Assembly (NCBI GenBank): GCA_018267955.1 | Contig: JAFDXL010000009.1 | Coordinates: forward strand, 894,717-958,716 | Length of the DNA stretch: 64,000 bases | Direction of reading: 5' to 3' | Source of the DNA: Bacteroidota bacterium | GTDB lineage: Bacteria; Bacteroidota; Bacteroidia; Chitinophagales; Chitinophagaceae | In this document: positions 1 through 64,000 of the stretch, in pieces | How the letters are laid out: every line of letters starts with the position of its first letter | How positions within the stretch are numbered: the stretch's first letter is position 1 | The notes under the pieces: model-generated | What the model was told of the DNA's origin: nothing | Databases searched by the model: none | The model's input: only the letters and a program-made list of their open reading frames with translations | Made by a program: the position numbers and the translations under genes

Positions 1-1409
1 CCCCTCAGCAGGAAGCTGCCATTATTAGGATTAGGTGATATACGAATGTTGCAATCGGGCGTTACATTTTTAACTCCAAGCGTTACATTCATTATTATCT
101 TGTCTGTTGCAGAATCGACAGTAGCGCAAGGCAAAGAACTTTTAACAATGGTAGTTATCATATCTCCGTTTACAAAATCAACACCTGCTATGGCAGTGTA
201 CGTAGCCGATGTCTGCCCGGCGATCGATACGCCATTTTTAAACCATTTGAAAGACGGATTTGCTCCTGCACTGGATGTATTGGCCGTAAAAACAACAGTT
301 GTACCCTGTGCAACCGTTGTACCAGCAGAACTTGACACAGCAACGGTTGGCGTAGAATCGGCAAAAACGTACAAATCATTCAGATCTGACGTCATAGCCA
401 GTGTTGTAGTTTTTACACGTAGCTTATAAACACCGGGAGCTAAAGATGCAGATACGGTACAAGGAATGGTTACGACATTAGGTGTGCCTACAGAACCAAC
501 TGTATAAGTACCGATAACCGTAGGTGAAGCAAAACTGCCGGATGCATCAGATATCTCTGCAGTGAATACGTTGCCGGGCACCTGAACAAAATTTCCGTTA
601 ATAAGATTAGCTATAACTGAGAGAGATTTGCCCTGACAAACAGTATCTGGCTTCTGCATGTAGATACGGGTGGCATATTGTTTAATTTCAGAATCGTCGA
701 AAACACGGTTATAGATTCGTACGTCATCAATAAACCCTTTATACCAGTATGGGTACGAACTATTTATCATACCAGCACCAATGCTAATGCCATAGGTAGA
801 GCTACCAATTGAGCCAGCCGCGGGATAGACAGATTTGAGAACCCCATTTATGTAAACTTTAAATGTATCCGTTCCGTTAAACGTGCCAACAACGACATAC
901 CAATTATCGCGGACAATTTGCGGTGAATATTGCCAGTTACTAATCGAGCCATTATTTGTAACATTTCCTGTTGCTAAAGCAAAAACATATTTCGTAGAAT
1001 CATCAGTATAACAATCATTATATGCGTTATCAGTGAACTCCAATTCATAATTGCCTGCAGTATATTCCCAGCCGCGTTCCATAATCATATTACCCTGGCA
1101 AAGGCCGGGATAAAAGCCAGTCGGCTTGACTACTGCACACAAGCTGTAACGTGCGATATTTAAATCTGACTGGTAAGGAACCGTAATATAACTACTCGAA
1201 CCATCAAAATAATAGGCCGTATTAGGTTTTCCTGTTATTCCCGCACCAGAAGAAGTGTTGTATGCAGTACCGGTATGCCCGTTACCAGTTGCATCGTTGG
1301 CGTTGCCGTTAAAAGGCCAATGAGCTATAAGACCTGTGTCGGATTGCGCATATCCGGAAGACATGCTTATCAATACCATAGGAATGGCAAGAAATGCTTT
1401 TAGTTTCAT
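1..1409 (-). CDS. Secreted LamG-like protein with type IX sorting domain (3' end cut by window)
   Basis: The reading frame opens with ATG at 1409 and runs without a stop to the window edge, so the gene is partial at its 3' end. It starts with a signal peptide (MKLKAFLAIPMVLISMSSGYA) followed by a concanavalin A/LamG-type laminin-G module (HWPFNGNANDATGNG, YYFDGSSSYITVP, later FIDDVRIYNR) over about residues 22-215. An Ig-like segment follows (AGANPSFKWFKNGVSIAGQT). The last visible residues, ISPNPNNGSF, are the start of a type A type IX secretion sorting domain, so only a few tens of residues should be missing. The protein is inferred to be exported to the cell surface or medium and to bind carbohydrate or protein. 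No catalytic domain is visible. Confidence 0.85.
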   Translation of the reverse strand, partial: MKLKAFLAIPMVLISMSSGYAQSDTGLIAHWPFNGNANDATGNGHTGTAYNTSSGAGITGKPNTAYYFDGSSSYITVPYQSDLNIARYSLCAVVKPTGFYPGLCQGNMIMERGWEYTAGNYELEFTDNAYNDCYTDDSTKYVFALATGNVTNNGSISNWQYSPQIVRDNWYVVVGTFNGTDTFKVYINGVLKSVYPAAGSIGSSTYGISIGAGMINSSYPYWYKGFIDDVRIYNRVFDDSEIKQYATRIYMQKPDTVCQGKSLSVIANLINGNFVQVPGNVFTAEISDASGSFASPTVIGTYTVGSVGTPNVVTIPCTVSASLAPGVYKLRVKTTTLAMTSDLNDLYVFADSTPTVAVSSSAGTTVAQGTTVVFTANTSSAGANPSFKWFKNGVSIAGQTSATYTAIAGVDFVNGDMITTIVKSSLPCATVDSATDKIIMNVTLGVKNVTPDCNIRISPNPNNGSFLLR

Positions 1410-1482
1410 AATGTTATTTTTGGTTAGGAACACGAAAGTAATAACAATTGAGCAAAATATATCACATCTATACTGTTTTCAG

Positions 1483-1490
1483 TAATTTTG
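1483..1490 (+). promoter_or_regulatory. Bacteroidota -7 promoter element of the fdhD operon
   Basis: TAATTTTG matches the TAnnTTTG consensus exactly and ends four bases before the fdhD ATG, so the transcript would be leaderless or nearly so. No convincing -33 TTTG is seen at the usual distance. Confidence 0.6.
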
Positions 1491-1494
1491 AGGA

Positions 1495-2319
1495 ATGCCC
1501 GAGAATGCAATTGCGCAGGTTGCTATCAAGAAAGTAAATACCGGTAACATTACCGATAAAGAAGATGTATTGGCGGTAGAAGAACCACTTGAAATACGCC
1601 TGAACTATGGACCTGCGAATAACAGGATCCAAAAAAGCATATCTGTTACCATGCGCACGCCGGGAAATGATACGGAGCTGGCGATCGGTTTTCTTTACAC
1701 AGAAGGTATCCTGAAAAACTATGCCCAGGTAAAAGGAGCTTTTACGATACCCGACAATATTGTACAGGTTGTCCTGAAAGAAGACATCCCGCTTGACCTA
1801 TCCAAACTCGAGCGAAATTTTTATACTACCTCCAGTTGTGGTGTATGCGGTAAGTCTTCTATAGATGCCGTAAAAACAACTTGTGATATCGTTCCTCTTA
1901 GCGATACACTACGTTTTGATGCCGGACTGATATACAAACTGCCGGATATATTGCGCCAGCATCAGCAGGTATTTGACAGTACGGGAGGGCTACATGCATC
2001 CGCCTTGTTTGACACCAAAGGCAACCTGATGCTCACCCGTGAAGATGTGGGCAGGCACAACGCTTTGGACAAACTGATAGGTGTGGCTTTGGAACGCAAT
2101 ATGTTGCCTTTAGATAACTATTTGTTACTATTGAGCGGGCGTGCCAGCTTTGAGCTGGTGCAGAAAGCAGCTATGGCAGGCATAAAAATAGTTGCCGCAG
2201 TTGGCGCTCCATCAAGCCTGGCGGTAAGTACAGCAAAAGAATTCGGGATCAGCTTAATAGGCTTTTTGCGAGATCAAAGATTTAATATCTATACAGGGGC
2301 GGAACGTATCGGTTTTTAA
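1495..2319 (+). CDS. fdhD: FdhD sulfurtransferase for formate dehydrogenase maturation
   Basis: 274 residues, the usual family length. FdhD passes sulfur from a cysteine desulfurase to the molybdenum cofactor of formate-dehydrogenase-type enzymes in the cytoplasm. The family's CxxC pair is present in SSCGVCGKSS (C115, C118), as are STGGLHAS (about 162-169) and the hallmark REDVGRHNALDK (about 182-193). It is the first gene of an operon with a small protein (10 bp downstream) and an FdhF/YdeP-type molybdoenzyme, which is its probable client. A possible sulfur donor, a NifS-class desulfurase, is encoded at 16731 but is not in the operon. Confidence 0.95.
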   Translation: MPENAIAQVAIKKVNTGNITDKEDVLAVEEPLEIRLNYGPANNRIQKSISVTMRTPGNDTELAIGFLYTEGILKNYAQVKGAFTIPDNIVQVVLKEDIPLDLSKLERNFYTTSSCGVCGKSSIDAVKTTCDIVPLSDTLRFDAGLIYKLPDILRQHQQVFDSTGGLHASALFDTKGNLMLTREDVGRHNALDKLIGVALERNMLPLDNYLLLLSGRASFELVQKAAMAGIKIVAAVGAPSSLAVSTAKEFGISLIGFLRDQRFNIYTGAERIGF

Positions 2320-2329
2320 AACAGAACAA

Positions 2330-2701
2330 ATGAAACTCAGGATAAAAGGAAATTCAATAAGGCTGCGATTGACCAAATCAGAAATGGAGCGATTTGACAA
2401 AGAGGGTTATATTGATGAACGTACGGAATTCAGCACGCAAAACCTGGTATATGCATTGCAACAATATGATGGCGCAAACCTTTCTGCTGATCTTGAAAAT
2501 GGCGCTTTGACGGTGTACATGCCTGCAGCGCTGGCACATGAATGGGCCAACAGCCAAAAAGTAGGATTTGAGTATGAGCACGAGCTGGCAAACGGTAAAA
2601 AATTGTATATTTTGATCGAGAAGGACTTTAAGTGCCTGGATGAAAATATAACAGAGGATCAATCTGACCAATACGACAACCCATTATTAAAACACGAATA
2701 A
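2330..2701 (+). CDS. Small conserved protein between fdhD and the molybdoenzyme gene
   Basis: 123 residues, soluble, without signal peptide or membrane segment. It starts MKLRIKGNSIRLRL and is rich in charged residues, with an acidic C-terminus. I do not recognise a characterised family; it resembles short uncharacterised proteins found beside fdhD/fdhF in Bacteroidota. The stop overlaps the next start by one base (TAATG), so translation is probably coupled to the molybdoenzyme. A role in assembly or stability of that enzyme is inference from position only. Confidence 0.7.
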   Translation: MKLRIKGNSIRLRLTKSEMERFDKEGYIDERTEFSTQNLVYALQQYDGANLSADLENGALTVYMPAALAHEWANSQKVGFEYEHELANGKKLYILIEKDFKCLDENITEDQSDQYDNPLLKHE

Positions 2702-5013
2702 TGAGCGAAGAAAAAAAAGACATACAGCCGAATGCAGAGAACCCGGAAACCTTTACCGGCATCAAGTTGGGTAAACCTAAAGATGTGGCTGCAGGTATAC
2801 CAGCGGTGATATCCAGCGCAAAACACGTTTTCGGGGAAATGGATGTAGCCCGCGGTATGAAAGCTTTGCTGGCATTGAACCAAAAAGATGGTTATGATTG
2901 TCCTGGTTGTGCATGGCCTGACCCCGATGGGCATCGCTCTTCTATCGCTGAATATTGCGAAAATGGCGCCAAGGCCATCGCAGAAGAGGCAACCACCAAA
3001 CGTGTTGATCCGGCTTTCTTTGCAAAATATAGTGTGAAAGAACTGGCGGAGCTTGATGATTACGGCATTGGGAAAAAAGGACGTATCACTGATCCTATGT
3101 ACCTGCCAAAAGGTGCGACCCACTATCAGCCCATCAGTTGGGAGGATGCCTTTAAGAAAATAGGAAGTCACCTGAACTCGCTTTCCACACCGGATGAAGC
3201 AGTGTTCTACACATCAGGACGCACCAGCAATGAAGCTGCATTTTTATACCAACTGTTTGTGCGGGAATATGGCACCAACAATTTACCCGACTGTTCCAAC
3301 ATGTGCCATGAATCGAGTGGTGTGGCATTGAATGAATCTGTAGGTATTGGTAAGGGTTCTGTAACGCTGGAAGATTTCTACGAAGCAGAAGCCATCATTA
3401 TATTAGGACAAAACCCGGGGACTAACCACCCGCGTATGCTTTCTGCATTACAGAAGGCTAAAGAAAATGGCGCTACGATTATATCTGTAAATCCACTGCC
3501 GGAAACCGGCCTGATGGGATTCAACAATCCGCAGAAAGTAAAAGGCGTATTAGGCATCAAATCGAGGTTGACAGATATATTCCTGCAAGTGAAGATCAAT
3601 GGTGATATGGCTTTGCTGAAAGCTATCATATCATTGTTGGCAAAAGATGATGAGCAAGCGCCCGGTTCTGTTTTCGACCATGAATTTATTAAAGAACACA
3701 CCAGCGGATACGATAATTATATAGCTAATGTTCATAAATATTCGCTGGACGAACTGTCAGATGCAAGCGGTATCTCCATCCCGCAAATAAAAGAAACCGC
3801 TAACGTACTTAAGAATAAGAAGAAGATCATTGCCTGCTGGGCAATGGGACTGACGCAGCATAAAAATGCCGTAGATACCATTAAAGAAGTAGTAAACCTG
3901 TTGCTACTTAAAGGCAGTATAGGCAAGCCCGGCGCAGGTACTTGCCCAGTGCGCGGGCACAGCAATGTACAGGGAGATCGTACGATGGGCATTTATGAAA
4001 AACCATCTGAAACTTTCCTGAATAAATTGCAGACAACTTATGGCTTTGCCCCGCCCCGCAATCACGGTTTCGATGTTGTGGACTGCATCAAGGCTATGCA
4101 TGAAGGAATGGCCAAAGTGTTCATTGCCATGGGTGGTAATTTTCTTTCTGCGACACCGGATACTTTGTACACCGCTGAAGCTTTACGTAAATGCAAACTT
4201 ACGGTTCATATATCTACCAAGCTAAACCGCAGCCACCTGGTACATGGTGAAGAAGCCCTGATACTACCAGTATATGGCCGCAGCGATAAGGACCTATTGA
4301 ATGGTAAAGAGCAGTTTGTAAGTTGCGAGAATTCGATGGGTGTGATACAAATGTCGAAAGGCAACCTAAAACCAATATCTGCAAACCTGCTGAGCGAACC
4401 TGTGATCGTTTGCAGGATGGCTAAGGCTACATTGGGATCGCGAAGCAAAGTAAACTGGGACCTCTACGAAGAAAACTACGACTATATACGTAACGATATA
4501 GAATTGGTAATACCGGGATTTGAGAATTACAATGAAAGAGTAAGACACCTTGGTGGTTTTTACCTGCCCAATGGCGCACGCTCAGGCAAGTTCAATACAT
4601 TCTCAGGTAAAGCCGTTTTCAATTCTGCTGATATCACTACGCAAAAACTGGCACCGGACGAGTATATGATGATGACTATCCGCAGTCATGATCAATTCAA
4701 TACAACGATTTACGGTTTGGATGATCGCTATCGTGGTGTGTATAATGAACGCAGGGTAATATTTATGAATGAATATGATATGACCAGTGCAGGACTGAAA
4801 GCCAATGATGTAGTAGATCTATATAACTACCATGATGGTGTAGAGCGTGTAGCGCATAAATTCCTAGTGATACCGTTCAGCATTCCTGAAAGATGTACAG
4901 CTACTTATTTCCCGGAAACCAATGTATTGGTTCCTATCGGTAGTGTGGCAGACAAAAGCAATACACCAACCTCAAAAATGGTGATTTTAAAAATACGTAA
5001 ATCGTTAACTTAG
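2701..5013 (+). CDS. FdhF/YdeP-family molybdopterin oxidoreductase
   Basis: 770 residues, the full length of the YdeP branch of the molybdopterin oxidoreductases. The N-terminus has the family motif YDCPGCAWPDP (C67, C70) rather than the four-cysteine Fe4S4 motif of true formate dehydrogenases. The middle carries the cofactor-binding core (FYTSGRTSNEAAFLYQ, CSNMCHESS, IILGQNPGTNHPRM). The C-terminal molybdopterin dinucleotide-binding domain has MMMTIRSHDQFNTTIYG and ends near ATYFPETNVLVPI. No selenocysteine is needed: the candidate metal-ligand region reads CSNMCHESSG. The natural substrate of this branch is uncertain; annotation as formate dehydrogenase rests on homology and on the fdhD neighbour. 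No iron-sulfur or cytochrome partner subunit is encoded beside it. Confidence 0.9.
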   Translation: MSEEKKDIQPNAENPETFTGIKLGKPKDVAAGIPAVISSAKHVFGEMDVARGMKALLALNQKDGYDCPGCAWPDPDGHRSSIAEYCENGAKAIAEEATTKRVDPAFFAKYSVKELAELDDYGIGKKGRITDPMYLPKGATHYQPISWEDAFKKIGSHLNSLSTPDEAVFYTSGRTSNEAAFLYQLFVREYGTNNLPDCSNMCHESSGVALNESVGIGKGSVTLEDFYEAEAIIILGQNPGTNHPRMLSALQKAKENGATIISVNPLPETGLMGFNNPQKVKGVLGIKSRLTDIFLQVKINGDMALLKAIISLLAKDDEQAPGSVFDHEFIKEHTSGYDNYIANVHKYSLDELSDASGISIPQIKETANVLKNKKKIIACWAMGLTQHKNAVDTIKEVVNLLLLKGSIGKPGAGTCPVRGHSNVQGDRTMGIYEKPSETFLNKLQTTYGFAPPRNHGFDVVDCIKAMHEGMAKVFIAMGGNFLSATPDTLYTAEALRKCKLTVHISTKLNRSHLVHGEEALILPVYGRSDKDLLNGKEQFVSCENSMGVIQMSKGNLKPISANLLSEPVIVCRMAKATLGSRSKVNWDLYEENYDYIRNDIELVIPGFENYNERVRHLGGFYLPNGARSGKFNTFSGKAVFNSADITTQKLAPDEYMMMTIRSHDQFNTTIYGLDDRYRGVYNERRVIFMNEYDMTSAGLKANDVVDLYNYHDGVERVAHKFLVIPFSIPERCTATYFPETNVLVPIGSVADKSNTPTSKMVILKIRKSLT

Positions 5014-5090
5014 GTTTTTTACATTTCAATTACATTATAAGCATTATCTTTAGCACTATAGTATTTACTAATAGTCTAAAATAATTCTTA

Positions 5091-5993
5091 TTGTCAGCTA
5101 TAATATATTACCTGGCACTGCCATTTATTTATCTTATTTCGCTGCTACCCTTCCCTGCGTTGTATGCAGTATCTGATGGCTTATACCTGTTGTTATATCG
5201 CGTATTAGGATACCGTAAGGATGTGGTTCTTGCCAACCTGCGCAATTCATTTCCAGATAAAACAGAAGAAGAAATACAACGCATTGCCAGGAACTATTAC
5301 AAGTATCTGTGCGACCTGTTTCTCGAGACATTCAAAACGCTGACGATCAATAAAAAGACAATGCTGAAGCATTGCTATTTCAATCCGAAAGCAAAAGTAT
5401 TGTTTGATAAACTGGCCGAAGAAAATAAAAGCATCATATTAGTGCTTGGCCACCTCGGCAACTGGGAATGGGCAGGCAATACAGTAAGCCTGCAATTAAA
5501 GCAGCAATTGTACGTTATATATCATCCCATCAGCAATAAGTATTTTGATTGGCTAATGTATAAGATGCGTACACGGTTTGGCACCAAACTCATTGCCATG
5601 AAAGATACTTTTAGGGAAATGCTGGAGAACAGGGCCGAACTAAATGCTACAGCATTTATCGCTGACCAGACACCGGCACCTGAAAGCGCCTACTGGACCA
5701 CCTTCCTGAACCAGGACACACCTGTATTCAAAGGCACCGAACTGATAGCACGTAAGATCAACTATCCGGTAGTATATGCAACTGTGAAAAGGGTAAAACG
5801 GGGTGAATATGAGTTGTTTGCGGAGATGCTCTGCGAAGTACCCAAAGCAACTACAGAAGGAGAAATATCTGAACTACACACCCGCAAGCTGGAAAGGGAC
5901 ATTATTGCCCAACCGGAAATATGGCTATGGTCGCACCGCAGGTGGAAACACAAGCGCATCAAACAAACAACAAATACATTAGTGGAACAATGA
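5091..5993 (+). CDS. Lipid A biosynthesis acyltransferase (LpxL/HtrB family)
   Basis: 300 residues, start TTG at 5091; no ATG is available upstream of the first membrane segment. The N-terminal hydrophobic stretch (about residues 3-36) anchors it in the inner membrane. The acyltransferase HxxxxE motif is HLGNWE (H121, E126), followed by the IADQTPAP segment typical of LpxL-like enzymes. It should transfer a secondary acyl chain to a lipid A precursor. The stop overlaps the start of the desaturase gene (ATGA), so both belong to one operon concerned with membrane lipids. Confidence 0.9.
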   Translation: MSAIIYYLALPFIYLISLLPFPALYAVSDGLYLLLYRVLGYRKDVVLANLRNSFPDKTEEEIQRIARNYYKYLCDLFLETFKTLTINKKTMLKHCYFNPKAKVLFDKLAEENKSIILVLGHLGNWEWAGNTVSLQLKQQLYVIYHPISNKYFDWLMYKMRTRFGTKLIAMKDTFREMLENRAELNATAFIADQTPAPESAYWTTFLNQDTPVFKGTELIARKINYPVVYATVKRVKRGEYELFAEMLCEVPKATTEGEISELHTRKLERDIIAQPEIWLWSHRRWKHKRIKQTTNTLVEQ

Positions 5994-6988
5994 GAACAGG
6001 CAGAGAGCTGATATTAGCTACCAAACCTTTTACGAAAGAAGACAGGTCCCGCAGTTGGCTGTACCTTGTCTCTACCCTATTGCTGCTGGCAACGGCGATA
6101 GCGGGAACCATTCTTATACCCTACCTGTTGGCCAAAATAGTATTCAGTGTGCTGGCAGGCCTGCTTATGGTGCGCATGTTTATTATCTATCACGATTTTC
6201 AGCACCATGCTATATTGCATAGATCGGTACTGGCAGATGTGATCATGACCCTATACGGCATGTATGTATTGGTTCCTTCAAGTATCTGGAAACGTTCGCA
6301 CGATTATCATCATAATCATAATTCCAAATTATTCAGCGCCAGTATAGGATCCTACCCTATAGCTACCAAACAAAAATTCTTATCGATGACGCCGGGCGAA
6401 AGGAGGATGTATCTTTTTATACGCCATCCGCTCACCATATTAATGGGTTATTTTACCATGTTTATTTTCGGCATGTGTATTAGCTCATTTGTAAGTGCAC
6501 CGAAAAAACATTACGATTCGCTGATAACTTTAATAGCGCATGGTGTCATCACCTACTTTGCCATTACGTTGTTTGGATGGGAAGTATGGCTGTTCGCCAT
6601 ATTCCTGCCCATATTTATTGCCTGTGCTATGGGAGCATACCTGTTTTATGCGCAGCACAATTTTCCCGCCACTACATTTAGTGATAAAGAGGACTGGAAA
6701 TATGAAATGGCAGCGATGGAATCGTCGAGCTATATGGTGATGAACCCGTTTATGGAATTCATGACCGGCAATATCGGCTACCACCATATTCATCATCTCA
6801 ATTGCCGCATCCCATTCTACCGTTTGAAGGAAGCGATGGAAGCGATACCTGAACTGCAGGAGGCCAGGACAACATCATTGCATCCCAAAGAGATAGCTGC
6901 CTGCTTTCGCCTGAAAGTATGGGACCCTGAACGGAACAAAATGATAGGTTTCAGAGAATTGAGAGAGGAACCTATCTTTGCCGTATGA
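5990..6988 (+). CDS. Membrane fatty-acid desaturase
   Basis: 332 residues from the ATG at 5990, which overlaps the previous stop as ATGA; an upstream in-frame ATG at 5921 lies inside the acyltransferase gene and is unlikely. The three histidine boxes of membrane di-iron desaturases are present: HDFQHH (68-73), HDYHHNH (104-110) and YHHIHH (264-269), with another QHN at 222-224. Hydrophobic pairs lie near residues 23-65 and 145-215. It should introduce double bonds into acyl chains. The neighbouring lipid A acyltransferase suggests that it acts on acyl groups for phospholipid or lipid A. Confidence 0.92.
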   Translation: MRTGRELILATKPFTKEDRSRSWLYLVSTLLLLATAIAGTILIPYLLAKIVFSVLAGLLMVRMFIIYHDFQHHAILHRSVLADVIMTLYGMYVLVPSSIWKRSHDYHHNHNSKLFSASIGSYPIATKQKFLSMTPGERRMYLFIRHPLTILMGYFTMFIFGMCISSFVSAPKKHYDSLITLIAHGVITYFAITLFGWEVWLFAIFLPIFIACAMGAYLFYAQHNFPATTFSDKEDWKYEMAAMESSSYMVMNPFMEFMTGNIGYHHIHHLNCRIPFYRLKEAMEAIPELQEARTTSLHPKEIAACFRLKVWDPERNKMIGFRELREEPIFAV

Positions 6989-7251
6989 TCGAGATCAACG
7001 ATATAACCACTTACCTGCCGGAAGATAGCGCCCTGAATAAGGCAGCTAATGCTGAGATCAAAAAGATCATTGATTACATTTCAGAACAGTTATCTGCACA
7101 AGAAACGAGCGAAGAGGACGATTTTTTAGTGAACCTGAATGGTAACCCGGCAGCACTTGTTGAAAAGCACCAGGTAGATATATCATGGGAAACAGATATG
7201 GAAGAACTGGATGATAAAATATCGGCCTGGATACAGGAAGCAAATCAATAA
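6985..7251 (+). CDS. Small acidic protein downstream of the desaturase
   Basis: 88 residues with a strongly acidic composition and no signal peptide. Its ATG overlaps the desaturase stop by four bases (ATGA), which supports it as a real, translationally coupled third gene of the lipid operon. It has no recognised motif apart from predicted helices, including ISAWIQEANQ at the C-terminus. Acyl-carrier proteins are similar in size and charge, but the DSL phosphopantetheine site is absent, so this is not one. Function unknown. Confidence 0.7.
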   Translation: MIEINDITTYLPEDSALNKAANAEIKKIIDYISEQLSAQETSEEDDFLVNLNGNPAALVEKHQVDISWETDMEELDDKISAWIQEANQ

Positions 7252-7263
7252 TAAGATTTAGAT

Positions 7264-7290
7264 AAGCTACTAATAGGTAGCTTTCTTTTT
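7264..7290 (+). terminator. Rho-independent terminator of the lipid operon
   Basis: AAGCTAC (7264-7270) pairs with GTAGCTT (7277-7283) around a six-base loop and is followed by a T-rich tract. Confidence 0.65.
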
Positions 7291-7329
7291 GCCCACATTA
7301 ATCCGTCGGGGCAATTCATTTATTAGCCG

Positions 7330-7337
7330 TAATTTTA
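7330..7337 (+). promoter_or_regulatory. Probable -7 promoter element of the DUF763 gene
   Basis: TAATTTTA differs from TAnnTTTG at one position and lies four bases before the ATG, the same spacing as at fdhD. Confidence 0.4.
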
Positions 7338-7341
7338 AGGT

Positions 7342-8553
7342 ATGAGTCGTGCGCATGCAGATTTGCCCCTGCACTATGGCCAGGTACCTGCCTGGTTGTA
7401 CACGCGGATGGGCAAATTGGGAGAAGCTATTGTGGAAGCCGTTATTATGGAATACGGCAAGAGTGCGTTACTGCAGCGCATGAGTGATCCGTTCTGGTTT
7501 CAATCGCTGGGGGCTGTATTGGGAATGGACTGGCACTCATCGGGCATTACCACCTCTGTAATGGGTGCTTTAAAGCATACGGTAAATAAACGTTCCAAAG
7601 AACTGGGCATTTATATCTGCGGCGGTAAGGGCAAGCACTCGCGCGAAACCCCTAATGAATTACTGAAGATAGCAGAAACAACAGGCCTGAACGGAGAACT
7701 GCTGGTGCGCAGCAGTAAGCTATCTGCGAAAGTGGATAATACCGCTGTGCAGGATGGATACCAGATATACCTGCATTCTTTTATTGTAAGCAATGAAGGA
7801 GAATGGGCGGTGATACAACAAGGTATGAATGACGCCAACGGTATGGCCAGAAGGTATCACTGGCATTCGCCGGGTATCAAATCATTTGTTGAAGCGCCTC
7901 ACACTTCTATATATGGCCATAACCAGGGATTGATCTTAAATCTCACAGATCTGAAAGCAGATACAACTCGTGACGGCGTGCTTCAATTGACAAAGGAAAA
8001 TCCGGATATGATCCTTAATGAAGCCCGCCAGCTATATATGCCTGCCCACCACGATGTTAAAGCCAAGGATGTAAACCTCAAAAGGTTAGGTAGCGTGCTG
8101 GCCGTGGCGCATGAAAAAGAATTGATGGATGTGGAGTCGCTTCTTTTGCTGGAAGGCGTTGGTCCGCGTACCCTGCAATCGTTGGTACTGGTAAGCGAAG
8201 TGATACATGGTACACCCAGCAGGTTTGAAGACCCAGCGCGTTATTCTTTTGCTCATGGCGGCAAGGACGGGCACCCCTTCCCGGTGCCAACGAAAGTATA
8301 TGATGAAGCAATAGAAGTGCTTGATAAAGCGATACGCCTTGCAAAGATGGGCGATAATGATAAGAGTGAAGCCATAAAGGCCCTGCATAAAACCGCTATG
8401 CGCGTAGAGGAAACATTTGTACCCAACAATAATTTTGAACAGCTGGTGCAGAAGGAGCGGAACGAATCGTGGAAGTATGGCGGGAGGACTGTATTTGGGA
8501 AGGCGAAGCCACCGAAAAATAAGCCGGATAGTAACCAGCTGAGCCTGTTTTAA
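7342..8553 (+). CDS. DUF763 family protein
   Basis: 403 residues, about the usual length of the family. The conserved DUF763 N-terminus is clear: RAHADLPLHYGQVPAWLYTRM, then FWFQSLGAVLGMDWHSSGITT and YICGGKGKHSRETP. A later segment reads LLLEGVGPRTLQSL, which looks like a helix-hairpin-helix DNA-binding turn, followed by PARYSFAHGGKDGHPFPVP. Function has not been established for the family; a nucleic-acid role is inferred from the hairpin-helix segment. It is a single-gene unit, convergent with the next gene. Confidence 0.85.
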   Translation: MSRAHADLPLHYGQVPAWLYTRMGKLGEAIVEAVIMEYGKSALLQRMSDPFWFQSLGAVLGMDWHSSGITTSVMGALKHTVNKRSKELGIYICGGKGKHSRETPNELLKIAETTGLNGELLVRSSKLSAKVDNTAVQDGYQIYLHSFIVSNEGEWAVIQQGMNDANGMARRYHWHSPGIKSFVEAPHTSIYGHNQGLILNLTDLKADTTRDGVLQLTKENPDMILNEARQLYMPAHHDVKAKDVNLKRLGSVLAVAHEKELMDVESLLLLEGVGPRTLQSLVLVSEVIHGTPSRFEDPARYSFAHGGKDGHPFPVPTKVYDEAIEVLDKAIRLAKMGDNDKSEAIKALHKTAMRVEETFVPNNNFEQLVQKERNESWKYGGRTVFGKAKPPKNKPDSNQLSLF

Positions 8554-8573
8554 GCTCTTCAATTAAGTACTAT

Positions 8574-9263
8574 TTATTTCAGGGCAGTTTTACGCACCTT
8601 CTCAAGTATTCCACCTGATCTAAAAACAAATTCGTAGAGATTTATAGAAGCTCTATAAACTACATACATGTATATATGATTTCTTGTTGAGCGGCTAATG
8701 TTACTTTCAATTTGCCTGTGCAAGTCACCGTACAAGGTTAAAAAGTCGGAGGAATCACATGGAAAGCAAAATGGATGAAATAATGCTGTAGCCTGTTTCA
8801 GGAAAACACTGTTATTGTTTAGTACTTTACGATAGAGGCCAGGATCTGTCATCCCTTCCCTCACCTTCTCGACTGTAAACAAATAGAGGTAACACCTATC
8901 CAAATTACATAAACCTGAACTGTTTCTAAACTCGCGATTAAATTCTTCAACACTTTTTATGTCTAATTGCAGACCCGTCTTTGAACTAAACACATAAAGT
9001 TCATTGGCTGATCCCATATCGTCACCGAATCCATTTTCTGCCCTATAAAGAAAAATTTTAAATTCCTTGAAACAGCCAGGAAACAACTCCTCCACAAAGA
9101 TGTTAAAAAGTGAATCCTGACTGCGATTAGTTTTGAATCTTTTATTCTCAATTTGTTTTTGAAATAACCCTTTACCTATATTCTTCAATGAATCGTTCGA
9201 TATCTGTGCTTTTGCAACACTAGCACACAACATTAAAACATATGAAAGGATTAACTTTTTCAA
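8574..9263 (-). CDS. Exported protein of unknown function
   Basis: 229 residues from a TTG at 9263; the N-terminus (MKKLILSYVLMLCASVAKAQ) is a classical signal peptide and would be lost with the next ATG. The mature part is mixed alpha/beta with several cysteines, including CNLDRC and FCFPC, and no recognised family. It ends just before the DUF763 stop region in a convergent arrangement and lies downstream of the thioredoxin-like gene on the same strand, with 26 bp between them, so it may be cotranscribed. Confidence 0.65.
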   Translation of the reverse strand: MKKLILSYVLMLCASVAKAQISNDSLKNIGKGLFQKQIENKRFKTNRSQDSLFNIFVEELFPGCFKEFKIFLYRAENGFGDDMGSANELYVFSSKTGLQLDIKSVEEFNREFRNSSGLCNLDRCYLYLFTVEKVREGMTDPGLYRKVLNNNSVFLKQATALFHPFCFPCDSSDFLTLYGDLHRQIESNISRSTRNHIYMYVVYRASINLYEFVFRSGGILEKVRKTALK

Positions 9264-9289
9264 AACATTAGAAAAAACATATTAGACAA

Positions 9290-9892
9290 TTAGCTTCTTT
9301 TAATGCTACAGCCAATAGATTTGGTTGTATTAGGATCTACGGGTAATTCTGCCAGCATATTGTCCATTGCCTTTTTCAGGTACATTTCTTTTGAATCTGC
9401 AGGGCTGCCTGGGTTATCTTCCATTGCGCCTTTGTATATCAGCTTACCATTGGCATCGAAGAGGAATACTTCGGGAGTATGACTTGCACCAAAAGCATCA
9501 GCAAGTTTTGATTTTTCATCCACAACATAAGGAACTGTATAACCCTGCTTCTTCGCATATTTCACCATGGCTTCATAAGAGTCTGCTTCACCACGCTGTG
9601 CTTCGTTGGAATTAATAATGACCATACCAATCTCGTGTGCTTTTGCGTACTCCATTACCTCTTTGGTGCGTAGCTGGCTTTTGATCACATACGGACAAGT
9701 ATTGCAGGAGAACATCACAATAAGTCCATTGTCCGTCTTCGCGTTATTCAATGATACCTGCTTGCCTTCTGTAGATTTCATATTCACATCGCCCATCGGT
9801 ATAGTGCTACCAATGGCAAGTGTTTCGAATGTGGATTGTGCATACGACTGTACCGCAGTAAGTAGCAAACCTGCGAGTAATATCTTTTTCAT
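9290..9892 (-). CDS. Periplasmic thioredoxin-family (AhpC/TSA-like) protein
   Basis: 200 residues with a signal peptide (MKKILLAGLLLTAVQSYAQ). The thioredoxin fold has its redox site as CNTCPY (C63, C66), the form used by peroxiredoxin-like thioredoxins in Bacteroidota, and the cis-proline region SHTPEVFLFD. The conserved C-terminal SIGCSIKR ending is present. It should reduce or relay disulfides or peroxides in the periplasm. It lies downstream of a haem/copper lipoprotein with a 62-bp gap that holds a TAATTTTA element. Confidence 0.88.
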   Translation of the reverse strand: MKKILLAGLLLTAVQSYAQSTFETLAIGSTIPMGDVNMKSTEGKQVSLNNAKTDNGLIVMFSCNTCPYVIKSQLRTKEVMEYAKAHEIGMVIINSNEAQRGEADSYEAMVKYAKKQGYTVPYVVDEKSKLADAFGASHTPEVFLFDANGKLIYKGAMEDNPGSPADSKEMYLKKAMDNMLAELPVDPNTTKSIGCSIKRS

Positions 9893-9953
9893 GAGTTTTT
9901 GTTTCTCTAAAATTAGGGAGAACAGGCATTATAAAAATGCTAAAACTCTTTAA

Positions 9954-11333
9954 CTATTTGGCGGTGGGGTCGAGGCTGATATTCTCGTCGCCGGCCTGGT
10001 AAGGTAAGTAGGTGATAATGAATTGAAACATCTCGTCTGTTGCCTTCATACTACCGTTATTGTCCCTTATCAATCGAGGTGGAGTAAACGGATTATTCAG
10101 ATTTTGCTTTGTATTGTCATATACTCCTTCTGCTACGATGGTACTACCCTTCGGTATTTTTACCATATGCTTAAAGGTGTAGAAATACTGCCAGTTGAAA
10201 TCCCAACGCGGAATGGATATCAGGCGGATGGTATCCCCATTTGGCTGCAGGGCATAGGCTTTAAAACTTTTGCCCAGCAAATGCATGTGCGGATTTACCG
10301 TTAGTACAGAAATATCCTGGGGAACAGTGAATTTACTATAAACGCTCTTCACCGTATTGGGCTGTATCACCAGATCGGGCAAAACGGGAGATATACCTAT
10401 AGTACCCAGTTGAAATTCTTCAACAGGCCTGTTGGGTGGTGTTTTAGCAAAAAAGATATTGATATAGGAGCTATCAGTAATAGCCTTGTCTTTTGTGAAA
10501 CCGTAATGCAGATCGTTCAACAGGAAGGCACCTTTGCGCGGCAGCTTAAAGCCACCGATGCCCTCTGGATAACGCTGCCCATATACACCCGGCAGATAGT
10601 TTACTACAGATTTTTTCAGCTTAGGATAAGTGCCATCGTCATTTGGTAAGCCCAGTTTCTCAAATGCCTGTTTTATGGTACTGTCGTTGACCATATCTAC
10701 AATACGGTCACCTTCAAATACATTTTTCTTTTTATCAAAATCATACTCCACCATATCGCCATTCACATGGTGTACGATATTGTTTGAGCCGGGCATAAAC
10801 TCCACTACACTTGCATAGGTATCGCGCGGCAGCTCAAATGGTACTTTAATAATGAGAAATTTATCCAAACTGTTGGCAGGCAAAGTATATGGCTGCACAG
10901 GTATGCGCATATCAGGCTTACCGATAAGCGAACCTGTAGGGAATTCAGGAAGTTTGGGCATCTTATCTGCGGGGCCTTCTGCCATTCCATCGAGCACCCA
11001 TTTTTCCAGCAGGCGTATTTCATGTTCGCTGATGGTGCGTTGCCCTACAAACTCTGTATAATGCGGGTCGGCAGGCCACGGCGGCATAATACCCTGCCTG
11101 CAAACATATGCTAATGCCGACCCTGAATTCTTCGCCTGCTGATAAGTAACCAGGTCGAAATGTGCGGTACCGCCCGGGCGGTGGCAGCTCGTACAGTTGT
11201 TATATAGTATCGGCGCAATATGCTCCGTGAATGTTACCCTGTCGGGCATGCGGTTCTCATTCTTACATGCGTGCAGCATCAAGGCTAAGAACAATATGGC
11301 AATGATGCTATTTCTTTGTTTTACGTATTGCAT
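9954..11333 (-). CDS. Lipoprotein with c-type haem motif and copper monooxygenase-like domain
   Basis: 459 residues from the ATG at 11333 (a GTG nine bases upstream is the alternative). The lipobox LHAC (C23) marks an outer- or inner-membrane lipoprotein. CTSCH (C47-H51) is a covalent haem c site in a short cytochrome domain. The C-terminal two thirds resemble type II copper ascorbate-dependent monooxygenases (PHM/DBM): HHVN at 188-191 and NPHMHLLG at 347-354 are the candidate copper ligands. A haem domain fused to such a domain suggests an electron-fed oxygenase in the periplasm; the substrate is unknown. The first bases overlap the 3' end of the BrkB gene, so the two are probably cotranscribed. 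Confidence 0.8.
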   Translation of the reverse strand: MQYVKQRNSIIAILFLALMLHACKNENRMPDRVTFTEHIAPILYNNCTSCHRPGGTAHFDLVTYQQAKNSGSALAYVCRQGIMPPWPADPHYTEFVGQRTISEHEIRLLEKWVLDGMAEGPADKMPKLPEFPTGSLIGKPDMRIPVQPYTLPANSLDKFLIIKVPFELPRDTYASVVEFMPGSNNIVHHVNGDMVEYDFDKKKNVFEGDRIVDMVNDSTIKQAFEKLGLPNDDGTYPKLKKSVVNYLPGVYGQRYPEGIGGFKLPRKGAFLLNDLHYGFTKDKAITDSSYINIFFAKTPPNRPVEEFQLGTIGISPVLPDLVIQPNTVKSVYSKFTVPQDISVLTVNPHMHLLGKSFKAYALQPNGDTIRLISIPRWDFNWQYFYTFKHMVKIPKGSTIVAEGVYDNTKQNLNNPFTPPRLIRDNNGSMKATDEMFQFIITYLPYQAGDENISLDPTAK

Positions 11334-12252
11334 TTTCCTCACGAGATATTCTACCCAATAATATACTTACGTTCAGTTCGTACCCTATCAATATGATGAG
11401 CGTATTCAGCCACATCCACACCATGAACGCCATCAAAGTACCGATAGAGCCATACACTTTATTATAATTAATGAAGTTGTTTACCAGGAAGAAGAATACC
11501 ACTGTTGACACAATGCACATAATGGTAGCAAACACAGAGCCGGCCGACACAAAATTTACTTTTTCCTCGAAAGAAGGGCCATAGCGATAGATAACAGAGA
11601 TAGCGCTGAATATCATTAATACCACTATAATGATACTGGATACTTTGATCCATGCCACATTACCTATCAGGTGCGTAAGTATATCGTTAATATCGTTTCG
11701 CTGGATGATGAGCGCGACGATACTCATCAGTATCACCCCTATCAACATCATGGTAAGTTTAATAGCTACCCAGCGGCGCTTGAAGCCAGAGCGTTGCTGG
11801 TGCATGGTAAGATGGCTTTTTTCAAAGCTGCGGATCAGCCCCATCATACCGTTGGATGAATAAAACAGGGTGAATAAGATACCGATAGACAATACATCTC
11901 CCCGCTGGTGATTCATAAAGTCAACGATCACTCCCTTTACATTCTGGTATATTTTGGCATTGGGGATAATGATCCGCATGGTGTCCAATATCGTCTTTTG
12001 TACCCCCTTCAATGGCAAATAAGGTATCAGGGAGAAAAAGAACAGCATGGTAGGCGGTATCGCCATCAGAAAATTGTAGGTAACAGCCGCGCAACGTACG
12101 TTCAGCTTGGCATTACGCGTTTCCCGGATGAAGAACCTGCCTATCTCGTAAAGCGACAATCCTGTGCTACCCGGCACGATAACCCTGCGTGTCCAGCCCG
12201 TAAGTATACGAATGGGCACCGAGTTAATGATACGCGTTTCCAGTCTTGTCAT
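11308..12252 (-). CDS. YihY/virulence factor BrkB family membrane protein
   Basis: 314 residues from the ATG at 12252; a TTG 18 bases upstream would overlap the preceding gene. Six hydrophobic segments are visible (for example FLMAIPPTMLFFFSLIPYLP, ILFTLFYSSNGMMGLIRSF, LMLIGVILMSIVALII, LMAFMVWMWLNTLIILIGYELN), matching the BrkB/YihY fold once called RNase BN. The tail EENAIRKTKK is charged and cytoplasmic. The role of the family is unsettled (transport or envelope function). It is sandwiched between DPP IV and the haem/copper lipoprotein on one strand with very short gaps. Confidence 0.85.
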   Translation of the reverse strand: MTRLETRIINSVPIRILTGWTRRVIVPGSTGLSLYEIGRFFIRETRNAKLNVRCAAVTYNFLMAIPPTMLFFFSLIPYLPLKGVQKTILDTMRIIIPNAKIYQNVKGVIVDFMNHQRGDVLSIGILFTLFYSSNGMMGLIRSFEKSHLTMHQQRSGFKRRWVAIKLTMMLIGVILMSIVALIIQRNDINDILTHLIGNVAWIKVSSIIIVVLMIFSAISVIYRYGPSFEEKVNFVSAGSVFATIMCIVSTVVFFFLVNNFINYNKVYGSIGTLMAFMVWMWLNTLIILIGYELNVSILLGRISREENAIRKTKK

Positions 12253-12266
12253 ACCGCAAATTACGG

Positions 12267-14444
12267 TCAAAGATTGCTGAGAATGAAATCAGTCATTCTG
12301 TTATACAAGTGATTACGTGTATTACCACCCGAAATGCCGTGGTTCTTATTAGGATAATATTCGCTATCAAATTCCTTATTCGCCTTGATCATTTCATTGA
12401 CCATCATCACTGAATTCTGGAAATGCACATTATCATCCGCAGTGCCGTGTATCAGCAGGAATTTACCTTTTAGCTTGCCAACCATTTTCTCAGGTGCATT
12501 CTCATCATAGCCCGCCTGGTTTTCTGCCGGGGTGCGCATATAACGCTCTGTATAGATATTATCGTAATACCTCCAGTTAGTAACCGGGGCAACTGCAATC
12601 GCCATCTTGAATACATCCGCACCTTTAAATATACAGGTACTGCTCATGAAACCACCGAAGCTCCATCCCCAGATACCTATCCTGTCTTTATCAACGTATG
12701 GTAAGGTACCCAGGTAGCGGGCAACATCTATCTGCGATTCACTTTCCAGCTTGCCCAGTTGCAGGTAGGTCTTTTTGCGGAATTCCTCTCCTCTGAAACC
12801 GGTACCAATGCCATCTGCGCATACAATGATGTAACCTTTTTCTGCCAGCATCTGGTGCCAGAAGAAATCACGGATCGGGAAACGGTCTGCAACTTCTTGT
12901 GAGCCGGGACCACTGTATTGATACATTAATACCGGGTATTTTTTATGTTCATCGAAATCCGGAGGTGTGATCATCCACGCATTATAATATTCCCCCTCGC
13001 CTATCTTCATTTTCTTAAACCTGATCTTGCCCAGGTTGTACTCTTCCATTTTGGTACGCAGGGCTTTGTTATCTTCCAGTGTTCTGATAATAGCTCCCTT
13101 TGCATCCCTTAAATAATATACGGGCGGTTCATTCAACCTTGAATATTTGTCGAGGAAAAAATGGTTGCCTTCTATCGGCGTAATGCTATGCGTACCATCT
13201 TCGGGTGTAATGGTCTCCGTATGCCTGCCATTCCATTTTACGGAATAGAGTTTACGTTCCATTGGGGAATGCGCAGCGGCTGTATAATAAACCAGTTCTT
13301 TTTCCTTATCTACCGCCACGAGGTCTGCCACGTCGTAATCAAATGGGGTAAGGTTTGTCAGTTTACGTTTTTCCCAATCCCAGCGATAGAGATTGGTATA
13401 GCCCGATCTGTCGCTGCTGAAGATGAAGGATTTTCCATCAGGTAAAAACTCAAGAGTATTATTAATATCAACGAAATACTTATTCTTATCTGTACCTATC
13501 ACGTCAGACTCCCCATTCCCTGCATTCACCAGCATGAACTCCAGCTTATTCTGCAGCCTGTTGAGCCTATACACGCAAAGCTCTTTAGGATCGAGTGTCC
13601 ATTTGATGCGGGGAATATACTGGTCGGTTTCCTTGCCCAGGTCAGCATCTACCGTCTTCTGCGATTTTAAATTGTAGATCCTGATGCGGATAATAGAATT
13701 AGGTTCTCCTGCTTTAGGATATTTATAGGTATAATTATCGGGATACAAACCTGTATACATCGGGATGGTGTACTCCGGCACTTTGCTTTCATCAAAAAGA
13801 TAATAGGCTATGCGTTTACTATCAGGGGCCCATTCAAATGCACGGGTAAAAGAGAATTCTTCTTCATACACCCAATCGCAGTTTCCGTTGATGATCTTAT
13901 TTTTTTCGCCGTCATCGGTAATGGCAATTGTCTTACCACTTTCCAGGTCGCGATAATAGAGGTTATTGTTTTTTACAAACGCTACTTTGCTGCCATCGGG
14001 TGAGAATGTAGCATGCAAGACCTTTTCTTCATCGATCGTATATTTTTTACCGTTTGCTATGTCGTACACATATATTTTGTTTAATACCGATCGGCGATAG
14101 ATATTCTGACTTTCAGACTTCAGCATTATTTTGGTTTCATCCGTACTGAAGCTGTAATCATCTATATGGATAGCCTTGCCGTTTTCCGTAAAGGCCTCGT
14201 TGGTAACGATCTCTTTACCGACTTTGCCCGTCTGCAGATCGTAGACCCTGATCGTTTGAACGCCATCCTGTTGATCAATTTTGGTATATCGGCGGCCATC
14301 CTTCATTGCATTGAAGCCGGGAACGCTTTTCATGCTGAATGTATTATTGACAAAAAGATCATCGGGAGAAATGTTCTTCTTTGCAGTTTGCGTATAGCCG
14401 ATAAATGATAGTAATGCTAAAGGCAGTAACAGTAAATACTTCAT
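12267..14444 (-). CDS. Dipeptidyl peptidase IV (S9B serine peptidase)
   Basis: 725 residues from the ATG at 14444, close to the usual size. A signal peptide (MKYLLLLPLALLSFIGYT) is followed by an eight-bladed propeller and an alpha/beta hydrolase domain. The EE pair that binds the free N-terminus is in DWVYEEEF (E194-E195). The catalytic triad is GWSFGG (S595), HGTADDNV (D671) and NKNHG (H702). It removes Xaa-Pro dipeptides from peptides in the periplasm or at the surface, supporting peptide use. It appears to be the first gene of the minus-strand run that includes BrkB and the haem/copper lipoprotein. Confidence 0.93.
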   Translation of the reverse strand: MKYLLLLPLALLSFIGYTQTAKKNISPDDLFVNNTFSMKSVPGFNAMKDGRRYTKIDQQDGVQTIRVYDLQTGKVGKEIVTNEAFTENGKAIHIDDYSFSTDETKIMLKSESQNIYRRSVLNKIYVYDIANGKKYTIDEEKVLHATFSPDGSKVAFVKNNNLYYRDLESGKTIAITDDGEKNKIINGNCDWVYEEEFSFTRAFEWAPDSKRIAYYLFDESKVPEYTIPMYTGLYPDNYTYKYPKAGEPNSIIRIRIYNLKSQKTVDADLGKETDQYIPRIKWTLDPKELCVYRLNRLQNKLEFMLVNAGNGESDVIGTDKNKYFVDINNTLEFLPDGKSFIFSSDRSGYTNLYRWDWEKRKLTNLTPFDYDVADLVAVDKEKELVYYTAAAHSPMERKLYSVKWNGRHTETITPEDGTHSITPIEGNHFFLDKYSRLNEPPVYYLRDAKGAIIRTLEDNKALRTKMEEYNLGKIRFKKMKIGEGEYYNAWMITPPDFDEHKKYPVLMYQYSGPGSQEVADRFPIRDFFWHQMLAEKGYIIVCADGIGTGFRGEEFRKKTYLQLGKLESESQIDVARYLGTLPYVDKDRIGIWGWSFGGFMSSTCIFKGADVFKMAIAVAPVTNWRYYDNIYTERYMRTPAENQAGYDENAPEKMVGKLKGKFLLIHGTADDNVHFQNSVMMVNEMIKANKEFDSEYYPNKNHGISGGNTRNHLYNRMTDFILSNL

Positions 14445-14580
14445 AATCAAAATTGAGTAGGGTCAAAAATAAGGTCTAAGGACTAGAGTTGGAAGCATAA
14501 AGAATTCTTAAATGGGTGATAATATGGGGGAAAGAAACAATATAAAAACCTTATCCTCCGTTGATGATGGAAACCAGCTT

Positions 14581-15075
14581 ATGAAAAAGATAATCCTGCT
14601 CTGCTGCATCTTACTGGTTGCAGCAAACAGCTTTGCTGCCGATAAAGTGCAGGCAGCAAAGCTTCCCAATGTGACCTCTATTAAGCCGTATCAATCTACC
14701 ACAGACGATGTGGAAGCATTGATAGGCAAGCCTACAACAAGCATGACCGCAAATAATACGATGCGCTGGAGCTATGCCATGACTGACTATTCACTGCAAA
14801 TAGAATGGGACATGAAAGTGAACCGCGTTGCCCGTTACCAGTTTAGTGCCAAACACCTCAACTCAGGCACATGGAATGCCGGGAAAGCGCAATACCTGGA
14901 ACCGGGCAAAGCTACCGTGGACGAAGTAATCAAGCAACTGGGGATACCACAGAACATGGCCATTGACCTCAATAATCAACAACTGCGCTATACGTTTGAC
15001 AATGACCTGGTAGAGCTTCAGTTTAAAAACAATGTACTGCAGCGCTACTTAGTAGAGTATAAATCGAAAAAGTAG
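14581..15075 (+). CDS. Small exported protein with BamE/SmpA-like repeats
   Basis: 164 residues from the ATG at 14581, which gives a proper signal peptide (MKKIILLCCILLVAANSFA); the longer frame from 14512 would bury it. The mature part has two similar halves, each with a helix-turn and a strand ending in a G-x-P turn (VEALIGKPT near 45 and VIKQLGIPQ near 122). This pattern is that of the SmpA/OmlA or beta-lactamase-inhibitor-like fold. Family membership is inference from the pattern; function is unknown. Confidence 0.65.
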   Translation: MKKIILLCCILLVAANSFAADKVQAAKLPNVTSIKPYQSTTDDVEALIGKPTTSMTANNTMRWSYAMTDYSLQIEWDMKVNRVARYQFSAKHLNSGTWNAGKAQYLEPGKATVDEVIKQLGIPQNMAIDLNNQQLRYTFDNDLVELQFKNNVLQRYLVEYKSKK

Positions 15076-15081
15076 TGCATT

Positions 15082-15113
15082 AAAAAAGCGCCCTGTTTCC
15101 AGGGCGCTCCTTG
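15082..15113 (-). terminator. Bidirectional terminator between the exported protein and clpS
   Basis: AGCGCCCTG (15087-15095) pairs perfectly with CAGGGCGCT (15100-15108) around a TTTC loop. On the minus strand it is followed by six T residues, so it best fits the end of clpS. Confidence 0.8.
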
Positions 15114-15129
15114 TATATATTTCATATTA

Positions 15130-15429
15130 CTAATAATCTATCGTAGCCTGTATGCCCCTGTCAATAAGGGCTTCCGCCATTGGGCGCAGTATATCAAAGC
15201 TGCCCTTCTTTACACCGCATTTACCCTTGTGATGTATGATAAGCGCGCATTGTTCTGCCTGCTCCGGATGATGATCGCAGATCTCCATCAAGGATGCGAT
15301 CACATGATCGAACGTGTTCACATCGTCATTCCATACTATAAGATTATGAAATTCTTCCGTGAGGACAGCGAGTTCTTCTTCCTCCTGGGTTTGCCACTGA
15401 ATACCATTTTGATATTCCCGAGTGTTCAT
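15130..15429 (-). CDS. clpS: ATP-dependent Clp protease adaptor ClpS
   Basis: 99 residues from the ATG at 15429, the usual size. ClpS binds N-degron substrates and delivers them to ClpA/ClpC with ClpP. The conserved core is present: LIVWNDDVNTFDHVI, containing the ND pair that contacts the N-terminal residue, and ALIIHHKGKCGVKKG, the ClpA-binding surface. A TTG 24 bases upstream would extend the frame but adds no conserved residues. Divergent from the TrmH-like gene; its promoter box (TATATTTG) lies at 15451-15458. Confidence 0.92.
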   Translation of the reverse strand: MNTREYQNGIQWQTQEEEELAVLTEEFHNLIVWNDDVNTFDHVIASLMEICDHHPEQAEQCALIIHHKGKCGVKKGSFDILRPMAEALIDRGIQATIDY

Positions 15430-15450
15430 AAATAGTTGTGATTTTGGCTG

Positions 15451-15458
15451 CAAATATA
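15451..15458 (-). promoter_or_regulatory. -7 promoter element of clpS
   Basis: TATATTTG on the minus strand matches TAnnTTTG exactly, about 20 bases before the clpS ATG. Confidence 0.6.
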
Positions 15459-15552
15459 CGAATAAGCACTATATCATTACAAAATAATGACGCAAAAAAT
15501 ATTGCTTTTGCAGTGCAGGCACTTCTTATTTTTGCCGGCAACTTACAGCGCG

Positions 15553-16077
15553 ATGTATACAAAAAAGACAATGGACGAATTGGGCAGGATAGATGCTGCT
15601 GCCGTACAACAGGCAGCTAAAAATCCTGTGTTAGTGATATTAGATGATGTGCGCAGTATGCACAATGTCGGCTCTGCATTTCGTACCTGCGATGCATTCG
15701 CTGCTGAGGGTATCTATTTATGCGGTTATACCCCTGCCCCGCCCCATCGCGATATACAGAAAACGGCCCTTGGCGCTACCGAGACCGTTGCATGGAAGCA
15801 TTTTGCCACCACTATGGAAGCTATAAATGCTGCCAGGGATGCGGGCTACAGGATATATGCCGTAGAGCAGGCCCATAACAGCATTTCTCTCGAACAATTC
15901 AACATGAAAGAGGATGAGCGCATTGCTCTTGTGTTTGGCAATGAAGTAACCGGCGTGAACGATGAAGTACTAGCTATTGCCGATGGCTGCATAGAGATAC
16001 CCCAATGGGGATCGAAACATTCCCTGAATATATCAGTGAGCGTGGGGGTAGTACTTTGGGAACTGGTGAGAAAATAA
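15553..16077 (+). CDS. TrmH/SpoU-family RNA 2'-O-methyltransferase
   Basis: 174 residues from the ATG at 15553, chosen because homologues begin with a short M-x-K-x-x-M-x-E-L-G-R stretch, seen here as MYTKKTMDELGR. The three SpoU motifs are clear: LDDVRSMHNVGSAFRTCDAF, LVFGNEVTGV, and IPQWGSKHSLNISVSVGV, the last forming the trefoil knot that binds S-adenosylmethionine. It should methylate a ribose in tRNA or rRNA; the target cannot be told. The frame extends upstream to 15487 without conserved sequence. Confidence 0.88.
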   Translation: MYTKKTMDELGRIDAAAVQQAAKNPVLVILDDVRSMHNVGSAFRTCDAFAAEGIYLCGYTPAPPHRDIQKTALGATETVAWKHFATTMEAINAARDAGYRIYAVEQAHNSISLEQFNMKEDERIALVFGNEVTGVNDEVLAIADGCIEIPQWGSKHSLNISVSVGVVLWELVRK

Positions 16078-16152
16078 TTGAATACCCGTATCAGCTATAA
16101 CAATCATGCAGTTACGATAGCATCTTTACTTTCGGGTAAAATTTTCACTACT

Positions 16153-16644
16153 ATGAGTTTAGCGCATACCTATGTACAGCAATTGCAGGCAGTCGCCGCG
16201 GGTAATAAAAAGATACTGGAACGTTTACCTGAAGATAAGCTCGAATGGCGCCCGCATGAAAAATCAATGACGCTGGGCAGGCTGGCTATGCACCTGGCAG
16301 AATTACCTTTATGGGTGAACAGGCTGCTGGAATCTGATGGTTTTGATTTTGCCAGCATCGTGTACAAACCAAACTTGCCTGAAAATAAGGAACAGATACT
16401 GGCAGAATATGACAACAGGCTGGCTGCAGCAGTAGACGCACTAAGCAAAGCTACAGACGAAGAGCTGCAGAAGAACTGGAGCCTTAGAAGGGGCGACCAT
16501 GTAATATACGACCTGCCACGCACCGCAATACTGCATCGTGAGCAGCAACATATGGTGCACCACAGAGGCCAACTTAGCGTGTACCTGCGCTTGCTGGATG
16601 TACCTGTACCCGGTATGTTTGGCCCATCTGCAGATGAACGTTAA
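16153..16644 (+). CDS. DinB family protein
   Basis: 163 residues from the ATG at 16153; the longer frame from a TTG at 16078 abuts the previous gene and adds an unconserved segment. DinB-type four-helix bundle with candidate metal-binding histidines: H64 in AMHLAELP, and HREQQHMVHHRGQ near the C-terminus. The family groups damage-inducible proteins and thiol-dependent transferases such as bacillithiol S-transferases. The specific role here is unknown. Confidence 0.8.
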   Translation: MSLAHTYVQQLQAVAAGNKKILERLPEDKLEWRPHEKSMTLGRLAMHLAELPLWVNRLLESDGFDFASIVYKPNLPENKEQILAEYDNRLAAAVDALSKATDEELQKNWSLRRGDHVIYDLPRTAILHREQQHMVHHRGQLSVYLRLLDVPVPGMFGPSADER

Positions 16645-16702
16645 AATTTGACAAATTGGATACTGAGCATAAAGCGTTAACCTAATAAAGCCTGATTTAC
16701 AG

Positions 16703-16710
16703 TAACTTTG
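16703..16710 (+). promoter_or_regulatory. -7 promoter element of the cysteine desulfurase gene
   Basis: TAACTTTG matches TAnnTTTG exactly, 20 bases before the ATG. Confidence 0.6.
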
Positions 16711-16730
16711 CAGCCTGTAATACTACTACA

Positions 16731-17864
16731 ATGCAGCGTATTTACTTTGATAATGCCGCCACAACATCCCTGGATCCGCAGGTGCTGGAAGCTATGATGC
16801 CCTATCTTACTGAAAAATTTGGCAATCCATCTTCCATATATTCTTATGGCCGTGAAACAAAAATGGCCATTGAGAACGCACGCAAAACTGTGGCAAAACT
16901 GCTGCATTGCAATCCCGGAGAGATATTCTTCACCTCGGGAGGTACGGAAAGCAGCAATACTGCCATTACCGCTGCGGTGCGCGATCTTGGCTGCGGGCAC
17001 GTTATCACTTCGCCAATAGAACACCATGCTACCCTGCATACGGCTGAAAATATCGCAAAGTCGGGACAGGCGAGGCTGAGTTTTGTAAACCTTACAGAGA
17101 ACGGCCAAGTAGACCTTGCGCATTTGGAAAGCTTACTTGCAGGCAGCCCTGAAAAAACATTGGTAACACTGATGCATGCCAATAATGAAATTGGTAACCT
17201 GCTGGACGTTGCCGCTGTGGGCGAACTGTGTAAGAAATACAATGCACTCTTCCATTGTGATATGGTGCAAACCATTGGCCATTACCCTATAGACCTGAGC
17301 TCGCTGCATATACATTTTGCAAGTTCAGCAGGCCATAAGTTTCACGGGCCTAAAGGTGTGGGCATCCTATTTATCAATGAAGAGATCAAGATACACCCAA
17401 TGCTGAATGGCGGTGCACAGGAGCGCAATATGCGTGCCGGTACTGAAAACCTGTATGGCATTGTTGGGTATGCGAAGGCCCTGGAACTAGCCATGCAAAA
17501 GCAGCAGGAAGATAGTGACTATGTACGCGGGTTGAAAGACTATATGGCGCAAAGGGTGACTGAATCTTTCCCTGCGGCAACTATTAATGGAGAAAACGGA
17601 AGTAAGGCTTTATATACTGTCTTAAATATATCCTTCCCCAAGACGGACAAGTCTGAGATGCTGCTCTTTAACCTGGATATGGCAGGTATTTGTGTGAGCG
17701 GTGGCAGCGCCTGCAGCAGCGGTGCTAATTCCATCAGCCATGTTATTAAAGCGCTTTATAACGGACGTAGCGAAAATATGGTGCCCATAAGATTCTCCTT
17801 CAGCAAGCAAAACACAAAAGAAGAGATAGACACCGTAATAGAAAAACTAAAAGAACTCGTATAA
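16731..17864 (+). CDS. Cysteine desulfurase (NifS/IscS class V aminotransferase)
   Basis: 377 residues, the usual size. PLP-dependent enzyme that turns cysteine into alanine and an enzyme-bound persulfide for iron-sulfur clusters, thiolation or molybdenum cofactor. Seen in order: YFDNAATTSLDP at the N-terminus, FTSGGTESSNTAI (67-79), EHHATLH (97-103), HCDMVQ (175-180), the PLP lysine in SSAGHKFHGPKG (K203), and the persulfide cysteine in SGGSACSSG (C328). The short loop before C328 is the NifS/IscS form rather than the SufS form. No iscU or sufU lies beside it. Confidence 0.95.
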   Translation: MQRIYFDNAATTSLDPQVLEAMMPYLTEKFGNPSSIYSYGRETKMAIENARKTVAKLLHCNPGEIFFTSGGTESSNTAITAAVRDLGCGHVITSPIEHHATLHTAENIAKSGQARLSFVNLTENGQVDLAHLESLLAGSPEKTLVTLMHANNEIGNLLDVAAVGELCKKYNALFHCDMVQTIGHYPIDLSSLHIHFASSAGHKFHGPKGVGILFINEEIKIHPMLNGGAQERNMRAGTENLYGIVGYAKALELAMQKQQEDSDYVRGLKDYMAQRVTESFPAATINGENGSKALYTVLNISFPKTDKSEMLLFNLDMAGICVSGGSACSSGANSISHVIKALYNGRSENMVPIRFSFSKQNTKEEIDTVIEKLKELV

Positions 17865-17872
17865 AAATTTGA

Positions 17873-17896
17873 AGCCTGCGGATGCAGGCTTTTTTA
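17873..17896 (+). terminator. Terminator after the cysteine desulfurase gene
   Basis: AGCCTGC (17873-17879) pairs with GCAGGCT (17884-17890) around GGAT and runs into a T tract. Confidence 0.85.
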
Positions 17897-17919
17897 TTAG
17901 CGTTGTATCTTGGGCATCG

Positions 17920-19248
17920 ATGAGTCAAAACATAAGCATGAGAACTAAAGCATTTGAGGCAACCGATAACGGCGCACTTGTTGTGTTCCGGATATTGTTT
18001 GGACTGATGATGTTTGTAGAATGCCTGATGCAAATAGTTGCCGGAGGCGTTAAAGAAGCGTTTGTAGATCCGCCCCTGCTTTTTCCTGCTATTGGTTTCG
18101 AATGGCTGCAGGTACTACATGGGCCTATCATGTTTTTATATGTAACGATCATGGCTATTGCTGCGCTGGCCGTGGCAGCAGGTTTGTACTTCCGCATCTC
18201 GTCCATAATATTGGCAACGCTATGGACCTTCTTTTACCTGGCTCAACAGATCAATTATAATAATCACTACTACCTGATGGTACTCCTCTGCTGGATGCTG
18301 GCATTGACACCGGCAAACAGGCGGTTGTCTTTGGATGTGAAGCAGGGAAGATCTATTGCATCTAACGCCTGCCCGAGATGGTGTACATTCTTATTCCAAT
18401 TCCAGGTAAGCTGTGTTTTTGTATTTGCGGCAATAGCGAAACTATACCCGGACTGGACGCACGGACTGCCATTGAAATTATGGTTTGCCGAAGAAGCAGG
18501 TAACCCATACTTTGGCTTTATTGTAAGGCAATCATGGGCGCCTATCGCATTCTCCTGGCTTGGCATCATCTTCGATCTATTATTAATACCGGCCTTGTGT
18601 TTTAAACGCACCCGTAATATCGCCTTTATCGCCGCCTTGTTCTTCAACTTCTTCAACCAGCAGATATTCCAGATAGGCATATTCCCATTTATGGCATTGT
18701 CTTCTACCCTGTTTTTCTTCCCTGCATCGTTTTACGATAGTTTTTTGCCCGAAGAAAAAACGGTAGGAGTGCCAGTGCAAGCTTCCGACCAGAAACAGAA
18801 AATGATCCTCTCCTTAATATCTGTTTATATGCTCATCCAATTAATACTACCCATCCGACATTTCTTCATAAAAGGCGATGTTACCTGGACGGATGAAGGG
18901 CATAAAATGGCCTGGCGGATGATGCTGCGGGATAAAAGAGGCTTTACCTTTTTTGAAATAGTGAATATAAGAACGGGGGAAATGCGCATAGAACAGCCTG
19001 CACAAAGATTGCCCGAAAGACAGGCTATTGATATACCCGGTTCGCCGGAACTATGCTGGCAGTACGCGCAGTATCTGAAAAAACTTTACAACGGATTGGG
19101 GCAGAAAGTGAAGATTTTTGTTAACAGCGAAGTGAGCTTAAATGGACGAATATCGCAACCTTTAATTGATACTACGGTTGATCTTGCTGCTACACCCTGG
19201 CAAGGCATGGTGCATAAACAATGGATACTGACCGGACCGAAACAATAA
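17920..19248 (+). CDS. HTTM-domain (vitamin K-dependent gamma-carboxylase-like) membrane protein
   Basis: 442 residues from the ATG at 17920; a second ATG at 17938 is possible, but a near-consensus TATCTTGG sits six bases before 17920. The HTTM (horizontally transferred transmembrane) domain fills about residues 15-310: VVFRILFGLMMFVECL, FLYVTIMAIAALAVAAGLYF, LATLWTFFYLAQQINYNNHYYL and VFAAIAKLYPDWTHGLPL are typical of gamma-carboxylase-like proteins. The C-terminal soluble part holds TDEGHKMAWRMMLRDKRG, also characteristic. Whether it carboxylates glutamate in bacteria is unknown. It precedes the exosortase cassette but is separated from it by 126 bp. Confidence 0.85.
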   Translation: MSQNISMRTKAFEATDNGALVVFRILFGLMMFVECLMQIVAGGVKEAFVDPPLLFPAIGFEWLQVLHGPIMFLYVTIMAIAALAVAAGLYFRISSIILATLWTFFYLAQQINYNNHYYLMVLLCWMLALTPANRRLSLDVKQGRSIASNACPRWCTFLFQFQVSCVFVFAAIAKLYPDWTHGLPLKLWFAEEAGNPYFGFIVRQSWAPIAFSWLGIIFDLLLIPALCFKRTRNIAFIAALFFNFFNQQIFQIGIFPFMALSSTLFFFPASFYDSFLPEEKTVGVPVQASDQKQKMILSLISVYMLIQLILPIRHFFIKGDVTWTDEGHKMAWRMMLRDKRGFTFFEIVNIRTGEMRIEQPAQRLPERQAIDIPGSPELCWQYAQYLKKLYNGLGQKVKIFVNSEVSLNGRISQPLIDTTVDLAATPWQGMVHKQWILTGPKQ

Positions 19249-19374
19249 CCGGTTGATAATCAGCAACTATCGTTAACCATTCATTAATCTAATGTTAAGC
19301 AAGTATCGAAATTTCTATATTTTCATATTAAGTTGCATCTTTGACCCATCTTTCATAGACAAAAAATAATATTC

Positions 19375-19575
19375 ATGAAATCTATCCTCTTTGCACTTAT
19401 CATCACAGTAAGCCTGCCATTAGCTGCCTCCGCAACATGGGGCCGCTGGGACAATTACAAACCACCTACCAATAATGCACCTTTGGATGGCGGATTGAGT
19501 CTGCTATTAGCCGCCGGCGCAGGGTATGGCATTAAGCGCTATGCTCAATCCAAAAAGAAAAATACTGAAAAATAA
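19375..19575 (+). CDS. PID-CTERM small exosortase substrate
   Basis: 66 residues made almost entirely of sorting signals. Residues 1-20 form a signal peptide ending in the cleavage site ASA. Residues 36-40 (PLDGG) open a C-terminal tripartite signal: motif, hydrophobic helix LSLLLAAGAGYGI and a basic tail RYAQSKKKN. This matches the PID-CTERM sorting domain described for Bacteroidota proteins whose genes lie beside an exosortase. Only about 16 residues, rich in tryptophan, proline and asparagine, would remain between the two signals. The exosortase gene begins three bases after the stop, so both are in one operon. Confidence 0.85.
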   Translation: MKSILFALIITVSLPLAASATWGRWDNYKPPTNNAPLDGGLSLLLAAGAGYGIKRYAQSKKKNTEK

Positions 19576-19578
19576 GGC

Positions 19579-20103
19579 ATGTCTAAAGCAGCCTCCTTAC
19601 ATAAAGTAATTCCAGACAATGCCCGGCCTTTTATTTTGAAGGGCCTGGCATTGGTTATTGGCTGGAACCTGCTTTACAAATTATGGCTGGGCCCTCTCGG
19701 CATTCCGGATGCACAATTGACATCTGCAGTACAATATGGCACAGCAAAGCTGCTGGATCTGTTTATCAAGGCTACGTGGGTAGGAAACAGCGTTTACATA
19801 AACGGTGTTGAATCGGTAACCATCGCCCCGCAATGTAACGGCCTGGAGCTGATGGTACTGTATATAGGTTTTATACTGTGTATACCCACCAACTGGCGCA
19901 GGATGCTGCTTTTTTCCCTTGCCGGCAGCGTTGTGATATATATACTCAACGTAATCCGCTGCGCGGTACTTGCCGAAATGTTTTATACCCACCATTATCT
20001 TACAGATTTTGCCCACCATTATGCATTCAAGCTGGTGATCTACGGAGTGGTATTTTATGGCTGGGTGCTTTATGCTAAAAATGCCTTCCGGAATGCGGCA
20101 TAA
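19579..20103 (+). CDS. Exosortase family transpeptidase (XrtX-like)
   Basis: 174 residues, short for the exosortase superfamily and without the extra C-terminal domain of long forms. Five or so membrane helices are visible. The catalytic triad of the superfamily is present and in order: cysteine in APQCNGLE (C86), arginine in NVIRCAVL (R127) and histidine in DFAHHYAFK (H146 or H147). Exosortases cut the C-terminal signal of exported proteins at the membrane and may transfer them to another anchor. The PID-CTERM gene immediately upstream encodes the obvious substrate. I assign the XrtX-like class from the linkage and size; the exact class name is less certain than the family. Confidence 0.9.
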   Translation: MSKAASLHKVIPDNARPFILKGLALVIGWNLLYKLWLGPLGIPDAQLTSAVQYGTAKLLDLFIKATWVGNSVYINGVESVTIAPQCNGLELMVLYIGFILCIPTNWRRMLLFSLAGSVVIYILNVIRCAVLAEMFYTHHYLTDFAHHYAFKLVIYGVVFYGWVLYAKNAFRNAA

Positions 20104-20524
20104 GCTACGTTTCTGGCTGGCTTTTTCCACTATCATATTATTCAGCTGGCTCGATTATCAATATTTTACAGAAGGCCATGCCCAGGATTTCCCCCCGGTA
20201 ATACGCCAGGCAGGGCATATTATAGTTTTGATACTGATACTGCCTACAGGGTATTGGGGCTGGGCAAAACAAGTTCTTAGCTGGCCAAAACAAATATGGT
20301 TATATAGTTATGCTATTGCCATTTTGCTGATCGGAATTATCGGGCTGATACAATGGAAAACGGAACTTTTCGGCGTCGGATTCCTGGATATTATAAGCTC
20401 ACTCCGTTTGTTTTTCGGCAGTCCGATACCCTATTTTATGATGTATATTTTGTATACCATTACCCTGAACCCCGGCAATAAGAATGGTTCGGATAAAAAA
20501 GAAGCCGAAAAAAACCAATATTAA
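20093..20524 (+). CDS. Small membrane protein of the exosortase cassette
   Basis: 143 residues from the ATG at 20093, which overlaps the exosortase stop by 11 bases; ATGs at 20081 and 20072 are alternatives. Four hydrophobic helices (FWLAFSTIILFSWLDYQYF, HIIVLILILPTGYWGW, LYSYAIAILLIGIIGLIQW, YFMMYILYTITL) and a charged C-terminal tail. Small multi-pass proteins are also found next to exosortases in other Bacteroidota (the XrtF-associated type), and I infer a similar accessory role. No catalytic motif is seen. Confidence 0.7.
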   Translation: MRHKLRFWLAFSTIILFSWLDYQYFTEGHAQDFPPVIRQAGHIIVLILILPTGYWGWAKQVLSWPKQIWLYSYAIAILLIGIIGLIQWKTELFGVGFLDIISSLRLFFGSPIPYFMMYILYTITLNPGNKNGSDKKEAEKNQY

Positions 20525-20536
20525 AAGGTTTATTTT

Positions 20537-20567
20537 TTTGTTGGTTTATCAAAATATATTACCTTTG
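20537..20567 (+). promoter_or_regulatory. Promoter of the rpsL-rpsG operon
   Basis: TTTG at 20537-20540 and TACCTTTG at 20560-20567 give a complete Bacteroidota promoter with 19 bases between the elements. The predicted leader is about 28 bases. Confidence 0.8.
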
Positions 20568-20600
20568 CAGTCCTTAAAAATTATATTAACGGTATAGATA

Positions 20601-20981
20601 ATGCCTACTATTCAGCAATTAGTTCGTAAAGGTCGTACACAAATACGCGCAAAATCAAAGTCTCGTGCTTTGGATGCTTGTCCTCAACGCCGCGGTGTTT
20701 GCACACGTGTGTACACGACTACTCCAAAGAAACCAAACTCTGCCCTGCGTAAAGTTGCCAAAGTGCGTCTTACCAATAAGGTAGAAGTTATCGCATATAT
20801 CCCTGGTGAAGGCCACAACCTGCAGGAGCACTCTATCGTGCTGATCCGCGGTGGTCGTGTAAAAGACTTACCGGGTGTACGTTACCATATCGTACGTGGT
20901 GCGCTGGATACTGCGGGTGTAAAAGACCGTAAACAAAGCCGCTCTAAATACGGTACTAAACGCGAAAAAGCTAAAAAATAA
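20601..20981 (+). CDS. rpsL: 30S ribosomal protein S12
   Basis: 126 residues, the usual length. Part of the decoding centre of the small subunit. The start [12 protein letters not shown], the streptomycin-determining segment [18 protein letters not shown] (lysine of PKKPNS present, so the wild-type, sensitive form) and [18 protein letters not shown] are textbook S12. First gene of a two-gene operon with rpsG, 30 bp apart. Confidence 0.99.
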
Positions 20982-21011
20982 TTAATTCATTCAAGTAATT
21001 TATAGCCAAAC

Positions 21012-21479
21012 ATGAGGAAGGCACAAGCAAAAAAGCTCCCTTTAGCTCCAGATCCTAAATTCAACGATAAACACGTTACACGTTTCGTTAACTGCCTGAT
21101 GTGGGGTGGTAACAAAACTGTGGTTCTGAGTGCATTCTACGATGCACTGGATAAAGTGAGCCAAATGACAGGTGAAAATGGTTATGAAGTGTGGAAACGC
21201 GCTTTGTCTAATGTTACTCCTGCTGTTGAGGTTCGTAGTCGCCGTATCGGTGGTGCTACTTTCCAGATCCCTGCTGAAGTACGTCCTGACCGTAAAATAT
21301 CCCTGAGCATGAAATGGCTGATCCGTTACAGCCGCGAACGCAATGGTCGTACTATCGCTGATAAACTGGCTAACGAAATCGTCGCTGCATCTAAGGGTGA
21401 AGGCGGCGCTTTCAAAAAGAAAGAAGATACGCACCGTATGGCTGAAGCCAACAAGGCGTTCTCTCACTTCAAAGTATAA
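21012..21479 (+). CDS. rpsG: 30S ribosomal protein S7
   Basis: 155 residues, the usual length. S7 nucleates assembly of the 30S head and lines the exit site. MRKAQAKKLPLAPDPKFN, NCLMWGGNKTV, EVRSRRIGGATFQIPAEVRPDR and KEDTHRMAEANKAFSHFKV are conserved. In many bacteria fusA follows in the str operon; here a terminator and unrelated genes follow instead. Confidence 0.99.
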   Translation: MRKAQAKKLPLAPDPKFNDKHVTRFVNCLMWGGNKTVVLSAFYDALDKVSQMTGENGYEVWKRALSNVTPAVEVRSRRIGGATFQIPAEVRPDRKISLSMKWLIRYSRERNGRTIADKLANEIVAASKGEGGAFKKKEDTHRMAEANKAFSHFKV

Positions 21480-21502
21480 TCTATATCAAAATACTTACTC
21501 CC

Positions 21503-21540
21503 AAAAGCTGTCTACATCTGTGGACGGCTTTTTGGTTTTA
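21503..21540 (+). terminator. Terminator of the rpsL-rpsG operon
   Basis: A hairpin with arms 21503-21515 and 21520-21532 (two G-T pairs) around ATCT, followed by T-rich sequence, begins 24 bases after the rpsG stop. Confidence 0.7.
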
Positions 21541-21599
21541 TACCAACCCCAATGTGAAATTCTATGTCTATTCTGACCTAAACCTCTTATAACTATCCA

Positions 21600-22136
21600 A
21601 TGAAAAAATCCTGCATATTTATTCCGCTGACTCTTCTATGTTTTGCATGTACCAAAAGGAAAAACACTAAAAGCGATAATGCTTCAGCTACAATAAATGC
21701 TACTCAATATCATTTTTATGTCCAGGCAAAGCATAATTCATCTAACCCCAAAAAGATTGATGTAACGTTGTCAGTCGGCGCAAATGATAATAGTTGGGCC
21801 ATTGATCTTTATAGGGTAGATCCGAATATATCAGAACAAGAGGTATATGCTACAAAAACAGATACCGGACTGGGTATTTACTCACGTTTATACAACAATG
21901 TAGACTCTTGTATGGCAGATATGTATATTTCAAATGGTGATGTAGGTATCGACGACTATATTGTCAAAGATTCAGCTGGTTATAATATTTTAAATATTGA
22001 GAGCTTTAATAATGATGTTTTAAAAGGTAGTTTTAATGTAACCCTGTTTAGACAAGATCGAATTTATCTACCAGCAAAAGGATTGGCTGATATTTTATAC
22101 ATAACAAATGGAACATTTGAAGTTGTAGTGAAGTAA
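21600..22136 (+). CDS. Putative lipoprotein of unknown function
   Basis: 178 residues. A lipoprotein signal peptide ends in the lipobox CFAC (C17), so the mature protein would be lipid-anchored. The rest is beta-rich (HFYVQAKHNSSNPKKIDVTL, SWAIDLYRVD) and low in helices. No family is recognised. It is AT-richer in appearance than the ribosomal genes before it and stands alone between rpsG and tetR. Confidence 0.65.
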   Translation: MKKSCIFIPLTLLCFACTKRKNTKSDNASATINATQYHFYVQAKHNSSNPKKIDVTLSVGANDNSWAIDLYRVDPNISEQEVYATKTDTGLGIYSRLYNNVDSCMADMYISNGDVGIDDYIVKDSAGYNILNIESFNNDVLKGSFNVTLFRQDRIYLPAKGLADILYITNGTFEVVVK

Positions 22137-22228
22137 CTAATCACGCAGAGCATATTAAGCGTTTCTCATTCTCGTTAATTCTATCCTACTGTTACCCGAC
22201 ATAAAATTTTTTTACATCTAGCTATAAC

Positions 22229-22252
22229 TAAATGAATATTCATTTATCTTTG
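22229..22252 (+). promoter_or_regulatory. TetR operator palindrome overlapping the promoter
   Basis: TAAATGAATATTCATTTA (22229-22246) is a perfect 18-bp palindrome. It runs into a consensus -7 element TATCTTTG (22245-22252) that precedes the TetR gene by 12 bases. A repressor dimer bound here would block RNA polymerase, so autoregulation of the whole operon is likely. Confidence 0.75.
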
Positions 22253-22264
22253 CAGGCGTAAAAG

Positions 22265-22855
22265 ATGAGAACAAGAGATACAGACAAACAGGAACTGGTA
22301 AAACAAACTGCTATACAAATGATCGTGGAGCACGGTCTGGAAAGTTTTAGCCTTAACAAACTGGCAAAAGCCTGTAGTATTTCTGTAGCTACCTTGTACA
22401 TCTATTACAAAGACAGGGATGACCTCATCATCTCTATAGCAGTGGACGAAGCAGAAAAAATGGGAAGCCAGATGCTGCAGGACTTTGATCCTGAGTTGCC
22501 TTTTGAAGAAGGATTAAGACAGCAGTGGAAAAACAGGGCAGCCCAGATGCTGAATAACACCGTAAACATTCGCTTTTTTGAACAACTCCGCACATCGTCG
22601 TACGAAGAGAAGGTACACGAAACTTTTGGTTCAGTATTTCGCGATGCTATGGGAAGATTCATGACCAATGCTATGGAAAGAGGTGAGATAGATCCCCTAC
22701 CTATTGAAGTATACTGGTCGGTAGCCTTTGCCCCACTATACAACCTCATCCGCTTTCATGTGGAAGGTCGTAGCTTGGCCGGCAAACCATTTCAACTGAC
22801 GGACGAGCTCATGTGGCAAACTTTCGACCTGGTACTTAAAGCCCTTAAAAAGTAA
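22265..22855 (+). CDS. TetR/AcrR family transcriptional regulator
   Basis: 196 residues. The N-terminal helix-turn-helix covers about residues 10-50 (AIQMIVEHGLESFSLNKLAKAC, then SVATLYIYYKDRDDLI), with the conserved YxYYKxRDDL form of the recognition helix end. The C-terminal ligand-binding region is helical and unassigned. It heads an operon with a small HMA-like protein and an MFS exporter, so it probably represses efflux until a toxic ligand binds. The palindrome just upstream is the probable operator. Confidence 0.92.
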   Translation: MRTRDTDKQELVKQTAIQMIVEHGLESFSLNKLAKACSISVATLYIYYKDRDDLIISIAVDEAEKMGSQMLQDFDPELPFEEGLRQQWKNRAAQMLNNTVNIRFFEQLRTSSYEEKVHETFGSVFRDAMGRFMTNAMERGEIDPLPIEVYWSVAFAPLYNLIRFHVEGRSLAGKPFQLTDELMWQTFDLVLKALKK

Positions 22856-22893
22856 AAATCCATTTAAATCAAAAACCAAATGCACCACCAATT

Positions 22894-23121
22894 ATGTCAC
22901 CAGCCATTCAATACATTCATGTGTTCAAAACAGACATCGATACAGAGGCCGATACACAGATAATAGGCGACCTGCTGAACACACATGAACATGTAATTCA
23001 GTGGAGCGTAGATCTTAGTGATGTAGATCGTGTACTACGTGTAGTAACCTCTGAATTACAACAATCTGATATTATCTCATTAATTAACCAACAGGGCTAT
23101 CAATGCTCTGAACTACAATAG
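22894..23121 (+). CDS. Small HMA-like protein lacking the metal-binding CxxC
   Basis: 75 residues, soluble. The pattern of beta-alpha-beta-beta-alpha-beta (IQYIHVFKTDI, DTQIIGDLLNTHEHVIQWSVDL, RVLRVVTSEL, DIISLINQQGYQCSEL) is that of heavy-metal-associated ferredoxin-like domains. The usual CxxC of copper chaperones is missing; the only cysteine is near the C-terminus. It sits between tetR and the MFS gene and ends six bases before the exporter's start, so it is surely cotranscribed. A sensory or adaptor role is inference. Confidence 0.7.
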   Translation: MSPAIQYIHVFKTDIDTEADTQIIGDLLNTHEHVIQWSVDLSDVDRVLRVVTSELQQSDIISLINQQGYQCSELQ

Positions 23122-23127
23122 TTGTTT

Positions 23128-24441
23128 ATGGAACAAAAATCCAAAGAGGAACTGATCCCATTTAGCGGGTATCAAAAGTTTCTTATTGTTATACTAGCAT
23201 TACTACAATTCACGGTGATACTCGATTTTATGGTACTGTCGCCCCTTGGCGATGTGCTGATGAAGACGCTGAACATCACCCCATCTCAATTCGGTTATGT
23301 GGTATCCGCTTATGCCTTCAGTGCAGGTATCTCAGGCATATTGGCTGCGGGCTTTGCAGATAAATTCGACCGTAAAAAAATGCTTTTGTTTTTTTACGCA
23401 GGTTTCATTGCAGGCACATTCTTCTGCTCTATGGCCAATAACTTTACCACCTTGCTTGCCGCACGTATTATTACCGGCTTGTTTGGCGGGGTAATAGGCT
23501 CTATATCTATGGCCATCATCACAGATATGTTTGCTGTGCATCAACGTGGCCGTGTTATGGGCTTTGTGCAAATGGCCTTTGCTGCCAGCCAGATACTAGG
23601 CATACCAATAGGCATTGTTATTGCCAATAACTGGGGATGGCATGCCACCTTCCTGATGATCGTTGTATTGGCATTAGCCATCGGGGTTGCCGTTATCCTG
23701 CGTATGAAACCGGTAAACAAGCACCTGGAACTGCAATCGGATAAGAGCCCGTTGCTACACCTTTGGCATACATTGCAGCATCCTACTTACAAAGTTGGCT
23801 TTACGGCTATAGCTTTATTATCTGTTGGTGGTTTTATGATGATGCCCTTTGGCAGCGCTTTTCTTATTAACAATATCAAGATAACACAGCAAGACCTGCC
23901 TAAGATATTTATGATCACAGGGCTTTCATCCGTTGTTATTATGCCTCTAGTAGGTAAGCTCAGCGATAAGATAGATAAGTTCTATTTATTCGCTGCCGGC
24001 TCTATCCTGGCTATCGTTATGATATTGATTTATACCAACCTCCCACCTGTTCCGCTATGGGAGATACTCGTTGTCAACGTAATCATGTTTGCAGGTATTA
24101 TGAGCCGTGTTGTACCCGCAACAACACTTAATACCAGCATACCTGATATGAAAGACCGCGGCGCTTATATGAGCATCACATCATCTCTGCAGCAGATATC
24201 CGGCGGCATAGCAGCCGTTATTGCAGGTAAGATCATATCGCAGCAAACCAAGACCAGCCCCCTTGAGCACTATCCCACCCTCGGCATCGTAGTATCCTGT
24301 GTGTCTGTACTGAGCATTTATCTTATTTACCGCATCAGTGTAGTGGTAAAAAAGAGAGATGCAGAAAGAGAACTGGAAAAGATCAATGCCGTACTGGCAA
24401 GCAAGCAGGCTAATGCTAATGTCCAGGAAATTACTGCGTAA
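23128..24441 (+). CDS. MFS transporter (drug:H+ antiporter type)
   Basis: 437 residues from the ATG at 23128 (a TTG six bases upstream is also in frame). Twelve membrane helices. MFS motif A is present between helices 2 and 3 (GFADKFDRKKMLL), and LDFMVLSPLGDVLMKTL in helix 1 is typical of the DHA1 group of exporters. The long charged C-terminal tail (KKRDAERELEKINAVL) is cytoplasmic. Regulated by the TetR protein of the same operon, it probably exports a toxic compound; the substrate cannot be inferred. Confidence 0.9.
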   Translation: MEQKSKEELIPFSGYQKFLIVILALLQFTVILDFMVLSPLGDVLMKTLNITPSQFGYVVSAYAFSAGISGILAAGFADKFDRKKMLLFFYAGFIAGTFFCSMANNFTTLLAARIITGLFGGVIGSISMAIITDMFAVHQRGRVMGFVQMAFAASQILGIPIGIVIANNWGWHATFLMIVVLALAIGVAVILRMKPVNKHLELQSDKSPLLHLWHTLQHPTYKVGFTAIALLSVGGFMMMPFGSAFLINNIKITQQDLPKIFMITGLSSVVIMPLVGKLSDKIDKFYLFAAGSILAIVMILIYTNLPPVPLWEILVVNVIMFAGIMSRVVPATTLNTSIPDMKDRGAYMSITSSLQQISGGIAAVIAGKIISQQTKTSPLEHYPTLGIVVSCVSVLSIYLIYRISVVVKKRDAERELEKINAVLASKQANANVQEITA

Positions 24442-24466
24442 ATGCTACTTCCCTATTATATTCCAC

Positions 24467-24502
24467 CAAGCTGCAACCTTATGTTGCAGCTTGTTTGTTT
24501 TG
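24467..24502 (+). terminator. Terminator after the MFS gene
   Basis: CAAGCTGCAAC (24467-24477) pairs perfectly with GTTGCAGCTTG (24483-24493) and is followed by a T-rich run. The next gene therefore has its own promoter. Confidence 0.8.
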
Positions 24503-24526
24503 GCATGCTTTGTAGTCGTATATTTA
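24494..24526 (+). promoter_or_regulatory. Probable promoter of the flavodoxin-reductase-like gene
   Basis: TTTG (24494-24497) and TATATTTA (24519-24526) are 21 bases apart; the -7 element has one mismatch and lies four bases before the ATG. Confidence 0.5.
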
Positions 24527-24530
24527 ATAT

Positions 24531-25199
24531 ATGGAAAAGCATCTTGTAAAGATCGTAGACATTATACCCGTAACGCATGATGTACGCTCATACCTGATAG
24601 AAAAACCAACGGGCTATCGTTTTATCCCGGGACAGGCTACAGAAGTATCTGTGAACAAAGAAGGCTGGGTAGATGAAAAGCGCCCATTTACATTTACCTC
24701 GTTAAATGACTGGAACCATCTACAGTTCACTATTAAATCTTACCCCGATCATGATGGTGTTACTAAACAAATAGGCCTGCTGCAGCCGGGCGATGAACTG
24801 TATATCCGCGATGTATGGGGCGCTATTGCATATAAGGGCGAAGGCTACTTCATTGCGGGCGGTGCAGGCATTACACCGTTCATAGCAATATTACGTCAAT
24901 TACATATCGACGGCGCCATTGGGAACAACCAGCTTTTTTTCTCCAATAAGACCGTTGATGATATCATATTACATAATGAGCTTGATCAAATGCTTGGCAC
25001 AAATGCACATTATATACTCTCTGCTGAAGAGGCTGCCGGTTATGAGCATGGCCGTATAGATAAAGCATACCTTTTAAATCACATCAAGGATTTCAAAAAA
25101 CCTTTTTACATCTGCGGGCCGGATAAGATGATTCAGGATATTACTGCAATACTAAAAGATCTGGGTGCAGACCCTGATTCCGTAGTATTCGAGAAATAG
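24531..25199 (+). CDS. Flavodoxin/ferredoxin-NADP reductase-like flavoprotein
   Basis: 222 residues. FAD-binding beta barrel with the RPFTFTS motif (about 52-58), NAD(P)-binding domain with GGAGITPF (about 110-117) and the C-terminal YICGPDKM motif. There is no ferredoxin domain, so it needs a separate electron partner. It should move electrons between NAD(P)H and a flavodoxin, ferredoxin or haem protein. It follows the MFS gene but is separated from it by a terminator. Confidence 0.9.
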   Translation: MEKHLVKIVDIIPVTHDVRSYLIEKPTGYRFIPGQATEVSVNKEGWVDEKRPFTFTSLNDWNHLQFTIKSYPDHDGVTKQIGLLQPGDELYIRDVWGAIAYKGEGYFIAGGAGITPFIAILRQLHIDGAIGNNQLFFSNKTVDDIILHNELDQMLGTNAHYILSAEEAAGYEHGRIDKAYLLNHIKDFKKPFYICGPDKMIQDITAILKDLGADPDSVVFEK

Positions 25200-25215
25200 T
25201 TGAAATTAAAATAAT

Positions 25216-25245
25216 ACAAATGTGTATAAATATTTGTACATTTGT
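25216..25245. repeat. Inverted repeat upstream of recA
   Basis: ACAAATGT (25216-25223) and ACATTTGT (25238-25245) are perfect inverted copies with a 14-base spacer. The right arm includes TACATTTG (25237-25244), a consensus -7 element. It could be a regulatory site or the chance pairing of a promoter box. Confidence 0.4.
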
Positions 25246-25268
25246 TCAATTAATGTCGAAAGATTGTC

Positions 25269-25276
25269 TATATTTG
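25269..25276 (+). promoter_or_regulatory. Candidate -7 promoter element of recA
   Basis: TATATTTG matches the consensus exactly, 35 bases before the recA ATG. A second exact match lies at 25237-25244, so two start sites are possible. Confidence 0.5.
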
Positions 25277-25311
25277 AAAAAAAATTACTTTAGCAACTAA
25301 ATAGAAATAAA

Positions 25312-26310
25312 ATGGCAGTAGCAGACGATAAATTAAAGGTTTTAAAACTGGCGATAGACAAGATAGAAAAGGATTATGGCAAGGGATCTGTAATGATGCT
25401 GGGCGATAAGCAGCAGGATAAAATAGATGTGATCAGTACGGGCTCCCTGGGATTGGATGTTGCTTTAGGAGTTGGCGGTTTTCCACGTGGCCGTATCATA
25501 GAAATATATGGACCGGAATCTTCGGGTAAAACAACCATTGCCATACATACAATAGCGGAAGCGCAAAAGAAAGGTGGTATCTGCGCTATAATAGATGCAG
25601 AACATGCTTTTGATGCCAGCTATGCACGCAAGCTGGGAGTAGATGTAGATAACCTGATCATCTCTCAGCCGGATTACGGTGAACAAGCCCTTGAAATTGC
25701 CGACAGGCTGATCTCTTCGGGTGCTGTAGATGTAGTAGTAATTGACTCTGTAGCCGCATTGGTACCGAAAGGCGAGCTGGAAGGCGAAATGGGCGATAGT
25801 AAAATGGGCCTGCAAGCCCGCCTTATGAGCCAGGCATTGCGTAAGCTTACAGCAACGATCAACCGTACAGGCTGCTGCTGTATCTTCATCAACCAGCTGC
25901 GCGAGAAGATTGGTGTTATGTTTGGCAACCCCGAAACTACAACAGGTGGTAACGCCCTTAAGTTCTATGCTTCTGTGCGTTTAGATATCCGTCGTATAAG
26001 CCAGATAAAAGATGGGGATGTAGCGAGCGGTAACCGTACCCGTGTAAAGGTGGTTAAAAATAAAGTAGCTCCTCCGTTCCGCCAGGTAGAGTTCGACATT
26101 ATATTTGGTGAAGGTATCAGCAAGATCGGTGAGATCATTGATATGGGTGTAGAGCTGGGTATCTTACAAAAAAGCGGCTCGTGGTTTAGCTACAATGATA
26201 GCAAAATAGGACAAGGGCGTGATTCGGTGAAACAATTCCTGGCAGACAACCCGGAAGTAGCCCAAGACGTAGAAAATAAAATACGCCTGGCATTACAACC
26301 AGCCGAGTAG
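25312..26310 (+). CDS. recA: Recombinase RecA
   Basis: 332 residues, the usual length. Binds single-stranded DNA, drives strand exchange and activates the SOS response. Walker A is GPESSGKT (67-74); [49 protein letters not shown] and [14 protein letters not shown] are diagnostic. No recX is found downstream; a strong terminator follows. Confidence 0.99.
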
Positions 26311-26340
26311 TTAATAACAAAATTTATTTTTGGGTTAGTA

Positions 26341-26376
26341 AACAAAAAGAACGCCCCGCTTTCGCGGGGCGTTATC
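26341..26376 (+). terminator. Terminator after recA
   Basis: AACGCCCCGC (26350-26359) pairs perfectly with GCGGGGCGTT (26364-26373) around TTTC. The A-rich side upstream makes it usable by the convergent M16 gene too. Confidence 0.8.
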
Positions 26377-26396
26377 CATTTTATGAATGTCCTTAA

Positions 26397-29222
26397 TTAA
26401 GACTCAGGATTTAAAATAGCCATGAACTGATTTTTATCCGTAAACATCTGGTTAGTGATGTCTTTGATATCATTTACCGTGATCTTATCGATCATAGCAT
26501 TATAGTTCAGGAATGTACTTTTCTGCTGTTTATTCCAGAACAGAATTTCCTGCAGGTTTTCAAGCCAATAACCATTTTCTTTTTCCTGCTGACGGATCTG
26601 CTCATGCATTTCGGCCTTTACCTTGTTCAAATCCTCGAGCGAAGGGCCATCTTTTTTAATGGCAGCTACTACTTCGTTAGCGGCTTTCACCAGCTTATCT
26701 ACATTTTCAGGACCGCAAGGCAGTTGCAATTGAACAGTATAGTGAGCGTAAGGATATGGTTCTAATGAAGCGCCATAGCCGCCGCCATAAATTCCACCCA
26801 ATTTTTCGCGCAATTCTTCCACCACCCTGATGTTCAGGATCTCAGCAAGCATATTTGCTTTTAGGTCGGCCTCTTCAGAATATGGCATATCACCTTCGTA
26901 AATACCTAAGATCAGGCTTTTCTTTTCTGTACCTTTTTTGAAATTGAGGGATCCGCCGGTTACAGGGCGTACACCATTATCTTTAAAGGAAGGCGTAGTG
27001 TTGTTTGATGGCAAACCACCCAGGTATTTTTCGATCAGGGGGATTGCAGTTTCCTGTTTGATATTACCAACAAGGAAGAATTGATAACCATCTGCGCTGC
27101 ATACTTCTTTCTTGTATATCTCTACAGCCCTATCCGGATTGATGGCATCAAAATACGCAGCTTTAGGTACTGCGATCGGTGCCAGCGGATTTTTCTGATA
27201 TAGAACACTATACAATGTATCTACAAAAGCTATCTGCGGATTAGCAGATAAAAACTGCATTTGCATTTTTTGTTTATTCTTGAAAGCATTGAATAAGTCC
27301 TTATCCATGCGCGGAGATGTCAGCTTCAGATAAGTCAACTGTAACATTGTTTCAAAATCCTTTACGCTGCTTGTGCCCGCTACCTGGTCCTGTATCTCGC
27401 CAATAGAAACACCTGCCTTAGCCGTCTTGCCGGAAAGCGCTTTTTCCAGATCGGTAGGTGTGAAGCTGCCAAAGCCCATAGCACCTACAACAGCAGTAGC
27501 ATAGTTTGCATTATACTTGTCGGCAACGTCGTAGTTGTTGATGCCACCTTTTCTAATGCCGCGAAACAGTATCTCATCGCTTTTAAACTCAGTAGATTTG
27601 ATCGTAACCTTTACACCATTACTTAACGTATAAGTAGTAGCGCCAAGCTCCTTATCTTCTTCTTTAGACACTACCTTACCCGGTGTTGGCATCTTATCCA
27701 ACAGGTTGTCAGCTATTTTCTTCTCTTCAAGCGGTTTTACATCCTGCAGGAAGCCTTTTTGAGTCATCGTCAGCAGTTCTGCATCGGTAGGCAATTTGGA
27801 ACCTGCCTCAGGACCTGTGATCAATGCAAAGAAATTATTCATATTGCTCAACCAGCTTTTAGCTTCAGCATTAAGATCAGCTACAGTAATGGTTGGCAAT
27901 AATTCTTTTGAATAATTATATTCATTTTCAATACCTGGAATAGGCTCGTTTTCAAAGAAATTGCCCATGTACTCGTCTACGTATTCAGCGCTTTCTGTTG
28001 TGTTGCGCTCATTGTACATTTTTTCATAGGTACTGGCTACATCTCTTTTTGACAGTTCCAGTTCATTTGCTGTAAAACCGAAATTCTTCACTCGTATCAA
28101 TTCTGCAGTAAGCGCATTAACAGCTTTCTCTGCACCGTCAGCGCCAAAGCCGGCCTGGGCTACCAGGTTTTCGTAGCCACGTCCCCAGTTATCATAACCA
28201 ACCGCGGCAAAAGTAAACGGAGGATTGCTTCCACGGGAGAGTTCATTGAGCCTGCGCCTCCACATAGATGTGATGAGGTTACGCTCAATATCTTTTTTAT
28301 AATCTCCTACTGTTGTTTCTATAGGTTTCTTTACAGACGGGAACAGTATCTGCACATTATAGCGTATAGCTTCTTTATCTGTAACTACCATTGCACCGGG
28401 TTTTGTCCGGCCCGGTATTTCAAATAAAGTACGTGGGCGTTCTTTTGCAGGATTTTTCAGCGGAGCAAAATACTTATTGAGGTACTTCATAGCTGTAGCC
28501 TCATCAATATCGCCCACTATAGCTATTGCCTGCAGATCGGGGCGGTACCAATCTTTATGGAAACGGCGCAGAACATCATATTTAAATGTCTTCAGCGTTT
28601 CGTCTTTACCGATAGGCAAGCGGTCTTTGTAACGGGAACCTTCCAGCACTACTGGCAGGTATTTTTTCAACATGCGGTCTTCGGCACCTTTACCAAGGCG
28701 GCTTTCCTCCAGTACCACGTTGCGTTCTTCATCAATATCCTTATCAGTGAGCAAAGCGTCATGTGCCCAGCCTTCAGCAATCTGGAAGGCCTTATCCAGG
28801 TTTTCAGGTTTGTCTGTAGGAATTGGTAGATAATAGAAGGTTTCATCAAAACCGGTTGTCGCATTAAGGTCTGCACCGAATTGAACACCAATTGATTGGA
28901 GGTAGCTTACCATATCATTTTTCTGGAAGCCTTTGATACCATTAAAATTCATGTGCTCCATAAAATGCGCCAAGCCTAGCTGATCGTCGTCCTCTACTAT
29001 AGAACCGACATTTACCATCAGTCTTATCTCTACCTTTTTTTCAGGTTTAGAGTTAGGACGGATGTAGTAAGTCAATCCATTAGGGAGTTTACCTTTTTTT
29101 ACTTTTGGATCAACGGGCATTTTAGCGCTCAGATCCTGAGCGAGTGCGACATTGCATACGCCGGCTACAAGTATGGCACCTGCCAGTAACCTGCGCATCA
29201 GAGAATTAGTCGAGGGTTGCAT
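26397..29222 (-). CDS. M16 family zinc metallopeptidase (pitrilysin type)
   Basis: 941 residues from the ATG at 29222; a TTG at 29255 is in frame but less likely. A signal peptide (SLMRRLLAGAILVAGVCNVALA) places it in the periplasm or outer membrane. The inverted zinc motif HFMEH (H86, E89, H90) is in the first M16 domain, and the third zinc ligand is in the ERNVVLEE region. A second, inactive M16 pair fills the C-terminal half (from about residue 520), as in full-length pitrilysin-type double peptidases. It degrades peptides after export. Convergent with recA. Confidence 0.93.
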   Translation of the reverse strand: MQPSTNSLMRRLLAGAILVAGVCNVALAQDLSAKMPVDPKVKKGKLPNGLTYYIRPNSKPEKKVEIRLMVNVGSIVEDDDQLGLAHFMEHMNFNGIKGFQKNDMVSYLQSIGVQFGADLNATTGFDETFYYLPIPTDKPENLDKAFQIAEGWAHDALLTDKDIDEERNVVLEESRLGKGAEDRMLKKYLPVVLEGSRYKDRLPIGKDETLKTFKYDVLRRFHKDWYRPDLQAIAIVGDIDEATAMKYLNKYFAPLKNPAKERPRTLFEIPGRTKPGAMVVTDKEAIRYNVQILFPSVKKPIETTVGDYKKDIERNLITSMWRRRLNELSRGSNPPFTFAAVGYDNWGRGYENLVAQAGFGADGAEKAVNALTAELIRVKNFGFTANELELSKRDVASTYEKMYNERNTTESAEYVDEYMGNFFENEPIPGIENEYNYSKELLPTITVADLNAEAKSWLSNMNNFFALITGPEAGSKLPTDAELLTMTQKGFLQDVKPLEEKKIADNLLDKMPTPGKVVSKEEDKELGATTYTLSNGVKVTIKSTEFKSDEILFRGIRKGGINNYDVADKYNANYATAVVGAMGFGSFTPTDLEKALSGKTAKAGVSIGEIQDQVAGTSSVKDFETMLQLTYLKLTSPRMDKDLFNAFKNKQKMQMQFLSANPQIAFVDTLYSVLYQKNPLAPIAVPKAAYFDAINPDRAVEIYKKEVCSADGYQFFLVGNIKQETAIPLIEKYLGGLPSNNTTPSFKDNGVRPVTGGSLNFKKGTEKKSLILGIYEGDMPYSEEADLKANMLAEILNIRVVEELREKLGGIYGGGYGASLEPYPYAHYTVQLQLPCGPENVDKLVKAANEVVAAIKKDGPSLEDLNKVKAEMHEQIRQQEKENGYWLENLQEILFWNKQQKSTFLNYNAMIDKITVNDIKDITNQMFTDKNQFMAILNPES

Positions 29223-29408
29223 AAAATAAATTTGAAGTATTGCAAAGAAACGCAATTTAAGGTTTACCTGATATCACAAATAAGATAAAATACCCCTAAA
29301 ATAACCTAGATTTTAAAACACCATTAAACAAGGTGGTCAAATATTTAGTCCCCTGACCTTAAAGTGCTTATCTTAGCGGTTTAATAAATCAGCGATAGAA
29401 TCGTTCTC

Positions 29409-30803
29409 ATGGCACTAATAAAATCGATATCTGGTATTCGCGGCACCATAGGAGGAACACCAGGCAAAGGACTCACGCCGGTGGATATTGTAAAATATAC
29501 TACTGCCTATGCTGCATGGGTGAAAAATCAAAACAAAGGTAAAAAAGTGATTGTAGGCCGTGATGGCCGTATCTCGGGAGAGCTGGTAAGGAACCTGGTA
29601 ACAGCTACCTTACAATCCTGCGGTATGGACGTTACCGACCTGGGATTAAGCACCACCCCTACGGTAGAGATGGCAGTGAAAATGGAAGAGGCAGCAGGTG
29701 GCATTATCCTTACCGCCAGCCATAACCCCAAAGAATGGAATGCGTTAAAACTGCTGAATAACGAAGGTGAATTTTTGAGCGGAGAGGATGGGCAATGGAT
29801 ACTGGATCACGCGGACAAAACCGAGCTTGTTTACGAGGATATCAATAAGATAGGGAAACTGCAACATGACGATAGCTACATTCAAAAACATATAGATGCC
29901 ATACTTGCGCATCCCCTTGTAGATGCCAAAGCTATCAAGGAAAAGAACTTTACGATCATAGTTGATCCTGTGAACTCAACAGGTGCGCTGGCCGTACCGC
30001 AAGTGCTAAAAGCGCTGGGCGTAGAAAACATTATCGTGATCAACGAAGAGGTTACAGGGAAATTTGCCCATAATCCTGAACCATTGCCTGAAAACCTGCG
30101 CGAACTATGCGGGCAGGTATCCAAGAAAAATGCGCACCTGGGTATAGCAGTAGACCCCGATGTGGACAGGCTTTGCTTTGTATGTGAAGATGGAAGCCTT
30201 TTTGGGGAGGAATATACGCTTGTAGCGATAGCCGATTATGTATTGTCTCATAAAAAAGGGAATACAGTATCCAATCTTTCATCTACAAGGGCCTTGCGCG
30301 ATGTAACAGAAAAACATGGCGGTGAATATTTTCCAAGCGCTGTTGGTGAGGTAAATGTGGTAAAGAAAATGAAAGAGGTGAATGCGGTAATTGGCGGTGA
30401 AGGTAATGGTGGCATTATTGTACCGGAATTGCACTATGGACGTGATGCTTTGATAGGCATAGGCTTATTCCTGACCCACCTGGCCAAAAGTGGCAAAACA
30501 GCAAAAGCACTGCGTGGCACTTACCCGGATTATTTTATTTCTAAAAATAAGATAGAGCTGAATGAAGGGGTGAATGTGAAAAAGATATTTGAACAGATAA
30601 AGAAGAAATATAAAAAGCAACCCATTAATACCGAAGATGGATTGCGAATAGATTTTGATACAGACTGGGTGCACCTGAGGACATCCAACACAGAGCCCAT
30701 CATCCGTATATACGCTGAAAGCACCAGCGAAACCACTTCTGACAATATTGCCAAACGCATTATGAGCGACATCCGCGAGATGATGTTTGCCAATGCAGAA
30801 TAA
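29409..30803 (+). CDS. glmM: Phosphoglucosamine mutase
   Basis: 464 residues. Converts glucosamine-6-phosphate to glucosamine-1-phosphate for peptidoglycan and lipopolysaccharide. The phosphoserine loop is TASHNP (S104), the metal-binding loop DPDVDR (D249, D251, D253), and the sugar-binding loop GGEGNGG, followed by the C-terminal phosphate-binding RTSNTEPIIRIYAE. The GEGNGG form rather than GEQSGH is that of Bacteroidota and archaeal-type enzymes. Phosphomannomutase activity cannot be excluded. The CrtI-like gene starts 24 bases downstream. Confidence 0.92.
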   Translation: MALIKSISGIRGTIGGTPGKGLTPVDIVKYTTAYAAWVKNQNKGKKVIVGRDGRISGELVRNLVTATLQSCGMDVTDLGLSTTPTVEMAVKMEEAAGGIILTASHNPKEWNALKLLNNEGEFLSGEDGQWILDHADKTELVYEDINKIGKLQHDDSYIQKHIDAILAHPLVDAKAIKEKNFTIIVDPVNSTGALAVPQVLKALGVENIIVINEEVTGKFAHNPEPLPENLRELCGQVSKKNAHLGIAVDPDVDRLCFVCEDGSLFGEEYTLVAIADYVLSHKKGNTVSNLSSTRALRDVTEKHGGEYFPSAVGEVNVVKKMKEVNAVIGGEGNGGIIVPELHYGRDALIGIGLFLTHLAKSGKTAKALRGTYPDYFISKNKIELNEGVNVKKIFEQIKKKYKKQPINTEDGLRIDFDTDWVHLRTSNTEPIIRIYAESTSETTSDNIAKRIMSDIREMMFANAE

Positions 30804-30827
30804 AAACACTGAAACCAACCTTTTATA

Positions 30828-32348
30828 TTGCCGCCTGTAAATACATATGATGTTGTAATTACAGGCGGTGGCTTAGGGGGCATGCTCTGTGCAGTATTGC
30901 TTGCCAAAGAAGGTATGAAAGTATGTGTACTGGAACGCGACAAACAAATTGGCGGATGCCTGCAAACCTTCTCTGTACACAAAAAAGTATTTGACAGCTG
31001 CGTACATTATATAGGCGGCCTTTGCGAAGGCCATACGCTGCATAGCATCTTAAAATACGCCGGGATAGCTGATCAGTTAAAGCTTGCGACATACGATACC
31101 AACTGCTTTGATGCCATAGCATTTGGTGAAGCCCCTACCCTATACCCACATGCACAAGGTGAAGAAAACTTCGTAGAACAACTTGTCTCCTTCTTTCCCG
31201 AAGAGCGTAAAGCATTGGAAAACTATATAAACACTATAAGCTTTGTTGGCGACCAGTTCCCTTTATACCGCCTGCGAAACGGTAATGCCGAGGAGAAGGC
31301 TACTGTATCGTCCTGGGAAGTGAGTAAAACTATAGCCGCGATAACAAAGAATGAGAAACTGCAACATGTGCTGGCAGGCAACAACTTACTATATGCAGGC
31401 ATAAAAGGCCACACACCATTTTATATACACGCACTGGCAACGGAAAGCTATATTCACAGCAGCCACAAGGTACTACCAGGAAGTTCGCAGATCAGCAAAC
31501 TATTGTGGAAGCAATTGCAAAGCTACGGCGGGGAGGTTTACAGGGACAATCCTGTAACCCTAATGAAAGAAGAGGATGGGAAAATGCAGTACGCCCAAAC
31601 AGCAGATGGCAGGCGCTTTTACGGTAAGCAGTTTATTGCTGCTATGCACCCGAAAATACTGCTAGGTATACTGGAGAGTTCGTTGATAAGGCCGGCTTAT
31701 AAAAAACGCATCCAGGGACTGGAGCAAACAACATCTTGTTTTATGCTGAACCTGGTATTGCAACCGGGAAAAATACCGATGCGGCACCATAATATATACT
31801 GGCACGCAAAAGAGGATGCCTGGTCTGCCATACATTATTCACCTGATGCGTGGCCAGCTAATTATGCTGTTTTTTTTACGGAAGATGAGCATCATAAAGG
31901 ATATGCAGAAAGCATTTCGATATTGAGCTACATGCATTATGACGAGGTAAAACAGTGGGAGCCAACCGTCAACTATACATCGCACGAACAGGAACGTGGA
32001 ATAGAATATGAAGCTTTTAAGCAACATCGCACAGAACTACTGCTTGAGAAATTGTACAGACAGATACCCGAGCTAAAAGGCAATATAGCAGATCAAAGTG
32101 CAGCCACACCACTCACATACAGAGATTACACAGCATCGCCCGAAGGTTCACTGTACGGCATTTTGAAAGATGTAAATAAGCCCAGTGAAACCCAAATAGC
32201 CGTTAGGACGAAGATACCTAACCTGCTGCTTACCGGCCAGAATGTAAACCTGCATGGAGTGTTGGGCGTAAGTATCACAGCAGTGGCAACTTGCGCCGAA
32301 TTAATTGGCATGGATCATATCCTCGCCAGGATCAATTCGATTAAATAA
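30828..32348 (+). CDS. CrtI-like FAD-dependent oxidoreductase
   Basis: 506 residues from a TTG at 30828; no ATG precedes the dinucleotide fold. The N-terminal GGGLGGMLCAVLLAKEG motif binds FAD (about 12-28), followed by LERDKQIGGCL. The C-terminal GQNVNLHGVLGVSITAV is the conserved FAD/substrate end of the phytoene-desaturase and retinol-saturase group. The full length fits carotenoid isomerase, desaturase or retinol 13,14-reductase-like enzymes; the substrate cannot be assigned. No carotenoid synthesis genes are nearby, which argues for a different lipid-like substrate. Confidence 0.82.
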   Translation: MPPVNTYDVVITGGGLGGMLCAVLLAKEGMKVCVLERDKQIGGCLQTFSVHKKVFDSCVHYIGGLCEGHTLHSILKYAGIADQLKLATYDTNCFDAIAFGEAPTLYPHAQGEENFVEQLVSFFPEERKALENYINTISFVGDQFPLYRLRNGNAEEKATVSSWEVSKTIAAITKNEKLQHVLAGNNLLYAGIKGHTPFYIHALATESYIHSSHKVLPGSSQISKLLWKQLQSYGGEVYRDNPVTLMKEEDGKMQYAQTADGRRFYGKQFIAAMHPKILLGILESSLIRPAYKKRIQGLEQTTSCFMLNLVLQPGKIPMRHHNIYWHAKEDAWSAIHYSPDAWPANYAVFFTEDEHHKGYAESISILSYMHYDEVKQWEPTVNYTSHEQERGIEYEAFKQHRTELLLEKLYRQIPELKGNIADQSAATPLTYRDYTASPEGSLYGILKDVNKPSETQIAVRTKIPNLLLTGQNVNLHGVLGVSITAVATCAELIGMDHILARINSIK

Positions 32349-32762
32349 TCACAACGCTAAAACCAGCGTACCGGCTATCACTAACAATGCACCAATAGTC
32401 TCCTTCAGAGACATATGCTCCCCCAATATAAAATAGGACAAGATAAGAGCTAATGCCACACTCAACTTATCTATAGGCGCTACCTGGGATACCTTACCCA
32501 ATTGCAGCGCTCTGAAGTAAAACAACCATGACATACCGGTTGCCGCTCCGGATAATACAAGAAACAACCAACTATGACGTGTTATACTACCCATAGTACT
32601 ATAACTGCCCTTGAAAAATACTATACCCCAGGCAATAAATAAGATAATAACGGTTCGTATAGCCGTGGCAAGGTCGCTATCTACACCTTTAATACCTATT
32701 TTGGCAAATATGGCTACAAGCGCGGCAAAGAAAGCAGAAAGTAAAGCGTATGCTACCCACAT
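32349..32762 (-). CDS. Half-size EamA-like transporter
   Basis: 137 residues with about five hydrophobic helices (MWVAYALLSAFFAALVAIFA, LFLVLSGAATGMSWLFYF, LALILSYFILG, TIGALLVIAGTLVLAL). The sequence RALQLGKVSQVAPIDKLS and ILGEHMSLKETIGALLVIAG is the C-terminal half signature of EamA/DMT transporters. Single-repeat forms act as dimers. Substrate unknown. Convergent with the CrtI-like gene, with the two stop codons adjacent. Confidence 0.85.
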   Translation of the reverse strand: MWVAYALLSAFFAALVAIFAKIGIKGVDSDLATAIRTVIILFIAWGIVFFKGSYSTMGSITRHSWLFLVLSGAATGMSWLFYFRALQLGKVSQVAPIDKLSVALALILSYFILGEHMSLKETIGALLVIAGTLVLAL

Positions 32763-32852
32763 AAGATATTGATCGGACGATTATAAAATTAACATATAAA
32801 CGAGCGTTGTGGCAAGAATTTTTTATCCTTAACGGTAACAAAAGCTGAATCT

Positions 32853-33065
32853 ATGAAAGGTACTATCATCATTGCTGCATTATTATTAATAGCATCAACA
32901 AATTGTAAAGCCCAGCAGAAAGACACAACAAAACCACCCCCGTTTGTAAAATCTATACCGGGTGACACTGTAAAATATAATACCCCGGTATTAAAAAAGA
33001 TAGATACGATGAAAAACAATATGCCGGTTGTGAACCCGAAGCAAAAGAATGTAAGACCTAAATAA
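32853..33065 (+). CDS. Small exported proline/lysine-rich peptide
   Basis: 70 residues. A signal peptide (MKGTIIIAALLLIASTNCKAQ) leaves about 50 residues rich in proline, lysine and threonine, with three similar stretches (TKPPPFVKSIPGDTV, TPVLKKIDTM, MPVVNPKQKNV). No family is recognised. The stop codon lies in the first arm of the strong bidirectional terminator, which supports it as a real transcription unit. Confidence 0.55.
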   Translation: MKGTIIIAALLLIASTNCKAQQKDTTKPPPFVKSIPGDTVKYNTPVLKKIDTMKNNMPVVNPKQKNVRPK

Positions 33066-33094
33066 CAAAGCCCCGTACGGGGCTTTGTTATTTT
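33061..33094. terminator. 32-bp perfect palindrome, bidirectional terminator
   Basis: 33061-33092 is a perfect palindrome centred on GTAC, with arms of AATAACAAAGCCCCGT. It holds the TAA stop of the small peptide in its left end (33063-33065) and the TAA stop of the FkbM methyltransferase in its right end (33088-33090). Confidence 0.9.
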
Positions 33095-33936
33095 AAGTAA
33101 GATTGAAGATTTTTGCCTTGCGGTAAAAACAGGTAATCATTTTGATCCCAGCTTTCAGGGGTCCATTTTTTAATGATAACCTTATCCATTTTTGTGGATT
33201 CTATCTTCCCATTATTTATCGAAATGCCATAGACATCGTATTTAATGCTGTGCATCAGGTTTATTAATTTATCTGCCCGCGCCTGCATTTTCGGAATATT
33301 CTCATCATTGTGGCTATCAAGGATCTCGCAAACGATAACGGGTTTATGCTTATCAATACTTTGTTGCATTCCTTGTAGCACCTCCAGTTCACCGCCTTCC
33401 ACATCTATTTTTATGAGCGCTATATTCTTAATCATACCATCCGCATTAAACTCATCGAAGGAAAACAGAGGCACGAAAATAACATTATCAGCATCGTAGA
33501 AGCCGGGCCTCAAATCATTCACAGTTGTACCTGCGGAGTCTACATCATTTTTTACATAGAACTTTGCCACCTTGTTCTCGGTAGAAAGGCCTGCAGGGAT
33601 AATACTTACTTTGGTAAAATCGTTGGCTTTAATTAGCTGGTTTGCATAATAAACACAACTTGCATTAGGTTCAAAACCCCAGTATTGATTTTGAGAACAA
33701 CTTCTAAATTTCAGTAAGGTTTGCCCAACGTTTACCCCTATATCTACAAAGGATGCATCTGCAGACATCTTAATAGAACGGAGTAACTGGAGAAACCAAT
33801 CGTCATTTTTAAGTGCCCTATTAAGCAAGCCCATGTTCTTTATGATAGGAACTTTAAATTGCTTGCCATTAAGTGATACGGAAGTTGTAAAATTAAACTT
33901 ACCGACCAGGTTTTTTGCGGTTTGTTTTATACTCAT
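33088..33936 (-). CDS. FkbM family methyltransferase
   Basis: 282 residues. The S-adenosylmethionine site is FVDIGVNVGQT (about 64-74), and IALIKIDVEGGELEVLQGM is the FkbM-family acidic motif. Such enzymes methylate sugars or other small groups in glycans and natural products. It ends in the bidirectional terminator and follows the transaldolase-like gene by 13 bp on the same strand, so both are probably one unit. Confidence 0.9.
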   Translation of the reverse strand: MSIKQTAKNLVGKFNFTTSVSLNGKQFKVPIIKNMGLLNRALKNDDWFLQLLRSIKMSADASFVDIGVNVGQTLLKFRSCSQNQYWGFEPNASCVYYANQLIKANDFTKVSIIPAGLSTENKVAKFYVKNDVDSAGTTVNDLRPGFYDADNVIFVPLFSFDEFNADGMIKNIALIKIDVEGGELEVLQGMQQSIDKHKPVIVCEILDSHNDENIPKMQARADKLINLMHSIKYDVYGISINNGKIESTKMDKVIIKKWTPESWDQNDYLFLPQGKNLQSYLK

Positions 33937-33949
33937 TTATAGTGAAAGA

Positions 33950-34603
33950 TTAGCCCAGGTTTTTGGCATCTTTTAGAAACTGCTCTAACCCCAAATCGGT
34001 CAGCGGATGCTTCAATAATCCTAATATGGAACTTAACGGGCAGGTACAAACATCTGCACCCGCTTCAGCGCAACGCACAATGTGCATAGGTGTACGGATA
34101 GATGCTGCAAGGACTTCTGTCATAAAGCCCTGGCTGTTGTATATGCTAACAATCTGTTCGATAAGCTGAACGCCATCCCAGTTGCTATCATCTATACGCC
34201 CAATGAATGGCGATACAAAGCTTGCGCCTGCTTTCGCCGCGAGGATTGCTTGTCCTGCAGAAAATACAAGCGTGCAATTAGTACGGATGCCATTGTCTGT
34301 AAACCATTTGATTGCTTTAACACCATCCTTAATCATCGGTACTTTTACCACAATGTTCTCGTGCAATGCAGCCAGTTTTTTACCTTCTTCAACTATACCT
34401 GCAAAATCAGTGCCCAGTACTTCGGCACTAACAGGGCCATCTACGATATTGCAGATGTCGATATAATGCTGCATGATAGCATCATGTCCTTTTATCCCTT
34501 CCTTGGCCATTAATGACGGGTTAGTTGTAACACCATCAAGAATACCCAGATCATGTGCTTCTTTAATTTGCGCAATATTGGCTGTGTCGATAAAAAACTT
34601 CAT
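33950..34603 (-). CDS. Transaldolase/fructose-6-phosphate aldolase (TalC/FSA type)
   Basis: 217 residues, the short TalC form. The Schiff-base lysine is in IVVKVPM (K87), with FFIDTANI at the N-terminus, VTTNPSLMAKEG and TLVFSAGQAILAAKAGASFVSPFIGR. It exchanges three-carbon units between sugar phosphates in the non-oxidative pentose phosphate pathway. Transaldolase and aldolase activity cannot be told apart by eye. Its neighbours include ffs and the phosphoglucose/phosphomannose isomerase, so central sugar metabolism is concentrated here. Confidence 0.92.
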   Translation of the reverse strand: MKFFIDTANIAQIKEAHDLGILDGVTTNPSLMAKEGIKGHDAIMQHYIDICNIVDGPVSAEVLGTDFAGIVEEGKKLAALHENIVVKVPMIKDGVKAIKWFTDNGIRTNCTLVFSAGQAILAAKAGASFVSPFIGRIDDSNWDGVQLIEQIVSIYNSQGFMTEVLAASIRTPMHIVRCAEAGADVCTCPLSSILGLLKHPLTDLGLEQFLKDAKNLG

Positions 34604-34674
34604 AGTTATCGTTATTTATTATTCTGATTTTTGATTGGTTGATTTCCCATTACAAAGTAAACACATATGGGCAT

Positions 34675-34780
34675 AAAAAAACTGGCAAGTTACTCACATC
34701 GCGCCGCTACAACCGCCTACCCTTGCTACATTCCTGTCCTGGGGGATTCAGCAGGAGCTGGCCGTGTAAGACTTGCCAGG
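34675..34780 (-). ncRNA. ffs: Signal recognition particle RNA (4.5S type)
   Basis: Read on the minus strand. The outer stem is CTGGCAAGT (34779-34771) paired with ACTTGCCAG (34690-34682). Inside it lies the Ffh-binding domain, CAGGACAGGAATGTAGCA, with the GGAA tetraloop and the conserved asymmetric and symmetric loops. It is followed by seven T residues, which serve as its terminator. The promoter has TTTG (34816-34813) and TACATTTG (34792-34785), 20 bases apart, and the first stem base lies about five bases after the -7 box. It is about 99 nt long. Confidence 0.9.
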
Positions 34781-34784
34781 GCTG

Positions 34785-34816
34785 CAAATGTATAGCATTT
34801 ATCCTGTCTATGCAAA
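34785..34816 (-). promoter_or_regulatory. Promoter of the SRP RNA gene
   Basis: TTTG and TACATTTG on the minus strand match the Bacteroidota consensus. The RNA 5' end, set by its outer stem, falls about five to six bases after the -7 box, which calibrates start-site prediction elsewhere in the window. Confidence 0.8.
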
Positions 34817-34824
34817 ACATTTCC

Positions 34825-34853
34825 AAAAAAAACGTCCCGAAATTTCGGGACGT
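34825..34853 (-). terminator. Terminator of the isomerase gene
   Basis: ACGTCCCGAAA (34832-34842) and TTTCGGGACGT (34843-34853) form a 22-bp perfect palindrome, and on the minus strand eight T residues follow. Confidence 0.85.
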
Positions 34854-34875
34854 CAATACAGTTAGTATTAATCCG

Positions 34876-35859
34876 TTATGCCTTGGCAAGTTCGCCCTTT
34901 AGAAAGTCTATTACTTTCACCTCTGTAGCATCCTGCTTATGCAGGTCGGCCAGGTAAACAGAAACCCAATCCGTAAGATGAATAAAGTAAAATACTTTTT
35001 CCCAATAGCTTTTCCCTTTTGAAGTGATCTCTATAATGTTCGGTGTATATTTTTTAATGATCTGCTTGTTCAGATCCATACGCAATTTCACGCGTTCGTA
35101 ATCATCGTCGTTACGCAATATTACTACCGCTTTGCTTTTGTCTTTGTCGCGCCAGCCCACTAGCTCGTTGTGATTCATTTCGGGTATTACGTGGTGCCAG
35201 CAAAGCATTTTACTGTTCTCATTTATTTGCTGGCGAAAACGTACTGCTACACCTTCAAAATCTGCTGCAGCGTAGATGATGGGGAGTTTACCATTCAGTT
35301 TGCCGGCTATAGCTTTAGCCTTTTTATGGATATCTTTTACCTCATCCTTTATAAGCTTGATAGATGCTTTCACATCCTTCTCAAAATTATCTTTTACAAG
35401 TCCGAAATGCTGCAGCACAAACATTGCCTGCACCATAGAATAGCCCACGCAGGAACGTGGAGGCATACCTGCCGGCACCAGGATACAATCTATTTTTTTC
35501 TTCTTTGCAAGCTCTGCCACTTTACCGCCCGATGTGATGCATACCACTGTAGCCCTGGCTTTGATGGCCTGCTGCATAGCTGCTAATGTTTCTTCTGTAT
35601 TACCTGAATAGGAAGAAACTATTACAAGGGAATTGTTGTTTACAAAGGCAGGTAAAAAGTAATCTTTGTTTACAACAAAAGGTACTTTCAGTTTATCAAA
35701 AACATAGTTTTGAATGATAGAACCGCCTATCCCACTGCCACCAAGACCGGTGAGTACAACATTGCTGAAGGATTTTTTTGCTGAAAGGAAACGGTAATTT
35801 TGCCCGATGATAAGGGCCTCGTGCAGTTGAATGGGAAAGTCTGTTACTAATTGCTTCAT
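34876..35859 (-). CDS. Bifunctional phosphoglucose/phosphomannose isomerase
   Basis: 327 residues from the ATG at 35859; an in-frame start at 35919 would overlap the YraN gene. A SIS-domain protein: GLGGSGIGG (about 38-46) and SSYSGNTEET (about 82-91) bind the sugar phosphate, and PEMNHNELVGW with ADLHKQDATEVKVIDFLK is the C-terminal signature of the archaeal/Bacteroidota form. It interconverts glucose-6-phosphate, mannose-6-phosphate and fructose-6-phosphate. The gene is divergent from yraN with only 21 bp between start codons. Confidence 0.9.
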   Translation of the reverse strand: MKQLVTDFPIQLHEALIIGQNYRFLSAKKSFSNVVLTGLGGSGIGGSIIQNYVFDKLKVPFVVNKDYFLPAFVNNNSLVIVSSYSGNTEETLAAMQQAIKARATVVCITSGGKVAELAKKKKIDCILVPAGMPPRSCVGYSMVQAMFVLQHFGLVKDNFEKDVKASIKLIKDEVKDIHKKAKAIAGKLNGKLPIIYAAADFEGVAVRFRQQINENSKMLCWHHVIPEMNHNELVGWRDKDKSKAVVILRNDDDYERVKLRMDLNKQIIKKYTPNIIEITSKGKSYWEKVFYFIHLTDWVSVYLADLHKQDATEVKVIDFLKGELAKA

Positions 35860-35867
35860 TACAATAC

Positions 35868-35875
35868 TATCTTTT
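35868..35875 (+). promoter_or_regulatory. Probable -7 promoter element of yraN
   Basis: TATCTTTT has one mismatch to TAnnTTTG and lies five bases before the ATG. It overlaps the 21-bp gap between the divergent starts. Confidence 0.4.
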
Positions 35876-35880
35876 TTTCG

Positions 35881-36237
35881 ATGACCAAACATAAGGAAAC
35901 TGGCATAAAAGGCGAACAAATCGCCGAAAACTTTTTACTAAGAAAAGGTTATACCATCCTTGAAAGAAATTGGCGCTTCGGTAAAAAAGAGATAGACATC
36001 ATAGCTGAAACTAATGGATTGCTGATTTTTATAGAGGTGAAAACTAGAGCCACTACCTACTTTGGCTATCCTGAAGATGCAGTTTCTGTGAGCAAACAGG
36101 ATTTTATGAAACTAAGTGCAGAAGCATATATAGCGGAGCATGTTCAGTTCTCTGAAGTTCGCTTCGATGTGATAAGCATCATTTTTGTTAACGACATTGT
36201 GAAGGAAATTCTACATATAGAGGATGCCTTTTACTAG
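35881..36237 (+). CDS. YraN (UPF0102) family nuclease-fold protein
   Basis: 118 residues from the ATG at 35881. The restriction-endonuclease-like core is GEQIAENFLLRKGYTILERNW, then KEIDIIAE and IFIEVKTR (D-ExK motif). The family is conserved in bacteria and thought to process branched or Holliday-like DNA; direct evidence is limited. It is usually near rnhB, which is not seen here. Confidence 0.9.
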   Translation: MTKHKETGIKGEQIAENFLLRKGYTILERNWRFGKKEIDIIAETNGLLIFIEVKTRATTYFGYPEDAVSVSKQDFMKLSAEAYIAEHVQFSEVRFDVISIIFVNDIVKEILHIEDAFY

Positions 36238-36299
36238 TCAACATATTTATTTTTTATTTCTATAAAATATTTATTCATACATTGCGCAAAAAGCTACGT

Positions 36300-36968
36300 A
36301 TGAAAAAGACACTATTTTTTTCTGCAATATGCATTTGGGCACTTGCTGCCTGTAACAATGAACCAAAAACTAAGGAAATAACGGACACTACCCCGCTCTC
36401 TACACCTGCTACTGATACTGCTGTTGCTGCACCTGTTACTGAGAAGCCTGCAGAAAAAGTAGATTCTGCAACTGCTATGAAAAGATGGCAAGCATATATG
36501 ACCCCGGGAGATGCGCAGAAACAATTAGCTGCAGCTACGGGCAAATGGAAGGTAGAAACTACGAGCTGGATGGAGCAGGACAAGACACCGATGACCAGCA
36601 CAGGCACGGCGGAATATAAGATGATAATGGGCGGCCGCTACCAACAGGCATTTTTCAAGAGCAATATGATGGGGATGCCTTTTGAGGGACAAAGCACAAT
36701 GGCTTATGACAACGACAAGAAAATGTTCATTAGTACGTGGATAGATAATATGGGCACAGGCTTAACTACTTTTACAGGCACCTGGGATGACGCAGCTAAA
36801 TCATATAATATGAAAGGCAAAATGTATGACCCGACAACACAGAAAGATTTTGACTGCCGCGAAGTAATAAAAATGGCCGACGATAAAAACATGACTATGG
36901 AGATGTACAGCACTATGCCGGGCGGAAAAGAATTTAAAAACATGGAGATCAAATACACTAAGATGTGA
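36300..36968 (+). CDS. DUF1579 family lipoprotein
   Basis: 222 residues from the ATG at 36300. The lipoprotein signal ends in LAAC (C18). A threonine/alanine-rich linker (about 30-60) precedes the DUF1579 domain: GKWKVETTSW, TGTAEYKMIMGGRYQQAFF, GQSTMAYDNDKKMFISTWIDNMGTGL and MEMYSTMPGGKEFKNMEIKY. The family is widespread and uncharacterised. A strong terminator follows. Confidence 0.88.
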   Translation: MKKTLFFSAICIWALAACNNEPKTKEITDTTPLSTPATDTAVAAPVTEKPAEKVDSATAMKRWQAYMTPGDAQKQLAAATGKWKVETTSWMEQDKTPMTSTGTAEYKMIMGGRYQQAFFKSNMMGMPFEGQSTMAYDNDKKMFISTWIDNMGTGLTTFTGTWDDAAKSYNMKGKMYDPTTQKDFDCREVIKMADDKNMTMEMYSTMPGGKEFKNMEIKYTKM

Positions 36969-36985
36969 TCAAATCGCAATTTTCG

Positions 36986-37019
36986 AAAAAAGGAGCCTAC
37001 ACATACAGGCTCCTTTTTT
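36986..37019 (+). terminator. Terminator after the DUF1579 gene
   Basis: AGGAGCCT (36991-36998) pairs with AGGCTCCT (37007-37014) and is flanked by A and T runs. Confidence 0.85.
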
Positions 37020-37042
37020 ATATATCCTCGGTAAATATAATC

Positions 37043-37050
37043 TACCTTTG
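37043..37050 (+). promoter_or_regulatory. -7 promoter element of the glycan operon
   Basis: TACCTTTG matches TAnnTTTG exactly, 24 bases before the ATG of the GT87 gene. Confidence 0.65.
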
Positions 37051-37074
37051 CGCGTTTATCAGGCATACCATTAA

Positions 37075-38217
37075 ATGAAAGCGCTCTCCGCAATAAAGTC
37101 TTTTATTCTTCAGTACAAGGTTTTAGCGATATTATATGTCCTGGTAACAATAATAGGCATTGCACAGATAATAGGCTTCGGACATGTTAATAATTTCGCC
37201 ATATTCCGCGGATCCAGCCATCACATGCTTCAAAAATTGCCTTTGTATGTGGAATATCCAAAGGAGTATTTCGACCTCTTTTATTACAATCCTACTTTCC
37301 CTATGCTATTCCTACCCTTTGCCCTATTGCCGGTGAAGCTGGGAATCATAACGTGGATGAGCTTTACAATGGCCCTTGCCTTTGTTACTTACAAGGCGTT
37401 GCCGCTGGACGATCAGCAAAAGAAGATTTTCATACTATTAATGGTATTTGATCTGCTGAATAACATCACCCATACACAAACTAACCCGATATTTCTATCA
37501 TTCATGCTACTGACATGGGTATTTATGGAAAGAGATAAGCCGGTATGGGCAGCCTTGTTTGCTGTGCTTAGTTTTTTAATAAAAGGTTATGGGGGTATTA
37601 TAGGCGTTTTGTGTCTTTTTTATAAATCATGGTATAAAGTGGTTCTTTATAGCCTTGCATGGTTAATAGCATTGCATGGTTTATTACTGCTTTTTATATC
37701 TCCGCAACTGATGATACAGTATTATACTGATTGGCTACATATTATATCCAGCGACACTATTAAGGAAAGCTGTTCTGTATATGGCGTGGTAACCAATTTG
37801 CACCTGGCAATACCGGAACGTTGTATTTTGGCAACTGCAGGTATTATTATGGCGGCCTACCTAGGTATGCAAATTTTCTTAAAACAAAGGAACAGGGGAC
37901 ATATTATTGCGTTTTTACTGATATGGGTAATTGTCTTTAACCGCGCATCCGAACCTGCTACCTATATCATAGCAATTGCAGGTGTAATAATATGGTACCT
38001 TGCCCGTCCTAAAACATTGTTTTCTACAACACTGTTTTGGATTACTATTCTAAGTGCTTCTATCATACCTACTGATATATCAGCTTTTTTCGACAAATTG
38101 CGTTATGAATACTATTTAAAGAGTATTTTGTGCATGTTTGTGTTGCTTGATATCGTAGTATTTACAGCAAAAAAGCTCACACTCCCCACACCCCCAAAAA
38201 ACGCAGCGCGGATATGA
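37075..38217 (+). CDS. GT87-like membrane glycosyltransferase
   Basis: 380 residues, multi-pass membrane protein with about ten helices. The pattern fits the GT-C fold, family 87 (DUF2029), which uses polyprenyl-phosphate sugars. Recognisable stretches are YNPTFPMLFLPFALLP and HTQTNPIFLSFMLL, typical of that group, and SFLIKGYGG. It should transfer a mannose-like sugar from a lipid carrier on the outer face of the inner membrane. Its stop overlaps the GT2 start by four bases (ATGA). Confidence 0.85.
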   Translation: MKALSAIKSFILQYKVLAILYVLVTIIGIAQIIGFGHVNNFAIFRGSSHHMLQKLPLYVEYPKEYFDLFYYNPTFPMLFLPFALLPVKLGIITWMSFTMALAFVTYKALPLDDQQKKIFILLMVFDLLNNITHTQTNPIFLSFMLLTWVFMERDKPVWAALFAVLSFLIKGYGGIIGVLCLFYKSWYKVVLYSLAWLIALHGLLLLFISPQLMIQYYTDWLHIISSDTIKESCSVYGVVTNLHLAIPERCILATAGIIMAAYLGMQIFLKQRNRGHIIAFLLIWVIVFNRASEPATYIIAIAGVIIWYLARPKTLFSTTLFWITILSASIIPTDISAFFDKLRYEYYLKSILCMFVLLDIVVFTAKKLTLPTPPKNAARI

Positions 38218-38981
38218 TTTTTGACCTGGTGATACCTTTCTATAACCCATCGGTGGGATGGGAAAAAAAGTTTGCAGATAAATTTGGCAAACTGGTAGAT
38301 ACTTATTTTGACGGCAAACGGGAGCTTATCAACCTGGTTGTGGTGAATGATGGTTCTACAAAAAACTTTACGGAAAAGGAGCTCGCTTATCTTAAAGCTG
38401 AGATCCCGCATATTGAAATTGTGAGTTATAGCCAAAACCAGGGAAAAGGATATGCACTACGTGAAGGTGTAAAAAAAGCAGTAACTGATTATTGCATTTA
38501 TTCCGATTACGATTTCCCGTTTGGCTTGCAGATAGTAAGCGATATGTACAAAGAATTGGTAGCCGGTACAGATATCGTTACAGGGTGCCGCAAAAAAGGA
38601 AATTATTTCGATTCCCTGCCATTCAAAAGAAGAATAGTATCTAAAGGGCTTATCATATTTAATAAGCGCTTTCTGCAATTACCGGTTACAGATACACAGG
38701 CTGGTATAAAGGGATTTAACAAATACGGTAAAGTGGTATTTCTTCAAACCACTATCAACAGGTTCCTGTTTGATATGGAGTTTATATTACTTGCCAGCAA
38801 GGTTACCGATATGCATATCAAATCTCTGAGTGTAAACATTACGCATGAAACTAAGCTTAGCGATTTTGGCATGAAAGTAATGCAGCAGGAGTTAAAGAAC
38901 CTTTTGCAGGTGGTATTCAAAAAGAAAAATGAAAAGCAGTACAAAAAAGATATTATTCAGTATAGACCTGGAAGAGTTTGA
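38214..38981 (+). CDS. Family 2 glycosyltransferase (DPM1/polyprenol-phosphate type)
   Basis: 255 residues, cytoplasmic GT-A domain without membrane helices. The N-terminus has FDLVIPFYNP, then VVVNDGSTK, SQNQGKGYALREGV and the metal-binding YSDYDFPF (DxD-like). Sequence after TDTQAGIKGFNK resembles dolichol/polyprenol-phosphate mannosyltransferases. It probably makes the lipid-linked sugar donor used by the GT87 protein encoded just upstream. The 3' end overlaps the deacetylase gene by 53 bases. Confidence 0.9.
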   Translation: MIFDLVIPFYNPSVGWEKKFADKFGKLVDTYFDGKRELINLVVVNDGSTKNFTEKELAYLKAEIPHIEIVSYSQNQGKGYALREGVKKAVTDYCIYSDYDFPFGLQIVSDMYKELVAGTDIVTGCRKKGNYFDSLPFKRRIVSKGLIIFNKRFLQLPVTDTQAGIKGFNKYGKVVFLQTTINRFLFDMEFILLASKVTDMHIKSLSVNITHETKLSDFGMKVMQQELKNLLQVVFKKKNEKQYKKDIIQYRPGRV

Positions 38982-39705
38982 TATCCCCGAAGAATACGGG
39001 CAAACCCTGCCTTTGAAACAAAAGCTGGAGACCAGCCTGCATGGACTGCAGAAGCTGGAGGTGCTGATGGATAAACACAACGTTGCAGCAACTATATTTA
39101 CTACTGCGTTTTGGGCTACGCATTATCCGTTGCATGTGCAGAACCTTGCACAAAAACATGAGATCGCTTCTCATACCTATTATCATAATTCCTTTAGGAC
39201 AGAAGACCTGCGAAAATCGAGAGAAACCCTGCAGGATATTACGAATACGGATGTAATAGGACTACGCATGCCCCGGATGAGCGATGTAAGCCGTACTGAT
39301 GTCCGTTCTGCAGGTTATTTATACGATTCTTCATTGCATCCAACCTGGTTACCTGGCCGCTATAATCATCTGAACAAACCAAGGACATTGCATCAGAATG
39401 ATGGTGTGTGGGAGTTGCCTGCCAGCGTTACACCTGTTTTGCGGATCCCTATATTTTGGCTGGCCTTAAAGAATTTTCCTTTAGCATTTTATAAAATCCT
39501 ATGTAAACGGATTCTCAACCATGATGGATACATTGTTTTTTATGTGCATCCATGGGAATTTGCAGACCTGAGCGGGCACAACCTGCCCAAAATGGTACGC
39601 CGTATTGATGGTGACGCACTGGTTAGTCGCCTGGACGATATACTGTCGTATCTAGCCAAATATGGAATATTTGCCACACATCGCAGCCTTATAGAAAGCG
39701 CATAA
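38929..39705 (+). CDS. Polysaccharide deacetylase (NodB type, CE4)
   Basis: 258 residues. The first metal motif is FSIDLEEFD (near residue 12), and the second ASHTYYHNSF (near 81-90) supplies the HxxxH-like site. FYVHPWEF near 205 is the later NodB motif. There is no signal peptide, so the enzyme appears cytoplasmic. The start lies 53 bases inside the GT2 gene, in another frame, because the first metal motif would be lost with any later ATG. It should remove acetyl groups from a glycan intermediate. Confidence 0.88.
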   Translation: MKSSTKKILFSIDLEEFDIPEEYGQTLPLKQKLETSLHGLQKLEVLMDKHNVAATIFTTAFWATHYPLHVQNLAQKHEIASHTYYHNSFRTEDLRKSRETLQDITNTDVIGLRMPRMSDVSRTDVRSAGYLYDSSLHPTWLPGRYNHLNKPRTLHQNDGVWELPASVTPVLRIPIFWLALKNFPLAFYKILCKRILNHDGYIVFYVHPWEFADLSGHNLPKMVRRIDGDALVSRLDDILSYLAKYGIFATHRSLIESA

Positions 39706-39742
39706 GATTCGTATTTGCTCACAAAACTGTTAATAATATGTG

Positions 39743-39779
39743 TGTCCGGGTAAAATGTACGTGATTTTAACACCGGACA
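39743..39779 (+). terminator. Hairpin after the glycan operon
   Basis: TGTCCGG (39743-39749) pairs with CCGGACA (39773-39779), with an inner TAAAAT/ATTTTA stem. No T run follows, so termination is uncertain. Confidence 0.45.
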
Positions 39780-39793
39780 TATTCTATTTGCTG

Positions 39794-39801
39794 TAATTTT
39801 G
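39794..39801 (+). promoter_or_regulatory. -7 promoter element of the small exported protein gene
   Basis: TAATTTTG matches the consensus exactly, 14 bases before the ATG. Confidence 0.55.
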
Positions 39802-39815
39802 CGGCAAACCAATAG

Positions 39816-40163
39816 ATGCGCTATACACAAAAAATATTGCTATACATTTTAGCTGTATGCATCTATTTCGTTAGCAACCAATATGCTGACGGCAATTCCC
39901 ATTCAGACCTTCCTGTTTTCTATAAAAGTGTCAAGGCGCGCCTGAGCACAAGAACCCATAGCATTAACAAATCGCGCGATCTGCGACAGTATGTCAAGAT
40001 CCGTATCAAACACTGCGAGGGGCAACGAATACCATTACAATTCATAGCAACGCCACAAGTTGTCTTTCCGGAGGGGCGCCTGAAATTCTCATTAAAGGAC
40101 TGTTTTGTTGATAACTATAGCATATCATCCTTCTTTTTAAGAGGCCCACCTTTATTGGCATAA
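39816..40163 (+). CDS. Small exported protein of unknown function
   Basis: 115 residues. Residues 1-20 form a signal or anchor segment (MRYTQKILLYILAVCIYFVS). The rest has mixed charge and two cysteines, and ends SSFFLRGPPLLA. Short exported proteins ending in R-G/A-P-P occur in Bacteroidota beside metal-efflux genes, but I recall this only in general and there are no such genes here. The consensus promoter upstream supports it as real. Function unknown. Confidence 0.55.
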   Translation: MRYTQKILLYILAVCIYFVSNQYADGNSHSDLPVFYKSVKARLSTRTHSINKSRDLRQYVKIRIKHCEGQRIPLQFIATPQVVFPEGRLKFSLKDCFVDNYSISSFFLRGPPLLA

Positions 40164-40176
40164 TTATTCTGTCCTG

Positions 40177-40194
40177 TGTGCAAAGCTTTGCACA
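40177..40194. repeat. 18-bp perfect palindrome upstream of the CLC genes
   Basis: TGTGCAAAGCTTTGCACA lies in the 172-bp gap between the small exported protein and the first CLC gene. No T run follows, so it is not an obvious terminator and may be an operator. Confidence 0.5.
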
Positions 40195-40335
40195 TGCATA
40201 TCGGTTCATTACCGATTTATCCATTAATACGCGATAGAAACTACTTTTTTGCAGAATGAGTATTCCTATTGCCGTTGCGCTTGTATATCGCCGCGGGAAA
40301 TAGGAGCAAAAAGTACGTATGACAAATGATTATTC

Positions 40336-41682
40336 GTGAAAAATAACTTTGTAGATAATATAAGGCTGCGGGCCAAAAACTTTTTTGACATAATAACGCA
40401 CGACAGCGTGCGCGAAAACTTGTTGCAGGCACTACCCTTTTGGATAGCATCTCTCATTACAGGTATAGTAGCAGTAGCATATACAAAGCTATTTACCTAT
40501 GCCGAGGATGCTATGCGGTATATGCTAAGCATACATAAATGGTATATCTTTTTGCTTACCCCCATCTGTTTTCTGCTGGCAAGGCTTGTTGTTCGCTGGG
40601 CCCCCGCAGCAAGAGGCAGTGGCATCCCGCAGGTAATGGCCGCAATAGAGATACCCGCACGCTACCAGGAGCAGAATACAAAAAAGTTATTAAGCCTTAA
40701 GATCATTGTTGTAAAAATACTATCCAGCCTGCTGATGGTGCTTGGCGGTGGCGCCATAGGCCGGGAGGGTCCAACAATACAGATAGCAGGTTCCATCTTC
40801 CGGCTGGTAAACAGGTGGATACCTGCTTCATGGCCAAAGCTATCGCAAAAAAGCTTTATACTTACCGGTGCAGCAGCGGGCCTTGCTGCAGCATTCAATA
40901 CTCCATTAGGGGGAATTGTTTTTGCCATTGAAGAACTGGCCCGTGTTCATATCAGTTTTTTCAGAACTGCCCTGTTCAGCGCCGTTATCATTTCAGGCCT
41001 TGCGGCACAGGGATTCCTGGGGCCTTATCTATACCTCGGTTACCCTGATGTAAAAAGCATTAGCAATATCACTTACATCGGTGTATTTGTCGCCGCGGTT
41101 ATTGCCGGGCTGTTAGGCGCTATCATGTGCAAGCTTATTCTTAAACTGATGGCATGGAAACGCTCGTTCAATAACACTCAATCCATGGCCTTTATAATCA
41201 TTGCCGGATTATCGGTTGCCGCAGTAGCCTTCTTTTTTAATGATCATGTTCTGGGTTCCGGTAAAGACCTGATGGTAGGTACACTCTTTACACACGATAA
41301 ATACATGCCCTGGCATTCAGTACTCTTGCGTGTATTAGGGCCTGTAGTATCGTTTAATACAGGTGCTGCAGGCGGCATCTTCGCACCTTCACTGGCTGCA
41401 GGGGCATCAGTTGGCTCATTTTTGTCGGGCTTATTTGGTGCTATAGGCGCCAATGCAAACATCCTGATACTAAGCGGCATGGTGGGATTCCTTACCGGCG
41501 TTACACGCACTCCATTTACGTCGGCTATCCTGGTGCTGGAAATGACCGATCGTCACAGCGTCATCTTTCACCTGATGCTGGCGGCAATGGTTGCTAACGT
41601 TGCAGCGCTGGTTATCGACAAACACTCGCTCTATGAACAACTAAAAAAACAATATCTCGAAGAAACTTCGACAAATTCCTGA
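40336..41682 (+). CDS. CLC chloride channel/antiporter family protein
   Basis: 448 residues, start GTG at 40336. Eleven or so membrane helices. CLC signatures are GSGIPQV (94-100), the gating glutamate in GREGPT (E144), and GGIFAPSLAAG (346-356). The internal proton glutamate of Cl-/H+ exchangers is preserved in AIEELAR (E200). It has no CBS domains. The gating and internal glutamates argue for a proton-coupled anion exchanger in the inner membrane. The next gene is a paralogue, 19 bp downstream. Confidence 0.92.
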   Translation: MKNNFVDNIRLRAKNFFDIITHDSVRENLLQALPFWIASLITGIVAVAYTKLFTYAEDAMRYMLSIHKWYIFLLTPICFLLARLVVRWAPAARGSGIPQVMAAIEIPARYQEQNTKKLLSLKIIVVKILSSLLMVLGGGAIGREGPTIQIAGSIFRLVNRWIPASWPKLSQKSFILTGAAAGLAAAFNTPLGGIVFAIEELARVHISFFRTALFSAVIISGLAAQGFLGPYLYLGYPDVKSISNITYIGVFVAAVIAGLLGAIMCKLILKLMAWKRSFNNTQSMAFIIIAGLSVAAVAFFFNDHVLGSGKDLMVGTLFTHDKYMPWHSVLLRVLGPVVSFNTGAAGGIFAPSLAAGASVGSFLSGLFGAIGANANILILSGMVGFLTGVTRTPFTSAILVLEMTDRHSVIFHLMLAAMVANVAALVIDKHSLYEQLKKQYLEETSTNS

Positions 41683-41701
41683 TTTTAATTCTAAAAATAA
41701 A

Positions 41702-43585
41702 ATGTCAAAAACGTCATCAAATACAACTACTCAAAACGCCATACCCATATCTCCGATCCTTTTATCTGAAATGCAGGCCTTGCACGCAGAAAAAAGTCTG
41801 CCTGTAACCAAGCGTGTATTCTATCTTAGCCTGCAGGCGGTAGTGAATGCTATTATTATAGGCGCTATCGCAAAGCTGCTTGTCGCGCTCATCACGCTTA
41901 TTACCAACTTATCATTTTATGGAAAATTCTCATTCGCAGAATCTTCTCCTGCTGATAATCATTTAGGATTGTTAGTGATACTGATCCCCGTTATCGGTGG
42001 GTTGATAGTGGGTGTGATGGCAAAATATGGATCTGCAGCGATACGTGGCCACGGCATACCCGAAGCTATGGAACAGGTATTGACCAACGAGAGTAAAATA
42101 AAGCCCATCATTACCTTCCTGAAACCTATATCAGCAGCCATATCTATTGGTACGGGCGGCCCGTTTGGCGCAGAAGGCCCCATCATTGCTACGGGTGGTG
42201 CTTTTGGTTCTGTAACAGGGCAGGTAATGCGCATTACAGCAACAGAAAGGAAGATCATGCTGGCTGCGGGTGCCACTGCAGGTATGGCGGCCATCTTTGG
42301 TACGCCTGTTGCGGCAGTACTCCTGGCAATAGAATTGCTGTTGTTTGAATTCTCTCCACGCTCTATAATTCCGGTTGCCCTGTCTTGCGCTACAGGCGCT
42401 GCGATGCACTTTACCCTCTTTGGTACAGAGCCGGTATTTGCCATGCTGAATATTCCCGAGCCAACGGGTGTAGCGGTATTTACCTATACGATCCTGGGAC
42501 TTATTATCGGGGTTGTTGCTGCTTTGGTTTCTAAGGGCGTTTATTATGTCGAAGAGCTTTTTGAAAAACTACCGATACACTGGATGTGGTGGCCCGCCAT
42601 TGGGGCAGTAGCCGTAGGTATTACTGGATATTTTGCTCCACGCACACTGGGTGTCGGATACACTAATATTACCTACCTGCTTTCGGGAAACGCACCGCTC
42701 ACCATAATGTTATCACTCTTCTTCCTGAAGTTCGTATCCTGGGTGATATCCCTGGGCAGCGGTACTTCCGGTGGTACACTGGCACCACTCCTCACCATTG
42801 GCGGTGCATTGGGCGGATTGCTGGGCCTGGTAGTTACTACATACTTTCCTTTAGCGGATGTTAACATTGCAACCTGTGTACTAATTGGCATGGCAGCGAT
42901 GTTTGCAGGTGCATCACGCGCATTGCTAACATCCATCATCTTTGCACTGGAAGCTACGATGCAGCCTCATGGGATCCTACCTTTGCTGGCTGCGTGCACG
43001 GCCGCCTATTTTGTTTCTTTCTTCCTGATGAAAGGAAGCATCATGACGGAAAAGATAGAACGTCGCGGTGTGTTTACACCCCATTCTTACGAACCGGATG
43101 CCTTACAGAACCTTGCCGTAAAAGAAGTATTTACAGAAGAGATGACCCTATTAGCTACAGATAATACCCTGAAGCAGGCCCGTGAATGGATCAAGCAAAA
43201 CAGTTCATCAACATCTGAGCTGTACTATATTGTAACCGATGAGCAACATAATCTTTATGGCATAATAGATAGAGCTGCCATTTTTGATAAGCAGCATGAC
43301 GATCTGCTCCCGGTTAGTGCGTTGGCAGAAACGCACTGCCCTTACATCTATACAGGCAGCACTGTTAGCACTGCCGTAGAGATGATGCATAAATATAATT
43401 TGCCCTTATTGCCGGTACTGGAGGATTCCACATCACAAAAAGTGATAGGTGTAATATCCTACAAAGAAGTATTTACAGCCTATAGCAAACGCAGTGATGC
43501 AGAAGATACATTCGTACGTTCCATATCACTAAAACACAGGAGCAAACGGATGATCATCAAAGGCAAGCAGATACTCGATAAGTAA
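41702..43585 (+). CDS. CLC family protein with C-terminal CBS pair
   Basis: 627 residues: a CLC membrane core (about 40-450) followed by two CBS domains (about 474-600; LYGIIDRAAIF and VIGVISYKEVF). Signatures are GHGIPEA (116-122), GAEGPIIATGG (E158 is the gating glutamate) and SGGTLAPLLTIGG (356-368). At the position of the internal proton glutamate there is leucine (AIELLLFE, L212), so coupling to protons should differ from the upstream paralogue. CBS domains suggest control by adenine nucleotides. Confidence 0.92.
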   Translation: MSKTSSNTTTQNAIPISPILLSEMQALHAEKSLPVTKRVFYLSLQAVVNAIIIGAIAKLLVALITLITNLSFYGKFSFAESSPADNHLGLLVILIPVIGGLIVGVMAKYGSAAIRGHGIPEAMEQVLTNESKIKPIITFLKPISAAISIGTGGPFGAEGPIIATGGAFGSVTGQVMRITATERKIMLAAGATAGMAAIFGTPVAAVLLAIELLLFEFSPRSIIPVALSCATGAAMHFTLFGTEPVFAMLNIPEPTGVAVFTYTILGLIIGVVAALVSKGVYYVEELFEKLPIHWMWWPAIGAVAVGITGYFAPRTLGVGYTNITYLLSGNAPLTIMLSLFFLKFVSWVISLGSGTSGGTLAPLLTIGGALGGLLGLVVTTYFPLADVNIATCVLIGMAAMFAGASRALLTSIIFALEATMQPHGILPLLAACTAAYFVSFFLMKGSIMTEKIERRGVFTPHSYEPDALQNLAVKEVFTEEMTLLATDNTLKQAREWIKQNSSSTSELYYIVTDEQHNLYGIIDRAAIFDKQHDDLLPVSALAETHCPYIYTGSTVSTAVEMMHKYNLPLLPVLEDSTSQKVIGVISYKEVFTAYSKRSDAEDTFVRSISLKHRSKRMIIKGKQILDK

Positions 43586-43589
43586 ACGG

Positions 43590-43982
43590 CTATTTCAAAT
43601 GCAGGTAGGCATCTGTTTCCGTGGGTGCTTTTGAATCGATAGCGATAATGGTATCTGCGTATGCAGTGCCGTACATCGCCCGTATAAAATAGGTGCCTGT
43701 GTATAGGCTATCGAAATGCACTTGCGGCTCGTTGCCGGTTCTGATTGCTGAAGTCTTCGCCATATCATAACCATTTGTATCAGACGGGGCGGTATTGCTC
43801 GCATATTTTATGAATATGCGGGCAATTACTCCTGTATCGTTTAGTTTCGGGAACACAACTATGCTATAGTTGCCTCCGATACCTCCTCCTAGTGGAACTA
43901 CAGGCTTTGCATATCTATCACGTTTATCATGACAAGCGGAAAATATAACCAGGGAACTTACTGCTATTAATATCTTTTTCAT
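43590..43982 (-). CDS. Putative lipoprotein of unknown function
   Basis: 130 residues from the ATG at 43982, which gives a lipoprotein signal ending in FSAC (C17); the longer frame to 44054 lacks one. The mature part is beta-rich (NYSIVVFPKLNDTG, YFIRAMYG) and looks like a small Ig-like or carboxypeptidase-regulatory fold. No family assigned. Convergent with the CLC pair and divergent from the first AraC gene. Confidence 0.65.
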   Translation of the reverse strand: MKKILIAVSSLVIFSACHDKRDRYAKPVVPLGGGIGGNYSIVVFPKLNDTGVIARIFIKYASNTAPSDTNGYDMAKTSAIRTGNEPQVHFDSLYTGTYFIRAMYGTAYADTIIAIDSKAPTETDAYLHLK

Positions 43983-44093
43983 CGGGTATTGATACATAAT
44001 GGGTGATGCTGTAAATGTAAGGACTTTAAAAATACCGGGGCAAAAGCCCGTCACTAAAGAAGCTGCGAACAGTATTTAATTCTTTGATTTTCT

Positions 44094-44101
44094 TAATTTT
44101 G
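44094..44101 (+). promoter_or_regulatory. -7 promoter element of the first AraC gene
   Basis: TAATTTTG matches the consensus exactly and lies five bases before the ATG, which implies a leaderless transcript. Confidence 0.6.
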
Positions 44102-44106
44102 GCATC

Positions 44107-44973
44107 ATGAAAGGCAAACCGGAAAATAGGAATTTTTTTGACCTGAAAAAGCAAAATCCATTCAATGCACAAAAATTTGAAACATCCGGCACCACTGTTC
44201 TCATTCCTTACAACCGCAGGGATTATTACAAAATATGGCTAACGGTTGGCGACAGCAAGATACACTACGCTGATAAAAGCATTGACATCACCCAACCCGC
44301 ACTCATACTATCTAACCCGTTGGTCCCCTATTCTTTCGAAAGTGATACCGAAGGTCGATGGGGCTATATGTGCATCTTCACAGAAGAGTTTATGAAAGAA
44401 AATGACCGCATCAAAAGCATTCAGCAATCTACTCTCTTCAAACCAGGTAGCGATAAAGTATTCTTTCTTAATGATGAACAACTGAAATCTGTTTGCAATA
44501 TTTACGAAAACATATTACAGGAACTATCTTCAGACTATACCTACAAGTACGATGCGATACGCAACTACATCAACCTGCTGATACATGAAACCATGAAATT
44601 ACAACCCACCATATCGGCATCCGCACATCCTAATGCATCTACCCGTATTGCATCATTATTTATAGAATTGCTGGAGCGCCAGTTCCCAATCGATTCGCCC
44701 GATAGAGAATTAAAACTAAGAAAGGCCAATGACTATGCAGAAAGCTTGTCGGTACATGTGAACCATCTGAACCATGCGGTAAAAGAAATCACCGGCAAAT
44801 CGACAAGCATACATATATCAGAAAGGATCATCAACGAAGCAAAGGCCTTACTGAAGCACACCGATTGGAATATTGCGACCATTGCCTATAGTCTTGGTTT
44901 TGAGTATCCTACTTACTTCAATAACTTCTTTAAAAAGAATACCGGGGTAACACCGCTTTCTCTGCGACGATAG
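44107..44973 (+). CDS. AraC family transcriptional regulator
   Basis: 288 residues. A cupin-like N-terminal sensing half (NRRDYYKIWLTVGDSKIHYADKS, LSNPLVPYSFE) and a C-terminal AraC DNA-binding domain from about 185, with two helix-turn-helix segments; the second ends in IAYSLGFEYPTYFNNFFKKNTGVTP, the family signature. Its 3' neighbour, 89 bp away on the same strand, is an aldo/keto reductase that it probably controls. Confidence 0.92.
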   Translation: MKGKPENRNFFDLKKQNPFNAQKFETSGTTVLIPYNRRDYYKIWLTVGDSKIHYADKSIDITQPALILSNPLVPYSFESDTEGRWGYMCIFTEEFMKENDRIKSIQQSTLFKPGSDKVFFLNDEQLKSVCNIYENILQELSSDYTYKYDAIRNYINLLIHETMKLQPTISASAHPNASTRIASLFIELLERQFPIDSPDRELKLRKANDYAESLSVHVNHLNHAVKEITGKSTSIHISERIINEAKALLKHTDWNIATIAYSLGFEYPTYFNNFFKKNTGVTPLSLRR

Positions 44974-45015
44974 ATTATTTGATTTTTATAATCATTACTT
45001 TGAAACCTGTTATTT

Positions 45016-45041
45016 AGGTATATACCTCCACGGTAATTTTG
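45016..45041 (+). promoter_or_regulatory. Promoter and palindrome of the aldo/keto reductase gene
   Basis: TAATTTTG (45034-45041) is a consensus -7 element 21 bases before the ATG. A perfect 12-bp palindrome, AGGTATATACCT (45016-45027), lies just upstream, where a regulator would meet RNA polymerase. Confidence 0.55.
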
Positions 45042-45062
45042 CTTCATTAAAAGAACAACGAG

Positions 45063-46079
45063 ATGAAGTATAAATTATTAGGCAACACCGGATTGAAGGT
45101 TTCAGAATTATGCCTCGGCACCATGACTTTTGGCGGTAAAGGGCGCTTTGCTGCAGTAGGGAATTTAGATCAGCAAACCATTGACCATTTATTGAGGCGC
45201 TCTATAGACGCAGGTATCAACTTTATCGACACCGCAAACATCTATTCAGAAGGATTATCAGAAGAACTTACAGGGCAGGCGATACGAAATATTGGCATTA
45301 ACAGGGATGACCTTGTTATTGCAACAAAGGTACGCGGCACTATGGGCCCGGGCCCTAATGATAAGGGCCTCACGCGCAAACATATTATGCAACAGGTTGA
45401 TGCGAGCTTGAAAAGACTACAACTGGATTATATAGACCTGTACCAGGTACACAGCTTCGATCCCTTAACACCATTGGAAGAAACACTAAGAACCCTCGAT
45501 GACCTTGTACGTAGTGGCAAAGTACGCTATATAGGCGCCAGCAATTTTGCCGCATGGCAACTGATGAAGGCGCTGGATTATTCTGCTTATAACCAGGTAG
45601 CCAGGTTCGTTTCCCTGCAGGCACATTATACCATTGCTACCCGCGAACTAGAGCGGGAACTAGTACCGCTAATGATGGACCAGAAGCTGGGACTGCTGGT
45701 ATGGAGCCCGCTGGCCGGTGGATTATTGACCGGTAAATACAAGCGTGGTGTAACACCTGAAGACGGCCGTTTATCGCGTTTTGATTTCGTACAGGTAAAC
45801 AAAGAAAAGCTGTTTGATATAGTAGAGGTACTGGAACCAATGGCGGCAGCCAAGGGTGCCACAGTAGCACAACTATCACTCGCATGGCTGTTACACCAAC
45901 CGGTAACAACCAGTGTCATTATAGGTGCCAATAAACCGGAACAATTGGAGGACAACCTAAAAGCCGTGGACATTGTTTTTACCGCTGATGAATTAATACA
46001 GTTAGATGAAATAAGCAAGCTAACTAAGGAATACCCAGGATGGATGCTCGAAGTAACTGCTATGGATAGGACTTTGTAA
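45063..46079 (+). CDS. Aldo/keto reductase
   Basis: 338 residues, (beta/alpha)8 NADPH-dependent reductase. Catalytic tetrad and binding features are visible: FIDTANIYSEG (D and Y), IATKVRG (K), YQVHSFD (H), then SNFAAWQL and the NADPH segment GANKPEQLEDNL. The sequence LCLGTMTFGG at the N-terminus is typical of the YajO/Tas group. It reduces aldehydes or ketones; the substrate is unknown. The adjacent AraC gene suggests inducible expression. Confidence 0.93.
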   Translation: MKYKLLGNTGLKVSELCLGTMTFGGKGRFAAVGNLDQQTIDHLLRRSIDAGINFIDTANIYSEGLSEELTGQAIRNIGINRDDLVIATKVRGTMGPGPNDKGLTRKHIMQQVDASLKRLQLDYIDLYQVHSFDPLTPLEETLRTLDDLVRSGKVRYIGASNFAAWQLMKALDYSAYNQVARFVSLQAHYTIATRELERELVPLMMDQKLGLLVWSPLAGGLLTGKYKRGVTPEDGRLSRFDFVQVNKEKLFDIVEVLEPMAAAKGATVAQLSLAWLLHQPVTTSVIIGANKPEQLEDNLKAVDIVFTADELIQLDEISKLTKEYPGWMLEVTAMDRTL

Positions 46080-46101
46080 ACGAAACATATAAGGCCAGAT
46101 A

Positions 46102-46136
46102 TATAAACCCGCACTCTAGCGGGTTTTATATTTTAT
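46102..46136. terminator. Bidirectional terminator between the aldo/keto reductase and DHFR-like genes
   Basis: AAACCCGC (46105-46112) pairs with GCGGGTTT (46119-46126) around a six-base loop, flanked by A/T tracts on both sides. Confidence 0.8.
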
Positions 46137-46145
46137 TCAATTCCC

Positions 46146-46712
46146 TCAATCATTTTTTTGCATGAAGCTTAAAACGGTTTTCCCACCCGGATAAAGCCTG
46201 GATTGTATGGGTGTGAATCTTTGTATTTTATCGAGGTCGCCAAAAATGGTCATACCCTCGCTCATAGCTGTTGGATTTATAATAAGATGATACTCGTCAA
46301 TGAGCCCTTCTTTTATTAGCGATGAGACAAAACCGGCACCACCAAAAACAAGTATGTCTTTGCCGTTTTTCTTTTTCAGGTCCGCAATTTCTTCCGCAAT
46401 ATCTCCTTTCGCCAGGGTCGTATTGTTCCAGGCAGGTTTGTTGAGTGTTTTGGTGAAAACAACCTTGGGTATGTCGGTTATTTTCTGCGCAAATGGATGA
46501 GCAGGATTTTGAACCGCCTCTTTTTCCCAATAACCAATAATTCCTTCCGCCGTTTTTCTTCCTAGTAAAAGCGTGCCTGAGGTATCTATCAGCGAGCTAA
46601 GGAAGGATATAAATTCTGCATCAGGCTCCCATGTCATCCAGTTGTTTTCGCCGTTTACGCCTCCCACATATCCGTTTATGGTCATTTGCATTTGCAATTT
46701 TACCTTTCTCAT
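46146..46712 (-). CDS. Dihydrofolate reductase-family (RibD C-terminal-like) protein
   Basis: 188 residues. The RibD_C/DHFR-like fold is shown by KLQMQMTINGYVGGVNG, TLLLGRKTAEGI, KDILVFGGAGFVSSLIKEGLIDEYHLIINP and GGKTVLSFM. It binds NADPH; true folate reductase activity is not assured, since members of this YwjB/YyaP group have unknown substrates. It is convergent with the aldo/keto reductase and divergent from the SDR gene. Confidence 0.88.
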   Translation of the reverse strand: MRKVKLQMQMTINGYVGGVNGENNWMTWEPDAEFISFLSSLIDTSGTLLLGRKTAEGIIGYWEKEAVQNPAHPFAQKITDIPKVVFTKTLNKPAWNNTTLAKGDIAEEIADLKKKNGKDILVFGGAGFVSSLIKEGLIDEYHLIINPTAMSEGMTIFGDLDKIQRFTPIQSRLYPGGKTVLSFMQKND

Positions 46713-46902
46713 GATTATCAGTTTTTATTTGCTTGGAACAAATCTCATCAACAAAAACTACATAACTGCTGTGTAAATGCGACAATCTTCATGGTAAAAT
46801 GCGAAGGAGAGATGTAACTCATTTTGGATACGGTTAAACTCAGTTTGGCAACACTAATGCTCAACCAGTTGCTGACTTTTGCTGTATTAATTTTTTAACT
46901 AA

Positions 46903-47709
46903 ATGCAAAAGACAATTTTTATTACCGGAGCTTCTTCGGGACTGGGGAAAGCAACGGCCATACTATTCCAATCAAAAGGATGGCATGTTATTGCTACTAT
47001 GCGCTATCCTGAAAAAGAAATGGAGTTGAAAAAACTTGATAACATTACGCTACATGAGTTAGATGTAACAAACCCCAAAAACATCAAAGACGTCGTCAAT
47101 AAGACGATTTCGGAACATTCCGTTGATGTAGTGCTAAATAATGCCGGTTATGGACTAATAGGACCACTGGAAGCCTTCACAGATGAGCAGATTGCCCGGC
47201 AAATAGAAACCAATTTAATGGGGCCAATCCGTGTTACAAAATCCTTTATTCCCTATTTCCGTGAAAAGAAAACCGGGATTTTTATAAATATCACTTCAAT
47301 GTTTGGTATGATAGGCTATCCAACATGCTCTATGTATGCCGCATCCAAATTTGCATTGGACGGTTTTTCTGAGAGCCTGGCTTACGATCTATCGCATTTC
47401 GGTGTTAAAGTAAAAATTATCGCTCCCGGGGGTATTCAGACTGATTTCTCCGGGCGCTCGATGGATATAGCAACACATGATGCCTATCAGGGGTTAATAG
47501 ATAAAGTAAGCGAAGGATACAACGAAGAAAGCATAAAGCGATATTCCACACCGGAAATGGTAGCCAATGCCATTTTCAAAGCGGCGACAGATAATAACAA
47601 TCAATTACGATATATTGTCGGTTCGGATGCAGAGGCTTTATACAACGAACGATTAAATATCAGTCCTGAGGGACAGTATAAAAAATTACGGGAAATATTC
47701 TCCTTCTAA
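46903..47709 (+). CDS. Short-chain dehydrogenase/reductase (classical SDR)
   Basis: 268 residues. NAD(P)-binding TGASSGLGKA (6-15), NNAGYG (about 80-85), catalytic YAASK (about 146-150) following ITSMFG, and PGGIQTDFSGRSMD. It is an oxidoreductase of unknown substrate. It is followed by an AraC regulator and a SnoaL-like gene on the same strand. A near-consensus TAATTTTT precedes the start. The surrounding stretch of regulators and reductases is more variable gene content than the housekeeping blocks. Confidence 0.92.
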   Translation: MQKTIFITGASSGLGKATAILFQSKGWHVIATMRYPEKEMELKKLDNITLHELDVTNPKNIKDVVNKTISEHSVDVVLNNAGYGLIGPLEAFTDEQIARQIETNLMGPIRVTKSFIPYFREKKTGIFINITSMFGMIGYPTCSMYAASKFALDGFSESLAYDLSHFGVKVKIIAPGGIQTDFSGRSMDIATHDAYQGLIDKVSEGYNEESIKRYSTPEMVANAIFKAATDNNNQLRYIVGSDAEALYNERLNISPEGQYKKLREIFSF

Positions 47710-47825
47710 TTCATACACAAAATAGCACACAATGAAATGGAGGTCTGTTATTACGTTTGCAGTTATATTAAATTGCTAATATTATTGGTTTGGTAATGTG
47801 CAAGAAGAGAAAGAAAGGCGCTCAA

Positions 47826-47833
47826 TAAATTTG
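47826..47833 (+). promoter_or_regulatory. -7 promoter element of the second AraC gene
   Basis: TAAATTTG matches the consensus exactly, five bases before the ATG. Confidence 0.55.
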
Positions 47834-47838
47834 TTGTA

Positions 47839-48756
47839 ATGAAAACATCTGAAAATACACCACAGAAATATAATTCCATTTCAGACTTGCATAGGGCATT
47901 AGGCTTTCCTAAACCTTTGCATCCGTTGATCAGCCTGGTTAATTATGCCGATATCAAAGTACCTGCTCATGAATTACCGAAAGCCCTATTATTGAATTTT
48001 TATAAAATTTCTTATAAACTTCATTTTACAGGAAAAATAAAATACGGACAGCATTATTACGATTTTGATGAAGGCGGCTTATCGTTTGTTTCTCCTAATC
48101 AGGTGATAGCCGCAACAGAAAACGAAAAAGACTACTCAGGCAATACGCTGCTAATTCACCCTGATTTCATCCGAAATTATCCATTAGCAACAAAAATAAA
48201 ACAATACGGTTTCTTTTCTTATTCCGCTAATGAGGCTTTATTTTTGTCAGATAAGGAGAAGCAAATAATTCTTTCCATTTTTGAAAATATAAACAATGAA
48301 TTACACAACAGCATAGATGATTTCAGCCAGGATGTCATTCTATCGCTTATAGAAGTGCTGCTTAATTATAGTAACCGCTTTTATAAACGACAGTTTATTA
48401 CACGAAAGGCTGTAAACCATGATTTAATAACTCAAATGGAACATTTGTTGAATGAGTATTTTGACAAACAAGAATCGTTGACTAAAGGACTTCCAACAGT
48501 TGAATATCTGGCAAACAATCTTCATCTTTCACCACGGTATTTAAGTGACATGTTGCGTTCCCTTACCGGCTATAACGCGCAACAGCATATTCACGAAAAA
48601 TTAATAGAGAAAGCAAAAGAATACCTGACCACAACAGAGCTTACAGTGGCAGAAATCGCCTATCAATTGGGTTTTGAACACCCGCAATCATTCAATAAAC
48701 TTTTCAAGAAAAAGACGGATACAACTCCACTAGAATTTAAACAATCATTCATTTAA
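47839..48756 (+). CDS. AraC family transcriptional regulator
   Basis: 305 residues. N-terminal sensing domain of about 180 residues (YDFDEGGLSFVSPNQVIAA), then the AraC DNA-binding domain with HLSPRYLSDMLRSLTGYNAQQ and the signature IAYQLGFEHPQSFNKLFKKKTDTTP. It probably regulates itself, the upstream SDR gene or the SnoaL-like gene that begins nine bases after its stop. Confidence 0.92.
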   Translation: MKTSENTPQKYNSISDLHRALGFPKPLHPLISLVNYADIKVPAHELPKALLLNFYKISYKLHFTGKIKYGQHYYDFDEGGLSFVSPNQVIAATENEKDYSGNTLLIHPDFIRNYPLATKIKQYGFFSYSANEALFLSDKEKQIILSIFENINNELHNSIDDFSQDVILSLIEVLLNYSNRFYKRQFITRKAVNHDLITQMEHLLNEYFDKQESLTKGLPTVEYLANNLHLSPRYLSDMLRSLTGYNAQQHIHEKLIEKAKEYLTTTELTVAEIAYQLGFEHPQSFNKLFKKKTDTTPLEFKQSFI

Positions 48757-48765
48757 TATTAGGGA

Positions 48766-49101
48766 ATGGACCTCAAAGATTTCATAACGAATTGGCTTTT
48801 AGCAAGCAATTCCTACGATACAAATGCATATTTAAAAATGTATCACGAAGATGCCGAATTGGACGATGCATCCGTCGGACGCATTTTTAAGGGACATTCC
48901 GGCATACGCAAATACTTTGAAGATTATTTCATCATATACAAGACACAAACAAGGCTTGTTAAGCTGAATATTATAACCCCAAACAAAGTATTCATTGAAG
49001 TTGAATTTAGCGGGGAATTTCCGGAAGGAAGAATTGGCGGTGCCTTTGATTTTACTTTTAAAGGCCATAAGATCAAATCAGTGAAAGCCAGTTTGAGATA
49101 A
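48766..49101 (+). CDS. SnoaL/NTF2-like small protein
   Basis: 111 residues. The cone-shaped NTF2-like fold is suggested by WLLASNSYDTNAYLKMYHEDAELDD, IFKGHSGIRKYFEDYF and GAFDFTFKGHKIKSVKASL. Members are small isomerases, hydratases or scaffold proteins. It is likely cotranscribed with the AraC gene (9-bp gap). No catalytic residues can be assigned. Confidence 0.8.
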   Translation: MDLKDFITNWLLASNSYDTNAYLKMYHEDAELDDASVGRIFKGHSGIRKYFEDYFIIYKTQTRLVKLNIITPNKVFIEVEFSGEFPEGRIGGAFDFTFKGHKIKSVKASLR

Positions 49102-49120
49102 AATAGTAACTCAAAAAAAG

Positions 49121-49160
49121 AACGGGGCAAGTTATGTTAAACATGACTTGCCCCGTTTTG
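49121..49160. terminator. Strong bidirectional terminator, also ends tRNA-Leu
   Basis: AACGGGGCAAGT (49121-49132) pairs perfectly with ACTTGCCCCGTT (49146-49157), extended inside by ATG/CAT. T runs follow on both strands. Confidence 0.9.
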
Positions 49161-49244
49161 TGCCCAGGAATGGATTCGAACCATCACACCCTTGCAGGCG
49201 CTGCGACCTGAACACAGTGCGTCTACCAATTTCGCCACCTGGGC
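49161..49244 (-). tRNA. tRNA-Leu (anticodon CAG)
   Basis: 84 nt, class II with a long variable arm. The acceptor stem GCCCAGG pairs with CCTGGGC and the discriminator is A. The anticodon stem CTGTG/CGCAG holds the loop TTCAGGT (anticodon CAG), and the T arm has GGTTCGAATCC. The D arm (GCGAAATTGGTAGACGC) is typical of leucine tRNAs. The 3' CCA is not encoded. It ends directly in the bidirectional terminator. Confidence 0.95.
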
Positions 49245-49305
49245 AGCTACTTTTTTGTGATTCAGGGCTGCAAAGATAATCACGTTTCTAAAACAAACAA
49301 ATATT

Positions 49306-50301
49306 TTATGCGGTCATTAAGCTACAACCTCGTAAAGCAGAATGATCCATCCGTCCCAAAACCTCGAAACTGCCATCCCGGCTTAGGTTTCCGATATCTT
49401 CAGTAGCTATAAAAGAACAACTGTTAACATTAGCAAGGTCTATTATATTAAGGCAGCCTGCACCAGTATTGCTTACATCCAATGGGTCATTAACATCACG
49501 CACCAGCACTTTCATCGTTACAGATGGCATAAAAATGCCGTCCTGTTTCGAATAGGCTTGCGATAAAAGCTCGGTCATACCATATTCAGAATGTATAGAT
49601 GCTACACCCCATTGCTGTTTTAAGTAAGCATGTACCTGTGCTCTTGTCCATTCTTCCCTTCTGCCCTTCATTCCCCCGGTTTCCATCACAATAGTATGCG
49701 CTAATTTTAGCGAATGGCTTTCTGCAAAATCGAGCAGGGCAAACGTAACACCCAGCAACAATACTGGCCGTTTCCTCACCTCCAGGCTCTGTAGTGTGCT
49801 TGCAAGCTTGTCCCATTCGTTCAGGTAAAAACCATTATCAGGGTGCGGGCTTTCTTCCATCAACACCTTAGCCATGTGTACCAGGGATGCATTTTTACGT
49901 TCCAGGTAAGATGGCAGCAGTGCAATGATCACATGATCTTTGGGATCGCCATAAAACTGCTTAAAACCATGCAGAAGAGAAGCCCTGTAGATAGCTTCAT
50001 CTGTTACATAATGTTTACTGGTTACTTCGCCGGTAGTGCCGCTACTCTCAAATACCAGGGTTGGCGCATCGCCCCCTGTTATTACCGTATGGCTTTTAAA
50101 GAACGAAATAGGTAAGAAGGGGATCGCTTCAAGGTTTTGCACATTACCGGGCTGCCTATGCAACGCATCTGCAAACTGACGGTAAATAGGGTTTTCCCGG
50201 TACTGATAGTTAAAGATAGCAAGGGCTATATCCTGAAAGTTTTCAGGACTTATATCATTTATGCAATTAATACCTTGTAAGCCTATTTTGTTTAATACCA
50301 C
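49306..50301 (-). CDS. LuxE/PaaK-like acyl-activating protein
   Basis: 331 residues, start GTG at 50301. Adenylate-forming enzyme fold: ESSGTTGE (85-92) is the ATP-binding loop, and HSEYGMTELLSQAY the later AMP-contact motif, with METGGMKGRREEW before it. LuxE-type proteins activate a fatty acid and pass it to another protein. No luxC or luxD reductase/transferase gene is nearby, so the acyl acceptor is unknown. The start is 21 bp from that of a divergent lipoprotein gene. Confidence 0.85.
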   Translation of the reverse strand: MVLNKIGLQGINCINDISPENFQDIALAIFNYQYRENPIYRQFADALHRQPGNVQNLEAIPFLPISFFKSHTVITGGDAPTLVFESSGTTGEVTSKHYVTDEAIYRASLLHGFKQFYGDPKDHVIIALLPSYLERKNASLVHMAKVLMEESPHPDNGFYLNEWDKLASTLQSLEVRKRPVLLLGVTFALLDFAESHSLKLAHTIVMETGGMKGRREEWTRAQVHAYLKQQWGVASIHSEYGMTELLSQAYSKQDGIFMPSVTMKVLVRDVNDPLDVSNTGAGCLNIIDLANVNSCSFIATEDIGNLSRDGSFEVLGRMDHSALRGCSLMTA

Positions 50302-50316
50302 TTTTGTATAACTTTG
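50287..50316 (+). promoter_or_regulatory. Promoter of the lipoprotein gene at 50323
   Basis: TTTG (50287-50290) and TAACTTTG (50309-50316) are separated by 18 bases. The -33 element lies inside the start of the divergent LuxE-like gene, and the -7 element ends six bases before the ATG. Confidence 0.65.
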
Positions 50317-50322
50317 GTAGCT

Positions 50323-50790
50323 ATGAAAGTCAGACTTATTTTATTAGCAGTATTTGCTATAAGCCTGGGAGCCTGTAAAAAACAGAATAGTAATAGTTCA
50401 ACACCTTTCGTATACTTTGAAAGCCTGACACCTAATTCTGTTACCGCGTCGTCTCCCAAAGATACTGTTTTTATCTCCTTCAAGGTTGTTGATGGCGATG
50501 GTGACCTGGGTAACGACCCTACATCGGGCAATCACGATGTATACCTCATAGATACGCGTGTAAACCAGGCCAACCCTTATTTTTTCCCAAGTATCCCGTC
50601 TGACCTTCAAAATGCTAAAGACGGTATTACTGCGCACTGCACTGTAAAAGTGATTGCAGCGCTTTTCCTGCAAAAAAGGAATGATACGGCCCACTTACTG
50701 GCAGACACCGTAGTCTACAAAATATATGTAAAAGACCGCGCTGGGCACAATAGCGATACCATTACTGCTCCGCCTATCTATCTTTATTAA
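50323..50790 (+). CDS. Putative lipoprotein with Ig-like fold
   Basis: 155 residues from the ATG at 50323. The lipoprotein signal ends in LGAC (C17), followed by a serine/asparagine linker. The mature part has SPKDTVFISFKVVDGDGDLGNDP, a calcium-binding-like turn typical of Bacteroidota lipoproteins, and YKIYVKDRAGHNSDT. Function unknown; similar proteins are common near type IX or gliding genes, but none are seen here. A strong terminator follows. Confidence 0.7.
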   Translation: MKVRLILLAVFAISLGACKKQNSNSSTPFVYFESLTPNSVTASSPKDTVFISFKVVDGDGDLGNDPTSGNHDVYLIDTRVNQANPYFFPSIPSDLQNAKDGITAHCTVKVIAALFLQKRNDTAHLLADTVVYKIYVKDRAGHNSDTITAPPIYLY

Positions 50791-50807
50791 ACGAAACTCC
50801 TTTAAAT

Positions 50808-50848
50808 AAAAGCAATAGCCATTCAATGTGAATGGCTATTGCTTTTTG
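50808..50848. terminator. Long bidirectional terminator
   Basis: 17-bp perfect arms (50808-50824 and 50830-50846) around AATGT, flanked by A and T runs, between convergent lipoprotein genes. Confidence 0.9.
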
Positions 50849-50861
50849 ATACGACGATTGG

Positions 50862-51569
50862 TTACTTCTTACCTTTATCGAGATGCTCGAACATGCAATG
50901 ATGTCTGTGGTTCCTGAAATTATCCAGCACCATGTTATAGATCATTCTGTTTGATCCGGATGATATGATCAGTGTACCGTTAGTAAGCTTTGCAGAAAGC
51001 AGCATAGTTTCTGATATTCCCGCAGTAATGGTGGAAAGATCGAGTACCGTAACTGCTGTAAATGAGGTATTATCTGTAATGGTTACATTAGTTTGTTCGG
51101 TCTGCAATTCCATAAAGTCAGTTATGATCAGCTGTACAGGAAATGTAGTAGTTCCGTTACTATATTGTCCATCCAATTCCATTGCAGGATTTTGTCCATT
51201 TTTATCAAGGTCAATTTTCAATTCTATCTTATCATAAGTGCCGCTCGGTATCGTAAAGCCGCCAAAACTTACCGCAACAGGAGACATAAGGTCTATTTGT
51301 GCTGTATTGGTTGATTTATACTCTATTTCGGTACCGCCTTTTTGTGCCTCAAATTTCACCACCGATGGATTAGCATATCCGGATGTCCATTGCAGGTTTG
51401 CACCCGCTGTCGTCCTCATTTCAGCCGTCGGGTTGGTAGTTGTCAACTGGTAGCTCATATCCGCGCCCGATGTATTCGTGGTTGCAGATGGGTTGACGCT
51501 ATCATTTTTCTTGCAAGACGAAACTGCAAGTGCTGCTAATGCTGCGCATACTAATAATTTACTTCTCAT
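50862..51569 (-). CDS. Lipoprotein with His/Cys-rich C-terminal tail
   Basis: 235 residues from the ATG at 51569. The lipobox is VSSC (C19). A serine/threonine linker precedes a beta-rich domain (TIPSGTYDKIELKIDLDKNG, TFPVQLIITDFMEL), resembling DUF4382-like lipoproteins. The C-terminus reads NFRNHRHHCMFEHLDKGKK, with four histidines and a cysteine in a short span, which could bind a metal. Function unknown. Confidence 0.65.
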   Translation of the reverse strand: MRSKLLVCAALAALAVSSCKKNDSVNPSATTNTSGADMSYQLTTTNPTAEMRTTAGANLQWTSGYANPSVVKFEAQKGGTEIEYKSTNTAQIDLMSPVAVSFGGFTIPSGTYDKIELKIDLDKNGQNPAMELDGQYSNGTTTFPVQLIITDFMELQTEQTNVTITDNTSFTAVTVLDLSTITAGISETMLLSAKLTNGTLIISSGSNRMIYNMVLDNFRNHRHHCMFEHLDKGKK

Positions 51570-51713
51570 AATATCCAATTTTAGTTAAACATCAATTCTA
51601 AAAATGCAGGATAGTGAACAAAAAGATTATACCGTGCGCCTTCTGCAATATGCCGAAACGGGAATATTTACTGTTGAAATAGACTTAATGGTATCAAAGT
51701 ACCTTGTAAATAA

Positions 51714-51742
51714 AAGAAGCCGCTCTGTAAGAGCGGCTTCTT
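51714..51742 (-). terminator. Terminator after the PhoH gene
   Basis: AAGAAGCCGCTCT (51714-51726) pairs perfectly with AGAGCGGCTTCTT (51730-51742); T residues follow on the minus strand. It begins directly at the PhoH stop. Confidence 0.85.
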
Positions 51743-52765
51743 CTAACTATTTTGTCCGTTTTTAGGCAGGTTCCGGAACCGTTCCCGGTTCTCCAGTTCC
51801 AATTTCTCTTCCTGCTCCTGCTCTTTGTCATAAGCGCGGATAATCTGTTTCACCAACCTGTGGCGCACTACGTCTGCCTCATCTAGTTGTATCTGGGCGA
51901 TACCATCAATATCCTTTAATATTTTGGTAGCCTTAAGCAAACCGGATTTTTGGTTCTTTGGCAGATCTACCTGGCTAAGGTCGCCGGTGATGATCGCTTT
52001 TGCATGTGCACCAATACGGGTAAGGAACATTTTCAATTGCAGATCGGTAGAGTTCTGTGCCTCATCCAGGATTATAAAAGCATTATCCAACGTACGGCCG
52101 CGCATATATGCCAGCGGCGCTATTTCTATTATACGGTTAGCCATATAATAGCTTAGCTTATCGCTTGGTATCATATCGTCAAGGGCATCATACAGCGGAC
52201 GCAGATATGGATCGATCTTTTCCTTAAGATCCCCAGGCAGGAAACCAAGGCTCTCCCCTGCTTCCACCGCAGGGCGGGTAAGAATGATCTTCCGTACAGA
52301 TTTATTTTTCAGTGCCCGTACCGCCAGTGCGACTGCTGTATAAGTCTTACCGGTACCGGCAGGTCCTACGGCAAAAATGATGTCGTTTTTCTCAGATACA
52401 GAGGCCATTAATTTCTGGTTCTGAGTCTTGGCCCTGATTACCTTTCCATTTGGCCCAAATACGAGAATATCATTATTATTCTCATTTTCCGTTACCTGCG
52501 ATTCACCGGTTTCATCTTCGCCCAGTATCTCTGCAAAGTAGTTTTCAGAAAGATGGCCGTTACGTTCCAGGTACTTTATCAGCTGGCCGATGCGCCCCTG
52601 CGCGTTGGTTACCTCATCTGCCTGCCCTGAGAGCTTTATCTGGGTTCCGCGAGATAGTATCTTTAATAATGGAAATTTGCGTTTTAAAATATCAAACTTA
52701 CTGTTGTTAACACCAAAAAATTCAATTGGATTAACCGTGTCCAGGTTTATTATGGCTTCTGTCAA
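51743..52765 (-). CDS. PhoH-like ATPase (YbeZ type)
   Basis: 340 residues, start TTG at 52765. Walker A is GPAGTGKT (134-141) and Walker B IILDEAQN (D234, E235). The N-terminal KH-like segment (about 20-85) and LTRPAVEAGESLGFLPGDLKEKIDPYLRPLYD are typical of YbeZ/PhoH. It is an RNA-linked ATPase, often with YbeY in ribosome maturation; ybeY is not in this window. A perfect terminator hairpin follows the stop. Confidence 0.93.
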   Translation of the reverse strand: MTEAIINLDTVNPIEFFGVNNSKFDILKRKFPLLKILSRGTQIKLSGQADEVTNAQGRIGQLIKYLERNGHLSENYFAEILGEDETGESQVTENENNNDILVFGPNGKVIRAKTQNQKLMASVSEKNDIIFAVGPAGTGKTYTAVALAVRALKNKSVRKIILTRPAVEAGESLGFLPGDLKEKIDPYLRPLYDALDDMIPSDKLSYYMANRIIEIAPLAYMRGRTLDNAFIILDEAQNSTDLQLKMFLTRIGAHAKAIITGDLSQVDLPKNQKSGLLKATKILKDIDGIAQIQLDEADVVRHRLVKQIIRAYDKEQEQEEKLELENRERFRNLPKNGQNS

Positions 52766-52836
52766 TGTGCGATCAGTTTATGTATTATCTCAAATAAAAA
52801 TAGCTATCGGGATGATAATCCCGTGTTAAATCAACA

Positions 52837-53166
52837 TCAAATTTCGTATTCCTGCTGCTTAAATGCTTCTACGCGCTCAGCCACGTTTTTATCGCTGAAG
52901 GCAAAGATACGCGCCGCCGTTACAGCCGCGTTTTGAGCACCGGACCTACCTGCCGCCAGGGTACCAACCGGCAGGTTCGCCCGCATCTGCACAATACTGT
53001 ATAAAGAATCTATGCCACCAGCCAGGTGTACACCTAGTACAGGCAGCGATGTGTATGCCACACAAACACCAGACAATGCAACAGGCGTATGCGTAGCAGC
53101 TACAACAGCACCATACCTTTGTGATTGTGCAGTTACCATCGAGCCCATCATGATCATTACTTTCAT
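52837..53166 (-). CDS. Shortened PurE-like protein lacking the catalytic N-terminal segment
   Basis: 109 residues against about 160 for PurE. Residues 49-107 match the C-terminal half closely: GIDSLYSIVQM, LPVGTLAAGRSGAQNAA, then an ending similar to the family's LRERLEAF. The start IMMGSM corresponds to PurE's VMGSxSD but the SD pair is lost, and about 45 residues after it, including SAHRTP with the catalytic histidine, are missing. The GAGGAAHLPG loop is replaced by AATHTPVALSG. An in-frame stop lies 17 codons upstream, so no longer version exists. It has either lost carboxylase/mutase activity or serves another role. Confidence 0.75.
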   Translation of the reverse strand: MKVMIMMGSMVTAQSQRYGAVVAATHTPVALSGVCVAYTSLPVLGVHLAGGIDSLYSIVQMRANLPVGTLAAGRSGAQNAAVTAARIFAFSDKNVAERVEAFKQQEYEI

Positions 53167-53354
53167 TACCGTTTTTGACTTGTGCTGTGTGTTTAACGAA
53201 AATTATAAAATATTATTCCTACAACCTGTTGAACCACATATATAGTTTTCAACCCTTGTGTATATCTTTTTAGTGTATATACTAATTTGACTACATACCA
53301 CCCTTTTTCGATATGGCTATACAGCTAACTTTACGGATTCGTTAAAAGAACTTT

Positions 53355-54179
53355 ATGTATTCTCTGCAGAACAAAATAGTTGCAATTACAGGCGCTTCAT
53401 CAGGAATTGGCCAGGCTCTGGCTATCGAAGCAATGCATCGTGGTGCAAAAATAGCAGTTTGCGCCCGCAATATAGAAAAACTAAAGCAGGCAATCGGAGT
53501 TGATGATCCTGAAAAAGTACTTTATATACAGGCAGATGTAAGCAAGGAGGCTGATTGCGAATTATTTATAAATGCGGCCATTAATAAATGGCTACGTATA
53601 GATGTGCTGATCAACAATGCGGGGATCAGCATGCGCGCACTTTTTGAGGATGCCGATCTATCAGTTATCCGTGAATTGATGGATATTAATTTCTGGGGTA
53701 CTGTTTATTGTACCAAATACGCAGTGAAATCGATCAGGGAAAACAAGGGTACCGTTGTAGGTGTGTCCTCTATTGCAGGTTACCGGGGCCTGCCGGCCCG
53801 CACGGGGTATTCTGCATCCAAATTTGCCATGCAAGGCTTTATGGAAGCTTTAAGAACGGAATTGTTATCGACAGGCGCTAACGTAATGTGGGTTTCGCCC
53901 GGTTTTACAGCCAGCAATATCCGCAATGTAGCGCGAAGTGCAGATGGATCTGCGCAGGCAGAAACCCCACTGGATGAATCGAAACTGATGACTGCAGAAG
54001 AATGTGCCAAAATCATCTGCGACAGCATACAAAAAAGAAAACGAACGGTGATAATGACCGGGCAGGGAAAACTTACCGTTTTGATTAATAAACTATTCCC
54101 CCGTTTAGCCGATAAGTTGGTTTTTAATCACTTTTTAACGGAACCCAACTCACCTCTGCAAAAGTACAAAGCGTCTTAA
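53355..54179 (+). CDS. Short-chain dehydrogenase/reductase
   Basis: 274 residues. TGASSGIGQA (11-20) binds NAD(P), NNAGIS (about 88-93), SSIAGYRGLPARTGYSASKFAMQG carries the catalytic Y and K. The C-terminal extension (LTVLINKLFPRLADKLVFNHF) suggests a membrane-associated helix, as in DHRS7-like/retinol-type SDRs. Probably acts on lipid-like substrates. A TAACTTTA element lies 21 bases upstream. Confidence 0.92.
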   Translation: MYSLQNKIVAITGASSGIGQALAIEAMHRGAKIAVCARNIEKLKQAIGVDDPEKVLYIQADVSKEADCELFINAAINKWLRIDVLINNAGISMRALFEDADLSVIRELMDINFWGTVYCTKYAVKSIRENKGTVVGVSSIAGYRGLPARTGYSASKFAMQGFMEALRTELLSTGANVMWVSPGFTASNIRNVARSADGSAQAETPLDESKLMTAEECAKIICDSIQKRKRTVIMTGQGKLTVLINKLFPRLADKLVFNHFLTEPNSPLQKYKAS

Positions 54180-54227
54180 TTAGAGAATGTTACGTAACTT
54201 TAAAATAGGCCTTTTACATATATAAAA

Positions 54228-56516
54228 ATGAAAAAGAAATTACTGTACCTATCCTTATGCCTGCTTGCGGGCAATCACTCATTTGCCCAAATATCAGGCG
54301 AAACACTTTACCTCCCTTATGGCAAGCCTCCGTTGGTTTACGATGATAATGGTAAAGAGCTTGCCTATGCGTGGGCGGGAGCGCTCAGAAACCCACAATT
54401 CGCTATGGTTGACTTTAATAAAGACGGCATCCAGGATATGGTGATATTTGAACCAGCCAGTGGTGTAAAGGTTTTGATAAATACCAGCAAGGTAGCGGGC
54501 CAGCCGCACTATGTATATCATGCAGAATATGCAAATAGTTTTCCTCTGATAAACGGCTATTTGAAATTTGCTGACTATAACCGAGATGGAACACCTGACC
54601 TCATATATCGCGGGTATTCTGGCATTACGCCGCTGCGAGGTTTCTACGGCGATGACGGGATATTGCATTTTGACCCTACAACAACATTCCGCGGCTACCG
54701 TGGCCTCTATTATTTAACAGGAGGATCTGGTATGGTAAATGCCTATGTAGCACCCAATGACCTGCCGGCAATGGCAGACGTAGATGGCGACGGCGACCTT
54801 GACTTTCTATCATACGACTTAAGCGGTATAGGCATTTACTTTTACAGAAATTGCCAGGTAGAAGATAAACTACCAAAAGATAGCATCACTATTTGCCTGA
54901 AGGATGTTTGCTGGGGTAAAACATCCCAGTTTAATGAACGTAATATAAGAATGGGCGTTTACTGCGGCACTACTGGTACTACCTGCAAGGGTTGTGATAA
55001 TTCAAGCGGAGCAAAGACTACACACTCTGGTAATGCGCTGACATTATTGGATATGGATGGCGACGGCGATTATGATATGCTGGACGGCAATGTATCCTTC
55101 CCCGATGTGCAATATCTGAAAAATGGTAAAAATGAATTATCGTATGTTCGGGATAGCATGATTTACGAAGATACCATTTGGACATCAAACGGTGTAGGCG
55201 TAAACCTGCCATTACAACCCGCCGCCTATTGGGTAGATGTAGATAATGATAGTCATACAGACCTCATATTTTCACCGTTTGTACCAAATGTTGGCGCCAA
55301 AAGATGCCTGCAGTATTTCCGCAATATGGGCACTACCCAGCATCCAAATTATGTTTATCAGTCTGATACTGTTTTTACTTCCGACGTTATAGATGCCGGT
55401 GCTGGCGCAGCCCCTACACTCTACGATTATAACAAAGATGGCAAACCTGATCTCTTTTTAGGCAGCGAAGGATTTACTGATCAGGCAACTGGCATTACTA
55501 AGGCAGCTATTTATTATTTTGAAAATACAAGCACCTCTGCAACTTCCCTTTCTTTTACCATGAGGTCACGGGATTTCCTTAGCCTTGCTAGTGCCAACCT
55601 GATAGGTTCGTCTCTTGCCTTCGGCGATCTCGATGGTGATGGTAAAGATGATCTTGTAATAGGCAAAGCGGATGGCACAATGACCTATTTCCATAATACA
55701 GCGGCCACTGCCAATACGCAACCTGTGTTTCAAAACCCTACTCCTGTTACAGACCAGTCTGGCACTGCTAAAGTTCGTGGTTATGCCGCGCCATTTATTT
55801 ACGATCTTAATAAAGACGGAAAAAACGACTTGGTTGTAGGATGCCAGCTAGCCACATTATACTATTATAAAAATACAGGAGGCTCTGGCTCTGTAAACTT
55901 CAACCTGATAACAGATACCCTGGGTGGCGTCGTCATCAACGATTATGCTGCAAAGGGCGATATTTATAGCTATGCGGTTCCCTTTATTGGCAAGATTGAT
56001 AATTCTAACAAAGACTACCTTTTGATAGGAAGCAAAAATGGTACGATCTACCGATATGATAATTTTCAAAGCGGTAATACCAACGTTAAATACATACGTG
56101 TAGATTCTGCATACAGCAGTATCTATGTCAGAGATCGTGCGCACCCAACAGTTGCCGATATTGATAACGACGGCAGCTATGAAATGATTGTAGGAAACGA
56201 GGTTGGTGGTCTTGCGTTATATAAACAGTATTATAAAACTTATATCAGCGACCAGCAATTAGCCAACGGAAATATAAAAATATTCCCTAACCCCGCTAAT
56301 AACATGATAAATATCAGCTGGCTGCCAAGTATTGGGAACGGCGAAGTACATATTACGCTCATATCTGTTACCGGACAAAAAATGTATGATGGCTCAATTG
56401 AAGCCAGCAGAACCAATGCTCAAATAGACGTATCAGGAATAGCATCCGGCACCTATTACTGTATTGTAAGAACCGCAGAGGCACAGGCATCTTCTCCTGT
56501 ATGTATTATGCACTAA
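54228..56516 (+). CDS. Secreted FG-GAP repeat protein with type IX sorting domain (copy 1)
   Basis: 762 residues. Signal peptide (1-20, ending HSFA). Nine FG-GAP/VCBS repeats with Asp-rich calcium loops (for example DFNKDGIQD, DVDGDGDLD, DMDGDGDYD, DYNKDGKPD). A six-cysteine insertion sits between repeats 3 and 4 (C209, C223, C228, C246, C253, C256). The C-terminus carries a type A sorting domain: IKIFPNPANNMINISW, then VTGQKMYDG and GTYYCIVRT. It should form a beta propeller at the cell surface. Adjacent to a paralogue 16 bp downstream with the same architecture; adhesion or carbohydrate binding is possible. Confidence 0.93.
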   Translation: MKKKLLYLSLCLLAGNHSFAQISGETLYLPYGKPPLVYDDNGKELAYAWAGALRNPQFAMVDFNKDGIQDMVIFEPASGVKVLINTSKVAGQPHYVYHAEYANSFPLINGYLKFADYNRDGTPDLIYRGYSGITPLRGFYGDDGILHFDPTTTFRGYRGLYYLTGGSGMVNAYVAPNDLPAMADVDGDGDLDFLSYDLSGIGIYFYRNCQVEDKLPKDSITICLKDVCWGKTSQFNERNIRMGVYCGTTGTTCKGCDNSSGAKTTHSGNALTLLDMDGDGDYDMLDGNVSFPDVQYLKNGKNELSYVRDSMIYEDTIWTSNGVGVNLPLQPAAYWVDVDNDSHTDLIFSPFVPNVGAKRCLQYFRNMGTTQHPNYVYQSDTVFTSDVIDAGAGAAPTLYDYNKDGKPDLFLGSEGFTDQATGITKAAIYYFENTSTSATSLSFTMRSRDFLSLASANLIGSSLAFGDLDGDGKDDLVIGKADGTMTYFHNTAATANTQPVFQNPTPVTDQSGTAKVRGYAAPFIYDLNKDGKNDLVVGCQLATLYYYKNTGGSGSVNFNLITDTLGGVVINDYAAKGDIYSYAVPFIGKIDNSNKDYLLIGSKNGTIYRYDNFQSGNTNVKYIRVDSAYSSIYVRDRAHPTVADIDNDGSYEMIVGNEVGGLALYKQYYKTYISDQQLANGNIKIFPNPANNMINISWLPSIGNGEVHITLISVTGQKMYDGSIEASRTNAQIDVSGIASGTYYCIVRTAEAQASSPVCIMH

Positions 56517-56532
56517 TATCTAAACCACGAAT

Positions 56533-58815
56533 ATGAAAAACTGTATTGTTTACCTAAGCCTCGGATTAATTGGGTTTTCTTCTGTTCATGCTCAGTCCGG
56601 TTCGGGCCAGCAAATCTATCAACCTTACGCTGATGCCCCTTCTGTAACCGTTGAAAATGGCAGGGTGTTAGCATTTCCATGGGCCGGAGGACTGGACAAT
56701 CCCCAACTGTCTATGGGCGATATTAATAACGACGGCATCAAGGACCTGGTGATTTTTGATCCCAATGGCGGAGTTAGAACATTTCTTAATAAGAGCCCGA
56801 CACCCGGCAACCCCCAGTATGTTTATGCACCGGAATATGCAGATAATTTTCCGGATGTAAACGCGTACATGATGCTAAGGGACTTTAACAGGGATGAAAT
56901 ACCGGACCTGGTATTCAGGGGAAATTCGGGAATTACGGTTTACCGTGGCAGATGGCAAAAAGACAATAACAATAAAGATAGAATCTCATTTGACCTGAAT
57001 ACAAAGTTTCATGGATTTGATGGATTACATTATAATGATGCTGTATCCGGCTGGACAAATGTATTTGTTGCAACCAAGGATTATCCCGGTGTTGAGGATA
57101 TTGATGGAGATGGCGATTTGGACATTGTAACATATGATATTTATGGTGTTTATATGTACTACTTCCGTAATTGCCAGGTAGAAGACGGGCTACCAAAAGA
57201 TAGCATTACTATATGCCTGAAAGATGGTTGCTGGGGAAAAGTACAACAAGGTATTGAACGTAAATTACTGCTCGGCATCAACTGCGATAATATAACACCT
57301 TCCTGTAAAGGTTGTAGCAGTGGCGAAAAAACTACCCACGCCGGTAATACAGTTTGCATGATCGATATGGACAATGACGGCGATTATGATGTATTAAATG
57401 GTAACGGTTCCTATGCAGACATTCAATATCTTAAAAATGGCCGGGCAGATTATAGTTATAATAAGGATTCGGTTATTACACAGGATACAAGCTGGCAGGG
57501 ACGTACTAATCTTGCACCGATGGGCCCGGCTGCTTTTTGGCTTGATATCAACAACGATGGCGTGAAGGATCTTGCCTTTGCACCATTTAATCAGGGTTTC
57601 GAGAATTACAAATCTCTGTCTTACTTCAAAAACACCGGCACAACAGCGCACCCAAACTATGTGTTTCAGACGGATACCCTTCTAATGCAGGATATGATAG
57701 ATGTAGGAAGCAATTCTGCACCTGTATTTTACGATTATAACAAAGATGGTAAGATTGATCTTTTTGTCAACAGCCGCGGATTTTATCAGTTGAGTAACGG
57801 TACTATGAGGTCCTCTGTATATTATTATGAAAATACAGGCACCCCTTCAAAGCCGTCTTATACTTTAAAAAACCGCGATTTTATGGGGCTAAGCGGCAAT
57901 AATGACTATAGAGGCGGAACGCTTGCGTTTGGAGACCTGGATGCCGACGGAAAAGACGATATGATAATAGGATCTTCAAATGGCCAGGTGTTCTATTTTC
58001 ACAATGCAGCAGCTTCTGCATCGGTACAGCCGGTTTGGACATTCACTAAAATATTAAATGACCAGTACGGCACACTCGATGTCGGCGACTATGCATCCCC
58101 CTGCATATACGACCTGGATAAGGATGGTGATAATGACCTGATCATCGGCAGCGATATGGGACGCCTGTTTTATTATAGCAATTCGGGAGGGGCTAATCCA
58201 TTCTTTAGGCGCGTAACAGATACACTCGGGCATATTTTTATAGTTAAGAGTGATGACGCATATACTTATCTAAGCCCTTTTATAGGTAAAATAGACAATT
58301 CAGGTAAAGACTACCTGTTGATAGGTACTAAATACGGAATGCTATATTGCTATGATAATTTCCAGAGTGGAAATGAAAAAGCCACATATACCCTTGTTGA
58401 TTCCAACTATAGTTACATTAATGCATACAGGTTTGCAAAACCTACCGTTGCCGATATAGATGGTGACGGATTTTACGAAATGGCTGTTGGCGACCAGGTA
58501 GGGGGTATTAAAATGTACAAGCAATATTTCAATGTAGGTATCTCAGATCAGCAAATGGCAAATGGTGGTGTTAAAATATACCCTAACCCATCAAATACGA
58601 TGATCAATATAAGTTGGCTTCCGGGTATAGGAAGCGGCAAACTTGATATTTCATTAATTTCCGTAACAGGCCAAAGGGTATATAATGCAGAAACGGAAGC
58701 ATCGCGCACCAATGCGCAGATAGACGTATCTGCCCTACCCTCAGGCACCTACTACTGCATTATACGCTGCGGCGATGCTACACAAGTGGCTTCTCCGGTA
58801 GCGGTAATACACTAA
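56533..58815 (+). CDS. Secreted FG-GAP repeat protein with type IX sorting domain (copy 2)
   Basis: 760 residues, paralogous over its whole length to the preceding gene. Signal peptide (1-20, ending SVHA). Nine calcium-type loops (DINNDGIKD, DIDGDGDLD, DMDNDGDYD, DYNKDGKID, DLDKDGDND among them). The six cysteines of the insertion are all kept (C214, C228, C233, C251, C258, C261). The sorting domain is VKIYPNPSNTMINISW followed by VTGQRVYNA and GTYYCIIR. The 16-bp gap suggests one operon. Divergence in the propeller blades could mean different ligands. Confidence 0.93.
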   Translation: MKNCIVYLSLGLIGFSSVHAQSGSGQQIYQPYADAPSVTVENGRVLAFPWAGGLDNPQLSMGDINNDGIKDLVIFDPNGGVRTFLNKSPTPGNPQYVYAPEYADNFPDVNAYMMLRDFNRDEIPDLVFRGNSGITVYRGRWQKDNNNKDRISFDLNTKFHGFDGLHYNDAVSGWTNVFVATKDYPGVEDIDGDGDLDIVTYDIYGVYMYYFRNCQVEDGLPKDSITICLKDGCWGKVQQGIERKLLLGINCDNITPSCKGCSSGEKTTHAGNTVCMIDMDNDGDYDVLNGNGSYADIQYLKNGRADYSYNKDSVITQDTSWQGRTNLAPMGPAAFWLDINNDGVKDLAFAPFNQGFENYKSLSYFKNTGTTAHPNYVFQTDTLLMQDMIDVGSNSAPVFYDYNKDGKIDLFVNSRGFYQLSNGTMRSSVYYYENTGTPSKPSYTLKNRDFMGLSGNNDYRGGTLAFGDLDADGKDDMIIGSSNGQVFYFHNAAASASVQPVWTFTKILNDQYGTLDVGDYASPCIYDLDKDGDNDLIIGSDMGRLFYYSNSGGANPFFRRVTDTLGHIFIVKSDDAYTYLSPFIGKIDNSGKDYLLIGTKYGMLYCYDNFQSGNEKATYTLVDSNYSYINAYRFAKPTVADIDGDGFYEMAVGDQVGGIKMYKQYFNVGISDQQMANGGVKIYPNPSNTMINISWLPGIGSGKLDISLISVTGQRVYNAETEASRTNAQIDVSALPSGTYYCIIRCGDATQVASPVAVIH

Positions 58816-58847
58816 GGTCGATATTCTTAGAAAGTAAGTACATAATA

Positions 58848-58876
58848 AAAGCCCCTGCAGTAATTGCAGGGGCTTT
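58848..58876. terminator. Bidirectional terminator between the FG-GAP pair and rplY
   Basis: AAAGCCCCTGCA (58848-58859) pairs perfectly with TGCAGGGGCTTT (58865-58876) around GTAAT, with A/T tracts both sides. Confidence 0.85.
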
Positions 58877-58898
58877 ATATTTTATATCAGCAAGCTGA

Positions 58899-59492
58899 TT
58901 ATTTCTTACCTTTTGTTGCTTTAGATTCTTCAGTTTCTGCCTGGCGAAGAGCACGGGTAGTAACAACAGAAGCAACAGGGATACGTGGTGAGTTCATGAT
59001 CTCCATTTCAGGAGCATTTACGTCTTGCACGCGAATGTTACCATGCAGTTCCAGAGCTTCGATATTCACCTCGATGTTTTCTTTCAGGTGCTTAGGCAGT
59101 GTACGAACGCGCAGGTTCTTTACTTTGATCTCTAAACGTCCACCCGCTTTCACACCTGCAGGCTGGCCTACAAATTTCAAAGGCAGGTTCGCGATCACTT
59201 TCCTGTCTTCTACCAGTTCCAGGAAATCTACGTGGCTCAATTCATCTGTAAGCACGTCGAATTGCAGATCTTTCAGAATGCAACGATATGTTTTACCATT
59301 TACAGTTACTTCTGCAAGCTGGAAGTCCGGAGTGTACACCAGCGGGCGGAATGCCAGCGTAGGTGCGCTAAAGTGAACAGTTTCGTTACCACCGTATATT
59401 ACAGCAGGAACGTTTCCTTCAGAACGAAGACGGCGTGTAGCTGTTTTACCGTGTTCGCTTCTGCTTTGTCCTTCAATTTTTACACTTTTCAT
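58899..59492 (-). CDS. rplY: 50S ribosomal protein L25/general stress protein Ctc
   Basis: 197 residues from the ATG at 59492, the long (Ctc) form with an added C-terminal domain. It binds 5S rRNA. The N-terminal domain is shown by KIEGQSRSEHGKTATRRLRSEGNVPAVIYGG and FRPLVYTPDFQLAEV, and the C-terminal domain by VNIEALELHGNIRVQDV. It ends in a short lysine-rich tail. The upstream prs gene is on the same strand, as in many bacteria where prs and ctc are adjacent. Confidence 0.95.
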   Translation of the reverse strand: MKSVKIEGQSRSEHGKTATRRLRSEGNVPAVIYGGNETVHFSAPTLAFRPLVYTPDFQLAEVTVNGKTYRCILKDLQFDVLTDELSHVDFLELVEDRKVIANLPLKFVGQPAGVKAGGRLEIKVKNLRVRTLPKHLKENIEVNIEALELHGNIRVQDVNAPEMEIMNSPRIPVASVVTTRALRQAETEESKATKGKK

Positions 59493-59649
59493 TTTAGTGT
59501 TTTTTTGTCTTTCAACACCGGTCGGATACCTGTCAAACATCCGGACGTTGAAATGGTAGTTAATAATTAAGGTTCGTCGTACAGACGGACAGGTTTTTTT
59601 GTATAAACAGTCGTTAATATATTCAATAAACAGCCATTCGGCCGCTTAT

Positions 59650-60594
59650 CTATTTTCTATTGCTATGAATAAATAAAGAACTTATTGACTTGTTCTCAAA
59701 AGTATTGCGGATGGCTACGGCAAACAGCTCGGCAGTTGACAATACTTTTATCTTATCAATTTGTTGCTTCAGTGGTATGGTATCACAGACTACTAGTTCT
59801 TCCAGCTCAGAGTTTGCAATGTTCTCATACGCTTTGCCGCTTAGCACCGGGTGTGTACAAAAAGCGCGAACTGATAATGCACCACGCTCTTTCAATATAC
59901 TTGCCGATTTGCTCAGCGTTCCTGCCGTATCACATATATCGTCTATCAACACTACATTCTTACCGGCTACATCACCAATTACGGTCATGGCGGCTACTTC
60001 ATTGGCACGTTTACGCTGCTTATCGCAGATAACCATATCTACCTCAAAATATTTGGCCACTTCACGTACACGATTGGTGCTGCCCACGTCAGGGGACGCA
60101 AAGATAAGGTTTTCTATCTTAAGATTTTCAATATATGGAATGAAGATAGCAGAACTATCCAGGTGATCCACCGGAATATCAAAGAAACCCTGTATCTGCG
60201 GTGCGTGCAGATCCATGGTCATCACCCTGTTGGCGCCGGCAGTGGTAAGCAGGTTGGCTACCAGCTTAGACGCTATCGCTACGCGTGGCTTGTCCTTACG
60301 GTCCTGCCTTGCAAACCCGAAATACGGTATCACCGCAGTGATGTATCCTGCGGATGCACGACGTGCCGCATCAATCATCATCAGCAATTCCATCAGGTTG
60401 TCTGACGGAGCAGATGTAGATTGTACCAGGAAAACATAGTCGCCACGAATGGACTCATTGAAAATTGGCTGAAACTCACCATCACTAAATTTCTGAATGG
60501 TAAGATCCCCCAGCTTTTTGCCAAAAGATTTAGCAATTTGCTCTGCCAGGTAAGTAGAACTTGTACCTGAGAATATCTTTACAGAAGGCTGCAT
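59650..60594 (-). CDS. prs: Ribose-phosphate pyrophosphokinase
   Basis: 314 residues from the ATG at 60594; an ATG two codons upstream (60600) is also possible. Makes PRPP from ribose-5-phosphate and ATP for nucleotide synthesis. FSDGEFQPIFNESIRGDYVF, YFGFARQDRK, MDLHAPQIQGFFDIPVDHL and the PRPP-binding VVLIDDICDTAGTL are diagnostic. The prs-rplY gap of about 157 bp shows no clear terminator, so cotranscription is possible. Confidence 0.97.
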   Translation of the reverse strand: MQPSVKIFSGTSSTYLAEQIAKSFGKKLGDLTIQKFSDGEFQPIFNESIRGDYVFLVQSTSAPSDNLMELLMMIDAARRASAGYITAVIPYFGFARQDRKDKPRVAIASKLVANLLTTAGANRVMTMDLHAPQIQGFFDIPVDHLDSSAIFIPYIENLKIENLIFASPDVGSTNRVREVAKYFEVDMVICDKQRKRANEVAAMTVIGDVAGKNVVLIDDICDTAGTLSKSASILKERGALSVRAFCTHPVLSGKAYENIANSELEELVVCDTIPLKQQIDKIKVLSTAELFAVAIRNTFENKSISSLFIHSNRK

Positions 60595-60723
60595 GAACAT
60601 TGTATGGGAAAAAATGGACTGCAAAGGTAGGCAAAGCTATCGGTTATCAAAAGCAGATTTTTATGAGAATACTCACCATTAAATTAAAGTTTCAGAAAAT
60701 TTTGAAAATACAATATCCTATAC

Positions 60724-60731
60724 TATCTTTA
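60724..60731 (+). promoter_or_regulatory. Probable -7 promoter element of the GbsR/MarR gene
   Basis: TATCTTTA, one mismatch to consensus, lies four bases before the ATG. Confidence 0.45.
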
Positions 60732-60735
60732 CACT

Positions 60736-61242
60736 ATGAAACTCAACGAAGCCAAGCAGCAGTTTATACAAAGTTGGGGTGCCATTGGTACACAATGGGG
60801 CATTAACCGTACTATGGCACAAATACATGCTTTACTACTGGTAAGCGCGGATCCTCTGAGTGCAGACGACATTATGGAAGAACTGCAAATAAGCAGGGGC
60901 AATACTAATATGAACGTTCGCGAACTGATAGACTGGCGGCTGGTAGAAAAAGTGCTAAAGGCCGGTGAGCGTAAGGAATTCTTTATAGCTGAGAAAGACA
61001 TTTGGAAAGTTGCAATGCGCATCACCTCAGAACGTAAGCGTCGCGAACTGGATCCCATCATTAAAGTGTTGGAAGATATTGGCGAAATAGACGGAGATAA
61101 AAAAGATAAAGAAGTAAAAGCCTTTACCGATACCGTCGGCCAGTTACAAAAATTTGCCAGGCAGGCTGATAAAGCGTTCGACAACCTGATAAAAGCTGAT
61201 GAACATTGGTTTACGGGCACGATCTTAAAACTCTTTAAATAA
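60736..61242 (+). CDS. GbsR/MarR-type transcriptional regulator
   Basis: 168 residues. The winged helix covers about residues 18-90: MAQIHALLLVSADPLSADDIMEELQISRGNTNMNVRELIDWRLVEKV is the GbsR-type helix-turn-helix and wing. The C-terminal helical part (VLEDIGEIDGDKK onward) likely dimerises. Related regulators respond to choline/betaine or control membrane genes. No such genes are next to it; target unknown. Confidence 0.88.
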   Translation: MKLNEAKQQFIQSWGAIGTQWGINRTMAQIHALLLVSADPLSADDIMEELQISRGNTNMNVRELIDWRLVEKVLKAGERKEFFIAEKDIWKVAMRITSERKRRELDPIIKVLEDIGEIDGDKKDKEVKAFTDTVGQLQKFARQADKAFDNLIKADEHWFTGTILKLFK

Positions 61243-61253
61243 TACAAAATAGC

Positions 61254-61274
61254 ACCGGGTTATTCCCGGTTTTA
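61254..61274 (+). terminator. Terminator after the regulator gene
   Basis: ACCGGG (61254-61259) pairs with CCCGGT (61265-61270), followed by four T residues. The stem is short. Confidence 0.6.
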
Positions 61275-61404
61275 AAAGGCAATTTAATTTCAATTTTTTC
61301 TGAAAATTCTAATAATTAAATCATGCAAAAATCAGCCCACCCTCCCCCGGTTTTATAATCATAATCTACCAATTCCATTCTTCACTTATTAAAATTCATT
61401 AGTC

Positions 61405-61782
61405 ATGAACAACATCATAATATTATATAGCTTTTACCTGCTAATAACCATTTGCGTAACAGTTTGGGTGGCACGCACCCTATTCAGAAATGGCAAACTT
61501 TTCCTTATTGATATTTTCCATGGCGATAAAGATCTGGCACAGGCTGTAAATAACCTCTTGCTTGTAGGTTTTTATCTCATCAATATCGGCTATGCTGTGT
61601 ACACACTACGCGTCATTAGCGAAGTAAATACTGCAAGACTGGTTATCGAAGTACTCAGCCTGAAAATAGCCGCTATCATTCTGATACTTGGTTGTATGCA
61701 TTTTCTGAACATGTTCATCTTCTTCCGCCTGCGCAAACGTGCCTTAATAGAAAAAAGAAACCGCGAACTGGGCTTTGAGTAA
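61405..61782 (+). CDS. Small membrane protein of unknown function
   Basis: 125 residues with three hydrophobic helices (IIILYSFYLLITICVTVWVA, NLLLVGFYLINIGYAVYTL, IAAIILILGCMHFLNMFIFF) and a basic/acidic tail (RLRKRALIEKRNREL). It is a conserved-looking integral membrane protein but I cannot place it in a characterised family. It precedes another small membrane protein gene, with a hairpin between them. Confidence 0.65.
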   Translation: MNNIIILYSFYLLITICVTVWVARTLFRNGKLFLIDIFHGDKDLAQAVNNLLLVGFYLINIGYAVYTLRVISEVNTARLVIEVLSLKIAAIILILGCMHFLNMFIFFRLRKRALIEKRNRELGFE

Positions 61783-61788
61783 CCATAC

Positions 61789-61810
61789 CGGGCAGCCTAA
61801 CGGCTGCCCG
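61789..61810. terminator. Hairpin between two small membrane protein genes
   Basis: CGGGCAGCC (61789-61797) pairs with GGCTGCCCG (61802-61810) around TAAC. Only a weak T-rich tract follows, so it may be a weak terminator or attenuator. Confidence 0.5.
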
Positions 61811-61834
61811 TATTTAATATCCAAATAGTATAGT

Positions 61835-62230
61835 ATGAAAACGTTACTTTCTTTTAAACAAATCGATTTCTGGTTGCAGGTAATCATCTTAGGCTGCCAA
61901 TTAGTTGGTACCAGGGATTTTATAGGCATGTATATAATTACGGGTGCCGTACAGGTTATAAGCTGTTTACTAAATCTCTTTTTGCTGAAACCGGAATATA
62001 AACACAATGGCCGTTACTTATATAATATCATATTGCTTTTCATTTTCATTATAGGCCTTTTAGTTTTTCTGCCATTGATATGGCATACAGGTAATGAAGA
62101 TATTACCTTCATATTTTTATTCAGTATGCTCATTGTTGGTTTTATAATGGCGATATGGTACCTGGTGATCAGTTACAGGGAAATGCAATTCATCAACAAA
62201 CTGGTGAAACGGCACGAGTTAATAAAATGA
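61835..62230 (+). CDS. Small membrane protein of unknown function
   Basis: 131 residues with four hydrophobic helices (FWLQVIILGCQLV, MYIITGAVQVISCLLNLFLL, IILLFIFIIGLLVFLPLIW, FLFSMLIVGFIMAIWYLVI). Charged tail KLVKRHELIK. No family assigned. It is convergent with the large membrane protein gene at 62233, with two bases between the stop codons. Confidence 0.65.
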   Translation: MKTLLSFKQIDFWLQVIILGCQLVGTRDFIGMYIITGAVQVISCLLNLFLLKPEYKHNGRYLYNIILLFIFIIGLLVFLPLIWHTGNEDITFIFLFSMLIVGFIMAIWYLVISYREMQFINKLVKRHELIK

Positions 62231-62232
62231 GC

Positions 62233-63567
62233 CTATTCAGGTATAAGATGATTCTGTATGTCTTCCGTGTATTTCATCCTGCCAAAAATATAAAAATATG
62301 CATCAGCCGTCATACGCTCCCAATGCAAGATGCCAATAGCCATTTGGTAGCTTTGGAACATATTCAGTGAAATGAAGAATGTACCGCACACAATTGCAAC
62401 TATCCTTACCCCCAATTTGGCCCTGGTAACAATACGATGCACCAAAGCGGCTAATGGCAGTGCTAAAATAGCATAGGTTTCTATCAAAGGCCTGCAGCTG
62501 AAACCTCCACCATACCACCATGCCGCCCACGAAAAAGTGATATAAAAATTTATTAAAAAATAAATAAAGAACACAGGCAATGTTTTATTGCCGTCTTTAT
62601 ATAAATAATAGAACCCCGCAAAGGCTACAAAAGCTAACGGGGTGTAAACAAACCATCCTTTTCTGAAACCAAATAAACCCTCTAATATATGGGGTTCTGC
62701 AAAATTAAATCGCTCGCCTATATAAGAATAAAACCACCAATGACCGGTTACATATTTCCAATATCCCAGCTGTACTATTATTACAAATGAAAATACAACC
62801 AGAGCCAATAGTATCTGCAATTTTCTGCGCCAGAGTTTAGCAAACCGCTCTTTTAATAAATGTTTGCTGTTCACATCCCAAAATATCGGGATGATGATTA
62901 CTAGCAGGTTGGTAGGTCGTGTAATAAATATAAAACCCGCTAAAAGCCCCAATACACAGGCATCCCTTAACTTATAATTATCATACCATTTTGCTGTAAA
63001 GAACAATAATGCACTGAACAATGCAAAAGAGAATGGATGACTCATTCCCATGTCAAAGAATGTATAATGATACAGGTTGGTACCTAATGCAATACATATC
63101 AGCGTTATTAGTACGGTTGTATCGGAGTAATAACGCATTAAGCTGGCACGGATAAACAACAGTCCGACAATAGTCCAGAATATTACTGCGCTAATGACTC
63201 CCCACTCGTATGGTTTACTATAACCATCTGCTGCCGGATAGTTAATCCATTTGCACCAGGAATGTGTAAGAATGAAAAAAGGCAATTCCATACAACTTAC
63301 GCCTACAGGATATTTATTTATCCTTTTATGATTCGGCTGGTCATAAATGCTATACCAAACACGATCACCCGAAGGCTTATATATACTATCTATATTATGG
63401 TAGAAACTCAGCTGCCCCAAATCATGATAAATAAATACTGCAGGCAGATATAGATAATAACCAGACTTGTCATAGGTCAAAACTTTACCATGCCAATCTG
63501 ATTCACGATTAAACATAATGAAGGTATGCAGGACAAGGTAAAGGCAAATAAATACTTTAGTTTTCAC
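62233..63567 (-). CDS. GT-C type multi-pass membrane protein
   Basis: 444 residues, start GTG at 63567, with about ten hydrophobic helices. An early lumenal/periplasmic loop holds ESDWHGKVLTYDKSGYYLYLPAVFIYHDL, reminiscent of the DE-type acid loop of oligosaccharyl and mannosyltransferase GT-C enzymes. MSHPFSFALFSALLFFTAK, FITRPTNLLVIIIPI and AAWWYGGGFSCRPLIETYAILALPLA also occur in uncharacterised Bacteroidota membrane proteins. It probably works on cell-envelope glycans or lipids; activity is not shown. Confidence 0.7.
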   Translation of the reverse strand: MKTKVFICLYLVLHTFIMFNRESDWHGKVLTYDKSGYYLYLPAVFIYHDLGQLSFYHNIDSIYKPSGDRVWYSIYDQPNHKRINKYPVGVSCMELPFFILTHSWCKWINYPAADGYSKPYEWGVISAVIFWTIVGLLFIRASLMRYYSDTTVLITLICIALGTNLYHYTFFDMGMSHPFSFALFSALLFFTAKWYDNYKLRDACVLGLLAGFIFITRPTNLLVIIIPIFWDVNSKHLLKERFAKLWRRKLQILLALVVFSFVIIVQLGYWKYVTGHWWFYSYIGERFNFAEPHILEGLFGFRKGWFVYTPLAFVAFAGFYYLYKDGNKTLPVFFIYFLINFYITFSWAAWWYGGGFSCRPLIETYAILALPLAALVHRIVTRAKLGVRIVAIVCGTFFISLNMFQSYQMAIGILHWERMTADAYFYIFGRMKYTEDIQNHLIPE

Positions 63568-63656
63568 TGAACAATAATAAAAATAAATCCTGCGATATTT
63601 TTCTTATTGTTTACCGAATATTAATTTCTGCTTCCTATAGTAGCTTTAATAATGGC

Positions 63657-63664
63657 TATATTTG
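63657..63664 (+). promoter_or_regulatory. -7 promoter element of the OsmC-like gene
   Basis: TATATTTG matches the consensus exactly, 20 bases before the ATG. Confidence 0.6.
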
Positions 63665-63684
63665 GCCTCTAAAACAAACCAATT

Positions 63685-64000
63685 ATGAGACGCACTGCAA
63701 CTGCCGTATGGAACGGCTCCGGAAAAGAAGGTAATGGTACACTTACTACTGCCAGCACTTTGCTCAATAATGCACAGTACTCTTTCAAAACCAGGTTCGA
63801 AGATGGTATAGGCACTAACCCGGAAGAGCTGATGGCTGCTGCACACGCCGGCTGCTTCAGTATGAAACTTTCTTTTGTATTAGGCGCGGCAGGTTTCACG
63901 CCCGAAGAAATACATACGGACTGTGCTATCACCCTTGATGCTGCTGCAGGTGCTATCACTAAAAGCGAGCTGACCGTTAAAGCAAAAGTACCGGGCATTA
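63685..64000 (+). CDS. OsmC family peroxiredoxin (cut by the window end)
   Basis: The gene starts with ATG at 63685 and is open at the window edge after about 105 residues of the usual 135-140. ATAVWNGSGKEGNG and FEDGIGTNPEELMAAAHAGCFSMKLSF carry the N-terminal fold and the peroxidatic cysteine of OsmC proteins (in AAHAGCFSM). It should reduce organic hydroperoxides. The second cysteine would lie past the window, so the resolving mechanism cannot be checked. Confidence 0.9.
   Translation, partial: MRRTATAVWNGSGKEGNGTLTTASTLLNNAQYSFKTRFEDGIGTNPEELMAAAHAGCFSMKLSFVLGAAGFTPEEIHTDCAITLDAAAGAITKSELTVKAKVPGI

Follow-up and report, generated by a model that had tools for sequence, protein, structure and literature searches.

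A compact exosortase-X-like cassette with a PID-CTERM microprotein as its probable single substrate in a Bacteroidota genome

The locus raised the question of whether three adjoining genes, encoding a very small protein with a C-terminal sorting signal, an exosortase and a small membrane protein, form a self-contained protein-sorting system, and whether that system serves one substrate only. The window, which is the whole stretch of DNA analysed, covered 64,000 nucleotides of contig JAFDXL010000009.1, from a bacterium related to Chitinophagaceae. The three plus-strand genes occupied about 1.2 kb between a gene for a 459-aa HTTM/gamma-carboxylase-like protein and rpsL (Table 1). The gene order, coordinates and sizes (66, 174 and 143 aa) reported in the initial annotation all held, as did the 3 bp gap between the microprotein and exosortase genes and the 11 bp overlap between the exosortase and partner genes. 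The partner start was set at the ATG at 20093 (143 aa) because its relatives align from about this position; the ORF listing prefers an earlier ATG at 20057 (155 aa).

Table 1. Coordinates of the cassette genes and of neighbouring features in the window.
Feature	Position	Strand	Description and basis
HTTM / vitamin K-dependent gamma-carboxylase-like membrane protein	17869..19248	+	459 aa; PF05090 237 bits, PF22777 142 bits
PID-CTERM microprotein	19375..19575	+	66 aa; NF046080 match, sequence, dN/dS
XrtX-like exosortase	19579..20103	+	174 aa; putative catalytic Cys86, Arg127, His146; TIGR04178 and NF046081 scores
Exosortase partner, helical membrane protein	20093..20524	+	143 aa; exosortase adjacency in relatives
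TAnnTTTG box before rpsL	20560..20567	+	sequence match; predicted element
rpsL (ribosomal protein S12)	20601..20981	+	sequence; downstream neighbour, outside the system

The sequence TAnnTTTG, which we take to be the Bacteroidetes -7 consensus, was matched twice between positions 19001 and 20700. One match lay inside the partner gene at 20223 and the other, before rpsL, possibly marks the start of the next transcription unit. An S12 ORF followed the partner gene in 7 of 12 genus genomes (G000, G002, G004, G006, G007, G009 and G013), while in the remaining five it was not in the sequence read there or another gene was present. On the upstream side, the HTTM/gamma-carboxylase-like product has an HTTM and a lumenal domain and is homologous to vitamin K-dependent gamma-carboxylase, and such a gene was likewise found in L012 and L070. 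A cysteine-desulfurase-like gene stood upstream instead in four congener cassettes (L014, L020, L021 and L198), these being the ones whose upstream gene was read. On this ground, and since the mature peptide as read contains no Glu, the HTTM/gamma-carboxylase gene was ruled out as a modifier of the microprotein.

Comparison with L070, a MAG named 'Bacteroidetes bacterium 43-93' that was the best match among the genome contigs scanned, gave dN/dS values of approximately 0.04 for the microprotein (dN 0.035, dS 0.78), 0.02 for the exosortase and 0.18 for the partner. All three genes are under purifying selection, and the low value of the 66-aa ORF means that even this ORF is selected as a protein. 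In this nearest relative the exosortase was 99% and the partner 82% identical.

The 66-aa protein scored 40.9 bits with the PID_CTERM profile NF046080 (cut-off 26) over residues 36-56, which places it in the PID-CTERM family. Its parts were read as a signal peptide, a hydrophilic mature part of about 15 residues, the motif PLDGG (residues 36-40), a hydrophobic helix and a basic tail. The predicted signal peptide covers approximately residues 1-20 with cleavage after A-S-A, both assigned by eye. In congeners, the stretch between the signal peptide and PxDGG was variable and of low complexity, being rich in Cys/Gly, Gly/Asn, Asp or Pro. All 49 over-cut-off PID-CTERM places in the genus had frames of 27-211 codons (median of 76); the PID-CTERM proteins of the genus are therefore microproteins. 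A second, tandem microprotein with the tail PLEGAA in place of PLDGG was observed upstream of the exosortase in L015-L019 (e.g. L019:1216-1443), and these tandem tails scored 19.5-23.3 bits, under the PID-CTERM cut-off.

The 174-aa protein belongs to the exosortase/archaeosortase superfamily by both its score and its Cys/Arg/His residues, with 52.6 bits on TIGR04178 (cut-off 23) and 29.2 on Pfam PF09721 (cut-off 25.7). Exosortase X (NF046081) was the best-scoring named family, and membership of it was rejected at 127.2 bits against the required 170; by its profile scores, the enzyme is XrtX-like rather than XrtX. A C86/R127/H146-147 triad had been proposed for it. Cys86, Arg127 and His146 were invariant in all 20 rows of an alignment of relatives from a whole-protein search, whereas His147 was not. 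The same three residues were invariant in 63/63 rows of a larger alignment (the window protein and 62 of 73 extracted sequences), which was retrieved by peptide patterns that included the Cys and His stretches and is thus not independent for those two residues. The AlphaFold model of the exosortase had a pLDDT of 91.2. Neither this model nor that of the partner had a PDB fold match at E ≤ 0.001, and a sequence search of the PDB found no relative of the exosortase.

Whether the third gene is part of the system, as the initial annotation had supposed, was examined in relatives. In the genus, the partner stood beside the XrtX-like exosortase in all 12 congeners having one, with the qualifier that the stretches read in the genus held 16 XrtX-like genes, 4 of which were extra copies without a partner. 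Among the candidates listed per genome for 147 family genomes, the partner profile found 38 places in 33 genomes, 37 of which lay on the same strand as an XrtX-like exosortase, at a spacing of -11 to +58 bp; the single exception (G270) was a weak match carrying stops. In the reverse direction, again among listed candidates of the 147 genomes, 37 of 49 XrtX-like exosortases of at least 100 bits had a partner match and 12 did not. Overall, these counts bear out the place of the third gene in the system. A further set of 80 exosortase loci was taken from a scan of genome contigs using peptide patterns, which found the cassette in records named Chitinophagaceae bacterium IBVUCB1 and LGM1, among others. 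An ORF of 80-190 aa began at the exosortase stop in 70 of the 78 loci having more than 500 bp downstream, and 49/80 had a PID-CTERM gene on that strand no more than 600 bp away. The arrangement is not obligatory, since the other 31 loci had no PID-CTERM gene within that distance. By genome (n = 147, listed candidates), PID-CTERM proteins and exosortases of either type occurred together in 47, with 5 genomes having only an exosortase, 3 only PID-CTERM and 92 neither. In L089, L090 and L091 (the places L038-L040), a second XrtX-like exosortase had no partner ORF downstream, and the microprotein there had a very short mature part and the tail CVPVDGG.

The AlphaFold model of the partner (pLDDT 93.6) showed helices at residues 2-26, 35-57 and 64-90 and a broken fourth helix at 95-108/112-125. 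The partner had no match in NCBIfam or Pfam at E ≤ 1, and the single match by sequence in the PDB (E 0.035 over 20 residues) was taken as chance. The XrtX-associated membrane protein family (NF046082, cut-off 75 bits) is defined in part by position beside an XrtX-type exosortase gene, which is where the partner gene lies given its overlap; by score the partner fell outside the family, with no match at E ≤ 1. NF046082 had no match in the source genome at E ≤ 1e-5, and class-wide it matched 60 of 198 genomes at this threshold, five of them above the cut-off. HHalign comparison of the partner set with the XrtX-associated set gave 91.5% (E 9e-7, 71 C-terminal columns) with pooled alignments, for which reversed controls reached at most 1.1%, and 21.7% (E 1e-3) with single sets. 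At best, the partner would be a remote relative of the XrtX-associated membrane protein. Nine partners from other Bacteroidota loci, including Flavobacteriaceae, were of the window's partner type (HHalign 99.4%). The partner is of an exosortase-associated family that so far has no name.

The source genome (4.18 Mb, 98% complete) was then the basis for the number of substrates. A profile search at E ≤ 10 for other PID-CTERM tails found one protein above the cut-off. Six other matches scored 10.6-12.6 bits, similar ones being present in 9 of 14 control genomes, and no match fell between 12.6 and 42.1 bits. One exosortase scored above the cut-off. In the genus, PID-CTERM matches at E ≤ 0.01 were found in 14/15 genomes with 1 to 14 each, and the sole genome without a match (G012) was also without an exosortase match. 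Many PID-CTERM matches of the multi-match congeners were in genomes that have an additional exosortase, of the XrtY-like type. The claim that the adjacent microprotein is the only substrate agreed with the source genome and with two congeners having one PID-CTERM match, but did not extend to the others, which had 2 to 14. Haft and Varghese gave the definition of 'dedicated' single-target sorting systems (available text of PMC3237569), and within the reach of the profiles the cassette has the layout of this kind, with one enzyme, one candidate target in the genome and adjacent genes; cleavage and anchoring of the target by the enzyme are predicted. The cassette is probably a single-substrate sorting system.

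The main alternative was that the exosortase has further, diverged substrates in the source genome, of which the adjacent microprotein is merely the easiest to see. The PID_CTERM profile has 25 positions and can overlook diverged substrates, as the sub-threshold PLEGAA tails beside the same exosortase in congeners illustrate, and sorting enzymes often have many targets, according to the available text of PMC3237569. Against this, the empty interval up to 42.1 bits in the source genome is where PLEGAA-like tails would have appeared at E ≤ 10, and the alternative was considered unlikely.

Overall, we consider with fairly good confidence that the cassette is a compact, self-contained exosortase-X-like sorting system in which an exported microprotein is cut and anchored by the exosortase with an accessory partner. 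The microprotein would be exported by Sec; once the signal peptide is removed, about 15 residues would lie outside, with the C-terminus of PLDGG, helix and basic tail holding the protein in the inner membrane. The exosortase would recognise PLDGG and Cys86, aided by Arg127 and His146, would cut beside it. Cys86 would form a thioester with the new C-terminus and then transfer this C-terminus to an amine, the likeliest acceptor being a lipid of the phosphatidylethanolamine type, and the product would be a short peptide, surface-bound or released. The partner may act as an accessory subunit of the exosortase for stability or for presentation of substrate or acceptor. The analysis itself established the genes and their motifs, conservation, selection and co-inheritance, together with a single substrate candidate in the source genome; we infer the cleavage, thioester, acceptor, location and partner role from archaeosortase A and other exosortases. 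In the model published for archaeosortase A, which its authors call speculative, the Cys makes the attack, the C-terminal peptide leaves and archaetidylethanolamine completes the reaction by aminolysis (available text of PMC7157517).

Alternatively, the cassette might make a peptide for release, acting as a signal or as an antimicrobial, with the third protein serving immunity or export and not being an exosortase subunit. The mature part of about 15 residues is strongly variable and often Cys/Gly-rich in congeners, and dN/dS is higher for the partner than for the other two genes, both of which fit this reading. The partner tracks the exosortase (37 of 38 places among listed candidates) and not the substrate, for which a PID-CTERM gene was near in only 49/80 loci, and families of partner-like proteins in other systems bear an exosortase-associated label (NF046082, TIGR04127), which makes this reading rather improbable. 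In a further reading, the microprotein would bind or inhibit the exosortase and not be processed by it, as adjacency, co-inheritance and the near lack of protein remaining after cleavage would also allow. This is very improbable, given that the microprotein has all three elements of the sorting signal as well as a signal peptide (assigned by eye) and that congeners reach 14 PID-CTERM matches in a genome, many of them distant from any exosortase.

Comparison of the proposed sorting system with known ones showed that its nearest counterpart is among the NCBIfam families. The XrtX system (NF046081/NF046080/NF046082) likewise has a PID-CTERM protein above cut-off and a small membrane protein gene that overlaps or abuts the exosortase gene, and XrtX is the best match of the window's exosortase. 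It differs in that the window's exosortase reached 127 bits against 170 and the partner had no NF046082 match, with profile similarity in the C-terminal half. The exosortase F system (TIGR04128, TIGR04127; Fjoh_1448, Fjoh_1449) likewise joins an exosortase to an adjoining small-protein gene, but the window's exosortase scored 71 bits on TIGR04128 (cut-off 90) and falls outside that family, and the TIGR04127 partner had no match in G000 at E ≤ 1e-6. The XrtF-associated family (TIGR04127) was related to the NF046082-like set (97.8%) and not detectably to the window partner (1.3-1.8%). The analogy with F. johnsoniae is thus one of arrangement and not of descent, because the helper family differs. 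In addition, the targets of GlyGly-CTERM/rhombosortase pairs are large and we know of no helper gene in these pairs, while archaeosortase A is a longer enzyme with several larger substrates. Dedicated GlyGly-CTERM/rhombosortase pairs likewise have one sorting protease, one target and adjacent genes (available text of PMC3237569), but the protease is a rhomboid unrelated to exosortase. Archaeosortase A/PGF-CTERM is of the same superfamily by profile (TIGR04178), with a Cys nucleophile and proposed lipid attachment (available text of PMC7157517), and differs in using archaeal lipids.

In F. johnsoniae, mutants deleted for either xrtF or its neighbour Fjoh_1449 formed no zorbs and had strongly reduced biofilm, and complementation restored sand colonisation, both genes being needed for surface colonisation (available text of PMC10936215). 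By analogy with xrtF, the role of the cassette in the cell is likely to be surface colonisation or biofilm.

The arrangement had been regarded as unusual. This view was not upheld, since sorting enzymes with a single adjacent target have been published (available text of PMC3237569) and PID-CTERM, XrtX and the XrtX-associated protein are already NCBIfam families. A literature search did not find the term 'PID-CTERM', and the uses found of 'XrtX' or 'exosortase X' were unrelated by title. What is new is an exosortase under the XrtX cut-off, a partner of no named family and genus substrates that are microproteins; because the component families and 'dedicated' systems were already known, the novelty is one of variety, a sub-threshold XrtX with an unnamed partner. 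The cassette also contributes a family of exosortase partners that has no name yet, and it poses the puzzle of what a cell gains from anchoring a peptide of about 15 residues. Sorting enzymes with many targets are hard to study, and a 1.2-kb unit of enzyme, helper and 66-residue substrate suits reconstitution, which could address cleavage, acceptor and helper function.

An XrtY-like exosortase was found in 9/15 genus genomes, and the three that were scored reached 115-147 bits against the NF046083 cut-off of 160. PID-CTERM tails in which PxDGG is followed by V (DGGV) occurred in exactly these nine congeners. DGGV tails were carried by 24 of 52 tabulated PID-CTERM proteins, which came from 40 stretches and not from all 58 matches, and by none of the 21 within 1.5 kb of an XrtX-like exosortase. 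In the Fisher test of DGGV against XrtY, the V label was independent of gene position and phylogeny was ignored; the link is a co-occurrence in related genomes and not a proof of specificity. The corresponding test for XrtX was rejected as circular, the 'X-type' label being defined by position within 1.5 kb of an XrtX-like exosortase, and its co-occurrence row shows only that each of 12 genomes has such a neighbour.

It is possible, and proposed here as a tentative extension, that the PID-CTERM exosortases of Bacteroidota are dedicated peptide anchors, each type with its own microprotein class, and that the XrtY-branch microproteins are mostly co-encoded with large type IX secretion (T9SS) cargo and serve as its surface receptor or retention factor. 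On this reading, these enzymes would anchor peptides rather than large surface proteins, and recognition would be divided by type between XrtX-like exosortase with its partner and XrtY-like exosortase with DGGV tails.

Finally, of the 31 PID-CTERM genes that lay over 1.5 kb away from any XrtX-like exosortase in the stretches read, 24 had a T9SS-tail ORF just upstream, as did 0/21 nearer ones. The cases (L180-L186, L188, L191, L193-L196, L198, L202 and L209) were from G001, G002, G004, G006-G009 and G013. Tails from these stretches had themselves been used to build the T9SS-tail profile, and 'upstream' meant -150 to +250 bp between stop-to-stop frames. Pfam PF18962 was present in all seven T9SS-tail ORFs examined. 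G002 had at least 150 T9SS tails. Related microproteins with PIDEGLG replacing PxDGG, which were under the threshold for the 52 tabulated proteins, were observed on the minus strand at approximately 5755-6346 in L073-L075, and a T9SS-tail gene lay near the PIDEGLG microproteins in the same genomes (L200, L204 and L206).
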